DNA from: Phycisphaerae bacterium
Lineage (GTDB): Bacteria; Planctomycetota; Phycisphaerae; Phycisphaerales; SM1A02
Assembly (NCBI GenBank): GCA_002709755.1
Contig: PAQN01000048.1
Span: forward strand, 32,646-89,552
DNA length: 56,907 nucleotides
Reading direction: 5' to 3'
Shown piece after piece: positions 1 through 56,907 of this stretch. The notes beneath the pieces are model-generated. The model was given only the letters and a program-made list of their open reading frames with translations, was not told the origin of the DNA and made no database searches. The position numbers and the translations under genes are program-made. Every line of letters begins with the position of its first letter. The first letter of the stretch is position 1.

Positions 1-324
1 AAAAGACGTCTGGCGCCATCGACTGCGCGTTCGGATTCGAATGAATTCACTTCCTGCATCGACGAAGTCTCCTCGAGCACTTGCGCGGGAAGTCAGTTCA
101 ACCTCCCCACTCCTTGAACGGTGAGTGAGCGCATTGGCACAAGAATGAAATCGGTGTTCCAGATGAGCGACTGAACAGCCTTCGCCGGAATTGCCCCAGA
201 AACCGAGAATCGCACTGGCAATCATCCAGAACCGCGAGTTCAACCACGCAGTGGGATTGCGGGATTTGAAATTTTAGCGATACTTAGACGATTTTAGTGA
301 CTTTTAACAGCATTAAACAGCTTT
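1..324. other. Non-coding or edge region downstream of parB
   Basis: I see no supportable gene here. Two plus-strand frames are open from the left edge and stop near 114 and 124, and one minus-strand frame starting near 224 is open to the edge. Any of these could be the end of a neighbouring gene, but none shows a recognisable motif. The right part (about 261-320) is AT-rich and contains TTA steps at 274, 284, 294, 304 and 313, that is, about one per helical turn. I found no DnaA-box consensus here. Confidence 0.5.
271..320. repeat. Helically phased AT-rich decamers
   Basis: Five consecutive decamers carry a TTA step in nearly the same place (ATTTTAGCGA, TACTTAGACG, ATTTTAGTGA, CTTTTAACAG, CATTAAACAG). 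The core ATTTTAG at 271 and 291 recurs at 1663 on the other side of parB. This could be intrinsically bent DNA or an easily melted element near the parB/parS region. The periodicity is visible in the sequence; any function is inference. Confidence 0.35.
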
Positions 325-1473
325 TCATGTGTCTTTCAAGCCCAGCTTGTCGGTGAGGTGGTCGAACTCTTCCAGGGTCTCGAAGGACAATTGGACTTTT
401 CCGGTTCCCTTCTTTCGACCAAGGACAATCTGAACTCGAAGACCAAGCGTGTCGGTCAAGCGTTTTTCAAGGTCAGCAACATTCGCCTGGCGTGTTGTTA
501 TCGGACTCGACTCGCTCCCCTTGCCCTTTGAGAGTGCATCACCCTGGGACAAAGACCGGACCCGCCGTTCAAGCTCACGAACAGACCACCCAGCATTCAC
601 AGCGGCGGCCGCAGTCGCTCGCCGCACGACCTGATCCGTGAGAGACAACAAGGCTTTGGCGTGGCCCAGCGAAAGCGTTCCCCGCCGGACGGCTGCGAGA
701 GAAAAATCGTCAAGCTCCAACACACGCAAGAGGTTTGCCACCGACGAACGATCCAAGCCCACCCGCTCAGACAATGCCTTCTGGGTCAAGCCAAAGGTAT
801 CTCGCAATCTGGCCAGGCCCCGAGCTCGCTCAATGGGATTCAAGTCCTCACGGTGAACATTCTCAATCAATGCCAATTCCGCAGCAGCCTGATCATCGAC
901 CTCCAACGCAATCACAGGCACCCGGTCGCGCCCCAAAGACTTCATGGCCCTGAAACGACGTTCGCCTGCCACAAGCTCCCAGGAACCAGTGTTCCCCGTG
1001 GAACGAACCACCAAAGGCTGCATCAACCCAGATCGCTCGATCGACTCCGCCAACTCACGCAAAGCAGCATCATCAAAGTCTTCGCGAGGCTGATACTCAT
1101 TCGGCACCACGGAATCAATCGACACCATCGATACCTGGAAACCACCCGGCGCCACCGGAGAAAGACCCCCAAGCGCAACGGTGGAATCAACCCCACCACG
1201 CCCGCCATCAGACTCCGGCGTGACAGTCGCGTCGCCACCCAGACCAGGCACCTCAAGCCCAGGACTCGACAACGACCCAGATGATGATCCCTCGGAACCC
1301 GCCGACACTGGAGCGACGTTCCCCGTGGAACGCTCCACCCCAGTCGCAATGTCAACCGGCGCACTCAACAAACTCCCAAGCCCACGACCCAGGCGACGCT
1401 TCTTCTTCGGCCCAGCCTGAGCCACATCCGCCTTGGCACCAACACCTGATTTCTTTTGCGACTGACCTGCCAT
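325..1473 (-). CDS. parB: ParB/Spo0J chromosome-partitioning protein
   Basis: This is a CTP-dependent DNA clamp that loads at parS sites and organises the origin region for segregation with ParA and SMC. The product is about 382 aa. It begins with a basic KKRRLGRGLGSLL stretch (about residues 23-36), typical of chromosomal ParB. A variable linker rich in Gly, Ser and Pro follows, then the ParB N-terminal domain with GERRFRA at about 170-176 and the ENVHREDLNPIE motif, a helix-turn-helix (TQKALSERVGLDRSSV), and a C-terminal dimerisation segment. The ATG at 1473 was chosen because AAGGAT lies just upstream and the family N-terminus starts here; the frame stays open further up without family character. 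No parA is adjacent: the neighbour upstream is a PhoD-like gene. Two near-parS sequences lie inside the gene and one perfect site lies upstream. The family call is secure. Confidence 0.95.
   Translation of the reverse strand: MAGQSQKKSGVGAKADVAQAGPKKKRRLGRGLGSLLSAPVDIATGVERSTGNVAPVSAGSEGSSSGSLSSPGLEVPGLGGDATVTPESDGGRGGVDSTVALGGLSPVAPGGFQVSMVSIDSVVPNEYQPREDFDDAALRELAESIERSGLMQPLVVRSTGNTGSWELVAGERRFRAMKSLGRDRVPVIALEVDDQAAAELALIENVHREDLNPIERARGLARLRDTFGLTQKALSERVGLDRSSVANLLRVLELDDFSLAAVRRGTLSLGHAKALLSLTDQVVRRATAAAAVNAGWSVRELERRVRSLSQGDALSKGKGSESSPITTRQANVADLEKRLTDTLGLRVQIVLGRKKGTGKVQLSFETLEEFDHLTDKLGLKDT
991..1004. promoter_or_regulatory. Near-parS site inside parB (copy 1)
   Basis: GTTCCCCGTGGAAC differs from the palindromic parS core GTTCCACGTGGAAC at one central position. 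It encodes the peptide RSTGN of ParB in the same frame as the second copy at 1318. It may be a weaker ParB nucleation site; binding is inferred. Confidence 0.5.
1318..1331. promoter_or_regulatory. Near-parS site inside parB (copy 2)
   Basis: This 14-mer is identical to that at 991-1004 (GTTCCCCGTGGAAC), lies in the variable linker of ParB and again encodes RSTGN. Repeating the same DNA word in two unrelated protein contexts suggests selection on the DNA. Confidence 0.5.
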
Positions 1474-1544
1474 CGAGAATCCTTTCAATGAGGGAGGGAA
1501 GGGGAGACATGGCGCACCATCCTGAACGCCAAAGGAAATATCCC

Positions 1545-1562
1545 ACGTTCCACGTGGAACGT
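1545..1562. promoter_or_regulatory. parS site
   Basis: ACGTTCCACGTGGAACGT is a perfect 18-bp palindrome that contains the ParB recognition core GTTNCACGTGNAAC. It sits 72 bp upstream of the parB start, where a chromosomal parS is often found. Confidence 0.85.
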
Positions 1563-1648
1563 CAACCAAGCCCACCGCGCCACACAAGCACAGACAAACG
1601 CCCCCAGACAAAATGACGCGACATGGACTTTTATTGAAAAACACGATC

Positions 1649-1671
1649 GGCTAATTTGACGTATTTTAGCC
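1649..1671 (-). terminator. Weak hairpin between the phosphoesterase and parB
   Basis: GGCTAA and TTAGCC form a six-base stem with an 11-base loop, followed on the minus strand after a short spacer by a run of five T. It could end the PhoD-like transcript before parB. The stem is short and AT-rich, so confidence is low. Confidence 0.3.
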
Positions 1672-1729
1672 AATCTTGTCGTTTTTTTGGTATCTAATCT
1701 TGCTTATTAGCGACGAAACAACTTTATGA

Positions 1730-4450
1730 TCACTCGTCGATTGGCTGTGCCACCAGAGAAAAGGAATCAACAGATCCCTCAGCCGCGATCGGGGTGACCT
1801 CGATGTCGTACGCACCAGCCGAAGGCACGCGGAGGGGGACCTCATGCAGGGAGTCATTCCAACGGATGATTCTCACCAGATCCCGAACGCCATCGTCGGC
1901 AGCGGGGGCCATGATGCGGCAGAGGGCGCCGGTGGGAATCGTGATGTTGGAATTCGACAGGGGGGGAAGCGCCCACTCCCAGGTCGAGCCGACCAGATCG
2001 GATGTTCGATAACGGAGAGGCCATCCTTCGTATTGTGCCACGCGGTCATCAAGTCCCGCCGCACGTGGCCACGCCTCGAGAGTGATTTCGTGACTGGCGG
2101 GTTCCAGACGAACCAGTCCGAACCCGGGACTCCGATCATGCAACGCCGACGGTTCATGTCCGCGGCGGAAGGGGTTCGCGACCGCGTCGATCGCGACCAT
2201 GTTGCCGAACCCGTCAACGTGTTCACCAAGCGGTCGCGGTTCATTGGTCTCGGGATCGCGTGGCATCCATCTGCGGGGCCACGTGTTCGCGATGGCGGGA
2301 CTGCAGAACACGACACCACCATCGCGTTGTGATTCGACTCCGTACTGTGCTGCGAACCCGATGTGTTGGTCACCACAAAGATGCAGAACATGAGCGGGTT
2401 GAATGATCCCAAGGGCACGATCGCGTCCGGTCATGGGCCATCCGTTGCTGTCGGCATCGGAACACGGCACGTCATCGACCGCGAAACCACCGGGTTCGAA
2501 GATCGTCAGCGCGGGTTGCACGCCGCCTTTCGCTCCGACTGGAAGAGTCTGGACGCATGCGAAAGGAGTCTGAGAAAGAAGCACCTTCATCCAGACGTCT
2601 TCGTTCCAGTCATTCGCCCACTCTTCGAGAAAACGTTCCTGTGATTCACCCAAGAGTGATGCGTTCGGGGCGTCTCCATCTTCGATGACATCGAAACCCT
2701 TCGCGGTGAACCACCCGTTGCGCACTTCACCTTCAGGAACGGCGATGGTGGGGGAGTCCTTGAACTGCCTGTCCGCGATGACCGCAAAGGAAACCCCGCC
2801 GTATTCGATGTCCGTGTGATAGACGGAATACCCCTCGCCGATCATTCCGGGATCGTAGGGATCGGGAAGGTTCCCGACCTGTGTTCGATGAACGGCATTC
2901 ACGAAACGGGGTGGTCGTTTGTATCCACCGGAATCCTGCGCGCTGTGTTCCGGAGTCCGTCTGGCACGACGCCCCTGCGCACCCCAGATGTTTCCGTGAT
3001 AGACGTCATGATCATCTGGAATGACGATGGTCGGTCGATCGCGTGTCAGATCTCCGAACGCCCAGAGCCAGTGCGTGTACTTCCACAGATAGTCGAGAAT
3101 GAAGGCATCCTCGCTTTTCTGATTCGCGGGAGTGAGATCACCTTCGTATATCTGATCACCGGCGAAGAAGAGCATGTCGGGATCGGCCCGTTCAACGACG
3201 CGATAAAGCTCCTCGTGAGGGAACCACAATCCATCTCCGTTCCAGGCAAGACCGCCGGTGTACGTCTTGTGACACGACAGGGAGCCAATGGACAAGGGAG
3301 TTCCCGCGACAGGTTCCTTCCGAATGGTCCCGTGATATTCGTCGACGGCGATGGTTCCGTCCCGGCGATCGAGCTTGTAGACGACCCGGTAGGGGATGTC
3401 CGCCTCACTGTTCCATTCGGACACCCTGAACCGAGCCGTGCGACTGTCCATGTCGATCGGAGATGTGCCGACAGACACCCAGTTCGCACGCGGCTCCGGT
3501 TGTATCTGCAAGGTCGCTTCACGGGTGTCGTTCTCTCCGATGGGCGGGAATTGTGCCACCATCGTCATGGTGTTTCTGTCGAGCGTGTAGAGCACGCCCA
3601 GGATCGGACCGAACTCCCGACCGGAGACCGACACGATGCCGGGGCCTTCGGCATGAAGGCCGCGAAACCACCATCCCGTCGTCGCCTTCACGGGTCCATG
3701 ATGAGAGATGACTCCGAAGGAACCACGAACCTTCGAGAGTGGGACATCTTCGACGCGTGCTCGCGAGATGACCTGATCTCCTTCGGAATCCAGGACACGT
3801 GCGTCGACCGTGCAGGCGCCGTCGACGCACTCGATGGCGACGCGAAGTTCGACGCCATCGGCGGGGATTCGATAGGAGTCGATCTCGACTCGACTCTCCA
3901 TCCCTGGAAGGGTGGGCAGGTCGGTTCCATCGACATCACCACTGATCACCCAAGTGGAACGACCACGGACTTCGCGTTCATTGTCTCGAATGGACACGAT
4001 GCCACGTCCATCGACGACCGCCATGATTCCGCCGTCCTGCGCGGGAAGATGATGGACCAGCGCGGTGCGTCGATAATCTATGTCCGGTCCACCGGAACCG
4101 ATCAACAATCCGCCCCAGGCATTGTCGGAATAGGATGCGTCGCTTTCGATCTCACCGAGACCGACGGAGAGTTCCACGCGTCCGATCGTCGGATCGAGAA
4201 CCTCGGGAAGCACCTGGACGGTGCGCATCGGCAGGCGTTCACCCGTTTCGAGGCACTCGAGTCTTCCATCATGGATCCGCCAGTCCTGCCACCGATTCGC
4301 GTGATAGTCGCGGCCGACCCATGTCCGGTCCAGATCGTTGAACCACGAACTTCTGAATTCATCGCCCAGAGTCTCGCCGGTCGTGCTGCCGAGCGCGCAG
4401 AACAGAAGAAGAAACGGAATCAATCCGCAGGAACAATGGCGTGAAGACAT
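1730..4450 (-). CDS. PhoD-like secreted alkaline phosphatase / metallophosphoesterase
   Basis: This is probably an exported phosphodiesterase or phosphatase that frees phosphate from organic esters outside the cytoplasm. The product is about 906 aa. It has an N-terminal hydrophobic signal (LIPFLLLFCALG), an approximately 250-residue beta-rich region resembling a concanavalin-like accessory domain, then the PhoD-type catalytic domain. Metal ligands are visible in FFAGDQIYEG (about 428-437), IPDDHDVYHGN (about 477-487) and LCGDQHIGF further on. It is much longer than classical PhoD because of the N-terminal region. The ATG at 4450 was chosen for a GGAG nine bases upstream; an ATG at 4456 and a TTG at 4465 are alternatives. 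It lies downstream of the nitrilase gene on the same strand with a 79-base gap, so it may be read separately. The substrate is unknown. Confidence 0.85.
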   Translation of the reverse strand: MSSRHCSCGLIPFLLLFCALGSTTGETLGDEFRSSWFNDLDRTWVGRDYHANRWQDWRIHDGRLECLETGERLPMRTVQVLPEVLDPTIGRVELSVGLGEIESDASYSDNAWGGLLIGSGGPDIDYRRTALVHHLPAQDGGIMAVVDGRGIVSIRDNEREVRGRSTWVISGDVDGTDLPTLPGMESRVEIDSYRIPADGVELRVAIECVDGACTVDARVLDSEGDQVISRARVEDVPLSKVRGSFGVISHHGPVKATTGWWFRGLHAEGPGIVSVSGREFGPILGVLYTLDRNTMTMVAQFPPIGENDTREATLQIQPEPRANWVSVGTSPIDMDSRTARFRVSEWNSEADIPYRVVYKLDRRDGTIAVDEYHGTIRKEPVAGTPLSIGSLSCHKTYTGGLAWNGDGLWFPHEELYRVVERADPDMLFFAGDQIYEGDLTPANQKSEDAFILDYLWKYTHWLWAFGDLTRDRPTIVIPDDHDVYHGNIWGAQGRRARRTPEHSAQDSGGYKRPPRFVNAVHRTQVGNLPDPYDPGMIGEGYSVYHTDIEYGGVSFAVIADRQFKDSPTIAVPEGEVRNGWFTAKGFDVIEDGDAPNASLLGESQERFLEEWANDWNEDVWMKVLLSQTPFACVQTLPVGAKGGVQPALTIFEPGGFAVDDVPCSDADSNGWPMTGRDRALGIIQPAHVLHLCGDQHIGFAAQYGVESQRDGGVVFCSPAIANTWPRRWMPRDPETNEPRPLGEHVDGFGNMVAIDAVANPFRRGHEPSALHDRSPGFGLVRLEPASHEITLEAWPRAAGLDDRVAQYEGWPLRYRTSDLVGSTWEWALPPLSNSNITIPTGALCRIMAPAADDGVRDLVRIIRWNDSLHEVPLRVPSAGAYDIEVTPIAAEGSVDSFSLVAQPIDE

Positions 4451-4529
4451 GATCATGGACTCCAATGAATGACGGCCACCCGAATCGTGGGTGTTGAATC
4501 ACTGAAGTATAGAAAGGGGGCAACGAGGT

Positions 4530-5357
4530 TCAGAGGCGCGGGGGTATGGCGGACCACGCCGAAGCGTACAGATCGGAGCGGACCGAAAGATATCCGGGGT
4601 AGGACACGCGATGCTGCTCGAGGCGCGTGGAGTCGTAGGTGAAGGTGCAGACCGGATCGGTCGATTCGACCAGCACCTCTCCATTGGGATCGACCGCGAA
4701 GGAGGGCCCTCCGAGCAGCACGCCCTCCTCGGGGGATGGACGATTGACGGTGGCGACCCAGCAACAGCTGGTCAGGGCGTTGGCGATCAAGACCGGGCGC
4801 CATCGATGCCAGGTGGCCGCTTCTGAAGCTCGTGGAACGAGAATGCATTCCGCACCCGCGGCCGCGAGAAGCTGCGTGCCCTGGGGGCGATTGGCATCCG
4901 AACAGATCTGCACCCCAAGCGGAAAACCCAGCCCATCGAGCGGTGAGAGAGGATTTCGTCCCGGTTGGTAATGATCGGCCTCCCAGAATCCCGGCTCATC
5001 CGGAATGTGGGCCTTTTCCCAGTGGCCGACCAGAGATCCGGCGTCATTGATGACCAACGCCGTATTGAATCGGGATCCATCGGAATCACGAAGGATCGCA
5101 CCCCCGATGAGCCCGATACCAGCCTCCCTGGCGGCATTCATCTGCACCTGACAACGAGACCCTCCAAGTTCCTCAGCATCCGAGTCAACCGGCACCCGTG
5201 TCGCAGGAGACCACGGATTGAGGGCAAGTTCAGGTATGACAGCGACTTGCGCTCCCATCTCTCGGGCTTCAAACAGTCGTTTGAGGAGCCTGTCCGGGCC
5301 ATCCTCCTGCCAGAAGACATCGCTGATCAAGGCAATCGTTCGGGTGTCCTGGGTCAT
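4530..5357 (-). CDS. Carbon-nitrogen hydrolase (nitrilase superfamily)
   Basis: A cytoplasmic enzyme that hydrolyses amide or nitrile C-N bonds through a thioester. The product is 275 aa, a normal length for the superfamily, and the full Glu-Lys-Cys triad is visible: E43 in IPELALNPW, K116 in HWEKAHIPDEPG and C153 in GVQICSDANRP. The E-K-C spacing fits amidases or deaminated-metabolite amidases better than true nitrilases, but the substrate cannot be told. The start is supported by GAGGA six bases upstream. It overlaps the stop of the YtoQ gene by four bases and is the last gene of a three-gene minus-strand operon with YtoQ and a LOG-like protein, both linked to N-glycosidic bond chemistry. 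The context hints at clean-up or salvage of nucleoside-derived compounds. Confidence 0.88.
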   Translation of the reverse strand: MTQDTRTIALISDVFWQEDGPDRLLKRLFEAREMGAQVAVIPELALNPWSPATRVPVDSDAEELGGSRCQVQMNAAREAGIGLIGGAILRDSDGSRFNTALVINDAGSLVGHWEKAHIPDEPGFWEADHYQPGRNPLSPLDGLGFPLGVQICSDANRPQGTQLLAAAGAECILVPRASEAATWHRWRPVLIANALTSCCWVATVNRPSPEEGVLLGGPSFAVDPNGEVLVESTDPVCTFTYDSTRLEQHRVSYPGYLSVRSDLYASAWSAIPPRL

Positions 5358-5854
5358 GACGGATCCTCGAGGGAGAGGTTGGAGGTCTGAGATGCTGAAA
5401 GGCGGCCTTCAATGACATATATAAGGATGGACACCACCTGTTCGGGAGATCGTGCCACGGCGAGAGCGGTCGAGTCAACCTCCTTGAGTGCGTGATCGAG
5501 TTCTTCATCATGAAGCGTGATCAGCGAGACCCCCTGGGCGACCGCGAGACCGGCGTCGAAGGCGGCATTCCATTGTCGATACCTGGGGCCGAATCGGGCG
5601 ACCACGAGATCAGCCCTCGAGATGAGGGTCCTGGTTCGAATGGCATTGAGCTTGGCGCCCTTGTGGTCGTACCAGAAGGCGTCGTCCTCCGGACCGAGAA
5701 TGGTCGCGCCACACGCGTCACTGGATGCGTGATCGGTGTTGGCCGAGCTGAGGGTGATCGGCAGATCGTGCGCGAGTACGCCCTCGGCGATTCTGTCACG
5801 CCAGTCCGTATGAACTTCACCCGCGAGGTAGATGTTCAATTCAGGATGATTCAT
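5354..5854 (-). CDS. ytoQ: YtoQ family protein (nucleoside deoxyribosyltransferase-like)
   Basis: A 166-aa protein beginning with NIYLAGEVHTDWRD, the hallmark N-terminus of the YtoQ family. That family has the fold of nucleoside 2-deoxyribosyltransferases but no firmly assigned reaction. The segment SRADLVVARFGPRYRQWNAAFDAGLAVAQG matches the part that in related enzymes holds the nucleoside-binding site. The ATG has AAGGAG ten bases upstream. It overlaps the upstream LOG-like gene by 14 bases and the nitrilase by four, so translation is probably coupled. Likely cytoplasmic. Family identification is strong; the function is open. Confidence 0.88.
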   Translation of the reverse strand: MNHPELNIYLAGEVHTDWRDRIAEGVLAHDLPITLSSANTDHASSDACGATILGPEDDAFWYDHKGAKLNAIRTRTLISRADLVVARFGPRYRQWNAAFDAGLAVAQGVSLITLHDEELDHALKEVDSTALAVARSPEQVVSILIYVIEGRLSASQTSNLSLEDPS

Positions 5855-6671
5855 GTGAACGAGTCTCCTTCCAGTCGAGAACGCACGCGGAAGGAGCGCC
5901 CTTGTGAAGTTCGAACCGCCTCACCGCGACACGCGTCACGAATGCGCACGCGGCTTCGGGATCGTCCGTCACATGAAAGAGGTCCAGATCCGTCGGATCG
6001 ATCATGCCCTCTGCCATCATCTTCTTGGTCATGAAGTCGATGAGACCCGACCAGTAGCTGGCACCCATCAAAACCACGGGAAAATCCCGTATCTTTCCGC
6101 ATTGAATGAGCGTCAGGATCTCCATCAGTTCGTCCATGGTGCCGATGCCGCCCGGCATGACGATGAAACCGTATGAATACTTGACGAGAACCGTCTTGCG
6201 GACGAAGAAGTGGGTGTACGAAACCTGCTTGTTCACATAGGGGTTTGCGCACTCCTCGTGTGGCAGCTCGATGGAGGCTCCGATGGAGCGACCACCAGCC
6301 TCGAAGGCGCCGCGATTCGCGGCTTCCATCATGCCGGGCCCTCCACCGGTCATGACGGTGAAACCTTCGCGTGCGATGAGCTCCGCGGTCCTGCGACACA
6401 TCTCGTAGTTCGGATCGTCCTCCTTGGTGCGAGCGCTTCCGAAGAATGTCACGCAAGGACCGATCGTTCCGAAGACGCGAAGGGATTCATCGAATTCCTC
6501 ATTCACACGATCGACCATCGCACGATCGAGAGAGTGCTCCTGAGGGCCCTCGAGAAAACGGATCACGTCGTATTCGGAAGGGTCGCTCGGGCTGTTGAAA
6601 TAGGATCCGCCCGTGCGTGTCGTGGGCGTGGACTCGATCTGATTCGGGTTGTCGTCTTTGTGTGCATTCAT
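5841..6671 (-). CDS. LOG family protein (nucleoside 5'-monophosphate phosphoribohydrolase-like)
   Basis: Members of this Rossmann-fold family cleave ribose 5-phosphate from (cytokinin) nucleotides or purine monophosphates. The product is about 276 aa. GGGPGMMEAANRGAFEAGG (about 109-127) and PGGIGTMDELMEI (about 173-185) are the two family signatures that bind the nucleotide phosphate and carry the catalytic acid. An N-terminal extension of about 70 residues makes it longer than plant-type LOGs and matches the long bacterial type. The start is uncertain: ATG at 6671 is preferred, GTG at 6677 is possible, and neither has a strong ribosome binding site. It is first in the LOG-YtoQ-nitrilase operon and divergent from the MBL/rhodanese gene across a 102-base gap. 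Confidence 0.88.
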   Translation of the reverse strand: MNAHKDDNPNQIESTPTTRTGGSYFNSPSDPSEYDVIRFLEGPQEHSLDRAMVDRVNEEFDESLRVFGTIGPCVTFFGSARTKEDDPNYEMCRRTAELIAREGFTVMTGGGPGMMEAANRGAFEAGGRSIGASIELPHEECANPYVNKQVSYTHFFVRKTVLVKYSYGFIVMPGGIGTMDELMEILTLIQCGKIRDFPVVLMGASYWSGLIDFMTKKMMAEGMIDPTDLDLFHVTDDPEAACAFVTRVAVRRFELHKGAPSACVLDWKETRSHESS

Positions 6672-6773
6672 GACCACACGATACCCGTGCAGGGGCGCTT
6701 TGAGTTGAAATCAATTTGCACTCGACAGAACTCCCCGGATCTTGGACAATTCGATCAAGACAGGAGATGACAC
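6672..6773. promoter_or_regulatory. Divergent promoter region
   Basis: This 102-base gap lies between two divergent genes, so it must carry promoters for both the LOG-like operon and the MBL/rhodanese gene. I do not see convincing -35/-10 pairs. AGGAG at 6762-6766 is the ribosome binding site of the plus-strand gene. Confidence 0.4.
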
Positions 6774-8210
6774 GTGCTGTTACGACAGATCTATGACGAG
6801 GACCTCGCGCACGCAGCGTGGCTGATCGGGTGCCAGAGAACCGGCGAAGCGATCGTGTTCGACCCGGCACGCGACATCGACAGATATGTCGAACTGGCCG
6901 AAGCTCATGCATTGAGGATCACCGCGGTCGCGGAGACCCACGTGCACGCGGACTTCCTGTCGGGCGCACAGGCCCTCGCGGAGGCCGTGAACGCGACGGT
7001 CTACCTCTCGGGTCACGGCGGGGACTCATGGACCGCACGCTGGGTCGGGACCCATGCACACGTCATGCTGAGACATGGCGACACGTTTCGCATCGGTGGA
7101 ATCGAGTTCACGGCGAGACACACCCCGGGTCACACCCCGGAACACCTCAGCTACGTCGTGACGGACATCGGTGGGGGCGCGAACGAGCCGTTCGGCATGC
7201 TCAGCGGTGATTTCGTGTTCGTGGGGGACCTTGGTCGACCCGATCTTCTCGAACGAGCCGCCGGCCAGGAAGGTGTCATGGTGCGTTCGGCGAGGGAACT
7301 GGCCGGTTCGACCAGGGCGTTTCTCGAACTCCCTGACTACATGCAGGTGCTTCCCGCCCACGGATCGGGGAGCGCATGTGGAAAGGCCCTTGGTGCGATT
7401 CCACAGTCGACGGTCGGGTATGAACGACGTTTCAACACCGCCATCGGTCTGATCGGAGACGAGGATCGATTCGTCGATTCGATTCTGGAGGGGCAACCGG
7501 CGCCACCGCTCTACTTCGCCAGAATGAAGGCGCAGAACCGTGACGGAGTTCCGCCACTGAACCGACTCCCGGAACCCGAGGAATGCACACCGGAGACGCT
7601 TGCCGATGATGGTCGAACCATCATCGACCTCCGTGGCTGGACCGATTTTCGCGAAGGCCATCTGCCGGGAGCCCTCTGGTCGAGAACGGGACCGTTCTTC
7701 TGCGCCTCGGTCGGTTCGTACGTCGAACCCGATGAACGCCTCGCGCTCATCTGTGAACCAAAGGATCTCGAACGACTGACCAGATGCCTGGTGCGCATCG
7801 GTCTCGATCGGCTCGAGGCATGGTGTTCGACGGAATCCTTCGAAGAGGTGCGAAAGCGGAGCGGACTCGAGACCTCGATGATCGAGGATGTCTCGCTCGA
7901 TGATCTCGGGACGCACCTCGAATCGGGAACCGCGATTCTCGATGTCAGGCGGACCGACGAATATCAAGCGGGGCATCTTCCGGGCGCCATCAACATTCCC
8001 CATACGAGACTGCTCGAACACCTCGAGATGGTCCCGGCGACGAACGAACCCTTTCTGGTGCATTGCCAGGCGGGCGTTCGAAGCGCGGCGGCATGTTCCA
8101 TTCTCGCCCGAAAGGGATTCGAGGTGCGCAACATCCCGGCGGGCTGGGGGGGGATCCGGGAAACATCGCTCCCGAAGACCAGTCCGGACGTGAAGACGGA
8201 AGTGGTGTGA
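6774..8210 (+). CDS. MBL-fold hydrolase with two rhodanese domains (persulfide dioxygenase-like)
   Basis: Proteins of this build oxidise glutathione or low-molecular-weight persulfides and pass sulfur through rhodanese domains. The product is 478 aa. The metallo-beta-lactamase half has THVHADFLSG (about 55-64), HTPGHTPEH, GDFVFVGDLGRPDL and LPAHGSGS, which supply the iron ligands of the ETHE1-type site. The first rhodanese domain (IIDLRGWTDFREGHLPGA) lacks the usual CxxGxR loop and is probably inactive. The second has VHCQAGVRSAA with the active cysteine at residue 431. The start is a GTG with AGGAG seven bases upstream. No adjacent sulfide-oxidation genes are present, so the physiological donor is unknown. 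Confidence 0.88.
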   Translation: MLLRQIYDEDLAHAAWLIGCQRTGEAIVFDPARDIDRYVELAEAHALRITAVAETHVHADFLSGAQALAEAVNATVYLSGHGGDSWTARWVGTHAHVMLRHGDTFRIGGIEFTARHTPGHTPEHLSYVVTDIGGGANEPFGMLSGDFVFVGDLGRPDLLERAAGQEGVMVRSARELAGSTRAFLELPDYMQVLPAHGSGSACGKALGAIPQSTVGYERRFNTAIGLIGDEDRFVDSILEGQPAPPLYFARMKAQNRDGVPPLNRLPEPEECTPETLADDGRTIIDLRGWTDFREGHLPGALWSRTGPFFCASVGSYVEPDERLALICEPKDLERLTRCLVRIGLDRLEAWCSTESFEEVRKRSGLETSMIEDVSLDDLGTHLESGTAILDVRRTDEYQAGHLPGAINIPHTRLLEHLEMVPATNEPFLVHCQAGVRSAAACSILARKGFEVRNIPAGWGGIRETSLPKTSPDVKTEVV

Positions 8211-8277
8211 GACGAGCAGGGCGGGATCAGGGCGCCGATCTCTTCAAGTCACGAGGCCACCCGGCTACACTCGGGTC

Positions 8278-11200
8278 ATGCTCAGTGACATCGAATATGC
8301 AGCCCTCGGATTCGAGACCTTTCACGACGACGTGCTCGCACCTGGAATCGTGGAAAAGACGATGCCACTCTCGGTGGAGGTTCACCAGTGCACCGAACAC
8401 CTCGATCCCCGGGAGGCGGCCGGCAGACCATTCACTCCCGTCGAAACAGGATGGCGCTGGGGGCCGGTGTGGTCCAGCGCTTGGTTCAGACTTCTCGGCG
8501 ACGTGGGGGAGGAATTCCGGCGATCGGAACTCGATCTTCACTTCTCATGCGGGACCGAGGCGCTGCTCTGGATCGAGGGCGTGCCGCACCACGGGTTCGA
8601 TCCCTACCACCATCACGCGAGAATCATGCCGGGGATGCTGGGTGATTCGGTCGAATTTCTTGTCGAGGCGGCCTGCAACAGACCACTCGGGGCATCGCTG
8701 TTCTGGTGGGAACACGCCGAGGAGCACGGACGCTGGAAGGAGGACGCACCGGGTCGTCTTGAAACAGCCGCTCTGGAGGTTCGAAACAGAGGTCTCGAAC
8801 GTTTCTGCGCGGCCTGGATGTTCGGCGTCAAGCTTCTGAGAACCACGAACGCTCGACAGAGCCTGGGACATCGGATCGAACACGGCATGAGGGAGCTCAA
8901 GAAGAGCATCCTCAACTCCGGTGGCGTCTTCGATGTCGCAGCCGCGACCACGGAACTTGAGAAGGTGCTCGCCGATGGTGACAAGGGCAGGTCGCGATGC
9001 TGCACGGTGGGGCACGCACACATTGACACTGCATGGCTCTGGCCGATCTCGGAGACGAAGCGGAAATGTCTGCGGACCTTCGCCACGCAGTTGAGAAATC
9101 TCGAGCGATTCGACGACTTCGGGTTTCTGTGCAGTCAACCACAGCAGTATGCATGGATGGAGGAGAGCAGTCCCGAACTGTTCGAGCAGATCACACGTCG
9201 TGTTCGAGAAGGCCGATGGGAACCGTTCGGCGCGATGTGGATCGAACCCGATGCGAACATACCGTCCGGGGAATCCCTGATCAGGCAGATCCTGCACGGC
9301 ACTCGATACTTCGAGAATCGCTTTGGAAGGCATGCCCCGCAGGAAGCGCTCTACCTGCCCGACACGTTCGGTTTTCCGGCATCGCTGCCGCAGATATGCA
9401 GACTCGCAGGGCTCGAAACGTTCATCACCAACAAGATCGCCTGGTGTGAGACGAACCGTTTCCCCCATGTGACGTTCAACTGGCGTGGAATCGACGGCAC
9501 CGAGGTGCTGACGCACTTCACACCGGGACACAACTACAACTCGTCCATCGACCCTCAGGATTTCATCGATGCCGAACACAGACTGAATGAAAGTGACGGC
9601 GCGTGCGGCGATTCATGGCTGCAACCGTACGGGTGGGGGGACGGAGGGGGTGGTCCCGATCGGAGACAGATCCTCAATGCACGATTCGCGAAGCATGCCG
9701 CGGGTCTTCCTCAGACCACGACGTGCAGCGCGACGGATTTCTGCCGGACACTTCATGAGGAGTCGGCATCCTCCTGCGAGAGACCGGTCTGGGATGGCGA
9801 ACTCTATCTCGAACTTCACAGAGGGACCTACACCACCCATGCCAGGCTGAAGGCCGCGAACCGAAGGGCGGAGAGGGCGTTGCGTGAAATCGAGGCGCTT
9901 CAGCTGATGCTCGAGGGATCTGGGGAATCCGACGCGGCCTGGTTGGACAGGGCATGGAAGACCGTTCTGCTGAATCAGTTCCACGACATTCTCCCTGGAT
10001 CGTCCATCGAGAAGGTGTACGAGGACGCCCATGAAGCGCTGGACCATCTGGAAGCGGAGTCGATCTCAAGAATCAACGATGGTCTTCGTGATCTGACACC
10101 GATGTTCGATGCGGGTTCGAAGGAGCGACCGCTCCTGTTGTGGAATCCATCATCGAACGGCCGTCATGCCGTTGTCGACACGGATTCAGGACCGAGATTC
10201 GTACGTGACGTGCCGGCGATGGGATTCAGAGTGATCGACACCGCGCGGAAGGAGAAGCCCGAACACCCGGTGGAGGCTTCGGAACGGACGCTCGACAACG
10301 GAAGGGTCAAGGCCACCATCGATGACACCGGTCGGGTTTCCGAGCTCGGCGTCGATGGTGAACCGTTTGCTCTGGAGACGCCACTGAACACGCTGGTCAT
10401 GCATGCCGACAGACCTCGTCGCTGGCAGGCATGGGATCTCGATCGTGACTATCAGGATCACCGTTGCGAGCAGTCGTCAGAAGCGGATTCGATCGTCCTG
10501 GTGGAGAACTCGGACCTCAGGGGCGTCATCGAGGTGAGACGGTCGCTCGGCGAATCCAGCTCGATCATCCAGCGTTATGTTCTCGAGGCGGACGAACGAT
10601 TTCTGAAGGTCGAAACGAGGCTCGACTGGCAGGAGAACGACACCATCCTTCGTGCCGAGTTCACGCCGAACATACGAAGTCGCCATGCGACCTATGGCAT
10701 CCAGTTCGGATCACTCGAGCGCCCGACGCACAGAAACACCACGCATGAAAAAGCCGCGTTCGAGGTTCCGGGACATCTCTGGATGGACCTGTCTCAACCA
10801 GGCAGAGGGCTTGCGATTCTCGACGACGGTTCGAGGCTTGGCAGATCATGTCACGATCGGACACTGGGGCTTTCTCTCGTCAGATCGACCGGCTTTCCGG
10901 ATCCGAACGCGGATCGTGGGATTCATGAATTCGTGTATGCGATCATGCCTCATGCCGGTGACTGGAGAAAGGCGGATGTGGATGGAGCGGCGGACAGACT
11001 CGGGATGCCGATCAGAAGCACGCCGGCATGCGCCGGATCCAGAGGGCCGCTGATGGACGGTCACGCACTTGTTCCCGGACTCGAATTCACCAACGGATTC
11101 GAAATAGCGGCGCTCAAGAAGGCGGAGGACGGAGAAGGCGCCGTTCTGCGACTGGTCGAAAAGAGGGGCTCGGAAAGATCGGTGAACATCGACCTTTCAG

Positions 11201-11322
11201 CGCACGGGACCAAGGCCACCACCGTGGATCTTCTTGAACGAGGTTGTGACAGGATAAAACCTTCGAAGGATCACACAGCACGGTTCACGCCCTATCAGAT
11301 CCTCACGATTCGAGTGACTTGA
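8278..11322 (+). CDS. Alpha-mannosidase, glycoside hydrolase family 38
   Basis: Hydrolyses terminal alpha-mannosides, here probably from scavenged or recycled glycans. The product is 1014 aa, the normal size of the bacterial GH38 class. The N-terminal beta domain is followed by the catalytic domain with VGHAHIDTAWLWP (zinc ligands His and Asp, about 244-256) and WIEPDANIPSGESLIRQ with the nucleophile Asp near 325. LYLPDTFGFPASLPQI and NQFHDILPGSSIEKVYEDA are further GH38 signatures. The C-terminal beta-sandwich runs to the end. No signal peptide is seen, so it should act in the cytoplasm on imported oligosaccharides. It stands 67 bases after the MBL gene on the same strand; the two need not be related. 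Confidence 0.93.
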   Translation: MLSDIEYAALGFETFHDDVLAPGIVEKTMPLSVEVHQCTEHLDPREAAGRPFTPVETGWRWGPVWSSAWFRLLGDVGEEFRRSELDLHFSCGTEALLWIEGVPHHGFDPYHHHARIMPGMLGDSVEFLVEAACNRPLGASLFWWEHAEEHGRWKEDAPGRLETAALEVRNRGLERFCAAWMFGVKLLRTTNARQSLGHRIEHGMRELKKSILNSGGVFDVAAATTELEKVLADGDKGRSRCCTVGHAHIDTAWLWPISETKRKCLRTFATQLRNLERFDDFGFLCSQPQQYAWMEESSPELFEQITRRVREGRWEPFGAMWIEPDANIPSGESLIRQILHGTRYFENRFGRHAPQEALYLPDTFGFPASLPQICRLAGLETFITNKIAWCETNRFPHVTFNWRGIDGTEVLTHFTPGHNYNSSIDPQDFIDAEHRLNESDGACGDSWLQPYGWGDGGGGPDRRQILNARFAKHAAGLPQTTTCSATDFCRTLHEESASSCERPVWDGELYLELHRGTYTTHARLKAANRRAERALREIEALQLMLEGSGESDAAWLDRAWKTVLLNQFHDILPGSSIEKVYEDAHEALDHLEAESISRINDGLRDLTPMFDAGSKERPLLLWNPSSNGRHAVVDTDSGPRFVRDVPAMGFRVIDTARKEKPEHPVEASERTLDNGRVKATIDDTGRVSELGVDGEPFALETPLNTLVMHADRPRRWQAWDLDRDYQDHRCEQSSEADSIVLVENSDLRGVIEVRRSLGESSSIIQRYVLEADERFLKVETRLDWQENDTILRAEFTPNIRSRHATYGIQFGSLERPTHRNTTHEKAAFEVPGHLWMDLSQPGRGLAILDDGSRLGRSCHDRTLGLSLVRSTGFPDPNADRGIHEFVYAIMPHAGDWRKADVDGAADRLGMPIRSTPACAGSRGPLMDGHALVPGLEFTNGFEIAALKKAEDGEGAVLRLVEKRGSERSVNIDLSAHGTKATTVDLLERGCDRIKPSKDHTARFTPYQILTIRVT

Positions 11323-11417
11323 TCGGATTCCCGCGGGAAGAACGAACCTGATGGGTGTCGGGTGACGTACCACGGTACGGGCCTTTCATCTGAACGGATT
11401 CTTCAAGGAGCGGGACA

Positions 11418-11945
11418 ATGAACAGGATTGCCAGGGAAATAAGAGTGCCATCGTCGCGGGAGGAGGTTGGAATCGAATGGAAGTCGATTCTGATCAGCGC
11501 GCACGTCGAATCCCATGACGGTCAGAATCTGCACATTCTCCGATCCAGGATCAGGGACGGCGAGACCTACGAGGTCGAGGCCGCGGATGGCATCGACGAT
11601 GAACACGCTGAAGCCTCGATATTCGTGAGCGAATACGAGATCGTTCTCAAGACCAGCTGCCCCGACAAGATCGAAAGCGATGCCACGGTGATGATGACCT
11701 TCGATCTGGAGGGGATCATGCTGGTGCAGGGGTTCACTGTGGAGAGGGAGTCGGACCCACCGATCGTGATACGAAACATCGATGACGGCACGATCGTGAT
11801 GGTGACCACGGGTGATGATCCGATACGACTGCATCCGGGTTCATGGAATCTGCAGGCGACGGCGATTCTGGATGGTCGTGAACGGACCACCCTGATCCGT
11901 CTGACGGACCACGGCCCGGGGCGTGAACCCGGCGAACACGAATGA
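11418..11945 (+). CDS. Hypothetical protein, acidic, soluble
   Basis: A 175-aa protein I do not recognise. It is rich in Asp, Glu, Ile and Val, has no signal peptide or membrane segment, and alternates short hydrophobic stretches (ILISAHVES, IFVSEYEIVLK, TVMMTFDLEGIMLV) in a way that suggests an all-beta fold. The ATG has AAGGAG eight bases upstream, which supports a real gene. It follows the GH38 gene by 95 bases and is closed by a strong terminator at 12040. No function is proposed. Confidence 0.7.
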   Translation: MNRIAREIRVPSSREEVGIEWKSILISAHVESHDGQNLHILRSRIRDGETYEVEAADGIDDEHAEASIFVSEYEIVLKTSCPDKIESDATVMMTFDLEGIMLVQGFTVERESDPPIVIRNIDDGTIVMVTTGDDPIRLHPGSWNLQATAILDGRERTTLIRLTDHGPGREPGEHE

Positions 11946-12039
11946 CCGAAACGTTTCAAACCCACGATGAAGATGAATGCCCGTAAACCCGGGCCACTTC
12001 GGAACCTTCGATCGACATCACGATGTGTTCGATCCGGAC

Positions 12040-12067
12040 AAACGGCGCTCCATGGGAAGCGCCGTTT
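12040..12067 (+). terminator. Rho-independent terminator
   Basis: A perfect 10-bp stem (AAACGGCGCT / AGCGCCGTTT) with an 8-base loop is followed by a T-rich stretch. It lies after the small unknown gene and before the chagasin-type gene. Confidence 0.75.
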
Positions 12068-12173
12068 ATTCGATCATTTTTCGGTCAGGATCTCGATTGA
12101 ATCGCGATTCATGAGGGAAACGGTCATAATCTGATGAAGATCCACGAGGGTCAGCGAAAGGAATGAGCCATCC

Positions 12174-12617
12174 ATGAGTCGTAGCGCAAGCGTCAAAATG
12201 TCGATCATCACTCTGCTTCTGGGGTCACTTGCGGCATGCACCAACCTGCCGAAAGGAATCTCCCCGGATGCGGCCCTCGTCGGATTGGCCGATTCGGGAA
12301 AGCTGGTCAGACTTCATCCCACGCAGCAGCTCGTCATTCAACTCGAGGCGAACGTCACCACCGGATACCAGTGGGAGATCGACAAGACGATCAATCGTTC
12401 GGTGCTGCTGGCGGATGGCAGCAAGTTCAGCAGAACCCAGCAACAGCGTGATCAGGAAGATCAGGTCACAGAGCAGTACCTTCGTTTCGTGGCCCAGCAA
12501 CCGGGTCGAACCCGTCTTCAGCTCGTGTATGTCCAACCAAGGGTCGGCACGCTGGAGAATTCCCCCAGATATGAAGTCGATGTCATCGTGGTACCGAAGC
12601 CAGACGAGACGAACTGA
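12174..12617 (+). CDS. Chagasin-type (I42) cysteine protease inhibitor lipoprotein
   Basis: Proteins of this family block papain-like cysteine proteases with three loops of an immunoglobulin-like fold. The product is 147 aa. A signal with lipobox LLGSLAAC puts the lipid-modified cysteine at 22. The first inhibitory loop is visible as NVTTGYQWEI (about 60-69), matching the family NPTTGY motif, and the final strand SPRYEVDVIVVP is typical. The third-loop RPW motif is not clear (QPRVG instead), so potency may differ. It probably sits on a membrane and protects against self or foreign proteases. The next gene, a DHA2 exporter, follows after 20 bases, so they may be co-transcribed. Confidence 0.8.
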   Translation: MSRSASVKMSIITLLLGSLAACTNLPKGISPDAALVGLADSGKLVRLHPTQQLVIQLEANVTTGYQWEIDKTINRSVLLADGSKFSRTQQQRDQEDQVTEQYLRFVAQQPGRTRLQLVYVQPRVGTLENSPRYEVDVIVVPKPDETN

Positions 12618-12637
12618 CCCTTGGAAACGGACTTCCA

Positions 12638-14191
12638 GTGAACGCGACAGGAAAAGACTCGGAACTCGTCGAGGACGCAGGTGATCCCAGAAGGTGGTTG
12701 ATCCTCCTCGTCATGACGGGATCACTGGCGATGGTCATGCTCGATACGACGATCATCGCGGTGTCGCTTCCATCGATCCAGGCGAATCTCCCGGACGTGA
12801 GCCAGAATGCCCTGGAGTGGGTGATCGTCGCCTACATGGTGGTGCTGGCATCGTTCATGGCGCTGGGCGGACATCTCGGGGACCTCTTCGGAAAGCCGAG
12901 GATGTTCTTCATCGGGGTGGTGGGGTTCGGACTCTCGTCTTTTCTCTGCGGACTGGCATGGAATGGTTCCTCGCTGATTCTGTTCAGGGTGCTTCAGGGC
13001 CTCTTCGCGGTGATCATGCAGCCCGCATCAAGTGCGATCGTCATCGGATCGTTCGCACCCTCGGACAGAGGCAAGGCCATGGCGGTCTATGCGGGCATTC
13101 CGCTGCTCTTCCTGACCGCAGGCCCGGTACTTGGCGGTGTGATCACCGAATATGCATCCTGGCGATATTGCTTCCTCATCAACGTTCCCATCGCACTTCT
13201 GGTCGGGATCTCGGTTCTCATCCTGAGACCGAAGAACCCGGGCAGCCGGAGAGGCCCCTTCGACTGGTGGGGAGCGGCCCTTCTGGGAACGGGTCTCCCG
13301 AGTCTGATCATCCCGATTCAGCAATCGAGTGTCTGGGGCTGGGGATCATGGTGGACGATCGGCCTGCTCGTGATCGGACTGGTGATCCTCGGGGCATTCG
13401 TGCTGCGCGAGCTCAAGGTTCAGGATCCCATCATTTCACTGAGGCTCTTCGCGGATAAGGTCTTCCTTGGCGATTCGATCCTGCTTTTCATCACCCAGGC
13501 GAGTGTGACCGGGATCACCATCTTCATAGCGATCCACCTTCAGGTGGTGATGGGATTCACCCCCGATCAGGCGGGACTGGCGATGCTGCCCGTTCTTGTC
13601 CCGGCCGCGGTGATGATTCACTTCGCGGGACGTTGGTACGACAGGACGGGAGGACGGCGTCCCGTGACCGTCGGCGGCGTGGTGGTCACGGCGGGGCTGG
13701 GTGTGCTTGCTGCTGGTACCGGAATGCAGATCTACCTGGTGATGGCGATCGGCATGGGATTGATCGGAGTTGGAATCCCCTTCGTGCAGCTCCCCGCGAA
13801 CACGGACGGAATGGGACGAGTCGAAAATGCGAAGCGGGGGATGGCCAGCGGTGTCCTTCAGACATGCCGCCAATTCGGCGCGGCCATAGGAATCGCCGTG
13901 ATGGGAGCGGTGATCGCAGGTGTTCAGAAAAACCTCACAGGAAAGGCCGATGCCGAATCGAGACTCGGAGGCGAAGGAGACCGAATGATCGTTGCGGAGG
14001 CCGCACGCGGTGAGATGCCGAAACTCGAGGCGCTGAGGTCATCCGACCCCGAACTGGCGGGAGTGATCGCGAACATCGTCTCCGATGGAATCGTCGCCGG
14101 ATTGTGGGTGGCGACGATTCTCGCATCGTCGATAATTTTCGTGGCTGTGGTGTTTCTGGAAAACAGACCGGTCTCAAGTCGAAGGAAATAG
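12638..14191 (+). CDS. DHA2-family major facilitator drug exporter (EmrB/QacA type)
   Basis: An inner-membrane proton antiporter that extrudes drugs or other amphiphiles. The product is 517 aa with about 14 hydrophobic segments, as in DHA2 proteins. LDTTIIAVSLPSIQ (about 35-48) is the DHA2 motif in helix 1 and GGHLGDLFGKPRMF (about 77-90) is MFS motif A. GTG start; GGAAACGGA lies just upstream. It follows the chagasin-type lipoprotein after 20 bases; no membrane-fusion partner (EmrA) or regulator is adjacent. The substrate is unknown. Confidence 0.9.
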   Translation: MNATGKDSELVEDAGDPRRWLILLVMTGSLAMVMLDTTIIAVSLPSIQANLPDVSQNALEWVIVAYMVVLASFMALGGHLGDLFGKPRMFFIGVVGFGLSSFLCGLAWNGSSLILFRVLQGLFAVIMQPASSAIVIGSFAPSDRGKAMAVYAGIPLLFLTAGPVLGGVITEYASWRYCFLINVPIALLVGISVLILRPKNPGSRRGPFDWWGAALLGTGLPSLIIPIQQSSVWGWGSWWTIGLLVIGLVILGAFVLRELKVQDPIISLRLFADKVFLGDSILLFITQASVTGITIFIAIHLQVVMGFTPDQAGLAMLPVLVPAAVMIHFAGRWYDRTGGRRPVTVGGVVVTAGLGVLAAGTGMQIYLVMAIGMGLIGVGIPFVQLPANTDGMGRVENAKRGMASGVLQTCRQFGAAIGIAVMGAVIAGVQKNLTGKADAESRLGGEGDRMIVAEAARGEMPKLEALRSSDPELAGVIANIVSDGIVAGLWVATILASSIIFVAVVFLENRPVSSRRK

Positions 14192-14257
14192 ACGCATTCT
14201 CAAGGCGACGTGTATGCTCTGCCGGTCGGGACAAGAACACGAATGCGGACGGACGCG

Positions 14258-14875
14258 ATGCCGATCTTTGAAAAAAATGGAAGAAGAGTCGCATTCATCC
14301 ACATACCGAAGGCGGCTGGTTCCAGCGTGGAGACGATGTTCAGGGCCGATGGCTGGTCGACGAGCCTCTACAAGGAGGCATACGACGGATACACGGTTTC
14401 CGAGCAACATCGGACGTACGCAAGCGTGAAAGAGACGGTCGGTGATCTTGATGAGATCGATTCATTCGTGATCACGAGAGATCCCCTGTCCCGACTGATC
14501 AGTGAATGGCACTATCAGACTGAAAAAGTGAAGTCGTCGAAACTGAACTTCGATGATTTCGTCCGGCATGTGGAATGCTCGCTCAAATTACACAAGAACT
14601 ACTGGGACAACCACTGGAGATCACAAGTCGATTTCCTGGACGAGAACATCGATGCTGTCATCAAGATGGAGTCCATGAACCGGGAACTGCCGGACTTCCT
14701 TCGGAACAAGGGCATCATGGAAGACCCTCGCATACCCCACGTCAACCGACACGAGAAGAAGAGCGTCGATGGTGGTCTGCACATAAGCGCCGAGAGCAAA
14801 GACAGAATCCTGAGAATGTATGGTCGTGACTACGTCGTTCTCGGATATGAACCAGTCTTTCCAGAAACGGGATAG
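14258..14875 (+). CDS. Sulfotransferase family protein
   Basis: Transfers sulfate from PAPS to a carbohydrate or related acceptor. The product is about 205 aa. The 5'-phosphosulfate binding loop FIHIPKAAGSSVE lies near the N-terminus and a 3'-phosphate binding motif VITRDPLSRLISEW near residue 75, both as in sulfotransferase family 2. The ATG at 14258 was chosen because relatives start shortly before the PSB loop; ATG at 14243 or 14210 would add residues without family character, and no clear ribosome binding site decides. It is the first gene of the polysaccharide locus, five bases before a flippase. A complete PAPS-forming module lies at 43202-47081. Likely role: sulfation of the exported polysaccharide. 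Confidence 0.83.
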   Translation: MPIFEKNGRRVAFIHIPKAAGSSVETMFRADGWSTSLYKEAYDGYTVSEQHRTYASVKETVGDLDEIDSFVITRDPLSRLISEWHYQTEKVKSSKLNFDDFVRHVECSLKLHKNYWDNHWRSQVDFLDENIDAVIKMESMNRELPDFLRNKGIMEDPRIPHVNRHEKKSVDGGLHISAESKDRILRMYGRDYVVLGYEPVFPETG

Positions 14876-14880
14876 ATGGA

Positions 14881-16332
14881 ATGACTAGGAAGAATTCCAG
14901 CAACAAGGCGCTGGCTCTCATAAGCAGTTCCACGGTGGTCTCTCAGGTGGCGACGCTGCTCAGAGCGTTCATCATCATGCGGACCATCGGGGTGGAGAAC
15001 TACGGAATCGCAGTGCCGATGCTGCTGTTGATCGAATTCCTGAACAGACTTCTGGAACTGAACCCGGCGGCAGTGATCGTGCAGGATGAAAAAGGGGCCA
15101 CCAAGAAGTTTCGCCATGCGTTTCAATTCATGAGTCTGATCAGAGGTGTTCTGTTCGCTCTGATCATCGTCCTGCTTGCCGTCCCTCTCGCGGTGTTCAA
15201 CGACCTCGATTCCCGAGAGTACGTGATGGGATTCATGTTCGTCGGCCTGGTTCCGCTCATCAGGGGATGCTCGCATGTGGACATCTTCAGGCAGATGAGG
15301 CGTCGCAGATTCGGAAACGTCGCACTGTCTCAGACATCAACACCGGTGGCAACGACGGTGATGGTTGCCATGCTGTGCCTGTTCATGAACAGTTTCTGGG
15401 TGCCGCTCATCGCAAGAGTCATTGATGCTGTCAATGGTTTGATCATGTCCTTCGTGGTGGCTGAAAGGAGATGGATGATCCGTTTCGACGGCGAAAGCAT
15501 GGTTCGAATCATCCGCTTCATGCTCCCACTGATCGTCGGGGGGATGGTGGTATTCATATCGAATCGTGGCAGTCAGCAGCTTTTGAGTGCATCGGATTCA
15601 CTGTTCGGTTTCGAAATACCCAAGGCGGTCGTGGGAACGCTGGCGGCCGCAGTGTTGATCGCAATGATCCCGGGGTCCATCGGCGCAAGTGTGATCCAGC
15701 AGGTGTTCGCACCCAGAACAGCGGAGATAGGTCGCAGGGGAGGGAATGTGGCGAGACTGTTCGAGCAGGTTCAGGCGCTTGGCTTCACGCTGGGCGCCGC
15801 GGCATTGATCATGCTTCAGGCAGGATCGGTCATCGTTCCGGTTCTGTTGACAGAGAGGTTCGAGGGGACTGCGCCGTTCCTCGTCGCGTTGAGCGTTTTT
15901 GGAGCACTCCGCCTGAGCAGCACATCCGCGAAGACAATCGCTCTGGGTCTCGGCAAGAGCAAGATTCTCATGTATGGAAACTTCTGGTCTGTGCTGGGGA
16001 TCGTCTGCTCGATCTGGGTCGTCTACAACCAGCGAAGCCTCGTGGAGATCGGGTATTGCATGGGAATAGGCGAGGCGCTTTCCTACATCGCGCGTGGAAT
16101 CATGGTCAGACGATTGGTACCGAGCATCAGTCTGAACGCTCTGTTTGTGAAACCCGCGCTGGTCCTGTTGTGTGCCCTGGCGATCGGAACCGTGCAGAGG
16201 TACACCATCGATGGAATGTCACTGCCTCTCGCTCTTCCTCTGATGTTCGCCTGGGTCGTGGCGGGTTCGGCCTTGCTGAGCCTATTCTGGGCTCCGGTCA
16301 GAAGCATCGTGTCACAAAGACTGGCTGACTGA
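14881..16332 (+). CDS. Polysaccharide flippase (Wzx-like, MOP superfamily), copy 1
   Basis: Moves lipid-linked sugar units across the inner membrane. The product is 483 aa with about 12-14 hydrophobic segments. The N-terminus (ISSSTVVSQVATLLRAFIIMRTIGVENYGIAVPMLLL) has the Gly/Tyr pattern typical of Wzx proteins of the polysaccharide-synthesis family. It follows the sulfotransferase by five bases. A second flippase of similar size lies at 18666 on the other strand and is clearly not identical. Convergent with the acetyltransferase gene downstream, with an 18-base gap. Confidence 0.85.
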   Translation: MTRKNSSNKALALISSSTVVSQVATLLRAFIIMRTIGVENYGIAVPMLLLIEFLNRLLELNPAAVIVQDEKGATKKFRHAFQFMSLIRGVLFALIIVLLAVPLAVFNDLDSREYVMGFMFVGLVPLIRGCSHVDIFRQMRRRRFGNVALSQTSTPVATTVMVAMLCLFMNSFWVPLIARVIDAVNGLIMSFVVAERRWMIRFDGESMVRIIRFMLPLIVGGMVVFISNRGSQQLLSASDSLFGFEIPKAVVGTLAAAVLIAMIPGSIGASVIQQVFAPRTAEIGRRGGNVARLFEQVQALGFTLGAAALIMLQAGSVIVPVLLTERFEGTAPFLVALSVFGALRLSSTSAKTIALGLGKSKILMYGNFWSVLGIVCSIWVVYNQRSLVEIGYCMGIGEALSYIARGIMVRRLVPSISLNALFVKPALVLLCALAIGTVQRYTIDGMSLPLALPLMFAWVVAGSALLSLFWAPVRSIVSQRLAD

Positions 16333-16353
16333 GCCCACTGCGAGGGCGGCTCA
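16330..16353. terminator. Possible bidirectional hairpin between convergent genes
   Basis: TGAGCC and GGCTCA form a six-base stem overlapping the stops of the flippase (plus) and the acetyltransferase (minus). There is no T run, so it is only a weak terminator candidate. Confidence 0.3.
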
Positions 16354-17097
16354 ATCAGACTTGTTCTTCGACAAATCGGAGCCGGAGAGGGGCGCCACGG
16401 GAATCCACGCCCTTGCATCATGGTCGTATGTCTTGAGGACACGAGCGGGGTTTCCGACCGCCAGTGAGAATGGCGGAATGCTCTTGGTCACGACGCTTCC
16501 CGCTCCGATGATGCAGTTGTCTCCAATGGAAACGCCTTTCAACACCATGGAACCATCTCCGATCCAGACATGATCACCGATTCTTGTCTCCTGTGCGATC
16601 AAGAATTCATTCCTGATCGCCGGCGTGTCAATGTCCTGCCATTTGTGATCATGGTCGGTGATGTAGCAGTTTGCCGCGATCAAGACACTTCGGCCGATAT
16701 GCACGGATGAGACGGCGGATATGTGTATCGATGGATGAATGATGCAGTCATCTGAAATCGTAATGATGCGTCGACCGCGTTCTGGGTTGATCGCCGTGAT
16801 TCTGGAAAACCTCCAGACGTGGACGTTATCCCCTATGAAAATCGACTGCTTTCCTTTGGCCCAGAACGGAAAATTGATCCGGGAATTGGATCCAAATGAA
16901 CCAAAAGCGACTTTATGAATCATGCTGAAGACATAGTTCAGTGCGCGCTTGATCATCCGATGGAGGAGTGATTGCGGGAACTTCCTCATGGGAATCAACT
17001 CGCCGGAGGAGTTGTGTCCATCTGAATTCATCTGAAACGACATGTCGGCATCAGACAGACGATCACCCTGGGAATCGCTTGTGTCTGGACATGGCAT
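16351..17097 (-). CDS. Hexapeptide-repeat O-acetyltransferase
   Basis: A trimeric left-handed beta-helix acyltransferase that probably O-acetylates a sugar of the exopolysaccharide using acetyl-CoA. The product is 248 aa. Hexapeptide repeats run from about residue 75 (IFIGDNVHVW) to the end, with the LbH signature ITDHDHKW (catalytic His) followed by TRIGDHVWIGDGSMVLKGVSIGDNCIIGAGSVVTKSIPPFSLAVGNPARVLK, shown here only as a positional description of the last third of the protein. The first about 55 residues are poorly conserved, so a later start (for instance ATG at 17043) is possible. It is flanked by polysaccharide genes on both sides. Confidence 0.82.
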   Translation of the reverse strand: MPCPDTSDSQGDRLSDADMSFQMNSDGHNSSGELIPMRKFPQSLLHRMIKRALNYVFSMIHKVAFGSFGSNSRINFPFWAKGKQSIFIGDNVHVWRFSRITAINPERGRRIITISDDCIIHPSIHISAVSSVHIGRSVLIAANCYITDHDHKWQDIDTPAIRNEFLIAQETRIGDHVWIGDGSMVLKGVSIGDNCIIGAGSVVTKSIPPFSLAVGNPARVLKTYDHDARAWIPVAPLSGSDLSKNKSD

Positions 17098-17141
17098 GTG
17101 GAAGACCCTTGCATTGGCTGGAGCGTGTCATGACACCGTCA

Positions 17142-18629
17142 TCAGTGACCTGTTACTAGGGTATCGACGGACGCCAGGTGCAACATGAGTACCAGGGCAC
17201 GGTGAGATCCATTCTTGTCGGAGGAGTCGACAATGGCCCTGGTCGGGAGGGTCCCAAAATACTTGGCGTTGTTCTTGAAAAACAGCGCTTTCTGGCGACG
17301 ACGCCTGTATCGAAGCCAAAGAGAGGCCTTTGGTTTTCTGGGGGGGGTGCCATCATCGAAGGGGATGTCCTTGAATTCGGGATAGAGGCGATGGCATGCC
17401 TCGGTTTGGATGTCGTTCTGATGCGTCATTTCGACGGGAATCGAGCGCGCCCACGCGACAAGGTCGCGATCCATGAACGGAAGTTGAATTTTCGTTTGCT
17501 CTCGACAAATTCCGAAGGGATTCAGTGATATCGAACGCCGACCCCAGTTGTCGAAGGTGAAACTGGTAATGGGATTGGGCGCTTTCAGGTGCCGGTCAAG
17601 TTCCTTCCGAAGATCTGAAACGACCGTGTGCGTGTCGGCGATCGGAAAAGGCGCTTGAGCGATGATCCGATCCAGCCACACATCGGATGTGGACGCCGTC
17701 ATTTCGAAAAATTGCTTCGCCCATTGGAACATGTCGCCCCGACGGAAAAGGTCCATCATCCGTGGCGTGGCGGCGGAATTTCGTGTGAGACTCCCGGCAC
17801 CGAGACCGTCGTACCAGAAGGCGCCCCCGCTCAGGAGTTCCCGCCACAAAGGCATCAGCCAGACATGTTCGAGGGCCTCGTAGCCGCACGACACATGTCT
17901 CGCACGTTCAGTGGAAATCCAGTCGGCTTCATGATGTCCCACCGCCTGAAAGGGGGCCCCGAGCCGACGTGAGATTTGAGAGGCGATGTTGAGATCACTT
18001 GATTTTTCCGACCGAGGCGAGCCGAGCGAGAGAACACGTCTTGGGTGGCACCCATGTCGGCGAAGCTCCAGAAGCACCATGCGAGAGTCACGTCCACCGG
18101 AGAGTGGAAGATCGAAGGAGTCTTGATCAGGGAGTCGCCGCTTGACCGCGACCTGAAATCGCTCGGTCCAACCGTCAACGGCTTCCTTCATCGAACTTGG
18201 GGGTTCCAAATGCCCGAGACGGCTCGATTCGCTCTCGAACACTCCGTTCTTCCATGTCATCCGAGCGCCCGCGGGGACTCTGCGTATGCCTTGAAACAGT
18301 GTTCGATCACCAATCAGGAAACCCGCACGGCAGAAGAATCCCAACGCAACCGGATCCAGGTCACGCTGATCGAGTCGTGAAAGAATCGACAGGGGCGAGT
18401 CGGCCACGATGATCCGATCCGATGTCTGGTGAAAGTAAAGGGGAAGATATCCATGGAGATCGCTCTCGATCGAAAGCGTGCCATTCTCCCAGTCCCATCC
18501 ACCGAAGACACCGCATTCATCGCCGTCTTCGTCAAGAACGGAGTGTCCGAACCTGGCATGAGACGTTCCGGAAACACGAATGTCACCAGCGACAAATCTC
18601 AACTCAATCCAGGTGAATCGTTCATCCAT
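17142..18629 (-). CDS. Asparagine-synthase-like amidotransferase
   Basis: An ATP-dependent amidotransferase of the AsnB class, placed among polysaccharide genes where it may amidate a uronic acid or another carboxylate. The product is 495 aa. The C-terminal synthetase domain has the pyrophosphate loop SGGRDS (177-182). The N-terminal part resembles the glutaminase fold (LHGYLPLYFHQTSDRIIVADSP) but lacks the catalytic Cys right after the start Met (it begins MDERFTW), so glutamine hydrolysis is unlikely and free ammonia or adenylation alone may be used. Same direction as the second flippase upstream, 36 bases apart. The substrate is unknown. Confidence 0.8.
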   Translation of the reverse strand: MDERFTWIELRFVAGDIRVSGTSHARFGHSVLDEDGDECGVFGGWDWENGTLSIESDLHGYLPLYFHQTSDRIIVADSPLSILSRLDQRDLDPVALGFFCRAGFLIGDRTLFQGIRRVPAGARMTWKNGVFESESSRLGHLEPPSSMKEAVDGWTERFQVAVKRRLPDQDSFDLPLSGGRDSRMVLLELRRHGCHPRRVLSLGSPRSEKSSDLNIASQISRRLGAPFQAVGHHEADWISTERARHVSCGYEALEHVWLMPLWRELLSGGAFWYDGLGAGSLTRNSAATPRMMDLFRRGDMFQWAKQFFEMTASTSDVWLDRIIAQAPFPIADTHTVVSDLRKELDRHLKAPNPITSFTFDNWGRRSISLNPFGICREQTKIQLPFMDRDLVAWARSIPVEMTHQNDIQTEACHRLYPEFKDIPFDDGTPPRKPKASLWLRYRRRRQKALFFKNNAKYFGTLPTRAIVDSSDKNGSHRALVLMLHLASVDTLVTGH

Positions 18630-18665
18630 GTCGAAAAAAGCCTCAAAGTATCGCGGGTTCTCTTT

Positions 18666-20108
18666 TCAATGAAAACGCTTCCGTCTTCCGCGCGTGAAAA
18701 GGAGAGGAAAGGCGCCGATCAAGCATAGTGTCAATCCGATACTACCCGACCAAACAAGACGTTGAATCCCAATCGGTGAACATGCGAGGTCGACGAGGAG
18801 GAGCGTCAGATACAAGAGGAGTCCCGTCGCGAGAAACACGGCAGAGCTGCGCAGAAGTTCGAGACAGCTGGCTTTGACGATTCTGAGCGCGCAAGAGACC
18901 CCGACCAGCAACGCGCCAAGCAATCCGATCGCAAGAGCGAAACCAACACCGCAGGCTCCAAATCCAATGGCGAGCGGGATGCCGGATGCGTACACCAGAA
19001 TCACACGGACGAATTGCATGACCCTGTCGATTCCCGGTTTCCCCACACCCCAGAAGAGGGGACCGGTGATCGAAAGCACGGCGCTCAGAAAGCCGACCGC
19101 CGCGAGCACCGGCACGAGAGGCTGGTTGGTCACGTACTCGCTTCCCCAGACGAAGACCGGCAATGCATCACCGGACCAGGCGACGAGAATCGCGATGGGA
19201 AGCGTGCACAATCCGATGGAGGACCATGCAAGCAGCCACACTCGTCGCAACCTGACCGCGTCGTTCTGCATCTTGCTGTAAGCGGGTATCAGCACGGATC
19301 CTATGACCGAAAGCGAGAGAAAAACGGGGAGTTCGGCAAGCCGGTAGGTCAGGGCAAAGATTCCGAGGGACTCCATGGAGTCCAGGCGGCCGATGAGGAT
19401 CGCTGGAGCCTGACCGACCGCCATGATCAGGATGGGAATGCCGAATGCCCCGAGGGCATATCGGCGCAGATGACCGAAGATGGAGAAGTCAGGTCTTTGA
19501 AACGGGTTCATGGGCGCGATGATCCACGAACCCAACAAGGATGAGATGGAGAATGCGATCTTCCCGAAAACCAGAGCCCAGACAGACGGGGAATGGAACG
19601 CGATGGACAATGCCACACCGGCTCCAACGAAAGCGGCAGTGAGACCATTCAATGCGACGGGTCTGAATCGAAGATCCTTTTCCAGGACATGAACGGCAGG
19701 ACTCATGAAGGAAACGATCAATGGCTGAAATGCCATCACCATCATGAGAGATCGAATCTCCGTTCGTCCGAAGAATTCCGCGACAAGATTGGCCGTTGAA
19801 AGCAGGACCAGGCACAACAACAGCCCCCTGAGAACGTTGACCAGCAACACGGTTCTGAGAAGTCCGGGCTCTCGCCCCTTCTCGTTCTGAATGATGAACG
19901 GGCCGGTGGTGAGGAAGGTGCAGGTCTCGACCACGGCAATGGGAGCAAGCAATGCGGCGAACAGACCGAAATCGCCGGTGGTGAGGATTCTCGCGAGAAT
20001 GATGTTCACACCGAACCGAAGCAACCGCTCGCTGATGCGTCCGACTCCCTGCCAGGCGAAACTGGCCATCACACGTTGTCCGAAGGACCTTGACCCGACC
20101 GTGTTCAT
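18666..20108 (-). CDS. Polysaccharide flippase (MOP superfamily), copy 2
   Basis: A second lipid-linked oligosaccharide flippase, 480 aa, with repeated hydrophobic segments and an N-terminus (FAWQGVGRISERLLRFGVNIILARILTTGDFGLFAALLA) matching the Wzx/TuaB/AmsL type. It overlaps the upstream GT4 gene by four bases, so the two are translationally coupled. The presence of two flippases suggests two export routes or two different repeat units. Confidence 0.87.
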   Translation of the reverse strand: MNTVGSRSFGQRVMASFAWQGVGRISERLLRFGVNIILARILTTGDFGLFAALLAPIAVVETCTFLTTGPFIIQNEKGREPGLLRTVLLVNVLRGLLLCLVLLSTANLVAEFFGRTEIRSLMMVMAFQPLIVSFMSPAVHVLEKDLRFRPVALNGLTAAFVGAGVALSIAFHSPSVWALVFGKIAFSISSLLGSWIIAPMNPFQRPDFSIFGHLRRYALGAFGIPILIMAVGQAPAILIGRLDSMESLGIFALTYRLAELPVFLSLSVIGSVLIPAYSKMQNDAVRLRRVWLLAWSSIGLCTLPIAILVAWSGDALPVFVWGSEYVTNQPLVPVLAAVGFLSAVLSITGPLFWGVGKPGIDRVMQFVRVILVYASGIPLAIGFGACGVGFALAIGLLGALLVGVSCALRIVKASCLELLRSSAVFLATGLLLYLTLLLVDLACSPIGIQRLVWSGSIGLTLCLIGAFPLLFTRGRRKRFH

Positions 20109-21454
20109 TCGCGGGTGCTCCGGCTGGAGCGCTTGGTTTCAGTCAGCATCTTCATGAATTCGGAAAGCCGGCCGGCGATGGAGGAGCGCGTGAAGGGAGC
20201 CAGCATCGGCTGTCGCTGCTCAACAAGACTCATGTCCTCGGGAGAGCGATCGAGAAGAGTCGCGACTGATTCGATCCCAGCCGCCAGAGATCGAGGAGAG
20301 CAGGGGTCACAGACATAGACTCCCGGACATGATGAAACGAGATCCAGGCCGCTTCCCGGATGGAGAGCGGCGAGAATCGGCCGACCTGATGCGAGATACT
20401 CGTATGTCTTTCCGGGCGTGATCGGATCTCGAACACCATCGGCGAGTTTTCCACCGGGAAGAAAAAGAGCGGACGCACGCTCGATGTGATGTGTCATCCG
20501 ATCGTGTTCCACATATCCATGAAGTGTCGTCTGGGAATCGAAACCGCCGTCTCGCACGCAGGTCTCGAGACCGGAGTCGATGTGCCCGAAGAAATCGAAG
20601 TGAAGCCGGGAGGCGAGATCGGGTTTTTCATCGCGAAGCAACCGAGCGGCTTCAAACAGGTGATGCGGAGTTCGTCCGGTGCGATCGATGCTGCCTCTCG
20701 ATGCATGGCGCATGGCGGCCACCCGGGCACGCACACCTCGAGGAGAATGAAGTGATTCACAGTGAAACGTGCCACCGTGCATGATCCGAATGCTGGATGA
20801 ACGAGGAATCACGGAGTTTGAGAAATGACGGGGTTCGAATCCGTTCTCCAGAGCGATCATCTTCGGACGAAGATGGGTTCCAAAGACTTCCATGCATTGA
20901 GTGGCCGCCTCCGGAGTGTTCATCACGATCCCATCGGCGCGTTCGAGCATGTCACGCATCAGGGCTCGCTGCCGCCGTCTCACTGCACGTGACGACTGAA
21001 TCGGCCAGTAATCGAGAATCCATGGATCCCTCAGGTCGACGACAATGCTCGTCTCTGAATGACGGGGAATCATCTTCGGGATTTCCGACAGGATGAAAGG
21101 ACTCATGGTGAGCAAGAGAACATCGGGGTTCGTGGCGGCGACCTCGTGGACCACTCGACGGCATAACGGACCGATATGAGCCTTGATGTCACGCTCACCC
21201 GGAAATCCGGACTCATGAAATGGACCGTCGTCATCCACTCGAACCATAGAAATGGAACTGGGCAGCTCAGACAGGAGAGAGCGATCGAGGTGGTTCCATC
21301 GACCCCGTTGAATTGATTCCGAACGGGTGACGATCCGGCAATCCCAGCCAAGTTCCGGAAGATGTCGAGCAAATGATGCCGGGCGCTGTGAACCAGCTCC
21401 ACCATCCGGAGGGAAATACCATGCAGCGATGAGAACAGAGAGGTTTGACATCAT
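20105..21454 (-). CDS. Glycosyltransferase family 4 (GT-B fold)
   Basis: A cytoplasmic-face transferase that adds a sugar to a growing lipid-linked chain. The product is 449 aa. The N-terminus VLIAAWYFPPDGGAGSQR carries the glycine-rich loop of GT-B enzymes. The C-terminal donor site shows PGKTYEYLASGRPILAAL with the acidic residue of the EX7E-like motif. It is the first gene of a minus-strand unit with the flippase and the AsnB-like gene, divergent from the deacetylase over 144 bases. Donor and acceptor are unknown. Confidence 0.87.
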   Translation of the reverse strand: MMSNLSVLIAAWYFPPDGGAGSQRPASFARHLPELGWDCRIVTRSESIQRGRWNHLDRSLLSELPSSISMVRVDDDGPFHESGFPGERDIKAHIGPLCRRVVHEVAATNPDVLLLTMSPFILSEIPKMIPRHSETSIVVDLRDPWILDYWPIQSSRAVRRRQRALMRDMLERADGIVMNTPEAATQCMEVFGTHLRPKMIALENGFEPRHFSNSVIPRSSSIRIMHGGTFHCESLHSPRGVRARVAAMRHASRGSIDRTGRTPHHLFEAARLLRDEKPDLASRLHFDFFGHIDSGLETCVRDGGFDSQTTLHGYVEHDRMTHHIERASALFLPGGKLADGVRDPITPGKTYEYLASGRPILAALHPGSGLDLVSSCPGVYVCDPCSPRSLAAGIESVATLLDRSPEDMSLVEQRQPMLAPFTRSSIAGRLSEFMKMLTETKRSSRSTRE

Positions 21455-21598
21455 CTGATAAATCGGTCAAATCACGAAGCATCCGTGATCAGACCAGCAA
21501 ATAACCTCGATATGGAAGGGAAGTCGTTGAAACAATCATGGTCTGGCCGATATGCGGGATGTGATCCCGGTCGGATCCACGATTGAAAAGGTGACCGA
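21455..21598. promoter_or_regulatory. Divergent promoter region inside the polysaccharide locus
   Basis: This gap separates the minus-strand GT4-flippase-AsnB unit from the plus-strand deacetylase-ligase unit and must hold promoters for both. I see no convincing consensus boxes. AAAGGTG just before 21599 serves as ribosome binding site. Confidence 0.35.
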
Positions 21599-22426
21599 AT
21601 GATCGATTCAGATCTCATGCTTCTGTGCTTCATCTTCGTCATTGTCGGCCTGACCGTGGGGGCCTGGTTTGGACTGCCCGTCATCGTGAGATCCGTACAG
21701 AACCGAAGGATCGAGAGAATCTGCAGGGAACGGAAACTCATCGCCCTCACCTTTGACGACGGTCCCTGTCCGGGAATGACGGAGAAGGTCCTGGACCTGC
21801 TCGACGAGCTGCAAATCAAAGCCACTTTTTTCGTGATCGGAAACCTGGTTCGTGAAAACGATCCACTGCTCGATCGCATCCAGCGTGATGGGCACCACGT
21901 AGCCAGCCACACGCAGCATCATCTTGATTGCTGGAAAGTGGGTCCGATCAGGGGAGTCAGGGATTTTCTGGAAGGGGTGCGCACCCTCAGGGACCGAGAA
22001 CTCGCAATTCAGTGGTTCAGACCACCCAAGGGCAACGCCACTCTGGGAACCCTCTTGAGTTGCTGGTTACGTGGTTGCAAGATGATCTGGTGGACGCATG
22101 ATTCAGGCGACACCGGATTTGGATCCGGAAAGAGCGCAATGGGGCTTTCAGAAATCGTGCGAAAAGTGATTTTCGGGGGGAGGAGGGTGATTCCGGAAGA
22201 TGATGTACGACGCCCGGAGATGCGGGAGGATCTGCTCTGTTCGCTTGAAGTCATGGGTGGCGTGGTCCTGCTTCACGATGGCGAACGCCGACACGAAAGC
22301 TGCAAAGAACTCACTTTGGAGTGCACCCGTGACATCGTGAATCGAGCAAGGAGGAATGACTTTCAGTTCGTGACGCTCAAGGAATTAAAACAGGGCGAAG
22401 AACGCCTTTCGATGAACGGACCGTGA
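21599..22426 (+). CDS. Polysaccharide deacetylase family protein (CE4/NodB)
   Basis: A metal-dependent deacetylase that removes N- or O-acetyl groups from a polysaccharide. The product is 275 aa. An N-terminal hydrophobic segment (about 6-26) anchors it in the membrane. The NodB motifs are TFDDGP (51-56), the His-rich SHTQHH (103-108), FRPPKGN, the WTHDSGD segment, and VVLLHDGE near the C-terminus. The catalytic domain probably faces the periplasm. The start has AAAGGTG about six bases upstream. It overlaps the following ligase-like gene by four bases (GTGA). Confidence 0.88.
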   Translation: MIDSDLMLLCFIFVIVGLTVGAWFGLPVIVRSVQNRRIERICRERKLIALTFDDGPCPGMTEKVLDLLDELQIKATFFVIGNLVRENDPLLDRIQRDGHHVASHTQHHLDCWKVGPIRGVRDFLEGVRTLRDRELAIQWFRPPKGNATLGTLLSCWLRGCKMIWWTHDSGDTGFGSGKSAMGLSEIVRKVIFGGRRVIPEDDVRRPEMREDLLCSLEVMGGVVLLHDGERRHESCKELTLECTRDIVNRARRNDFQFVTLKELKQGEERLSMNGP

Positions 22427-23838
22427 TCGTGCAGCAACGAGCAGCAAAAGATTATGTGACGGCACTGCAGAATACCTATGGGTCTAATTTCATTCACCCG
22501 CTTGCCGGCTGTGTGTTCGTTGTGAGTTTCATCTGGTCGTTCTTCGCACCGAGGAGATATCTGCTGTGGCCGATCATCATGATCGCGTGCCTCATTTCAC
22601 CTGCGCAGAGATTCGCCGTTATGGGTCTTGATTTCCACTTCCTCAGAGCCATTTCATTTGTGATGCTGATAAGAGTCCTTGTGTTCAGGGACCTCAAGGA
22701 CGTCCGGTTCGGCAAGGCCGACGCCTTCGTCGTCGGCCTGATGCTCACCATCATTCTTTGCACACTCGTTCGAGCCGGGTTTAATCCGGCCCTGAGTGCA
22801 TGCGGAAAAATCATAGAACCGTTCTCACTGTATTTCGTAGGCAGAGCGCTTGTGCGAACACTGGATGATGTTCGGTACATGCTCGTGGGAGTCAGTCTCA
22901 TCGGAATTCCCGTGGCGATCTCATTCACGGTCGAACAATACACGAGATACAACTTTTTCTCGGTGTTCGGCGGGATTCCAGAAATGACAGTGATTCGAGA
23001 TGGAAAACTGCGATCGCAGGGTTCATTCGTACATCCGATCACCGCAGGTGTTTTCTGGGCGAGTTTCTCGCCCTTGTTCATCTCCCAGATACTCACGAAG
23101 CACAAGAGCTTTCTGATCCTGATCATCGGGTGGGTCGGCTTTGCCGTGTGCATTGTCTGCGCCCTGATGACAAACAGCAGCACATCTATTGCAGGGCTAC
23201 TGATCGGACTGGCTGGCTGGTGCTTCTACAGATTCAGAAACAACCTCAGAACGATATTCTGGTTCTGCGTGTTCGTGGGAGCGTTCCTTCACTTCGGCTC
23301 ACAGAGTGGACTTCATGGATTGATCTTCACACGAATATCCTTTGTCTCGGGTTCGACGGGATACCACAGGTACATGTTGTTCGAGGGGCTGCTGAACAAT
23401 GCTCAGAAATGGTTTCTGATGGGAACCAATGACAGGATGTTCAATCGATCATTCATTGACATCTGCAATCACTACGTTCTCGTTGCATTGGATGGTGGTA
23501 TCGTAGCTCTGACACTGCAGATCGCGATCATCATCATGGCATTCAAGGCAGTCGGAAGGGCGCTCAAGGCCTCTTCAGACCGTTCGGACTCGCTCTTGAT
23601 ATTCGGACTTGGAGTCGCCTTTCTCACCGCGATCGCATCCTTCACGGCTGTTTCAAGCATGGGAGAGGGGGTGATCCCCTTGTTTCTCTTTGCCGGAATC
23701 ATGATCACCCTGGGCGATCCGGCGATTGGTTTGAAGAATCTCGGAAGGTCCAAAAATGGCCAAAACGGGACATTTAAAACCGGTGGCCCGAGTTCAAATT
23801 CTGGAAAATCACCATTCACGGGCAGGGCGCAGGGTTGA
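22423..23838 (+). CDS. O-antigen ligase/polymerase-like membrane protein (Wzy/WaaL type)
   Basis: Probably polymerises the repeat units or ligates them to an acceptor on the outer face of the inner membrane. The product is 471 aa with about 10-12 hydrophobic segments. A large periplasmic loop lies around residues 290-330 (SGLHGLIFTRISFVSGSTGYHRY), where Wzy/WaaL-type proteins keep their conserved Arg and His. Sequence identity in this class is low, so the call rests on topology and on neighbours. GTG start overlapping the deacetylase stop. Confidence 0.75.
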   Translation: MIVQQRAAKDYVTALQNTYGSNFIHPLAGCVFVVSFIWSFFAPRRYLLWPIIMIACLISPAQRFAVMGLDFHFLRAISFVMLIRVLVFRDLKDVRFGKADAFVVGLMLTIILCTLVRAGFNPALSACGKIIEPFSLYFVGRALVRTLDDVRYMLVGVSLIGIPVAISFTVEQYTRYNFFSVFGGIPEMTVIRDGKLRSQGSFVHPITAGVFWASFSPLFISQILTKHKSFLILIIGWVGFAVCIVCALMTNSSTSIAGLLIGLAGWCFYRFRNNLRTIFWFCVFVGAFLHFGSQSGLHGLIFTRISFVSGSTGYHRYMLFEGLLNNAQKWFLMGTNDRMFNRSFIDICNHYVLVALDGGIVALTLQIAIIIMAFKAVGRALKASSDRSDSLLIFGLGVAFLTAIASFTAVSSMGEGVIPLFLFAGIMITLGDPAIGLKNLGRSKNGQNGTFKTGGPSSNSGKSPFTGRAQG

Positions 23839-23903
23839 GTCCGAATAATGGGTTCAAACCCTGATTCGAAAACCAGCTCATGACGCAGGTGGTCAATAAT
23901 AAG

Positions 23904-23922
23904 AGCCTCTCTAAGCCTCTCT
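23904..23922 (+). promoter_or_regulatory. Tandem 10-bp-spaced direct repeat upstream of the PEP-CTERM gene
   Basis: AGCCTCTCT occurs at 23904 and again at 23914, exactly one helical turn apart. The pair ends 23 bases before a TATATT (23946-23951) that may be a -10 box, so it would abut the -35 position. This is the usual place for a response-regulator dimer acting as activator. Regulation is inferred. Confidence 0.4.
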
Positions 23923-23976
23923 TAATGCTTTGACCATACTGGGTTTATATTTTCCAAAATTGAAAAAAAACTAAAG

Positions 23977-24002
23977 TTCGCCCGGTAAATACCAGGTGCG
24001 AA
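23977..24002 (+). other. Hairpin in the leader of the PEP-CTERM gene
   Basis: TTCGCCCGGTA pairs with TACCAGGTGCGAA through 11 pairs with two single-base bulges. A second, longer-range pairing (TGGC...GCCA enclosing CTCCA...TGGAG) follows at about 24004-24054. The leader from the putative -10 box to the start codon is about 170 bases, long for a bacterial mRNA, which suggests a cis-acting RNA or a stability element. It does not match the c-di-GMP-I consensus. Confidence 0.4.
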
Positions 24003-24124
24003 ATGGCTAAGATCGCCGCTCCAGTCGATTTGTGGTTGGAGATGCCAGAACTCGGATTACGAGATTTGGCAAGTCGATCAGGGGGCCGGCGCTTGAAAAA
24101 GCGAAATGAGGAATGAAGATCGCA

Positions 24125-24907
24125 ATGAAATACATGAACATGACACTGTCAGTCACTGCCATGCTCCTTGCAGCCGCTTTCGGTGGAAGCGCAAGCGCGG
24201 ACTCGACGAATGAAATCACGATGACGTTTGAGTCAATGCCCAGCTATGAGCTGACCTCACTGGGAATCGATCGAAGACACGACTGGGATCAGGTTGACGG
24301 GGTGAACTTCACCTCCAACACCATCAAGGCAGGTGAACGCGTCTGGATCAACCAGTACGGCCGTGAAATGACCACCTACTGCATCCAGGTCTTCGAAGGT
24401 GCGTCGGTTGGCGATACCGTCACCTTCACCCAGACAACGGACCTGACGACGGTTCCTGAAGCCCCACCGGCACCAGGACCGATGGCGGGCTTCCAGGTCA
24501 ACATGGTTCAGGATCTCTACTCCCGATTCATCGACCAGAAGACCGGCAAGATCGCCACTGGCACGACCCTTGATGCATTCGACTACTCGGTGGCATCATC
24601 GGCATTCCAACTCGTTCTTTGGGAACTCTTGCACGAAAACTTCGATGCCACGAATGCGGACGAAGCCGTCGGGCAGGTCTCAATGAGCACCGGAGCCTTC
24701 CAGGCTGAAAATGATGCGAGCGAGGCGACTTCGGCCATCATCGCCGAACTCGGGCAGGATGGCTGGGGATCGATCGGCGACGCGCTTGTCGGACTGAGCA
24801 ACCCCACGATGCAGGACCAGCTGACCGTGGTTCCCCTGCCGACACCACTCCTCCTTGCGGGGATCGGCCTCATTGGCGCTGGCATCGTCCGACGCCGAAT
24901 GAAGTGA
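24125..24907 (+). CDS. PEP-CTERM-like exosortase substrate, secreted
   Basis: A secreted protein of about 260 aa of unknown role. It has a signal peptide (LSVTAMLLAAAFGGSASA), a single-domain body without recognised motif, and a C-terminal sorting signal: VPLPTP, a hydrophobic helix (LLLAGIGLIGAGIV) and a basic RRRMK tail. This is the tripartite PEP-CTERM arrangement. The ATG at 24125 is preferred because GAAG lies six bases upstream; the ATG at 24113 directly abuts GAGGA and is the alternative. It lies inside the EPS/exosortase locus, about 2.3 kb before the exosortase gene, and has its own leader and terminator, so it is probably strongly and separately expressed. Confidence 0.85.
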   Translation: MKYMNMTLSVTAMLLAAAFGGSASADSTNEITMTFESMPSYELTSLGIDRRHDWDQVDGVNFTSNTIKAGERVWINQYGREMTTYCIQVFEGASVGDTVTFTQTTDLTTVPEAPPAPGPMAGFQVNMVQDLYSRFIDQKTGKIATGTTLDAFDYSVASSAFQLVLWELLHENFDATNADEAVGQVSMSTGAFQAENDASEATSAIIAELGQDGWGSIGDALVGLSNPTMQDQLTVVPLPTPLLLAGIGLIGAGIVRRRMK

Positions 24908-24943
24908 TCCTAACCGCTCCAGATCACTCAATTGGACCAACGA

Positions 24944-24970
24944 AAAACCACCCGATATTCGGGTGGTTTT
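24944..24970 (+). terminator. Rho-independent terminator after the PEP-CTERM gene
   Basis: A perfect 12-bp stem with a three-base loop (TAT) ends in TTTT and sits 37 bases after the stop. It separates the PEP-CTERM gene from the Alg14-like gene. Confidence 0.88.
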
Positions 24971-25074
24971 CTCATTCCTGAGGCAAAAAAACCGATAAGT
25001 GAAAGACGAGTTCTCGAGAGTCAGGTTGTCGTTTCGTTGATGATTTCCAGCAAGAGAACCAGGAGCTGGCCAAG

Positions 25075-25590
25075 ATGCGAACCCCGAAGAAGACACGATT
25101 GCTGGCCGTCAGCTCGGGGGGTGGACACTGGGTTCAATTGCAGAGAATGAGCGAGGCGTTCGAGGGGTGTGACGTCAGCTGGGTCACGGTCCGTGAGGGG
25201 TACAGGGTAGATCTCAAGAACCAATCGGATCGATTCTTCGTGATTCCCGATGCCACGCGCTGGAACAAGGTCGGTCTTGTATTCCTCCTGTTCAGGGTCA
25301 TACTGGTCGTCATTCGAGTCAGACCCCATGCAATCGTCACGACCGGGGCCGCACCCGGACTTCTTGCCTTGATGGTCGGAAAAATGCTGGGATGCAGAAC
25401 CTGCTGGATTGACTCGATCGCGAACATGGAAGAGATGTCTCTTTCAGGACGGAAAGCCAGGAGATGGGCGTCTCTGTGGCTGACGCAGTGGTCGCATCTC
25501 AGCACGGAAGAGGGACCGGAATACCATGGATCGGTGCTCCAGAATTTCTGTGTGGAGGACGCCGGCGAGCAAGGAGGATGTGAAGCATGA
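25075..25590 (+). CDS. Alg14/PssD-like glycosyltransferase subunit
   Basis: The membrane-anchoring, acceptor-binding half of a two-subunit GT28-type glycosyltransferase. The product is 171 aa. The N-terminal SSGGGHWVQL (about 13-22) is the glycine loop of the Alg14/PssD family. A hydrophobic segment (VFLLFRVILVVIRV) near residue 70 and VTTGAAPGLLAL follow. AGGAG lies about ten bases before the start. The stop overlaps the start of the Alg13-like gene by four bases, matching the usual gene pair. Confidence 0.87.
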   Translation: MRTPKKTRLLAVSSGGGHWVQLQRMSEAFEGCDVSWVTVREGYRVDLKNQSDRFFVIPDATRWNKVGLVFLLFRVILVVIRVRPHAIVTTGAAPGLLALMVGKMLGCRTCWIDSIANMEEMSLSGRKARRWASLWLTQWSHLSTEEGPEYHGSVLQNFCVEDAGEQGGCEA

Positions 25591-26063
25591 TTCTTGTCAC
25601 CGTGGGAATGCAGGTCCCATTCGACAGACTCTGCAAGGCCGTCGATGATTGGGCAGGACGTCGCGGCAGAGATGATGTCTTCATTCAGACCGGAGAGACC
25701 GAATGGATCCCGAGCCACTCGGAGTACACCAGGATGATCCGCCCCGACGAATTTCGAAAACTGATGGAGCAAGCGCAACTGCTCGTCATGCACGTCGGAG
25801 TGGGAAGCATCGTGACGGCGAGTGAATACGGCACCCCGATGCTCCTGATGCCACGAAGGGAAAGTCTTCATGAAACGCGAAATGATCACCAATACCACGC
25901 GGCATTGAGAATGCGGAACACAGAAGGCATGAGCATCGCACTTGACGAAGATGATGTCCCGCGAATGCTTGATGAAATCGACTGGAAGAAGAAGCCGGAA
26001 GTTGATTTCGGATCAGCATCGCCGGAATTGATCGACAGAGTTTCTCGGTTTCTCGAGAAGTGA
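25587..26063 (+). CDS. Alg13/PssE-like glycosyltransferase subunit
   Basis: The catalytic, donor-binding half of the split GT28 enzyme. The product is 158 aa, with VTVGMQVPFDRL at the N-terminus and the donor-site block HVGVGSIVTASEYGTPMLLMPR (about 69-90, described by position; key residues are His69, the Gly pair and Glu at the EYG) and HETRNDHQ. It works with the preceding Alg14-like protein, which would recruit it to the membrane. AAGGAGG lies nine bases upstream. Confidence 0.87.
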   Translation: MILVTVGMQVPFDRLCKAVDDWAGRRGRDDVFIQTGETEWIPSHSEYTRMIRPDEFRKLMEQAQLLVMHVGVGSIVTASEYGTPMLLMPRRESLHETRNDHQYHAALRMRNTEGMSIALDEDDVPRMLDEIDWKKKPEVDFGSASPELIDRVSRFLEK

Positions 26064-26242
26064 AAAAAGACGAACAAGAACATGCCGATAACCATCTGAT
26101 TTCCAGACAAAATCACTATTACAAGACCACCGACTTGAGCCACGGCTCTCTGGAGTAAAATGAGCAATGAACCCCTGGGAAGAAGGCTGAAGAAGTGTCA
26201 AGCATGAGCATCTGCGAACAGGCCATGATTCTGTTCCTGTGA
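26060..26242 (+). other. Chain of three very short overlapping frames
   Basis: Three short frames follow the Alg13-like gene: GTG at 26060 (32 codons, overlapping the upstream stop), ATG at 26160 (15 codons) and ATG at 26204 (12 codons, overlapping the previous stop). None has a recognised motif. They could be remnants of a decayed gene, translational couplers, or chance. Otherwise the 216-base gap before the nucleotidyltransferase shows nothing clear. Confidence 0.25.
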
Positions 26243-26279
26243 TCACATCCGACACGTGCGGAATGAAGAACGGTTTGAA

Positions 26280-27212
26280 ATGAGCGCCAAAGATCACAAT
26301 GCCATCATCCTGGTGGGTGGCCCGGGACAGTCGATGCTTCGAAAGGCATCGGGACACCCGGTGTGTCTGCTTCCCATTCCCGGCAAGAAATCACTTCTTC
26401 AGAGTTGGATGGACACCTTGAAGTCCAGGATGAACGTGCGCAAGGCATGTGTGGTCACCGGTCGGTCGGAAGACGTGGAGACAATCAACACTCACGTCCG
26501 TTCCCTTACGGAAATGCAGGAGATCGACATCTCAATACATGCCGACAGAGCATCGCATCGGGGCACGGCGGGAGCGCTGAAGGATTTCGTCGAATCCCGC
26601 GATGATTTCGATGACGTGATCATGATCGAGGGAAACAGAATCCCGCCGGAATACCCGGAGAAACTTTTGTGTGATGAGTTCCAATCAAATGAAGTCATGG
26701 GAATACTCGGAAAGTCCTCGCAAGACGAGACTGCCGGAATGATTCTGATGAAGAGACGCATGCTGGACCTGGTGCCGGATCTAGGGTTCTTCGACTTCAA
26801 GGAACAACTCATACCAAGGGTCATTGATTCCGGATCTAAGATCGTGGTCAAGGAGATCACGAGGCGAAGCGTGAGGCTCTCGACACCGAGCACCTATCTG
26901 AAGCAGCTCACGGAATTCGCGACCGCTGAGTCATGTGAAGGAATGGGACCATTCGTGTCCCAGTCTGCACATGTTGATCCGGGAAGCGTTCTTGGAAAGA
27001 ACGTGATCGTCGGTGACAATGTCACCATCATGGGCGGATGCCTCATTCAGGATTCAGTGATACTCGAAGGTTCGGTCATAGAATCCGATTCGACGCTTGT
27101 TCGTTCGATCATCTCACGGAACTCCCGAATCGAAGAAGGCACGTCGTCGATCATCGACCCGTACAACCTCGATACCGCACGAACAGAAGTGCTCAAACGG
27201 AGGATCGTGTGA
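26280..27212 (+). CDS. Nucleotidyltransferase-like protein with hexapeptide repeats, degenerate
   Basis: Resembles bacterial sugar-1-phosphate nucleotidyltransferases: an N-terminal Rossmann-like domain (AIILVGGPGQSMLRKASGHPVC) and a C-terminal left-handed beta-helix (about 235-300: VDPGSVLGKNVIVGDNVTI). The signature GGxGTRL is changed to GGPGQSM, so the catalytic Arg is missing, and the inner Lys/Asp pattern is weak. Catalysis is therefore doubtful and a regulatory or scaffolding role is possible. The ATG at 26280 fits the motif position; an in-frame GTG at 26256 is the alternative. Its stop overlaps the exosortase start, tying it to the sorting system. About 310 aa. Confidence 0.65.
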   Translation: MSAKDHNAIILVGGPGQSMLRKASGHPVCLLPIPGKKSLLQSWMDTLKSRMNVRKACVVTGRSEDVETINTHVRSLTEMQEIDISIHADRASHRGTAGALKDFVESRDDFDDVIMIEGNRIPPEYPEKLLCDEFQSNEVMGILGKSSQDETAGMILMKRRMLDLVPDLGFFDFKEQLIPRVIDSGSKIVVKEITRRSVRLSTPSTYLKQLTEFATAESCEGMGPFVSQSAHVDPGSVLGKNVIVGDNVTIMGGCLIQDSVILEGSVIESDSTLVRSIISRNSRIEEGTSSIIDPYNLDTARTEVLKRRIV

Positions 27213-28087
27213 GGGTAAGCGGACCCAGAAAACTGACTTACGCGGACATGTGTCTGCTCGGCTTCATGGCCGTCTTGAGCATCTGGGTGAGCCTGGAGGC
27301 ATGGGTCGACATGTATGGGCGTGCGATCGTCGATACGGAGAACGGTCAGGCGCTGTTCGCACCACTCGTCGCTCTCTACCTGTTCTGGGTGAGAAGATCA
27401 CGAATCCAGTTCATCGGATACAGCCCGAGCGTCGCGGGGCTACTCGTCATCATCCTTGGATTCGTCGCTCTGCAGTGGGGCATGGAATCGAACACGCTCG
27501 TGGTCTGGCATCTCGGCGCCATTTTCATGTTGATAGGAAGCCTTATCACGGTGATGGGAATGGAGTTCGCCCGTCAGTTCGGTCCGGCTCTGGTCGCGCT
27601 TCTGTTCATCATTCCAACACCGGGCATCGTCAGAATCACGCTTGCCGAACCGATGCAGGAACTCGCGACCGAGCTTACGATGACCGTCCTCGACGGAATC
27701 GGAGTCTATGCCATCAAGCAAGGTCTCGTGATACAGGTTGGGAATCCACCAATAGATGTCGCTATCGGTGAGGCCTGCAACGGGATGCGAATGGTCTTTG
27801 CGCTCAGTCTCGTTGTATTCGGATTCGTTTTCAGTGCGCCGTTTCGAACCGAAGTGCGGGTCGCACTGCTGCTTGTGAGCCCCCTCATCGCACTCTGCTG
27901 CAACATCATCAGATTGGTTCTCACGAGCGCCGTGTACGGTTTCTCGACTCAGGAATTCGCCGACTCGTTTCACTGGTATTCGGGGCTGGCGATGATACCC
28001 ATGTCCCTGATCATGCTGTTCGGGATCATCAAGCTCCTGACGTGGCTGGACATCCCATGCATGAGATGGAGGCTGGCGTTCGTATGA
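27209..28087 (+). CDS. xrt: Exosortase (transmembrane cysteine transpeptidase)
   Basis: An integral membrane enzyme that recognises PEP-CTERM tails and cleaves or transfers the protein at the membrane. The product is 292 aa with about eight hydrophobic segments. All three invariant catalytic residues are visible: Cys190 in GEACNGMR, Arg235 in CNIIRLVLTS and His255 in SFHWYSGL. The start is the GTG at 27209, which overlaps the previous stop as GTGA and has GGAGG five bases upstream; the longer frame back to 27038 would run inside the upstream gene. Unlike the proteobacterial enzymes with a fused EpsI part, the EpsI protein is encoded separately by the next gene. The known substrate candidate lies at 24125. 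Confidence 0.92.
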   Translation: MRVSGPRKLTYADMCLLGFMAVLSIWVSLEAWVDMYGRAIVDTENGQALFAPLVALYLFWVRRSRIQFIGYSPSVAGLLVIILGFVALQWGMESNTLVVWHLGAIFMLIGSLITVMGMEFARQFGPALVALLFIIPTPGIVRITLAEPMQELATELTMTVLDGIGVYAIKQGLVIQVGNPPIDVAIGEACNGMRMVFALSLVVFGFVFSAPFRTEVRVALLLVSPLIALCCNIIRLVLTSAVYGFSTQEFADSFHWYSGLAMIPMSLIMLFGIIKLLTWLDIPCMRWRLAFV

Positions 28088-28869
28088 GCATGTCGTTGCA
28101 GAGAAAAAGAAACGCATGGTCCTCACTGCAGAAGGCGGTCCCCTTCGTCGCGATCATCTTTCTGGTCGGCGCCGGAGTGATCCAGATCGGTCAATCCATG
28201 CCATCCGAGGCACTGGATCGATATCACGCAGACATCGCGAAACAGATATCCGAATTCCCCTATCAGATAGGCAGGTGGGTCGGCCAGGACGTTGTCATTC
28301 CAACCTCCGCGCAGGAGATACTCCAACCCAACGGCCTGATAAGCAGAAGATTCACCCGCTATGGTGAGAATGGCGCCCTGACTTTCGCACTGATCCACTG
28401 CGTCGACCTGAGAGACATGGATGGACACCACCCACCGAGGTGCTATCCAGCATCTGGATGGTCCATCAACCAGAAATATCCCACTGGGGACAGCGAGACG
28501 ATTGACGTTCGGATCGGTGACCTTCGGACCGAGATGTCGGTGTATCGATTCAAGCAAGGTGGTCCGATTGAATCGGGAAACGAATTGACCGTCGTGTCCG
28601 TCTTTGTGACGCCCATGGCGGGGATGGTCAACGACATGGCGGTGCTTCAGGATCTCGGTTCGATGGGTCGTGGAGCATCTTCACTCGGAGTCGGTCAGCT
28701 CCAACTGGTCATGAGTGGAGATGTCGAAAGATCGGATCTTAAGAAGATGGTCGATGACTTCATATCCAATATTCCGACAGATCTCATAAGAAACATGATG
28801 TCTTTTCCTGACACCGAAGAACTCAGGGATCTCAGAAATTACACGTTTGATGAAAGTGGACGTTCATGA
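28084..28869 (+). CDS. epsI: EpsI family exosortase-associated protein
   Basis: EpsI-type proteins are found fused to or beside exosortases, and their exact reaction is unknown. The product is 261 aa. One N-terminal hydrophobic segment (about 19-37) anchors an extracytoplasmic domain that contains the family block HHPPRCYPASGW (115-126), with a conserved His, Cys and Gly-Trp. The ATG at 28084 overlaps the exosortase stop (ATGA). Its stop overlaps the next gene by four bases. Confidence 0.88.
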   Translation: MSMSLQRKRNAWSSLQKAVPFVAIIFLVGAGVIQIGQSMPSEALDRYHADIAKQISEFPYQIGRWVGQDVVIPTSAQEILQPNGLISRRFTRYGENGALTFALIHCVDLRDMDGHHPPRCYPASGWSINQKYPTGDSETIDVRIGDLRTEMSVYRFKQGGPIESGNELTVVSVFVTPMAGMVNDMAVLQDLGSMGRGASSLGVGQLQLVMSGDVERSDLKKMVDDFISNIPTDLIRNMMSFPDTEELRDLRNYTFDESGRS

Positions 28870-31052
28870 GTCATAGCAACGCACAAGGCAGTGAATTCAA
28901 CGGTGATCCAGCGCCACAGGCAAGTCCGATCGAAATGATCCGTGACCGCCTCGCGGGACGTTGGCTCATGGCCAGTGTCATGGGTCTGACCCTGGGAGCC
29001 ATCTGTGCATTGGTCGCATGGAACATGACTCCACTTCTCTACAAGAGCAGTGGCCTTCTCATCGCGTCGTCGAAAAGGCCCATCGTGGTCAAGATGCTTC
29101 AGGATGACGGGACCAATGCAAAGTCACATGAGTCGTATCTGATGACGCAGGTGTCTCTCATCACATCGGACGATGTGATCAGCAGCGCGATCGATTCGGA
29201 AGAACTCGAGGAACTGCAGAGGTCCAGAGGGTACTACCCGCTGTACACGGGGATCAAATCCAGACTCATCGCTTTGAACCCGAGGGGCACGGAGCTGATC
29301 GAGGTGATCTATCAGGATGAGGATCCCGAGGCGGCGTCGATGATCACGAACGCGATCATGAACTCCTACATGGAGATTCATGGCAACAACAAAGGCATGG
29401 CCATTTCAGATACGAAAAAACAGATTCGTGACGAACGCCAGAAGATCCGAACGAAGATCAACACGCTCAGAAGGCAACAACAGGACCTGGTCACCAACAG
29501 CAACAACGTCGTCTCTGACGTGAGTGGACTTATCTCGGCGAAGGCGGAGGAATGCGCCACATACAACGCCATGATCGAGCAGATCAACGAGACGCTCAAC
29601 AGGATCGAATCGGAACAGATACGACAGGGCAAAGAAGTCACCGGCGATGAGATTCCTGATCCAACCGAACAGGAACTGATGATCTTCGAACCACGAATCA
29701 ACGGACTCGAACTCGATATCGAGCAGCAGGAGATCAAACTGGCCACGCTGAGATCCAGACTGGGTGATCAGCATCGAATCATCCGAAACCTGACCTCTCA
29801 GATTGAGGCGACCAAGTTGACGCTGGCGACAGTGAGAGTCGACGCGGCCGAGAGGTGGAAGTCCGGTCCAGTGGGCAAGGAAAGGTCCTTCAGGAAACAG
29901 ACCGAGCAGAAGTCCAAGATCACCGAGAAGTTGAAGTCCAGGCGCAATGAAATGCGCGATCTCCAGGATTTCCAGAATGAATATGACTCGTTGCAAAGAG
30001 ACATCGAAGCGAATGAAATCGATGGCGCGGTGCTTGACGAGCGTCTGACGAGCCTTGAACGGGAAGAATCCAATATCCAGGAACAAGTCCGAATCGGACA
30101 GATTGCGACCGTGCCGGATTCACCTGACAAGGACAAGCGTGGACCCATCGCCGTCGGAGTATTCGGTGCGTCCGTCGTCCTGGTCATGGGAATCTTCTTT
30201 CTGATCGGATCGGTGGATCAGAGAACGTTTGCGATCAGACAGCTGAAGATGGACCACGGACAGTTCCATTGTCTTGGCGTGGTTCCTGACACGAGCAAGG
30301 CCGCGATGGAACCGGAGATCCTCAACATTGGAATGAACTGTGTCCACAAACTGAGAAATCGCATCGAATCAATACGATTCAGAAGCACTGACCGCGGATA
30401 CATCATGCTGATCTCCAGCCCGTTCCAGGGCGATGGCAAGACGACCCTTGTCCAACTCCTTGGACATTCGTATGCATCGGCAGGGTTCAAGACATGCCTT
30501 GTAGACAGTGATTTCATTGGAAGGTCGTTGTCACACTCCCTGAACATGCTGGACAAGCCAGGACTCAAGGAAGTGATCAAGGAGGGTGGCATCGAGGAAA
30601 GACTGGTGGCGCTTGAACGAGAGAATCTCTTCCTCATGCCCATCGGCCTGGATGAGATGGTCAGCCCTGAGATGATGCAGGTGGACGTGGTCGAGGATCT
30701 CTTTGCCGAACTCAGAGGGAAATTCGACTTCGTCATCATCGACACGGGTCCGCTTTCGGGTTCGATCGAATCGATGCCGATAGCGAGCAGCGTCGATGGC
30801 GTCATCCTCGCCCTGAGAAAGGGCAGGTCCAGGATTCCTCTCAAGAGATGTGTACGAGATCTGCATGAGTTGAACGCTCCATATCTCGGTGTCGTACTCA
30901 ACTACGCGGACAAGTCCGACTACAGAGATATCACCTCGGTATCCAAATCGATTGATCAGGTGATCAAGGAGGAGGCGACCGGGATCAGAAAGCGAAACGC
31001 CCTGACAGAGTCCCTGAACATGAAAACGTCGAGAAAAAGAACACAAGAGTGA
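28866..31052 (+). CDS. Wzz/BY-kinase-like polysaccharide co-polymerase
   Basis: A chain-length determinant with a fused cytoplasmic ATPase domain, controlling polymer length and export. The product is 728 aa. The order is: first membrane helix (about 35-53), long periplasmic part with coiled coil (about 185-250 and 340-400), second helix (about 430-447), then the CpsD-like domain. That domain has Walker A SPFQGDGKTT (about 517-526), Walker A' LVDSDF (about 543-548) and Walker B FVIIDTGP (about 622-629). BY-kinases end in a cluster of Tyr; here the tail is KRTQE with only a lone Tyr in KSDYRD, so autophosphorylation on a C-terminal cluster is unlikely. It overlaps EpsI and the sugar transferase gene. 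Confidence 0.88.
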   Translation: MSHSNAQGSEFNGDPAPQASPIEMIRDRLAGRWLMASVMGLTLGAICALVAWNMTPLLYKSSGLLIASSKRPIVVKMLQDDGTNAKSHESYLMTQVSLITSDDVISSAIDSEELEELQRSRGYYPLYTGIKSRLIALNPRGTELIEVIYQDEDPEAASMITNAIMNSYMEIHGNNKGMAISDTKKQIRDERQKIRTKINTLRRQQQDLVTNSNNVVSDVSGLISAKAEECATYNAMIEQINETLNRIESEQIRQGKEVTGDEIPDPTEQELMIFEPRINGLELDIEQQEIKLATLRSRLGDQHRIIRNLTSQIEATKLTLATVRVDAAERWKSGPVGKERSFRKQTEQKSKITEKLKSRRNEMRDLQDFQNEYDSLQRDIEANEIDGAVLDERLTSLEREESNIQEQVRIGQIATVPDSPDKDKRGPIAVGVFGASVVLVMGIFFLIGSVDQRTFAIRQLKMDHGQFHCLGVVPDTSKAAMEPEILNIGMNCVHKLRNRIESIRFRSTDRGYIMLISSPFQGDGKTTLVQLLGHSYASAGFKTCLVDSDFIGRSLSHSLNMLDKPGLKEVIKEGGIEERLVALERENLFLMPIGLDEMVSPEMMQVDVVEDLFAELRGKFDFVIIDTGPLSGSIESMPIASSVDGVILALRKGRSRIPLKRCVRDLHELNAPYLGVVLNYADKSDYRDITSVSKSIDQVIKEEATGIRKRNALTESLNMKTSRKRTQE

Positions 31053-32512
31053 TAGACGGTCGTCAAAATTCTGAATTCATGAATGAAGAACGGGCGGATC
31101 CGGTTGAAACGGAGCCACGCTCAAGATCGTTCAGGATGTGGGGCCTTACGGCGATCGAACTTCATGACGCCTACTGGCGAAGTCGTGGAGTTCAATGCGT
31201 CAGAAGATCGGAACCGTTCGTGAAACAATCGGGTGCGGACATGTTCATGCTCATGGATGTGGACCAGTTCGTCTCATTCGATTTGAACTCCATCGCCGAG
31301 TCGATCGTCTGGAACAGGGCCCCAGTGAGCCGAGTCCGGGTGAAGACCCCTTTGAATGACTATGTCGAGAAGGTGGTGTCGGAGAACGGGGAACTCATTC
31401 GAATCAGTCGAGACTACAGCAGTCGATACGTGGGTTCACATAGTGTGAAACTGACCAGACGACCCAGCATCGCTGAAGCGTGGTCGAGAAACAGAGACAG
31501 GTACAAGGCGCTCAAGGAACTCAGACAATTCGTGGACTGGGGAAAGGCCGACTCGTACACGGTCGAGGGGCAGGTCGATTTCACGGACAGATGCCCGAAG
31601 CGTGATGAGGCCCTTATCGAACGCCTGATCTCGAACTGGAAGAATCCAGGTGAATCGATTCATGGAATCAAGGAAATACTTCCGGGCATATGGGGGATCG
31701 ATGAAGCACAGATCGATTCGGACGAGGCGTCGATGGTTCCTCCAATCTGGATCGGGGGGGGACAATCCGTGGGCGGTGGAGATCTGAAGATCGGTCCCAT
31801 GGCGATTCAGGATGAAGGGAGCTGTTTCAAAGAATCTGAAATCCGTGTGTATGAGATCAATGAAATAAGAACCCCTCAGAGCCACCTCGCACCGGGTGCG
31901 TTGGATTCCGAGGTCGATGGATACCAGATCGCAAAGCGGTTCATCGACGTCTCGGTCTCACTGCTCATTCTCACCCTCATGATCCCTCTGATCCTCCCGG
32001 TCTCTCTAGCAGTCATCATGACGAGTGGATTCCCCGTGTTCTTCGGTCATGAAAGACAGAGCAGGGGTGGCAGGAATTTCAAGTGCTGGAAGTTCCGAAC
32101 GATGATGCGTGATGCGGAATCGATGGTTCTGGATCTTCAAGAGGACAACCTGGCGGATGGTCCTCAGGTCTTCATCAGGAATGACCCGAGAATCACAGGA
32201 GTCGGCAGAATGCTGAGACGATTCCACATCGATGAACTGCCTCAGTTCTGGAACGTTCTCGTTGGCGACATGAGCCTTGTCGGACCTCGACCGAGTCCGG
32301 AGAATGAAAACCAATTCTGCCCGGCATGGCGTGAAGCGAGACTCAGCATACGACCGGGAATCACCGGCCTCTGGCAGGTTGAAAGGACACGAAAACCGGG
32401 TCTCGATTTCCAGGAATGGATCAAATACGACATTGAGTATGTGAACAGGGCGAGCCTCGTTCTCGACTTGAAAATCATCCTAAAGACACTTTCAAAGGTC
32501 GCCGGAAGATGA
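31049..32512 (+). CDS. Polyprenyl-phosphate sugar phosphotransferase with an N-terminal accessory domain
   Basis: Starts the repeat unit by transferring sugar-1-phosphate to undecaprenyl phosphate. The product is 487 aa. The C-terminal about 195 residues are the conserved PGT domain: one membrane helix after KRFIDV (about 296), KFRTMMRDA (about 347-355), RITGVGRMLRRFHIDELPQ, SLVGPRP (about 409-415) and PGITGLWQV. In place of the usual multi-helix N-terminus it has about 280 soluble residues without clear homology; near 230-260 a glycine-rich stretch (PPIWIGGGQSVGGG) looks like a short left-handed helix, reminiscent of nucleotidyltransferases. GTG start overlapping the previous stop; ATG at 31079 is possible. 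Confidence 0.87.
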   Translation: MIDGRQNSEFMNEERADPVETEPRSRSFRMWGLTAIELHDAYWRSRGVQCVRRSEPFVKQSGADMFMLMDVDQFVSFDLNSIAESIVWNRAPVSRVRVKTPLNDYVEKVVSENGELIRISRDYSSRYVGSHSVKLTRRPSIAEAWSRNRDRYKALKELRQFVDWGKADSYTVEGQVDFTDRCPKRDEALIERLISNWKNPGESIHGIKEILPGIWGIDEAQIDSDEASMVPPIWIGGGQSVGGGDLKIGPMAIQDEGSCFKESEIRVYEINEIRTPQSHLAPGALDSEVDGYQIAKRFIDVSVSLLILTLMIPLILPVSLAVIMTSGFPVFFGHERQSRGGRNFKCWKFRTMMRDAESMVLDLQEDNLADGPQVFIRNDPRITGVGRMLRRFHIDELPQFWNVLVGDMSLVGPRPSPENENQFCPAWREARLSIRPGITGLWQVERTRKPGLDFQEWIKYDIEYVNRASLVLDLKIILKTLSKVAGR

Positions 32513-35500
32513 ATCAAAGAGCAAAGAGAAGACTCGCGCTGCTTGTCAGTATCACCGTCGCTGGCACTCTGCTGATCATTGCAGCCAAGGCGCTTTCGGA
32601 TTGGAACAAACAGCGAAGAGTCGATGAAGCGAAGGCGGAAGGCATGGCGGCTTTCGAGGCCGGTGACTACGGCGCCGCATTGAACCCGTTGAGCTTTGCG
32701 CTGGCAAATGATCGCGACAACGTGGAACTGGCGCTCGCATTTGCCAAGACGAGGCTCCAGAACACCGACGATGATGGCAAGCATCTGTTTGCAGCCGAGA
32801 ATCTGTACAAGTTCACATTGACGCTTGATTCGAACAACGAACAGGCTCTCAACGCCCTCTTCGACATTTACGTTCTCACGAACCAGCCGCTCAACGCATT
32901 GAGGGTGGCGAAAAAACTCCCTGACAGTGACGTTGAGACACACAAGAAAAAGGTCATCGCGCAGATCCGGATCGGTGATTTCGAAGATGCGCTCAAGAGC
33001 ATCGAACGCATCCGGGAGATCGCACCAGAAGACGATTTCTGGCCGATTCGAGAATATGGAATTCGAAGAAACGCTCTGGAACAATCACCTCGGGACATAA
33101 CACGAATATTCGAGGAGTACACGGAACGGTTTCCGGGGAATCAGGCGGCCGAACTGGTGGCCATTGAGAACATGGGGAGAAGCGGTCGAAAGCAGGAATC
33201 GATCCGACGGATGAAAGAGATGTCGATGCGGGAGGACATCGACCCAGAGATGGTCATGATCATGATCCCCATGATGGAGAATCTTGGAATGAACAGGGAA
33301 GCCGTCGGACTTCGAGAGAAGACGATGGAACTGAGCCTTACGAACGAGTCGGTCGCGGAGCAGAGAATCAGGGGGCTGTGGGAAAACGCTAATCTTCAGG
33401 ATGCGCTTGATGAGTCGAGTGTTGCGGATGAAAACTTTTCTGACAGCGCTCTCTTCGCGAAGTTGCGAGCATGCATCGCGGCGCAGAACAACAATTCGAA
33501 TTGGAGCCGAGAAGAGTACATAGACCCATGGATCAAGAAGTCGTTCGACATCGACCCTTCCATGGGCACCGCGGACAAGGTGCTGGCTGAAGCCATCGAC
33601 ATGTTCAGGACGAACATCATGGAAAGCGGACCACTTCTCAGACAGGCGGCCGCCTTGTTCAGAGACGACCCGACGATCCTGCAGATGATCAACTTCATGA
33701 CTGCAAAGAGCATGGAGTCCCAGGGTGACCTGTTCGGTGCGATCAACCTTTACGACCAGATGCAAGCCCGGAACAGCACTTACATGGGTGGCATGAATCT
33801 CGCAATTGCAAACTACAGAGCTCAGAATTTCCAACGTGGCATAGATGAACTCGAACGCGTCTTGAGTAAAAAAGCCACTGTCAGAGGAATGTATCTGTAC
33901 TCTCGGATGCTTCTGGAAGGTGATGAGAAATTCATCTACGGGCTGGCGTCCAAACGTCAGAATCTCATGCGCTTGATAGAAACGTTCATCGAAACGACCG
34001 ATGAAAGCGGGGCCGGTGCGGCATCGAGTCTCCTGCCCACGTTCACGTTGATTGCAATGCAGGAAAAGGACCAGGCAAGGGTCCAGAAAGCGCTCGATTG
34101 GTTGATGACCGTGGAAAGTGTCCCTCTTGAAACACTTGTCGAAATGGCGAGGATCAAGGCCGGTGACGAGACCCACCGAAAGAATCTCCTGTCGATGATC
34201 CAGTCCAGGAGTGATGATCAGGGCGAAATCACGATGCTCCGTCTGGAAATCGAGGAAGACCTCGAATCCGCGAGAGAAAAGTACGCATCCGCCGCCGAGG
34301 AGCTTGAAGATCTTGATCAGACAGCACGGAACTACGAACAGATACATGTGAGACTTCTCGCCCAACTGGCAAGAATCGATTTTGAAGATGATTTCCGACT
34401 GAGTGAATTCCGAAGAATACTGGGACTGCTTCCGGAAAACGTCTCTGCCGCGAGACTGGTGGCAACCTACCCGGACATCTGGAACGACGACCCCGAGACC
34501 GCCGAGATCGCCCTTCAGACGATCAAGAGATTGACCGGTGAAGACTCTCCTACCTCGACCACGGTCAAGGTGATGAAAGCCATCACGCTTGATGACATCG
34601 CATTAGCGGAGCGCGCTGAACTGATCATTCAACTGGATGACGTGATCAAGAGGTCGCCGGGTTCGATCGAGGCCCTCGTGCTCATGAGCAGTCTTCTCCA
34701 GCGAGGAGAGCAGCAGGATCTCGAGAGCGCCGCCAACTATCTCAGAAGAGCGATCGATCTCAAGCCTGATCTGAGCACTCTGTATCCGGGCCTCATCGAC
34801 CTGCTCAGGAGAACAGGGAATGGTTCACTTGCACTCGAGTATGTCAATGCGTACAAGAACGCGAGGATCCTGACACTCAGAGAGTCACGCACAAAGGCAG
34901 GTGTGCTTGCCGAAGAAGGGGAATATCGATCGGCGATGGATGAGCTGGAGGATATCGCTTCCAAATCCGGCGAGAACCTCGACATACTCTCACTCGCCCA
35001 ATTTCAGGCTGTGAGAGAGATGTACGAACCGGCATTGGAGAATTTCGACAGGATTCTGGAATCGGATCCTGGCAATTCCATTGCAATACTCGGAAAGGCG
35101 ATGGCGCTCGGTTCCATTGACCGGGAGGACGAAGCGCTGAGTGTGATCGAGGCTCTGGAGGACGTCGGATCCGGCGAGAAGATGCGGTACAGGACGCTGA
35201 TCAACCGCGTCAGCGAAAATCGTGAAGATGAACTTCAAACCGTGCAAAGAATGCTCCAGCTCGATCCGGATGACGTGCTGAACATCATGGTCGCGGCGGA
35301 GACATACCAAAGGATGGGCATGATCGAGGAGAGAAGGGAGGCTCTGAAGAGAGCCGTCGACCTTCAACCCGGCAATCTGGACATCCTGATTATCATGGCA
35401 AGAGACATGGTGTCCAATCAACCTGGAAGCCCCGGGTTGGAGGGCATTCTTGATGAAATAGAAAAGGCAAGACCGAACACAGCACGCGTGCTGAGGTTGG

Positions 35501-36825
35501 TACGTGATTCCACGGACGGCGCGACGGGGCAATTGAATCCCACAGAGGATCAGATCATTGAGTCTGCCGAGATCGCGGACGTTCTGGTCAACATGTACGA
35601 AGCCCAGAGAGTGGCCTGGCTCATTCATACGTCTGCAAACCTCAGTGAAGCGGCATACAAAATTGCATTCAGGGCGTTCATAAACCATCCGACGAGAATG
35701 GAGCCTCTCTATTGGGCGACCCGAAGCGCCTTGCAGTCAGGGATGTATCAAGAGGCCGTGGACATCTCAGAAATCGGGATGAATCGTGTTTCTCAAAAGG
35801 AGAAGCTCGCATACACGCTCGAATTTTCAAACCTGTGCATGCAACTCGGATTCGAGTCCAGGGCGCTCTCACTGCTGAGACCACTGCAAGACATCGCTGC
35901 CGATGAAGAGCGACTTACCGATCTGATTTCAAGAAGCACGGGAGACAACATCACGCCATTGCTGATCAGAGTGACGCTTCTCAGAGCAATGCTGGGATCT
36001 TACAAGGCCAGGGAGGCGGCGGAATTGTTCGGACCCCTCATGTCGCAGGACGAGGAACTCCTGAGTTCCTGGATACGCGCCGCCAAGCAACTCGACGTCG
36101 ATGACTGCCGAAACGCTCTTCGGATCATCAAGCCCTATCTTGAAAGTCCCCGACAATTGATCGACAACGCCGAGGCCCTGTCTGAGCTGGCAAGAATCTC
36201 GGGGGAATCCGAAGACGTCGACGCTCTTCTGGAATATGTCTTGATGATCGATGACGTGATCGCCGAATACGAAACCGATGCGAGTCTTCGATGTCGTGCA
36301 CTCATCTTGAAATCATCGTTGATGTCTCTTGAAGGGAAGACCCTTGAGGCGATAAGGGCGCTTGAGGAAGTGACGGATCTTGTTCGTGGTCAGAGTGCGA
36401 TGTCCGAAGAGCTCGGAAGAATCAACTGTGTTGCATTGAACAACATGGCACTCCACCAATGTGAACTCAACCCACCCGACACTGATGGTGCTTTGGCGAA
36501 CATCGAAATTGCATTACTTGAAGCGCCAGAGGCAATTCTCCCTTCTCTCCATGAGACACGATCGACGATATACAAGGTGAAGGGTGATTGCGAACTATCG
36601 ATCAAGTCACTTGAGAAGGCGATTGAACTTTCGGAGATGGTGAAACAGATCGTCCAGTTCAGGGTGACACTGGCCGAACTCCTGTATGAGTGCGGGTACA
36701 CGGAACGATCCATGTCTGAATCAAGGGTTCTACAGGAATACATATACGGAAGCCCTCAACCGGACATGAATAATCTCAACAGACTGGAAGTTCTGATCGA
36801 AAAAGGGGTCCTCGATGAAGAATAG
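32509..36825 (+). CDS. Very large TPR-repeat membrane-anchored protein
   Basis: A scaffold of 1438 aa, probably acting in the periplasm to bring together exosortase or polysaccharide-export components. It has one N-terminal hydrophobic helix (about 8-28) and then helical repeats over nearly the whole length (for example [19 protein letters not shown] near 47-65), of the tetratricopeptide type. Similar giant TPR proteins (PrsT-like) accompany PEP-CTERM systems in other bacteria. No catalytic motif is seen. The start overlaps the sugar transferase stop (ATGA) and the end overlaps rfbA by 11 bases, so it belongs to the same operon. The exact role is unknown. Confidence 0.8.
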
Positions 36826-37696
36826 AAAAGGAATCATTCTTGCAGGTGGTTCGGGGACACGCCTGTATCCATTGACTCAAGCCGTGAGCAAGCAGCTCAT
36901 GCCCGTGTATGACAAACCGATGATCTACTATCCGCTCTCGGTCTTGATGATCGCGGGAATACGGGAAGTGCTCATCATCACGACCCCGCAAGACCAGGCG
37001 TCCTTCCAAGCTCTTTTGGGGGATGGATCTGAAATGGGATTGTCAATCGATTGGGCGGTACAACCCAGCCCGGATGGTCTCGCTCAGGCATTCATCATCG
37101 GTGAATCCTTCCTGAACGGATCCCCTTCGACGTTGATACTTGGTGACAACATCTTTTACGGATCCAATCTGCATGGGGCCCTTTCACAGGCGAACGAATC
37201 GAGTTACGGAGCCACGGTCTTTGCATACCAGGTGACGAACCCGACGGACTACGGCGTAGTGGCGTTCAATGAGGAAGGTCAGGCTGTGAGCATCGAAGAG
37301 AAACCGGCCACACCGAAATCGAACTTCGCCGTGACTGGTCTCTATTTCTATGACGACCGGGTAGTGGACATCGCCAAAAGCATCAAGCCGTCGGATCGAG
37401 GTGAACTCGAGATCACCAGCGTCAACGCGGCGTACCTCGAGTCGGGCGACCTCAACGTGGAGATCCTGGGAAGAGGTTCAGCCTGGTTGGATACGGGTTC
37501 CTTCGAAACCCTTCTTCAAGCCGGACAGTTCGTTCAGACACTGCAGACCAGACAGGGTCTATCAATCGCATGCCCGGAAGAAATCGCATGGCGAAACGGC
37601 TGGATAGATGATTCAAAGCTTGCAGAGATAGGTCGAAACCTTGAAAAAAACAGTTATGGTCAGTATCTATTGCGGATACTCGATCAAGAAGGTTGA
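36815..37696 (+). CDS. rfbA: Glucose-1-phosphate thymidylyltransferase
   Basis: Makes dTDP-glucose from dTTP and glucose-1-phosphate, the first step of dTDP-L-rhamnose synthesis. The product is 293 aa, the normal length. [16 protein letters not shown] (about 5-20) carries the nucleotide-binding loop with the catalytic Arg. [25 protein letters not shown] and the EEKP motif are all present. AAGGGG lies eight bases before the start. It overlaps the TPR gene and begins the rfbACDB set. Confidence 0.96.
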
Positions 37697-37705
37697 TGAA
37701 TTCGC

Positions 37706-38254
37706 ATGAAGAAGATTCCCACCAATTTGAATGGGTGTTTCATTCTGGAACCAACCGTGCATGAGGATGACAGGGGATTCTTCATTGAAAGCTGGAACAA
37801 GGGGACATTCAGAAATCTGGATCTCGATCTCGAATTCGTGCAGGACAATCACAGTCGATCAACTCGTGGTGTTCTAAGAGGGATCCATTACCAGATCAAC
37901 AAACCACAGGGCAAACTCGTCAGAGTGACCGAGGGTGCGGTGTTTGATGTGGCCGTGGACATTCGTAGAGAATCACCGACCTTCGGCATGTGGACCGGTG
38001 TCGAGCTGTCGTCGGAAAACAAGAGGATGATCTGGGTTCCGCCCGGTTTCGGGCATGGCTTTCTGGTGCTTTCGGAGCACGCCGACTTCCAATACAAGTG
38101 CAGCGAGTTCTACTCACCGGAAGATGACAGGGGAATACGCTGGGATGACGAGGACATCGCGATCGAATGGCCAATGAAACCCGGAACCATGCCGATTCTT
38201 TCTGACAAGGACAATGCGCTCCCGAGGTTGAAGGATGCGGAGCTGGAATCGTGA
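37706..38254 (+). CDS. rfbC: dTDP-4-dehydrorhamnose 3,5-epimerase
   Basis: Epimerises C3 and C5 of the 4-keto-6-deoxyglucose intermediate. The product is 182 aa, a standard cupin-fold size. The motif SRSTRGVLRGIHYQ holds the catalytic His, and VFDVAVDIRRESPTFG and PPGFGHGFLVLSE are typical. It lies nine bases after rfbA and overlaps rfbD by four bases. Confidence 0.95.
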   Translation: MKKIPTNLNGCFILEPTVHEDDRGFFIESWNKGTFRNLDLDLEFVQDNHSRSTRGVLRGIHYQINKPQGKLVRVTEGAVFDVAVDIRRESPTFGMWTGVELSSENKRMIWVPPGFGHGFLVLSEHADFQYKCSEFYSPEDDRGIRWDDEDIAIEWPMKPGTMPILSDKDNALPRLKDAELES

Positions 38255-39129
38255 AGACTCTTGTGACAGGTGGGGGGGGACAGCTTGCAAAGGCCCTCCT
38301 GAGAACCACCATGGGCGGTCATGAAGTATGTGTTCACGGCGTCGAGACTCTCGATATCACCTCACCACGTCAGGTGGATGACGTGGTGGGATGCATGCGA
38401 CCGGAAATGATCATCAACACAGCGGCCTTCACCGCTGTCGATGATGCCGAGACGGACGAATATTCCGCGGCGAAGGTGAATGATCAAGGCCCGGGAATTC
38501 TCGCCGACGCCGCCAGGCGATATGGCTCCAGACTGGTCCACATATCGACTGATTTCGTCTTTGATGGTTCATCAAGAAGACCATGGCTGACGACGGACCC
38601 AACCAATCCCATCTCGGTGTACGGGCGGACCAAGAGAGATGGTGAGCGTGCCGTGATGGATTCCGGACTTGAAGAATGGACGATAGTGAGGACGGCGTGG
38701 TTGTATGACGGAACCAGTCCGAACTTTTTTTCAACGATGATTCGACTCATGAATGAAAGAGATGAGATCGAGGTGGTGTCGGATCAGACTGGCACACCAA
38801 CGCTGGCTGATTCACTTGCGAACGCAATATGGTGTCTGGTTGAAAGTGGAACGACTGGAATGCATCACTGGACAGATTCGGGTTCCACGACCTGGCATGG
38901 TTTCGCGACGGCGATAGAGGAAATCGCTCGTGAAACGGGATTGCTTAAATCCAAGACCGAAATCAGACCGATCGCAACGAAAGACTATCCGACTCCGGCA
39001 AGGAGACCGGGATTTTCCGTTCTGGACATGACGAAGACCTGGAAGGCTCTCGAGGGTACACGAGCCATTCCACCGGTCGATTGGCGTGAAAACCTGAAGA
39101 AACTGATCAAGGAGAAAGTTCATGTCTAA
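38251..39129 (+). CDS. rfbD: dTDP-4-dehydrorhamnose reductase
   Basis: Reduces the 4-keto group with NAD(P)H to give dTDP-L-rhamnose. The product is 292 aa. The N-terminal TGGGGQLAKAL is the dinucleotide-binding loop, STDFVFDG holds the catalytic Thr region, and VYGRTKRDGE carries the Tyr-x3-Lys pair. GTG start overlapping rfbC; its end overlaps rfbB by eight bases. Confidence 0.94.
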   Translation: MKTLVTGGGGQLAKALLRTTMGGHEVCVHGVETLDITSPRQVDDVVGCMRPEMIINTAAFTAVDDAETDEYSAAKVNDQGPGILADAARRYGSRLVHISTDFVFDGSSRRPWLTTDPTNPISVYGRTKRDGERAVMDSGLEEWTIVRTAWLYDGTSPNFFSTMIRLMNERDEIEVVSDQTGTPTLADSLANAIWCLVESGTTGMHHWTDSGSTTWHGFATAIEEIARETGLLKSKTEIRPIATKDYPTPARRPGFSVLDMTKTWKALEGTRAIPPVDWRENLKKLIKEKVHV

Positions 39130-40228
39130 TCTTCTCATCACCGGTGGTGCCGGTTTCATAGGTGTCAACCTCGTCAAGTGGTGGCTTGAGAATCACACAG
39201 CCGACAACATCGTCGTATTGGACGCACTCACCTATGCAGGGAATGCCACAAGCCTCGAAGACGTTCTGGGCCACGCGAATCTGAACTTCATACATGGAGA
39301 CATCAAGGACACGCCGCTGGTGGAGTCTCTTCTCAGAGACCATGACATCGATCTGATCATTCATCTGGCAGCTGAAAGTCACGTGGATCGCTCGATAGAA
39401 GGCCCTGATGAATTCATCGATACCAATGTGATCGGGACCCACAGCCTCCTCAAGGCGGCAAGAACCGTCTGGTGCGAATCAGGCACATGGAGGAAACACC
39501 GGTTTCACCATGTCTCGACCGACGAGGTGTACGGCTCTCTGGGCGAGGATGACCCACCATTCTGTGAGATGACTCCATATGCGCCTAATTCACCGTACTC
39601 AGCGAGCAAGGCCGCATCAGACCACCTGGTGAGAGCCTATCACCACACCTTTGGAATGGAAGTCACCACCACAAACTGCTCGAACAACTACGGCCCTTAT
39701 CAATTTCCAGAAAAACTGATCCCGCTGATTCTGACCAACATTCTTCGTGGAAAGGAGCTTCCGATCTACGGCGATGGAATGAACGTCAGGGATTGGCTGC
39801 ATGTGTCAGACCATTGCAGGGGCATCGCGATGGCGGTCGCACATGGCAGGGTTGGAGAGACCTATTGCATTGGTGGTCGAAACGAGGCTCCGAATCTCGA
39901 CATTGTGAACGAACTGTGTCACCAGGTGGAGGAACGTTTCGAAAAGAATCCCCGTTTGAAAGACTCCTTTCCTCACTGTCCCGCGGGCAGAGGTGAGAAG
40001 AACACGTCACTGATCACGTATGTCACCGATCGACCCGGGCACGACAGACGATATGCGATCGACCCGACCAAGGCATCAAAGGAAATCGGATACGAACCTC
40101 TCATGACGTTCGTATCCGGTATATCCGAGACCGTGGATTGGTATCTCGGAAATCAGAGCTGGGTGGAACGAGTCATGGATGGCAGCTACCGGACCTGGAT
40201 TGAAAACAATTACCAGGACCGGAGCTGA
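39122..40228 (+). CDS. rfbB: dTDP-glucose 4,6-dehydratase
   Basis: Converts dTDP-glucose to dTDP-4-keto-6-deoxyglucose. The product is 368 aa. It shows ITGGAGFIGVNLV (NAD-binding loop), HLAAESHVDRSI, HVSTDEVYGSLG with the active-site Thr-Asp-Glu, and YSASKAASDHLV with the Tyr-x3-Lys. AAGGAG lies seven bases before the ATG. It closes the rfbACDB set and is convergent with the beta-helix gene (9-base gap). Confidence 0.95.
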   Translation: MSNLLITGGAGFIGVNLVKWWLENHTADNIVVLDALTYAGNATSLEDVLGHANLNFIHGDIKDTPLVESLLRDHDIDLIIHLAAESHVDRSIEGPDEFIDTNVIGTHSLLKAARTVWCESGTWRKHRFHHVSTDEVYGSLGEDDPPFCEMTPYAPNSPYSASKAASDHLVRAYHHTFGMEVTTTNCSNNYGPYQFPEKLIPLILTNILRGKELPIYGDGMNVRDWLHVSDHCRGIAMAVAHGRVGETYCIGGRNEAPNLDIVNELCHQVEERFEKNPRLKDSFPHCPAGRGEKNTSLITYVTDRPGHDRRYAIDPTKASKEIGYEPLMTFVSGISETVDWYLGNQSWVERVMDGSYRTWIENNYQDRS

Positions 40229-40237
40229 TCCGAATCG

Positions 40238-42913
40238 TCAGTCTTCCCAACTGAAGTCGAACGCACTTGCTTCGTAGTAGTAGTGATTCGTTATCTCATC
40301 ACGCCGTTCGATCTCGAGGTTGCCATCGAACGGTGAGTAGTTCGATGCGTTGATCGAGAGAATCGTGGGAATGAATCCATCACTTCCATCCGAAAATGAT
40401 CCGGCGGGAGCAGACTCCGTGGCGAATGTCACTTCACCGGAAGACGCACCAGGCAGTGAATGTGACTTTGCGATCCTGAAATTGTCGAAGAGACACGTCG
40501 AAAGATCGAATACCTGTTCCGGAGGAATCTGGAGCGTCTCGAGCTTGTACATGTACGTGTTTCTGACGAGAATTTTCGAGACCGTGCTGCAGAAGTTGAT
40601 GCGGCTGTTCTTGAACGTGCACGAGTCGACGACGACATGCTCGAGTGGCTTCATCCAGTTCAAGCTCTGCTGCCTGTACTTCGAGTCGATCGACCAACGA
40701 ACGAACGCGAAGTTCTTCATTGGATGCCCGTTCAGGTGCCCGACTTGCGTGTAGTGGTTCGTCGCGACGATGTCTGCGAAGATCCGATTCTCTACATTGA
40801 CACCGTTTGCAGCTGTGAACTGCACGATATCGGCATGCTGAGTATGGTTGGCGTTGTAGGGGTCCGCCCTGTCGACGTGGACGTTGACGACGACGCCGGG
40901 TGATCCACCGAAGGCATCGGCTGAAATCCTGTCGAACTTGACGTGCTTGGCCATGGTGACACCGTTGACACCCTTGGCGATGTTGGAGAATTCAAGATCC
41001 TTGAACCAGCATCCGAGCTTCCACTCGGTCTCCGGCTTTGCGAGACGCTGGTGCCCGCTCAGGAGTCCCCAGCCGTACTCGTCATCGATCGATGTCACAA
41101 AGAGATCTTCGAAGAAGATTCTATTGTGCTGGTTGGAGAGTCCCTGGAAGATGTTGTGGGTCGAATCTTCGGTCATCTCTTCGGTCAGAACCGTGACACC
41201 CTTGATGTGAATGGAAAGACCTCGCCCATGGCCACGGGTCCCGGAACTTCGAATGATCACATCCTCGCGATCGGAGCCCGGGGCCCTTGTCACTGTGAGG
41301 ACCTTTCGTTCATTGGTGTTGAGGAACTCATTGTGCCACTGTGAAAGCCAGAAGTGAGTTCCCGGAGCAAGCTCGATGCGCCCACCATATATGGCCGGAC
41401 CGACAGACTGAATCGCTTCATCGATGGTTTCAAACTGTCCCTGTGGACCGCCGACCGTCACGACATTCGGTGAAGGGTCATACTGAAACCAGAAGCTGCA
41501 GTTGCCGTTGTTCACATCGTGGAGATTCGCATCTCCGGGAACGTATTCACCCTGAAGCACACGAGGTTCACCGTGGAACGGATAAGCGATCGCGCGAACC
41601 TCGTGAAGTCCGGTGGTGAGCAGCGAGACATCGATCTTTGCCATGTATTCGGCGTATCCTGTTTCAGGATGCGGCGCCACTTCATGGGTACGAACACGCT
41701 GTCCGCCATCAAGGATGAAATCGACACGTTTGATGTCGGACATGTGAAACGCACTGACGGTCACATAGAAGTCCTCGGAGCGAGTGATGTACGGAAGCTC
41801 CGTCCAGCGGGCGATGGCCTTGGCTGTGTACCCAGGGTTGTGACTACTGCCCTGAACCCCGGGTTGATTCGTGGGACTGGTGAAACCGTTTCCGGGAATC
41901 AGGGTTTCGATGCCGGAGTCGTCAGCGCTTTCATCGGAATCGTCTGCTTCATCCTCGGTGTCATCGATTCCATCGGAGCCGGTACCGTCGGAACCGGAGC
42001 CATTTGAACCACCATCATCAGAACCGGCATCGCCGGTGCCTGATTCATCATTCGAATCCGATTCACCTCCGGAATCGGCTGATTCCCCGCTCTCGTCCTG
42101 AATCTCACTGAAGTAATTCATGAGAATGGCGAGGTCCATTCCGGACACGGAACCGTCATTGTTCAGATCCCATGTTGATGCACCTTCACCCCAGCTTGCT
42201 TGAATCAGCGACATCGCCTGGCTCTCGGTGAGACCCTGAACCAGTTCGGTGATATCGGCCTCCGAAGCATGGGATTCTGTCGATTGATCGCTATCGGGGT
42301 CCACTTCCTGTGAGGATGAATCCACGGAATCGAATCCTGTGATGATGGGACGACCTGATGCGATTGGAAGAAGCATCTCATATGCACCGATCGCGTCACT
42401 CTCAGAAGCCACATCCGGGATGAATGCATCGACCGCATCAAGAAGGGGTTGATACGTGGAATTCACAGGGAATTCAGCGCCGACGAATGGAAATCCACGA
42501 AGCGCAAAGGAGAGTCCTGGAAAGAGGATCTTGGCGGATTCGAAGAATCCGACGATCTCCTGCGAGACACCGACTTCATAGAGCGAATCCGCATTTTCAC
42601 CATACTGTTCGTAAAGACGATTTCTCTGGCGGTTGGAGAGATGCTCGAAACACAGGGGACATCGACGCAGATCGAAGATGATGATCGTCCCCTCATCGCA
42701 TCGACCGAGTCGTCTCAAAATACGATCATCCAGTTCCAGATGAGGATGCGCGCTGTCCTCAACCAGGGTCGCGGCAACCAGAAAGTTCGAGATGGAAGCC
42801 TGATCATCCGCCTGGACGGTATTTGAATACTGGCTTGCGCCCAGGAACATGAATGTTGCGCCCAGGCAGATCGAGAGGAGCTTCGTGGTTTTGGTTTTAC
42901 GATTCAGGTGCAT
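40238..42913 (-). CDS. Secreted beta-helix protein with dockerin-like repeat and acidic linker
   Basis: A large exported protein, 891 aa, probably binding or cleaving a polysaccharide. The order is: signal peptide (about 11-35); an N-terminal domain with a CxxC pair in RRCPLC (about 83-88); a dockerin-type calcium-binding element WDLNNDGSVSGMDLAIL (about 248-264); a linker very rich in Asp, Ser, Gly and Glu (about 270-336); an Ig-like stretch (about 365-470); and a pectate-lyase-like right-handed beta helix beginning at GGPQGQFETIDEAIQSV (about 495) and running to near residue 800. No lyase catalytic residues could be identified. The ATG has GAGGA six bases upstream. It is convergent with rfbB. 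An S-layer or cell-adhesive role is equally possible. Confidence 0.75.
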   Translation of the reverse strand: MHLNRKTKTTKLLSICLGATFMFLGASQYSNTVQADDQASISNFLVAATLVEDSAHPHLELDDRILRRLGRCDEGTIIIFDLRRCPLCFEHLSNRQRNRLYEQYGENADSLYEVGVSQEIVGFFESAKILFPGLSFALRGFPFVGAEFPVNSTYQPLLDAVDAFIPDVASESDAIGAYEMLLPIASGRPIITGFDSVDSSSQEVDPDSDQSTESHASEADITELVQGLTESQAMSLIQASWGEGASTWDLNNDGSVSGMDLAILMNYFSEIQDESGESADSGGESDSNDESGTGDAGSDDGGSNGSGSDGTGSDGIDDTEDEADDSDESADDSGIETLIPGNGFTSPTNQPGVQGSSHNPGYTAKAIARWTELPYITRSEDFYVTVSAFHMSDIKRVDFILDGGQRVRTHEVAPHPETGYAEYMAKIDVSLLTTGLHEVRAIAYPFHGEPRVLQGEYVPGDANLHDVNNGNCSFWFQYDPSPNVVTVGGPQGQFETIDEAIQSVGPAIYGGRIELAPGTHFWLSQWHNEFLNTNERKVLTVTRAPGSDREDVIIRSSGTRGHGRGLSIHIKGVTVLTEEMTEDSTHNIFQGLSNQHNRIFFEDLFVTSIDDEYGWGLLSGHQRLAKPETEWKLGCWFKDLEFSNIAKGVNGVTMAKHVKFDRISADAFGGSPGVVVNVHVDRADPYNANHTQHADIVQFTAANGVNVENRIFADIVATNHYTQVGHLNGHPMKNFAFVRWSIDSKYRQQSLNWMKPLEHVVVDSCTFKNSRINFCSTVSKILVRNTYMYKLETLQIPPEQVFDLSTCLFDNFRIAKSHSLPGASSGEVTFATESAPAGSFSDGSDGFIPTILSINASNYSPFDGNLEIERRDEITNHYYYEASAFDFSWED

Positions 42914-43141
42914 GTCGTTTCCTCATGATCCAACAGAGCTTGAACAGAGCTGGATGTTGAAAATCCGAATACAAAGAGTACGGATGTCGTGCCCAAAAAG
43001 ATCGACTTCATGAGAAATCGACTTAAGGCACTGTCATGCAACTCTTCATTCGATTTTTGCGGTGTCGTTTGGTTCCCGCTCTTATGGGACACCCCCGTCC
43101 AAACCCCTCCGCACATGATGAAACGCTGTTTCATGAAAATA

Positions 43142-43167
43142 CAAACCCCGCCAAAAAGCGGGGTTTG
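43142..43167 (-). terminator. Terminator of the sulfate activation unit
   Basis: A perfect 10-bp stem (CAAACCCCGC / GCGGGGTTTG) with a six-base A/T loop lies 35 bases after the cysC stop and is followed on the minus strand by TATTTT. It separates cysC from the beta-helix gene downstream. Confidence 0.8.
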
Positions 43168-43201
43168 CGTGAAATCGAACGGATCTGGAAGAGGAGAAGA
43201 A

Positions 43202-43813
43202 TCAGATGATGCCGTTGTCTTCCAGAAGCTTGTACAACGCCTGCGCGCTTTCCTGAATGGTCATTTCGTGCGTCTTAAGCACGATTTCCGCACTTTCAGG
43301 CTCCTCGTAAGGGTCGTCGATCCCGGTGAAACCCTTGATTTCGCCGGCACGGGCCTTCTTGTAGAGACCCTTGGGATCCCTCTTTTCAGCTTCTTCCAGG
43401 GGACATTCGACGTACACCTCGAAGTAGGGAATCTTCGATTCGACGTGAATTTCACGCGCATGATCCCTGTCCACCCTGTAGGGGCTGATGAAACTGGCGA
43501 TGGAAATCATTCCACTGTCCGCGAACAGCTTGGTGACCTCGCCGATGCGTCGAATGTTCTCTGTGCGATCCTCGGCTGAGAAACCGAGGTTCTTGTTGAG
43601 ACCCATTCGGATGTTGTCACCATCAAGTCTGTAGGCGTGCTTGCCGTTGGCAAGAAGCATGCGCTCCAGCTCGACGGCGATGGTGCTTTTGCCGCTGGCG
43701 GAAAGACCGGTGAGCCAGAGGGTTGCTCCACGCTGGCCCATGTTTTCGGCCCGCATTTCAGGGGTGATTTCACCTTCGTGCCAGTGAACGTTGGTTGCGA
43801 CTTGTTCAGCCAT
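43202..43813 (-). CDS. cysC: Adenylyl-sulfate kinase
   Basis: Phosphorylates APS at the 3' position to give PAPS, the sulfate donor. The product is 203 aa. The P-loop GLSASGKST (36-44), DGDNIR, GFSAEDRTENIRR and the FISPYRVDRD motif of APS kinase are all visible. It is read after sat with a 72-base gap and ends at a terminator. No PAPS reductase or sulfite reductase is nearby. Confidence 0.96.
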   Translation of the reverse strand: MAEQVATNVHWHEGEITPEMRAENMGQRGATLWLTGLSASGKSTIAVELERMLLANGKHAYRLDGDNIRMGLNKNLGFSAEDRTENIRRIGEVTKLFADSGMISIASFISPYRVDRDHAREIHVESKIPYFEVYVECPLEEAEKRDPKGLYKKARAGEIKGFTGIDDPYEEPESAEIVLKTHEMTIQESAQALYKLLEDNGII

Positions 43814-43885
43814 GAGTAGTAGCTTTCATTTCTAGAAAAGGGGGTTGGTTGATCCTGGTTCTTGAAGAAGACTGGTGGGGGATCC

Positions 43886-45079
43886 TCAGGCTCCGGCCGT
43901 GACCTCCGACGTCGCCCACTTGATGAGGACATCGGCGACTTCAGGTCGTGAGAACTCTCCGGGAGGACGCTCACCCTTGGCAAGCATGTCACGCACCTTG
44001 GTACCTGAAAGGAAGATCTGGTCTCCTTCCAGCTTGGGGAAGGTCTTGGCTGACACCATGCCCTGAGCCTTGATGCTGTAGGCGGCATGTTCGAACTTCA
44101 GAGGGATGATGTCGATGTCTCCGGCAGCGAAGTCATCGAAGATGTTCTGGGCGTCATACGTGCCGTAGTAGTCACCCACACCGGCATGGTCACGACCGAC
44201 GATGAAGTGGCTCACTCCGTAATTCTGACGGATCAGGGCATGAAGGACGGCTTCACGAGGTCCGGCATATCGCATCGCGGCCGGCATGACCGAAAGGATG
44301 GTTCGCTCCTCGACGAAGTAGTGCTCGATGATCGTGGTGTAGCAATCCATTCGAACATCGGCGGGAATGTCGCCAGGCTTGGTTTCACCGACAAGTGGGT
44401 GAATCAGAAGTCCGTCACAGATCTCGGTGGCACACTTGCAGAGATACTCATGAGCGCGATGGATTGGGTTTCTGGTCTGGAATGCCGCAATGGTCTTCCA
44501 GCCCTTGGCGGTGAAAGCGTCACGTGTCTGGGCGGGACGAAGTCTGTACTCGGTGAACTGCTCACCCGGCTCGTGCTCGGGGAGAACGGTGAGAACATGA
44601 ATCGGACCACCAACGAGCCAGTCACCTTCCGCCTTGACGGCGGCCACGCCGGGGTGCGCTTCGTCTTCGGTTCTGAAGACGTTGGGAATCTCGAGGTCCT
44701 TGTCGTGGGCGTAGAGCTCTTCGACGTCGATGACGGCCAGCAAGGTCCCATCAGGATGATGAAGTGCCGCCTGTGAACCCTCGCTCAGTGTTGCCTTGAC
44801 ATCGTCTTCAACCGCCAGAGTGATGGGAATCGGCCATACCGTGCCATCGGCAAGACGCATGTCACGGCAGATTCCTTCGAAGTCGGCCTTGCCGACGAAG
44901 CCGGTGAGAGGGCTGAAAGCACCGATTGCGATCATCTCCAGGTCACAAGCCTGCTTGAAGCTGAGCGTGATCTTGGGAAGTGAGGCGGCTTGTTCGAGGA
45001 GAGCGGCTCGATCGCCCTCAGAAACGAATCTATCAACGAGTGATCCACCGTGTGGAGAGACAAGAGTTCCGGTTGACAT
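43886..45079 (-). CDS. sat: Sulfate adenylyltransferase (ATP sulfurylase)
   Basis: Forms APS from ATP and sulfate. The product is 397 aa, the length of the single-chain Sat type (not CysDN). QTRNPIHRAH (201-210) and VGRDHAG (294-300) are the nucleotide-binding motifs, and the N-terminal PUA-like part (about 1-165) is complete. The ATG at 45079 is the first Met that fits the family. The gene lies between the SLC13 permease and cysC on the same strand. Confidence 0.96.
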   Translation of the reverse strand: MSTGTLVSPHGGSLVDRFVSEGDRAALLEQAASLPKITLSFKQACDLEMIAIGAFSPLTGFVGKADFEGICRDMRLADGTVWPIPITLAVEDDVKATLSEGSQAALHHPDGTLLAVIDVEELYAHDKDLEIPNVFRTEDEAHPGVAAVKAEGDWLVGGPIHVLTVLPEHEPGEQFTEYRLRPAQTRDAFTAKGWKTIAAFQTRNPIHRAHEYLCKCATEICDGLLIHPLVGETKPGDIPADVRMDCYTTIIEHYFVEERTILSVMPAAMRYAGPREAVLHALIRQNYGVSHFIVGRDHAGVGDYYGTYDAQNIFDDFAAGDIDIIPLKFEHAAYSIKAQGMVSAKTFPKLEGDQIFLSGTKVRDMLAKGERPPGEFSRPEVADVLIKWATSEVTAGA

Positions 45080-45260
45080 GCTTGAAATCCCATGAAATGT
45101 GGGTTTAAGAGGGTATTGATCGACAGAAGGACCAATCTAGCCATTCCCAAATGCGCATTCAACCCGAGGGCAGACCAACTTGGAGATTGGGGTGGAATGG
45201 CTGATTTGAGCGAAGTTATACGGACGCATCCGAAATACGGATTTTTCGCGTGATGGCAGC

Positions 45261-47081
45261 TCAGACCTCGAACGGGAAGAAGATCGGAATCATCACAACG
45301 GCGCAGAGGGTGACCAGCACCAGAAGCGGCAGACCGAGCCGAAAGAAGTCCGTGAATCGATAACCACCCGGGCCATAGACCATCAGATTCGTCTGGTAGG
45401 CGATGGGTGTGAGGAAATTGCACCCCGCACCGGCCATGAGACCGAACACGAACGGATAAGGACTGAGTTCGAGGAGCTGTGCCATCGGCATGACGATCGA
45501 GAACATGATCGTGGCAGACCCGTAGTTCGTGACGAACTGAGCGAGGATCGCGGTCATGAGAATCGTGAGCAGAAGGGCCACATGAGGCGAATTGCCGAAC
45601 ATGCCCACCACCGACTGGAAAGACTCGGCGATCATCTCGGAGAGACCGGAGGAAGAGACCGCGGCGCCAAGTCCGATGGCGCCACCGATGGTCAGAAAGA
45701 CCTGCCAGTTGATGGAGGATCGTGCGAGACTTCCCGGAATGCAGCGTGTTCCGACCATGAGGATCGCGCACAACCAGACCGCAACCACCTTGTCGACCCA
45801 TCCGGTCACGAGAAGGGTGATCATCCCAAGCAGCAGAACGAGGGAGATCGCGGAACGGTTGTGTCTGACGGACCGAGCGTGAGGAACGTCGGAAACGAGG
45901 TAGAAGTCCGTGTTGTCCTGGTTTTTCTGGGAGAATCCGTGCGAGGTGTCCAGAAGAAGCGTGTCACCCGGACGCAGCTTCAGATCTCCGATCTTTCCTA
46001 TCAATCGCTCACCACTGCGATAGACCCCGATGATGGCGGCACGATAGGTGTTTCTGAAATCACATTCCTTGACGGTCATTCCGATGAACGGAGCATCGGC
46101 GGACACCACCGCCTCGACCAGAAGACTTTTCGCCCGAGGAAGACCCGAGTCGCCATCAGCGGGAACCAACCCACGAATCCTCGTCAGATCCACGACGGAA
46201 TCGAGGATGCCGGTGAAGAGAAGACGATCATTCTCCTGAAGGACCTGGTCTGGACCCACCGCATGAAGTTTCGAGGATTCCCTGTGGATGCCGAAGAGAT
46301 AGAGCCCTGGAAGGGCTCGCAAACCGGCATCTTCGATCGATTTTCCGATCAACGGCGATCCGGAGGGAATCATCATGGCGACTTCGTACTTTCGGGAATC
46401 CTCCGAATCGACCTTGATGGCGACCCGATCCGGAATCAGCCAACGACTCACGACGACGACGAACAAGGTGCCGAGAATCATGGCCGGAAGACCGGATGCC
46501 GTGACCCCCCAGAATTCTGCCTGACTGGAGAGGGGTGCGCCACCGAGTTCACGGAACCAGTCCGAATCCGAACTGGTGGACCAGGTGATGAAAAGCCCCA
46601 GAACGACCAGATTCGAAGCCGTGCCGATCTGGCTGAGCTGACCACCCAGAATCGCGGAGAACGAGAGGGGCATGTAGAGCTTCGATGGACTGAAACCGAT
46701 GCGCTTGCTCCAATCGGAAACGATCGGAAGGTACATCGCGACGATGGCGGTGGTGTTCATGAAGCCGCTCATGAGACTGACAGGAAGCATCATCCTGAGC
46801 TGTGCCATTCGAAGGGATTTCGGAGAACCAAGCAGAAGCTTCGCGATTCTGTCGACTGCGCCGGTTTCACGAAGACCGGCGGCGACCACGAACAGGCCGC
46901 CGATCATCAATGCGCCCGGGGAGATGAAACCCGCGAACGCGGTGGACGTGTCGAGAACTCCGCAGAGAAGAAGAAGGACGAGAGATCCGATGACGGCGAC
47001 ATCGGTGTTCACACGTGAGCTCATGAGAAAGCCCACGAGAACGACCAGAACACCAACCGTAATCCACATCTCGAAAGTCAT
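45261..47081 (-). CDS. SLC13/DASS-family permease with RCK-C domains, probable sulfate transporter
   Basis: A sodium-coupled anion transporter of the inner membrane. The product is 606 aa. It has two hydrophobic halves, each with a loop of the type SGFMNTTAIVAMYLP (about 115-130) and TNYGSATIMFSIVMP (near 520), which bind sodium and the anion. About 170 central residues form two TrkA-C (RCK-C) domains, as in bacterial sulfate permeases. Its place beside sat, cysC and a CysQ-like phosphatase makes sulfate the likely substrate. Confidence 0.88.
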   Translation of the reverse strand: MTFEMWITVGVLVVLVGFLMSSRVNTDVAVIGSLVLLLLCGVLDTSTAFAGFISPGALMIGGLFVVAAGLRETGAVDRIAKLLLGSPKSLRMAQLRMMLPVSLMSGFMNTTAIVAMYLPIVSDWSKRIGFSPSKLYMPLSFSAILGGQLSQIGTASNLVVLGLFITWSTSSDSDWFRELGGAPLSSQAEFWGVTASGLPAMILGTLFVVVVSRWLIPDRVAIKVDSEDSRKYEVAMMIPSGSPLIGKSIEDAGLRALPGLYLFGIHRESSKLHAVGPDQVLQENDRLLFTGILDSVVDLTRIRGLVPADGDSGLPRAKSLLVEAVVSADAPFIGMTVKECDFRNTYRAAIIGVYRSGERLIGKIGDLKLRPGDTLLLDTSHGFSQKNQDNTDFYLVSDVPHARSVRHNRSAISLVLLLGMITLLVTGWVDKVVAVWLCAILMVGTRCIPGSLARSSINWQVFLTIGGAIGLGAAVSSSGLSEMIAESFQSVVGMFGNSPHVALLLTILMTAILAQFVTNYGSATIMFSIVMPMAQLLELSPYPFVFGLMAGAGCNFLTPIAYQTNLMVYGPGGYRFTDFFRLGLPLLVLVTLCAVVMIPIFFPFEV

Positions 47082-47117
47082 TGCAAGATATTCCGGTTCA
47101 AAGGGTGACTGAAGAGG

Positions 47118-48149
47118 TCAACTGAGACCTGTTTCGGAGATTCGGTCGATGATTCGTTCATGAGCCGCTGGAACCGCGCAGATGACCCCTCTGTTCTTCT
47201 CAAGGCCGCACCCATGTGAGAAATCGAGCTCGCGACCGTGAATGTCGGAGACGATGGCCCCTGATTCGGAAGCGACAAGCGCTCCGGCTGCATGATCCCA
47301 GATTCGCTCGACATAACCGGGCCGGGTCGGAAGTCGCAGGTAGGCGTCAGCCGCTCCCGAGGCGACCACCGCATATTTCGTCTGGCTGTCGAGTCGTACG
47401 GCTTCGTGACCGGAGAATATCTCCACGATGCGCGCACTCGCGTCATGGGAACTGTGACCGGATTCGACTGATTCACACGTTCGAAGGATCGAATCCGAAC
47501 TCCAGTCGGCGACCTGAAGCCTGGACACCTGTTCCGGTTGATCGATCGACCAGCCATGAGCGCCTCCACCCCGCGTGGCCAGGCAGATCGATCCGGGGGG
47601 TCGAACGGTCGCACCACTAGGATCGAGATGCATGCCCCAGTGGGACAGACCCAGAACACCCATTTCCACGACACCGTCGGAGATCAGTGCGAGAGCCAGA
47701 GCGAACTGACCGCCCCTGAGAAAACCCTTGGTTCCGTCGATGGGATCCAGAGTCCAGAAGCGACCCGTGGAGCCGCCTTCATGATTTCCGGAATCGATCG
47801 CCTCGAGAATGTCGTCGGCATCGGCGTCGGGAATGACGGAGCGAACGGCCTCGTGAACCTGAGCGAGAAGATGTTCATCGGTTCGCAGCCGAGAAGCATC
47901 CTCTTCACCGACCATGTCGGTGACGCAACAGTCACGAAGCCTGAGTCCGACGATGGCCTGAACCGCGAAATCCGCGACCGTGACGGGACTCTTGTCATCC
48001 TTGGAGACAGAGCCGACGGATGCGAGATCACGTGCGAGTCGTTCGGCAACCCCACTGGCTTCGGTGATCATCGCGCAGGCTGAATCTGAAAGGGACTTGA
48101 GCTCTTCATTCGACATGTCTGACCAATCAAAGCTGGGTGTCTCGACCAT
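47118..48149 (-). CDS. cysQ: 3'(2'),5'-bisphosphate nucleotidase (CysQ/HAL2-like)
   Basis: Hydrolyses PAP, the by-product of sulfotransfer, to AMP and so keeps sulfotransferases active. The product is about 343 aa. Motifs of the inositol-monophosphatase superfamily are KSPVTVADFAVQ (about 53-64), GEED (81-84), and DPIDGTKGF (135-143), plus the C-terminal WDHAAGALVASESGA. The HAL2-type spacing fits PAP phosphatase better than inositol phosphatase. The start is uncertain: ATG at 48149 is used; ATG at 48239 or 48116 is possible. It precedes the permease by 36 bases. Confidence 0.85.
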   Translation of the reverse strand: MVETPSFDWSDMSNEELKSLSDSACAMITEASGVAERLARDLASVGSVSKDDKSPVTVADFAVQAIVGLRLRDCCVTDMVGEEDASRLRTDEHLLAQVHEAVRSVIPDADADDILEAIDSGNHEGGSTGRFWTLDPIDGTKGFLRGGQFALALALISDGVVEMGVLGLSHWGMHLDPSGATVRPPGSICLATRGGGAHGWSIDQPEQVSRLQVADWSSDSILRTCESVESGHSSHDASARIVEIFSGHEAVRLDSQTKYAVVASGAADAYLRLPTRPGYVERIWDHAAGALVASESGAIVSDIHGRELDFSHGCGLEKNRGVICAVPAAHERIIDRISETGLS

Positions 48150-48298
48150 CTCTGGTCGACAGTGGTGTGGAAACGATCGTCCGGGGCTGCCAGGAAAACG
48201 GTGATCAGGGCTTGCATCGACCAAAAACGTGCTATCCATTGATTTAACCCGGTATTTCCCGGGTCACCAGCACCGAACGGAAACATGCACGGGAACCG

Positions 48299-50899
48299 TC
48301 ATGAACGGGTTCGTTTCGCGAAGGTGGTTCCGAAAACATCACGTCTGGTCGGACATGCGAGTCCGGTAAGAAATCCGACCGTGAAACAGGTCGTGGTGCC
48401 GATCGCGGCGTAGAGCAGACCGTTCAACTCAGTGGTGTTCTTGACGAAGAGAAGGACTCCGACACTCGAAACCACGCCGGCGAAGGCGGCGATCGTGCCG
48501 GGTCTTTTCGTGAAGATGCCGAGCACGAACAGACCGCACAATCCACTGGCGAACAGACCAACGATCTCGAGCCACTGATCGAAGATGCTCTCAGCGGGAA
48601 AGAACGCGAGAAGAAGGGCCGCACCGGTTCCGATCACGCCAAGCAACACGGTGATGACTCGTGCCAGAAGGAGTTCCTGTGATGCGGAAGAAGCCCTCGA
48701 ACGAACGGGCATGAGACGACGATGGAAATCGTTGATCAAGGCGGTGGCGGAGGAGTTCATGCTCGAATCGAGACTGGACATCGCGGCTGCGAAGATTCCG
48801 GCCACCACGAGTCCGGACAGACCCGCGGGAATCTCGTTCACGAGGAACCAGGGAAGGATCTGATCCGTCTTGGCGAGAGGGGCGAGTCGTTCCGGGTTCG
48901 CGTCGTAGAAACCGAACAATGCCGAACCGAGTCCGAAGAAGAGCAGTGAAGCGGGGATGGCGACAAGCCCACCCAGCCAGATCGCCTTGCGAGCGGATGA
49001 CTCGTCTCTGGTGGTGAGATAACGTTGAACCACGGATTGATCGGAGGCGTATGGAATCAGGTTGATGAATATGCCACCGAGAATCACGACGGGAAGCGAA
49101 GCTCGAGTGAAATCCCAGTCGAGATCCGCGATGTGAAGTCGACCGGCCTGATCCGCCCGTTCGTACAACTCGATCATGCCGCCATCGACCCCGGAGATGC
49201 AGGCGATGATCACCAGAATCGCACCACCCAGAAGAACGATCGCCTGCAGGACATCCGACCAGATCACGGCCTCGATCCCCCCGAGAACCGTGTAGAGGAT
49301 GCACAGGACACCCATGAGAAGAATGCAGAGGGAGACATCGATGCCGGTGACGGCGGACAGGGCGATCGCAGGCAGATAGATCACGATCGCCATCCGGCCG
49401 AACTGAAAGAGAAGATATTGAGCGCTTCCGAACAGTCGGACGGGAAGTGAGAAACGGCGTTCAAGGTACTCGTAGGCGGTGACCACCTTCAGTCCACGGA
49501 AGAAGGGGAGAAAGAGCCATGCGACGACGGGCGCCATCGCGAAGATTCCGAGACTCTGGATGAAGAGAGTCCAGTCGGTGGAGTAACTCTTCGCGGGAAT
49601 CGCCATGAACGTGATCGCACTGAGTTGAGTGGCGAAGATGGAGATCCCCGCCGCCCACCAGGGAATGCGTCCACCACCGAAGAAGAAGTCATCCGTTCCG
49701 TTCTCACCTCGGGCGAAATGAATCCCAAGACCGACCATGATCGCCAGATACAGGCCCAGAACCGACCAGTCGAGGAGAGTGAATCCGGGGACGAAATAGG
49801 ATTTCGTGGCGAAGACCACCTTCGATGTGCGCAATCGAGGACGGATCTCACCACCAGCCATCAGGTAACCATCATCATGTGGCACCACCGTGACCGTCAC
49901 CGGAACCGATGAACCGGAACCGGGACGTGTCGTCCATTCATCGGTGAGGACGTGATAAGCGAGCGTGTCTTGACAAAATCCGGGGTGGTTCTCCCGAAGG
50001 GCACCGATGCGATCGACATTCGCCCCGTCATCCCCACCAAGGACGGCGAGATAGGACGCCCCGACCGAGAGCGCTGGAGACGGAGAAGCGCTCGCCGCTC
50101 TTGGAAGAGGACTCAGGGCCGACCAGTGTTCACCGGGATGCCCGTCGGGGTCGTACCGCCATGCCTCTTGAAGGTACTCGCGTCGATGATCACTCGCACC
50201 TTGTTCGTTCGAATCGAGCTTCCGCAGACGACACCCACCGAACACGTAGAGACTGCCGCCATGTGATCCTGCAGTCGCGAGGATGCGACCCTTCCCGCCT
50301 GGAATGGGATCATGTCGGATCCATGACGAATCAAGATCACTGACCCCGAGGGACAGAAGCTCGTCGCTGGCATGACCGGATGGATCGATCTGACCTCCTT
50401 GAAGATAGATCACATCACCGACGACGGCTCCGGCCGCGTAGGCAAGTGGAAAAGGCAGCGGCTCCAGTGACGTCAGGCGAAGTGAACCATCGATCCATTC
50501 GAGATGAACGACCTGATCGAGATGCCCGTCTGGGTGTGATCCTCCCATCCAGAGACCGGACCCATCAGGAAGTGAGACGGAGACGCCGTAGGCGCATGGA
50601 CGAGAGAGGGTGACCTCGCATTCCCGCCAGGTCGCGTTCTCTTCGGAGAGATCGAGACTCAGGATTCGCCTGGACCAGCGTTTTCGAGAATCCCACCCCT
50701 CACCGTCGAAATAGGTCCCACCCCCGATGACGAGCCGACCCCCGACTTTCGAGGCGTAGGCGCCTCCGATGCCGTGATCCGGCAGATCCGGCAGGGAACT
50801 CCACTCGAACAATCCGGCCTCATCGGGGGTGTCGGCTTGAATGAGCGCGGTCGATTGAAATAGTGACAACAGGATGCATGCCAGTCGTGTTCTCAGCAT
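48299..50899 (-). CDS. Kelch (mutarotase-like) / sodium:solute symporter fusion
   Basis: Combines an extracytoplasmic sugar-epimerising or -binding domain with uptake. The product is 866 aa. A signal sequence (about 5-22) is followed by six kelch-type blades (about 30-360; GGAYASKVGGRLVIGGGTYF is the first), similar to NanM, the N-acetylneuraminate epimerase. About 14 hydrophobic segments of the SSS family then run from about residue 375, with GGGRIPWWAAGISIFATQLSAITFMAIPAK around 410-440 (described by position) as the sodium-site region. Fusions of this kind are known in planctomycetes. The natural substrate may be sialic acid or another sugar. It is divergent from the riboswitch-controlled gene. 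Confidence 0.85.
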   Translation of the reverse strand: MLRTRLACILLSLFQSTALIQADTPDEAGLFEWSSLPDLPDHGIGGAYASKVGGRLVIGGGTYFDGEGWDSRKRWSRRILSLDLSEENATWRECEVTLSRPCAYGVSVSLPDGSGLWMGGSHPDGHLDQVVHLEWIDGSLRLTSLEPLPFPLAYAAGAVVGDVIYLQGGQIDPSGHASDELLSLGVSDLDSSWIRHDPIPGGKGRILATAGSHGGSLYVFGGCRLRKLDSNEQGASDHRREYLQEAWRYDPDGHPGEHWSALSPLPRAASASPSPALSVGASYLAVLGGDDGANVDRIGALRENHPGFCQDTLAYHVLTDEWTTRPGSGSSVPVTVTVVPHDDGYLMAGGEIRPRLRTSKVVFATKSYFVPGFTLLDWSVLGLYLAIMVGLGIHFARGENGTDDFFFGGGRIPWWAAGISIFATQLSAITFMAIPAKSYSTDWTLFIQSLGIFAMAPVVAWLFLPFFRGLKVVTAYEYLERRFSLPVRLFGSAQYLLFQFGRMAIVIYLPAIALSAVTGIDVSLCILLMGVLCILYTVLGGIEAVIWSDVLQAIVLLGGAILVIIACISGVDGGMIELYERADQAGRLHIADLDWDFTRASLPVVILGGIFINLIPYASDQSVVQRYLTTRDESSARKAIWLGGLVAIPASLLFFGLGSALFGFYDANPERLAPLAKTDQILPWFLVNEIPAGLSGLVVAGIFAAAMSSLDSSMNSSATALINDFHRRLMPVRSRASSASQELLLARVITVLLGVIGTGAALLLAFFPAESIFDQWLEIVGLFASGLCGLFVLGIFTKRPGTIAAFAGVVSSVGVLLFVKNTTELNGLLYAAIGTTTCFTVGFLTGLACPTRRDVFGTTFAKRTRS

Positions 50900-50917
50900 G
50901 AATCACATTGTGCCATA

Positions 50918-50946
50918 TTGCGACGCTTGGTTCATTTTGATAGGTT
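50918..50946 (+). promoter_or_regulatory. Candidate promoter upstream of the cobalamin riboswitch
   Basis: TTGCGA (50918-50923) and TAGGTT (50941-50946) are 17 bases apart and could form a weak sigma-70-type promoter 30 to 40 bases before the conserved riboswitch core. The -10 box is poor. It is the only candidate I could find in the region. Confidence 0.3.
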
Positions 50947-50972
50947 TTCGGCGTCGCGAGATGTTTTCGCGA

Positions 50973-51103
50973 TGAATCCCCTGAGGGAAGGAACGCGGTG
51001 CGAATCCGCGACGAACGCGTCACCGTGATCGTGCCACCTGGTGCGAAAGTCGGGTCTACCTTCAGGTCGATTCGGATTCAAACCGCTCCCGCGTTAGGAG
51101 TGG
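50973..51103 (+). ncRNA. Cobalamin riboswitch, short form
   Basis: Ligand-sensing leader of the next gene. CCTGA (50980-50984) pairs with TCAGG (51062-51066), enclosing the core: GGGAA (50985-50989), GGTGCGAATCC (50997-51007) with its stem CGCGG/CCGCG, a GAC/GTC stem closing L5, then CACCGTGA. A very short P6 arm (GTGCCAC) and AAGTCGGGTCTACC follow. The hairpin at 51083-51103 has loop CGCGTTA, whose CGCGTT (51090-51095) is exactly complementary to AACGCG in L5 (51014-51019). This is the L5-L13 kissing pair that defines cobalamin riboswitches. The short P6 points to the Cbl-II type. The last hairpin is 17 bases before the ribosome binding site, so translational control is likely. Confidence 0.88.
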
Positions 51104-51129
51104 ATGTTCTCAAAGCGAAAAGGATACAA

Positions 51130-51648
51130 ATGTATAAAGCAGTTTTTGTCGCCTGCATCGCAGGAGCGATGTCGTTTTCTGTGACTCATGCCGACGTGGT
51201 CGATTCGTTCGAGATCGGATCGGGTGCATCGACAAGCACCTTCCTGTTCCAGTTCACGAACGGCAACCAGTACCTGTACGAGGTCAGTTACGACGAGCCG
51301 ATGAGTGGTCAGGATGTGGTCGAATTCATCATGAACGAACAGGCTGGCTACTTCGTGGCCGACATCGTCAGCTACAGCTTCGGAGACGTGCTCAACGGTC
51401 TGGGAATCGGTGATGATTTCGACGAGGGATTCGGAACTCCACCGGACTACCTCGACTACTGGCACTACTGGACGAAGGATGATGTGGTGGACGAGTGGGA
51501 ATCGTCATTCGTGGGATTCGGAGACCGAACGGTGACGGATGGATCCTGGGATGGTTGGGTGTTCAATTCGAACGACGCACCGGTTCCGGCTGGTGCCAGC
51601 CTTATCACACTTTCATGCCTCGCCACGACGAGAAGACGAAGACGCTGA
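51130..51648 (+). CDS. Small secreted Trp/Tyr-rich protein under cobalamin riboswitch control
   Basis: A 172-aa exported protein that I cannot assign to a named family. It has a signal peptide (MYKAVFVACIAGAMSFSVTHA). The mature part contains an aromatic core: LDYWHYWTKDDVVDEWESSF and DGSWDGWVFNSND near residues 115-155, with many Asp. The C-terminus APVPAGASLITLSCLATTRRRRR (described here as a motif) is a Pro-containing element, a short hydrophobic helix and an Arg cluster, resembling a PEP-CTERM tail. The ATG at 51130 was chosen because AGGA lies five bases upstream and the signal peptide begins here; an in-frame GTG at 50998 would run through the riboswitch and is rejected. Riboswitch control implies a role in corrinoid binding, uptake or handling. 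Confidence 0.8.
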   Translation: MYKAVFVACIAGAMSFSVTHADVVDSFEIGSGASTSTFLFQFTNGNQYLYEVSYDEPMSGQDVVEFIMNEQAGYFVADIVSYSFGDVLNGLGIGDDFDEGFGTPPDYLDYWHYWTKDDVVDEWESSFVGFGDRTVTDGSWDGWVFNSNDAPVPAGASLITLSCLATTRRRRR

Positions 51649-51680
51649 GGACCGATCAAGAGGTCAAAGCAGATCAAATC

Positions 51681-51713
51681 GCAGGCATCCGGTTTCCATG
51701 ACCGGATGCCTGC
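51681..51713 (+). terminator. Hairpin between the riboswitch gene and the DCC gene
   Basis: A perfect 12-bp GC-rich stem with a nine-base loop lies 32 bases after the stop of the secreted protein. The tail ATATAATTCC is not a clear T run, so it is a strong hairpin but an atypical terminator. The following TATAAT (51715-51720) could be a -10 box for the next gene. Confidence 0.55.
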
Positions 51714-51726
51714 ATATAATTCCAAG

Positions 51727-52131
51727 GTGCTCGAACAAGGCCAGAAAATCATCTTCTTCGATGGTGAGTGCGCGATGTGCAGTCGGTTCGTTCGTTTCTG
51801 CCTGAGGAGGGACACGAGACGAAGACTGAGATACGCACCGATCGGCGGGACCACGTGGGACACTCTCATCGAGAGAGTCGCACCCGGAGAGAAGGAGACG
51901 ATTCATGTTCTCACCGACGAACGCCATCTGGTCAGAACCCCGGCGGTGATCGAGATACTCGGGGAGATCGGTGGTTTGTGGAGAATGATCGCCACCGTGT
52001 TGTGGATCATCCCACGCCCCATTCGAGACATCGGATATCGATTCATCGCCTGGAACCGTAAACGCCTCTCGAAGATCACCGGAACATGCACACTCCCAGA
52101 TCCGGATGGGCGCGCATGCATCCTTCCATGA
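51727..52131 (+). CDS. DCC family thiol-disulfide oxidoreductase (DUF393)
   Basis: A small thioredoxin-fold-like protein with a predicted redox role. The product is about 134 aa. The family motif is FFDGECAMCSRFV, with a DGxCxxC pair near the N-terminus. The ATG at 51706 lies inside the preceding hairpin and is less likely. The GTG at 51727 is seven bases after TATAAT and would make the mRNA leaderless. Its stop overlaps the S41 protease start (ATGA). The partner and substrate are unknown. Confidence 0.83.
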   Translation: MLEQGQKIIFFDGECAMCSRFVRFCLRRDTRRRLRYAPIGGTTWDTLIERVAPGEKETIHVLTDERHLVRTPAVIEILGEIGGLWRMIATVLWIIPRPIRDIGYRFIAWNRKRLSKITGTCTLPDPDGRACILP

Positions 52132-54248
52132 TGACCGGATCATTTCGAATCGGGGCGCTGATCGCCTCGACATGCCTCATCGCGTCGTGCACGACGCCGC
52201 TGCCGAGGCTCGAACCGTACTCGGCTTCGCATTCGATGGAATCGGAACAGACCGTCTCGCGTGATGAACTGGTGTCCACCGGGAATCTCGAGGAGACGAT
52301 CGAATCCCTCCTTAAGAACCCGGACCCCGACGTGCGAAGGCATGCCGTTCACGTCGTGCGGATGCTCGACGACCTCGAAGATGAACGAAGATCCGCGATC
52401 CTGGAGATCATGAGGAACGAATCGGATGACCTGGAGATCGCCTCCAGGTGGGCTTCGGAGGGCGATGAAGAGGACAGGATCCAGGGAGTTCCGAATCCCG
52501 TCGAGATGCGGGACCGTTTCATCTCGGAAGCGATCGAAGCGGAACGATCTGGTGAGCTCGCGAAAGCGAACAGACTCGCATCCGTGGCGATGTCGATGGA
52601 ACTGATCGTCGAGGATGACGCGATCATGGACCGTGTGATGGAAAGACCATTGAGGATCTCGGCACGGAACACAGATCGAATGAAGAACATTCGAATGGTC
52701 GATCCCCGTATCGCGATGACCATGTCGGATTCCGAGTTCTTCGATGATTTCGAACCCGGAAACGAATCTCCGTCGGAACACAGATGGCGAACGGAGGAGG
52801 AATCGAGACATCGTGTCATGAACACCAGAAGGGTGATCGAATATCTCGATGATCTTCACGTCGATGAAATCGACCGTTCCATCGTCCATGAGTCCGGACT
52901 CGACGAAATCGTTCTGGTGACGAGGAAACTGATCGATGAGGGGCATCCCATTCCCGGGAAATACCTCGAAGCCATCGAAAGTGAACGATCGAGATGCGGG
53001 GAAAGGAGAACACTTGATCTTCTGCTCGATCTGGAAATGGCGCAAACCGAGCTTGCGGAGGGAACGCTGCCTCCGTCGTTCTCGATGAGGGTCTTCGGAG
53101 ACGGCGCGGCATCCGCTCTCGACGGACAGACTTCCGTCATCTGGCCGGGGGAGTTCGAGCAGTACACCAAGGCGGTTGGACGGGGATACCGAGGAATAGG
53201 CGTCCGGATCGAGGAGGAGATCGACGGAACGGTCGTCCTGAGGCCGACGAACGGTGGTCCGGCCAGGCAGTCGGGGATCAGGAATGGTGACATTCTGTTG
53301 GAGGTCGATGGTCGGGACATCGAGGAGATCGGCGCACGAGGACTCTCAGAGGTGATCGACAACGAGGGAAGAGAATGGATCGAGCTGCTGGTCGAACATG
53401 ATGACGGGGTCAGGGAGACGGTGAGGATCCGAATCGGTCCGGTCGTCAACGTGAACATCACCGGATGGAGACAGACCGGTCTGCTGCAGGATGGTCGGCC
53501 GACCTGGTGGTGGTTGGCGGATGATCGAAGACGGATCGGTTATCTGAGATTGGAACGTTTCTTCTCCGGTGGCGCCCATGCGGTTCGAACCGCTCTTCAG
53601 GAAGCGCAGAAGCAGGCGCTTTCCTGCGGGGGTCGTCTCGAGGGTCTGGTGCTGGATCTTCGATCCAACCCCGGCGGACAGGTGTTCGTCGCGGAGGAGA
53701 TCATCAATCTCTTCATGGGTGACGGTCCTGTCTTTCGCTCGATCGGTCGAGGCGGGGTCATGGAGACTGAATACGCTGATGAAAACCACTCGGAACTCGA
53801 AGGCATTCCCCTCGTGATTCTGGTCGACGAACTCTCTGCGAGCGCCTCGGAGGTCGTGGCGGGACAGCTCAAGATGAATGGAAAGGCCATCGTGCTCGGG
53901 GAGAGAACCTTCGGGAAGGGATCGATTCAAGGACTGATCCCCGCATCATCACCCGATTGTCTTGTCCGTGTCACGATCGGTTGGTATCAACTTCCGGTCG
54001 GTGGGGAATCACGGGGCGAATGGAGATTCGTGGATCGTGACATCTCACCGGGAGACTGGGGCGTGCAACCGGACATTCGAATCGCGGCCTCCGCGGAACA
54101 GACCCGGAGAATGATCGAAGCTCGATCGATGTGGCACTCGGGAGTCGGACTGGATGTGAGAATCGAAGATCACACCGAGGTGGAGGATCCGTCGGTGGAG
54201 CTTGCTCTGGGTCTGCTCATCGCATGGATCAACCGAATCGATCATTGA
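52128..54248 (+). CDS. HEAT-PDZ-S41 serine protease lipoprotein (C-terminal processing peptidase type)
   Basis: A membrane-tethered protease that trims exported proteins. The product is about 706 aa. The N-terminus (RIGALIASTCLIASC) is a lipoprotein signal. The next region contains a HEAT-like repeat (LLKNPDPDVRRHAVHVVRML near 50-70) and an uncharacterised helical part. A PDZ domain lies at about 350-445 (GIGVRIEEEIDGTVVL to IRIG) and the S41 core after it: LDLRSNPGGQV, the nucleophile Ser in SASASEVVAGQLK (near 570) and the general-base Lys in FGKGSIQG (near 597). The start is the ATG that overlaps the DCC stop. It is convergent with the haem dehydrogenase gene. Confidence 0.86.
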   Translation: MMTGSFRIGALIASTCLIASCTTPLPRLEPYSASHSMESEQTVSRDELVSTGNLEETIESLLKNPDPDVRRHAVHVVRMLDDLEDERRSAILEIMRNESDDLEIASRWASEGDEEDRIQGVPNPVEMRDRFISEAIEAERSGELAKANRLASVAMSMELIVEDDAIMDRVMERPLRISARNTDRMKNIRMVDPRIAMTMSDSEFFDDFEPGNESPSEHRWRTEEESRHRVMNTRRVIEYLDDLHVDEIDRSIVHESGLDEIVLVTRKLIDEGHPIPGKYLEAIESERSRCGERRTLDLLLDLEMAQTELAEGTLPPSFSMRVFGDGAASALDGQTSVIWPGEFEQYTKAVGRGYRGIGVRIEEEIDGTVVLRPTNGGPARQSGIRNGDILLEVDGRDIEEIGARGLSEVIDNEGREWIELLVEHDDGVRETVRIRIGPVVNVNITGWRQTGLLQDGRPTWWWLADDRRRIGYLRLERFFSGGAHAVRTALQEAQKQALSCGGRLEGLVLDLRSNPGGQVFVAEEIINLFMGDGPVFRSIGRGGVMETEYADENHSELEGIPLVILVDELSASASEVVAGQLKMNGKAIVLGERTFGKGSIQGLIPASSPDCLVRVTIGWYQLPVGGESRGEWRFVDRDISPGDWGVQPDIRIAASAEQTRRMIEARSMWHSGVGLDVRIEDHTEVEDPSVELALGLLIAWINRIDH

Positions 54249-54251
54249 GGC

Positions 54252-54268
54252 GACACTCTCAGGGTGTC
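54252..54268. terminator. Hairpin between convergent S41 and haem-dehydrogenase genes
   Basis: A seven-base stem (GACACTC / GGGTGTC, one G-T pair) with a three-base loop spans the 10-base gap between the two stops. There is no T run; it could act weakly in both directions. Confidence 0.35.
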
Positions 54269-56802
54269 AGATCCTCGGCACGCAGGGGTCCTTGCCGTCC
54301 ACGAGTCGATTCCCGGACCTCGGAGACCATGGAAGGTGTGATCGGGGCGGACTGGTTTCCCCAGGCATGACGAACGTAGGTCAGCACCGCGGCGATGTCC
54401 TCGTCAGATCCAAGTTGAACTGGAGGCATGGATTGGCGGTAACGGAGACCGCGAACCATGATCGGTCCCTCGAGTCCGTGAAGCACGATCGAGATCAGTC
54501 TCGAGGGATCTCCAAGAACATATTCACTGTCCGCGAGGGGGGGATACACCGGATAGAGCCCGCGACCATCCCCTTGATGACATGAAAGACAGTTCACGTA
54601 GAGACGTCTGCCCCGGGCGAGAACGGAATCGGGATCATTGAAATCAACGGCTTTCTGCATGTCGCTCCGGAGGTACCCGACTCGCTGGGGCCAGATCAGG
54701 TGTTCATCGACCGATCGAGCCCTCATGACCGTCGGTGAAGGAGGTTCGGCGAGCAGTTCGGGCCACCCCGGAGGTGGTCGGGTGATCTCGACCTTTCTTG
54801 GGGTTTCAGATCCAAGAGACATCCTGGAGGCGAAACGATCGATGACGACACGTCTCTGCCAGAGCCGCTCACCTGAGGAAATCGCGGCGAAGGCAAGCAT
54901 CTCGGCGGTTCGACCGGGGTCTCGACTGCGAAGCACCTGGTCGACGGCATCCTGAAGCAGGGCCCTGTTCGTGGGCGTGCGTTCAAGGAGAAGGTCACCC
55001 CGGGAGATCCGATCGAGAAGTTCGAGCTGACGACCATCGAGAGACGATCCGATCGCGGAACGCATTCGAGGTGAGTCCGGATCCATGGAGAATCCGTCCG
55101 AGAGAACCTCGAGAACCTCCGGATCATCGACGGCTCCCACGGAAAGGATCGCCTGGACACGGACATCATGGTCGGAGTCCCTCAATGAACTCCGACAGAG
55201 TTCGATCAGATCCCGGTCATCGAGCGCTGATTCGGAGATGCGAAGAGCCGTTCGCCGGACCATCGGATCGGAATCGGACATCGAGGCGTGAATGTCATCC
55301 GGATTGACGACACCAAGTCTGTGAAGCGTCCACAAACCGCGAATTCGATCTTTCACCCCGGGGGATCCGGAGATGATGTTTCGAATGGCCTCCGCGGACG
55401 AGATGGATCCTCTTTCGATCAGAAGACGTTGCGCGTTGTCGGCGATGACTCCATTGCCATCGAAAAGGTGGGTGACGAGTTCCTCGTCATCAAGAGCCGT
55501 GAGATCGATGACCGGACGAACCTCCCCGTCCTCGGGAACGACCCTCCAGATTCTTCCGAGCGATGCCGGTCTTTCGAGGCCGCGAGATTCGATCTGACGT
55601 CTCAGAAAGGTCGTCATGTAGATTCTGTGCTGGATGATTCCTCGATACATGTCGCATATGTAGAGAGCCCCATCCGGACCGGTCATGGTCTGCACCGGTC
55701 GGAATCGTTCATCACTGGATGTGAGGAACTCGATCGGATCATCGACGGGATTCGCGACGATGGTGCCATCGTCGCGTTCGGTGATGTCGAACCTCTTGAT
55801 GAGGTTTCCCGCGACTTCACAGACGAAGATGTCGCCGTGGACATCCTTTCCAAGAAGATCATCGCGATAGACTCCGGGACCACAGGCTCCGGTGAAGGAC
55901 GTCAGTCGACCGGAATCATCCAGAACGTTTCTCTGATACCCGCGATTGACGCCGGGTGTGCGCATGACCGGACGGACTCGTCTGCTGGAAGCGACGGCGA
56001 CACCGACTCCACTGAATCCATCCTGATGTTCGTTTCGCGCTGCATAGTGCTTGGGGATGAGATCGACGAGAAGTGGTTCGGAATTGGGTGAGTACCAACA
56101 CCGACCCATGTCATCGATCGCGACGCCCCATTGTCCATGAGGACGCACCTGCTGCATGTGGATCGCACGCGCCTGGTCGGAGATGCGATATCGAAAAGGG
56201 TGTTGCGAACACTCCAACCATCCATCGATCCCCCAGGCCAGACCATTGCCCGCATGCTCAGGATTCTCGATGCCGCCGAATCCCGATGCCAGGACATGGG
56301 CCTCATCGGCCCTGAGATCTCCATCGAGATCACGAGCGTGGACGAGGTGCGGGGGTTCGACGAAGAGAATCCCATCGTGAGTGGGGGTGATCGCCCGGGG
56401 AAGAACCAGATTCTCGAGAAACGCCACCGATCTGTCCATGCGTCCGTCGTGGTCGTCATCGATAAGAACGACGATTCTGCCGACGGGGCGCGTCTCGTCG
56501 CTCCCATCGATGTCGTTCATGTATCCACGCATCTCGACGACCCAGAGACGACCTGAAGCATCGAAACACATCGCGACCGGATCCTCGACCAGTGGTTCGC
56601 ACGCGACCAGTTCAATCTTGAAGCCGGGAGGGAGCCTGAATGATTCAAGCTCCTCTTGAGCGGTTCTGGCCGGTGAAGGGGGGCGATCGAATGATTCCGG
56701 AAGTGCGGGTTGATCCTCACCCCGGCGATCACCCTGTTGTGCATGCGTCGTCGTGGACAGTGCGAGAACGAGCGATGTTGTGAAGGTGACGTATCCGCGC
56801 AT
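54259..56802 (-). CDS. PVC-type membrane-bound dehydrogenase with HEAT repeats and cytochrome c domain
   Basis: A large exported haem protein characteristic of Planctomycetota and Verrucomicrobia, thought to oxidise a sugar or other organic substrate and pass electrons to a c-type cytochrome. The product is 847 aa. A signal peptide ends near residue 21 (THAQQ). The N-terminal beta-propeller (about 45-420) starts with FKIELVACEPLVEDPVAMCFDASGRLWVVEMRGY in its first blade (described by position) and contains the GPDGALYICDMYRG motif. HEAT repeats run from about 440 to 640. A single CxxCH in NCLSCHQGDGRG (about 735-746) binds haem c, and the distal Met may be in RQSMPPV. The substrate is not known. 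It is convergent with the S41 gene. Confidence 0.9.
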   Translation of the reverse strand: MRGYVTFTTSLVLALSTTTHAQQGDRRGEDQPALPESFDRPPSPARTAQEELESFRLPPGFKIELVACEPLVEDPVAMCFDASGRLWVVEMRGYMNDIDGSDETRPVGRIVVLIDDDHDGRMDRSVAFLENLVLPRAITPTHDGILFVEPPHLVHARDLDGDLRADEAHVLASGFGGIENPEHAGNGLAWGIDGWLECSQHPFRYRISDQARAIHMQQVRPHGQWGVAIDDMGRCWYSPNSEPLLVDLIPKHYAARNEHQDGFSGVGVAVASSRRVRPVMRTPGVNRGYQRNVLDDSGRLTSFTGACGPGVYRDDLLGKDVHGDIFVCEVAGNLIKRFDITERDDGTIVANPVDDPIEFLTSSDERFRPVQTMTGPDGALYICDMYRGIIQHRIYMTTFLRRQIESRGLERPASLGRIWRVVPEDGEVRPVIDLTALDDEELVTHLFDGNGVIADNAQRLLIERGSISSAEAIRNIISGSPGVKDRIRGLWTLHRLGVVNPDDIHASMSDSDPMVRRTALRISESALDDRDLIELCRSSLRDSDHDVRVQAILSVGAVDDPEVLEVLSDGFSMDPDSPRMRSAIGSSLDGRQLELLDRISRGDLLLERTPTNRALLQDAVDQVLRSRDPGRTAEMLAFAAISSGERLWQRRVVIDRFASRMSLGSETPRKVEITRPPPGWPELLAEPPSPTVMRARSVDEHLIWPQRVGYLRSDMQKAVDFNDPDSVLARGRRLYVNCLSCHQGDGRGLYPVYPPLADSEYVLGDPSRLISIVLHGLEGPIMVRGLRYRQSMPPVQLGSDEDIAAVLTYVRHAWGNQSAPITPSMVSEVRESTRGRQGPLRAEDLTP

Positions 56803-56907
56803 TATTCGATTCTAAAGGAGCATCTCATGTGCATGCATGCCGAAAACGATGAATCATGAAGACTTCATGTCGAGTTATCCTGAAGGCATGAATAAAACAC
56901 TTTCAAC

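Follow-up and report, generated by a model that had tools for sequence, protein, structure and literature searches.

A divergent cobalamin riboswitch is coupled to an exported planctomycete protein with a predicted transcobalamin beta-domain-like fold

Introduction

What purpose is served when a cobalamin riboswitch stands directly in front of a gene for a small exported protein that matches nothing in Pfam? The question is raised by a locus of a Phycisphaerae bacterium, within a 56,907-nucleotide stretch of DNA that we analyzed as a whole and refer to as the window. The initial annotation had proposed a short cobalamin riboswitch controlling a protein of unknown family at 50973-51648, and had suggested that this protein might be a corrinoid scavenger or surface binder, a new component of B12 acquisition in planctomycetes. 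Unless they make B12 themselves, bacteria in which no BtuB/TonB receptor is detectable still have to obtain it. We found no paper on planctomycete cobalamin riboswitches in the open-access library that we searched. The data presented herein are best explained, and in our judgment probably so, by an extracellular cobamide-capture protein that is made when B12 is scarce and forms one half of a two-part trap.

Results

The window leader matched the full RF01482 model (positions 1-149) with an E-value of 2.5e-7 in a 321-base scan and 4.8e-7 genome-wide, and this match at 50964-51111 (+) was the best that RF01482 gave in the whole source genome (Table 1). The proposal of a short cobalamin riboswitch was therefore borne out by a significant model hit. 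Default annotation is without this riboswitch because its score falls beneath the RF01482 gathering value of 50 bits; indeed, default Rfam thresholds over the window returned no riboswitch match, and detection required a lower threshold on a short stretch. Since the match scores 45.0 bits yet is full-length at this E-value, the window RNA is a divergent relative of RF01482 (clan CL00101) rather than a member at the curated threshold. A custom covariance model, R1, built from 28 homologous leaders including that of the window, gave the window riboswitch 82.1 bits and placed its core at 50975-51068. The controlled gene starts at the ATG at 51130, directly 3′ of the riboswitch. A further cobalamin riboswitch candidate of the source genome (G000:C31, 19.1 bits) received no confirmation from R1.

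Table 1. Features of the window and of the source genome (G000) discussed in the text
Feature	Position	Strand	Basis
AdoCbl-type cobalamin riboswitch (aptamer and P13)	50964..51111	+	RF01482, 45.0 bits
Helix P4 (CGCGG/CCGCG) with T-loop-like L4 TGCGAAT	50994..51010	+	RF01482 alignment; covariation of columns 20-22:34-36
P5/L5; L5 51016-51019 (CGCG) kisses L13	51013..51021	+	RF01482 alignment; covariation of 51016 with 51093
P13 hairpin, loop L13 CGCGTTA at 51090-51096	51083..51103	+	Centroid fold; 7-base-loop hairpins in relatives
Probable ribosome-binding site AAAAGGA	51119..51125	+	Sequence; about 5 bases 5′ of ATG 51130
172-aa exported protein	51130..51648	+	Homologues; AlphaFold2; Foldseek; PEP-CTERM in relatives
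Inverted repeat GCAGGCATCCGGT..ACCGGATGCCTGC	51681..51713	.	Just 3′ of gene; sequence
Exosortase (PF09721 match)	27272..28039 = G000:C48:59917-60684	+	E 2.7e-37
Exported partner protein	G000:C42:13131-14075	-	3′ of RF00174 riboswitch

The conserved core, the helices of the four-way junction and the L5-L13 contact are all present, and covariation supports them. In the alignment of 28 leaders, P3, P4 and P6 show compensatory changes; for example, column 20:36 pairs in 28/28 leaders as G-C, U-A, C-G or A-U. The initial annotation had read an exact six-base L5-L13 complement, and the sequences AACGCG (51014-51019) and CGCGTT (51090-51095), the latter in the loop closed by the P13 stem 51083-51089/51097-51103, are indeed there. 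In L5, 51016-51019 are paired to 51090-51093, and the GCG:CGC part is nearly invariant. The remaining pair, 51016:51093, is retained in 27 of 33 distinct hairpins (C-G in 16, G-U in 8, U-A in 3) against a shuffle mean of 16, and 0 of 20000 shuffles did as well. The kissing core of four pairs is real, whereas conservation does not extend to the outer two A-U pairs, which are probably due to chance. About four of the six proposed pairs are thus backed by covariation. A further copy of AACGCG lies at 50992-50997, in J3/4 and helix P4.

A terminator-like scan found nothing between the aptamer and the ATG of the window gene. The fold of the window leader had suggested pairing of the ribosome-binding site with a segment preceding the aptamer; as a general mode of control this was rejected because such pairs were no better at their own loci than after swapping between loci (mean z 0.02, 54 loci). 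Just beyond the gene the same kind of scan picks the inverted repeat at 51681-51713 on the - strand. This repeat is a possible terminator and as such suggests a monocistronic unit. Farther downstream on the + strand lie a DCC1-like thiol-disulfide oxidoreductase gene (51706-52131) and an S41 peptidase gene (52086-54248), in an order shared with the genus mate L232; for the former a GTG start at 51727 is more likely than the ATG at 51706, which falls within the inverted repeat. Upstream, a single 866-aa ORF (48299-50899, -) encodes both a kelch/N-acetylneuraminate-epimerase-like domain and a sodium:solute symporter; it may be a transporter of the sialic-acid type with a mutarotase attached.

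The pairing of riboswitch and gene is widely conserved. A homologue search across 151 genomes of the order supplied 30 loci (L007-L036), in 27 of which an Rfam model recognized a cobalamin riboswitch immediately 5′ of the gene and on its strand; in the remaining three the core was recognized by motif, which brings the count to 30/30. When R1 was run on 68 more planctomycete loci taken from the GTDB genome collection, it placed a riboswitch ahead of the gene in 66 (53-90 bits), and nothing else in those 845 kb scored above 15.5 bits; the 68 loci are not all independent, because the collection shares species with the R1 training set. Both exceptions (L100 and L104) sit at contig ends with no upstream DNA on the contig. 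At L034 and L035, two of the 30 loci, the short class is replaced by the long RF00174 class, and distant homologues from other families and classes are likewise equipped with cobalamin riboswitches (L112, L113, L115, L117, L119, L120, L123), among which RF00174 reaches up to 112.9 bits. The association therefore outlasts a swap of riboswitch class. Genes flanking the pair vary among loci, so the conserved unit is the riboswitch together with the gene. A conserved partner gene adjoining the window gene was looked for and not found, the DCC1 and S41 peptidase neighbors reflecting only synteny of close relatives.

These observations bear on the simplest alternative, that the adjacency is accidental or the RNA a non-functional relic, as its score slightly under the Rfam cut-off might indicate. 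Wherever a homologue has upstream DNA the association is essentially always present, whereas neighbors vary, and both helices and kissing pair show compensatory changes; conservation has already refuted this idea, and we assign it almost no probability.

The protein itself, which runs from ATG 51130 to a stop at 51648, begins with a signal peptide (residues ~1-21, ending THA), continues with a transcobalamin beta-domain-like core (~23-147) and closes with a PEP-CTERM-like tail (~151-172, VPAGASLITLSCLATTRRRRR), in agreement with the exported 172-aa product first described. The 30 homologues align across the entire mature domain, within which G30, G32, G85, G100, G102, W111, H112, Y113, W114, R133, G138, D141 and W143 are invariant or nearly so. 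A Pfam search gave no match for the window protein. PF07589 (PEP-CTERM, the motif type to which we also assign IPR013424) was matched by 10 of the 30 homologues and not by the window protein. Exosortase genes occur in the source genome, one of them inside the window (Table 1), and the latter encodes a candidate processing enzyme for PEP-CTERM tails. Kinship with the SCO2322 family (NF040672) was rejected for the window protein, which scored 15.6 bits against a curated cut-off of 85. The best member reached E 8.4e-5 with this model, most of the score coming from the tail and weakening after its removal, and the family link is a lead only.

An AlphaFold2 model of the window protein averages a pLDDT of 85.7 and reaches 91-98 in most core blocks. 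Its first eight Foldseek matches in the PDB had probabilities of 0.99-1.00 and the ninth 0.33, with modest E-values of 2e-3 to 2e-2, none below 1e-3. This set comprises 3u7z, haptocorrin (4kki), transcobalamin (7qbe, 7qbg, 5no0) and intrinsic factor (2pmv, 3kq4). TM was 0.71 when normalized to the isolated human transcobalamin beta domain 5no0 and 0.71-0.73 on isolated-domain targets, as against ~0.45 when normalized by the query, and sequence identity to the fold matches was 12-14%. We therefore predict that the window protein has the fold of the transcobalamin/haptocorrin/intrinsic factor beta domain. In animal B12 carriers it is this domain that touches the cobalamin, and with an alpha-helical domain it shuts around the ligand. 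The predicted fold thus points, independently of the riboswitch, to corrinoid binding. The description "unknown family" holds in that Pfam has no match, but not for the predicted fold, which is recognizable. A sequence-profile search of the PDB found no relative of the family, and a search of a viral fold library matched nothing.

The top single Foldseek match, 3u7z, has been labeled a putative metal-binding protein, and we take it to be a DUF4430 protein. This match would suit a ligand that replaces or accompanies the use of B12, such as cobalt or a different metal, or a product of corrinoid breakdown, instead of intact cobamides. Matches 3-8, however, are B12 carriers, a conserved Cys cluster is missing, and conservation falls mainly on Trp, Tyr, Gly and Asp besides a single near-invariant His, so that we regard such a ligand as very improbable beside cobamide capture. 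Comparison with planctomycete DUF4430 proteins by hhalign gave a score of 14.0, collinear over 101 columns and equaled in 0/100 shuffles, at a probability of just 1.9% in absolute terms; the Pfam model of DUF4430 (PF14478) matched none of the 30 members, nor any of 16 diverse members. A cobalamin riboswitch lies near 1 of 19 planctomycete DUF4430 loci, so the fold alone is no proof of a B12 link. At this one locus the riboswitch is an RF00174 element of 56.6 bits (L156:1914-2050, -). In L. rhamnosus, the gene of a DUF4430 protein adjoins rtpR (PMC9963975); a literature search for work joining DUF4430 with ECF transporters and cobalamin binding yielded nothing.

The source genome has only one other credible cobalamin riboswitch (RF00174, 35.2 bits, G000:C42:14189-14430), and it precedes a second exported protein, the partner. 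The partner carries dockerin-like doublets, its core is predicted to be a jelly roll of the CBM32/discoidin type (pLDDT 92.5), and a pseudopilin gene follows. This second unit of jelly-roll protein and pseudopilin is seen at G000:C42:13131-14075 (-) and at L131:7323-8141 (-). The partner is found in most genomes of the order, including 27 of the 29 that have the transcobalamin-like gene, and R1 places a riboswitch upstream in 28/30 partner loci. In two genomes (L189 and L190; G079 and G046) an RF00174 riboswitch, the partner, the transcobalamin-like gene and a pseudopilin gene follow one another in that order. In two others (L113 and L114; G445 and G463) the transcobalamin-like protein is fused to the partner, the C-terminal part being 34% identical to the latter (E 8e-29); in L113 RF00174 lies upstream of the fusion and a pseudopilin gene comes next. 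Directly 3′ pseudopilin genes were present in 10 of the 30 partner loci, and pseudopilins (FTLVELLVVI...CxSNLRQ) also occur directly 3′ of B12-riboswitch-controlled genes at L189, L190, L123, L118, L121 and L035. Across 61 genomes of the family, all inspected R1 matches of at least about 27 bits precede either a transcobalamin-like gene or the partner. Nine weaker matches (26 bits or less) were read, and we take them as false positives because none faces a B12 gene.

Might these be surface adhesins or matrix proteins deployed under B12 starvation, for example for attachment to B12-producing cells or algae, with no cobamide binding of their own? The PEP-CTERM-like tail, the carbohydrate-binding-module-like jelly roll of the partner and the scarcity of riboswitches near DUF4430 loci (1/19) are consistent with this idea. 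Set against it, the nearest solved folds are dedicated cobalamin carriers, fusion and operon involve one fixed partner, and the inspected riboswitch-controlled genes of the family are confined to the transcobalamin-like gene, the partner and pseudopilin. We consider an adhesin improbable, and favor cobamide capture.

Genomic signs of B12 physiology were also surveyed. We count as a sign of B12 need an ORF of the source genome that is of MetH size and includes a B12-binding domain. No TonB plug domain was detected in the source genome or in most family members tested, absences whose weight is limited by MAG incompleteness. Genes resembling BtuF, BtuC and BtuD adjoin one another in genus mates (BtuC-like by PF01032, BtuF- and BtuD-like as judged from sequence), and no strong FecCD match was found in the source genome, an incomplete MAG. 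R1 found no riboswitch at the BtuFCD-like genes of relatives, as in a genus mate (L204:2838-5493, +).

Discussion

Together, the riboswitch association and the predicted beta-domain fold favor the suggestion of a corrinoid scavenger or surface binder. Under cobalamin scarcity the riboswitch would permit expression of the gene, which the ligand would otherwise repress. The signal peptide would export the product, and an exosortase would probably process its PEP-CTERM-like tail, so that the protein would reside on the cell surface or within the matrix and bind cobamides there through its transcobalamin beta-domain-like fold. The window protein and the jelly-roll partner are probably two halves of one trap, comparable to transcobalamin, whose alpha and beta domains enclose B12. 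The co-regulated pseudopilin and a BtuFCD-like transporter, to which the cobamide would be handed over, could complete uptake. A fuller scheme, in which Phycisphaerales bring B12 in without a TonB receptor by means of a composite trap anchored through exosortase-type and dockerin-like tails and coupled to a pseudopilin, is one we put forward as speculation and hold to be rather unlikely as a whole.

Under that scheme bacteria would possess a counterpart in function, perhaps even an ancestor, of the beta domain of animal B12 carriers. Cobamide capture, if correct, would put the fold of the human carrier domain into a B12 regulon of bacteria and open the origin of intrinsic factor and transcobalamin to experiment. 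It would also provide two concrete, testable capture-protein candidates, linked to B12 through an almost perfect riboswitch association, for a large uncultured planctomycete group that is common in lakes and the sea.

Several known systems invite comparison. With RF01482 AdoCbl riboswitches the window RNA shares the full-length model match, core, P13 and L5-L13 contact; it differs in scoring under the gathering value, in L5/L13 bases (CGC:GCG) that depart from the Rfam consensus and in its unusual target gene. Similarity to DUF4430 is weak and limited to the collinear profile, whereas Pfam membership and regular riboswitch association are lacking. Like transcobalamin, haptocorrin and intrinsic factor, the window protein is predicted to have the beta-domain fold and to act outside the cell, and their two-domain layout is echoed by fusion and operon. 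In contrast to the animal carriers it has no alpha/alpha-barrel domain and stands alone with an exosortase-type tail; its partner is a predicted beta jelly roll, sequence identity is ~14%, and binding is here our inference. Bacteroides BtuG, BtuH, BtuJ (DUF4465) and BtuK provide riboswitch-regulated, exported B12 capture outside the inner membrane (PMC6143338, PMC8941943, PMC12751083, PMC13398666), and IPR013424 occurs as a C-terminal motif in 88 of 824 sequences of the DUF4465 family (PMC12751083). Riboswitch control and export are common to the BtuG/BtuH/BtuJ type and the window protein, which has no conserved neighboring receptor or transporter gene, and BtuJ has the beta jelly roll that is also predicted for the partner. 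The Bacteroides proteins, however, are lipoproteins encoded in btuB/TonB operons, whereas those described here come from single genes without a neighboring receptor and differ from them in fold and family. Bacterial surface B12 binders are thus already known, since the Bacteroides examples exist; what is new here is the predicted fold, the proposed anchoring and the apparent lack of a TonB receptor.
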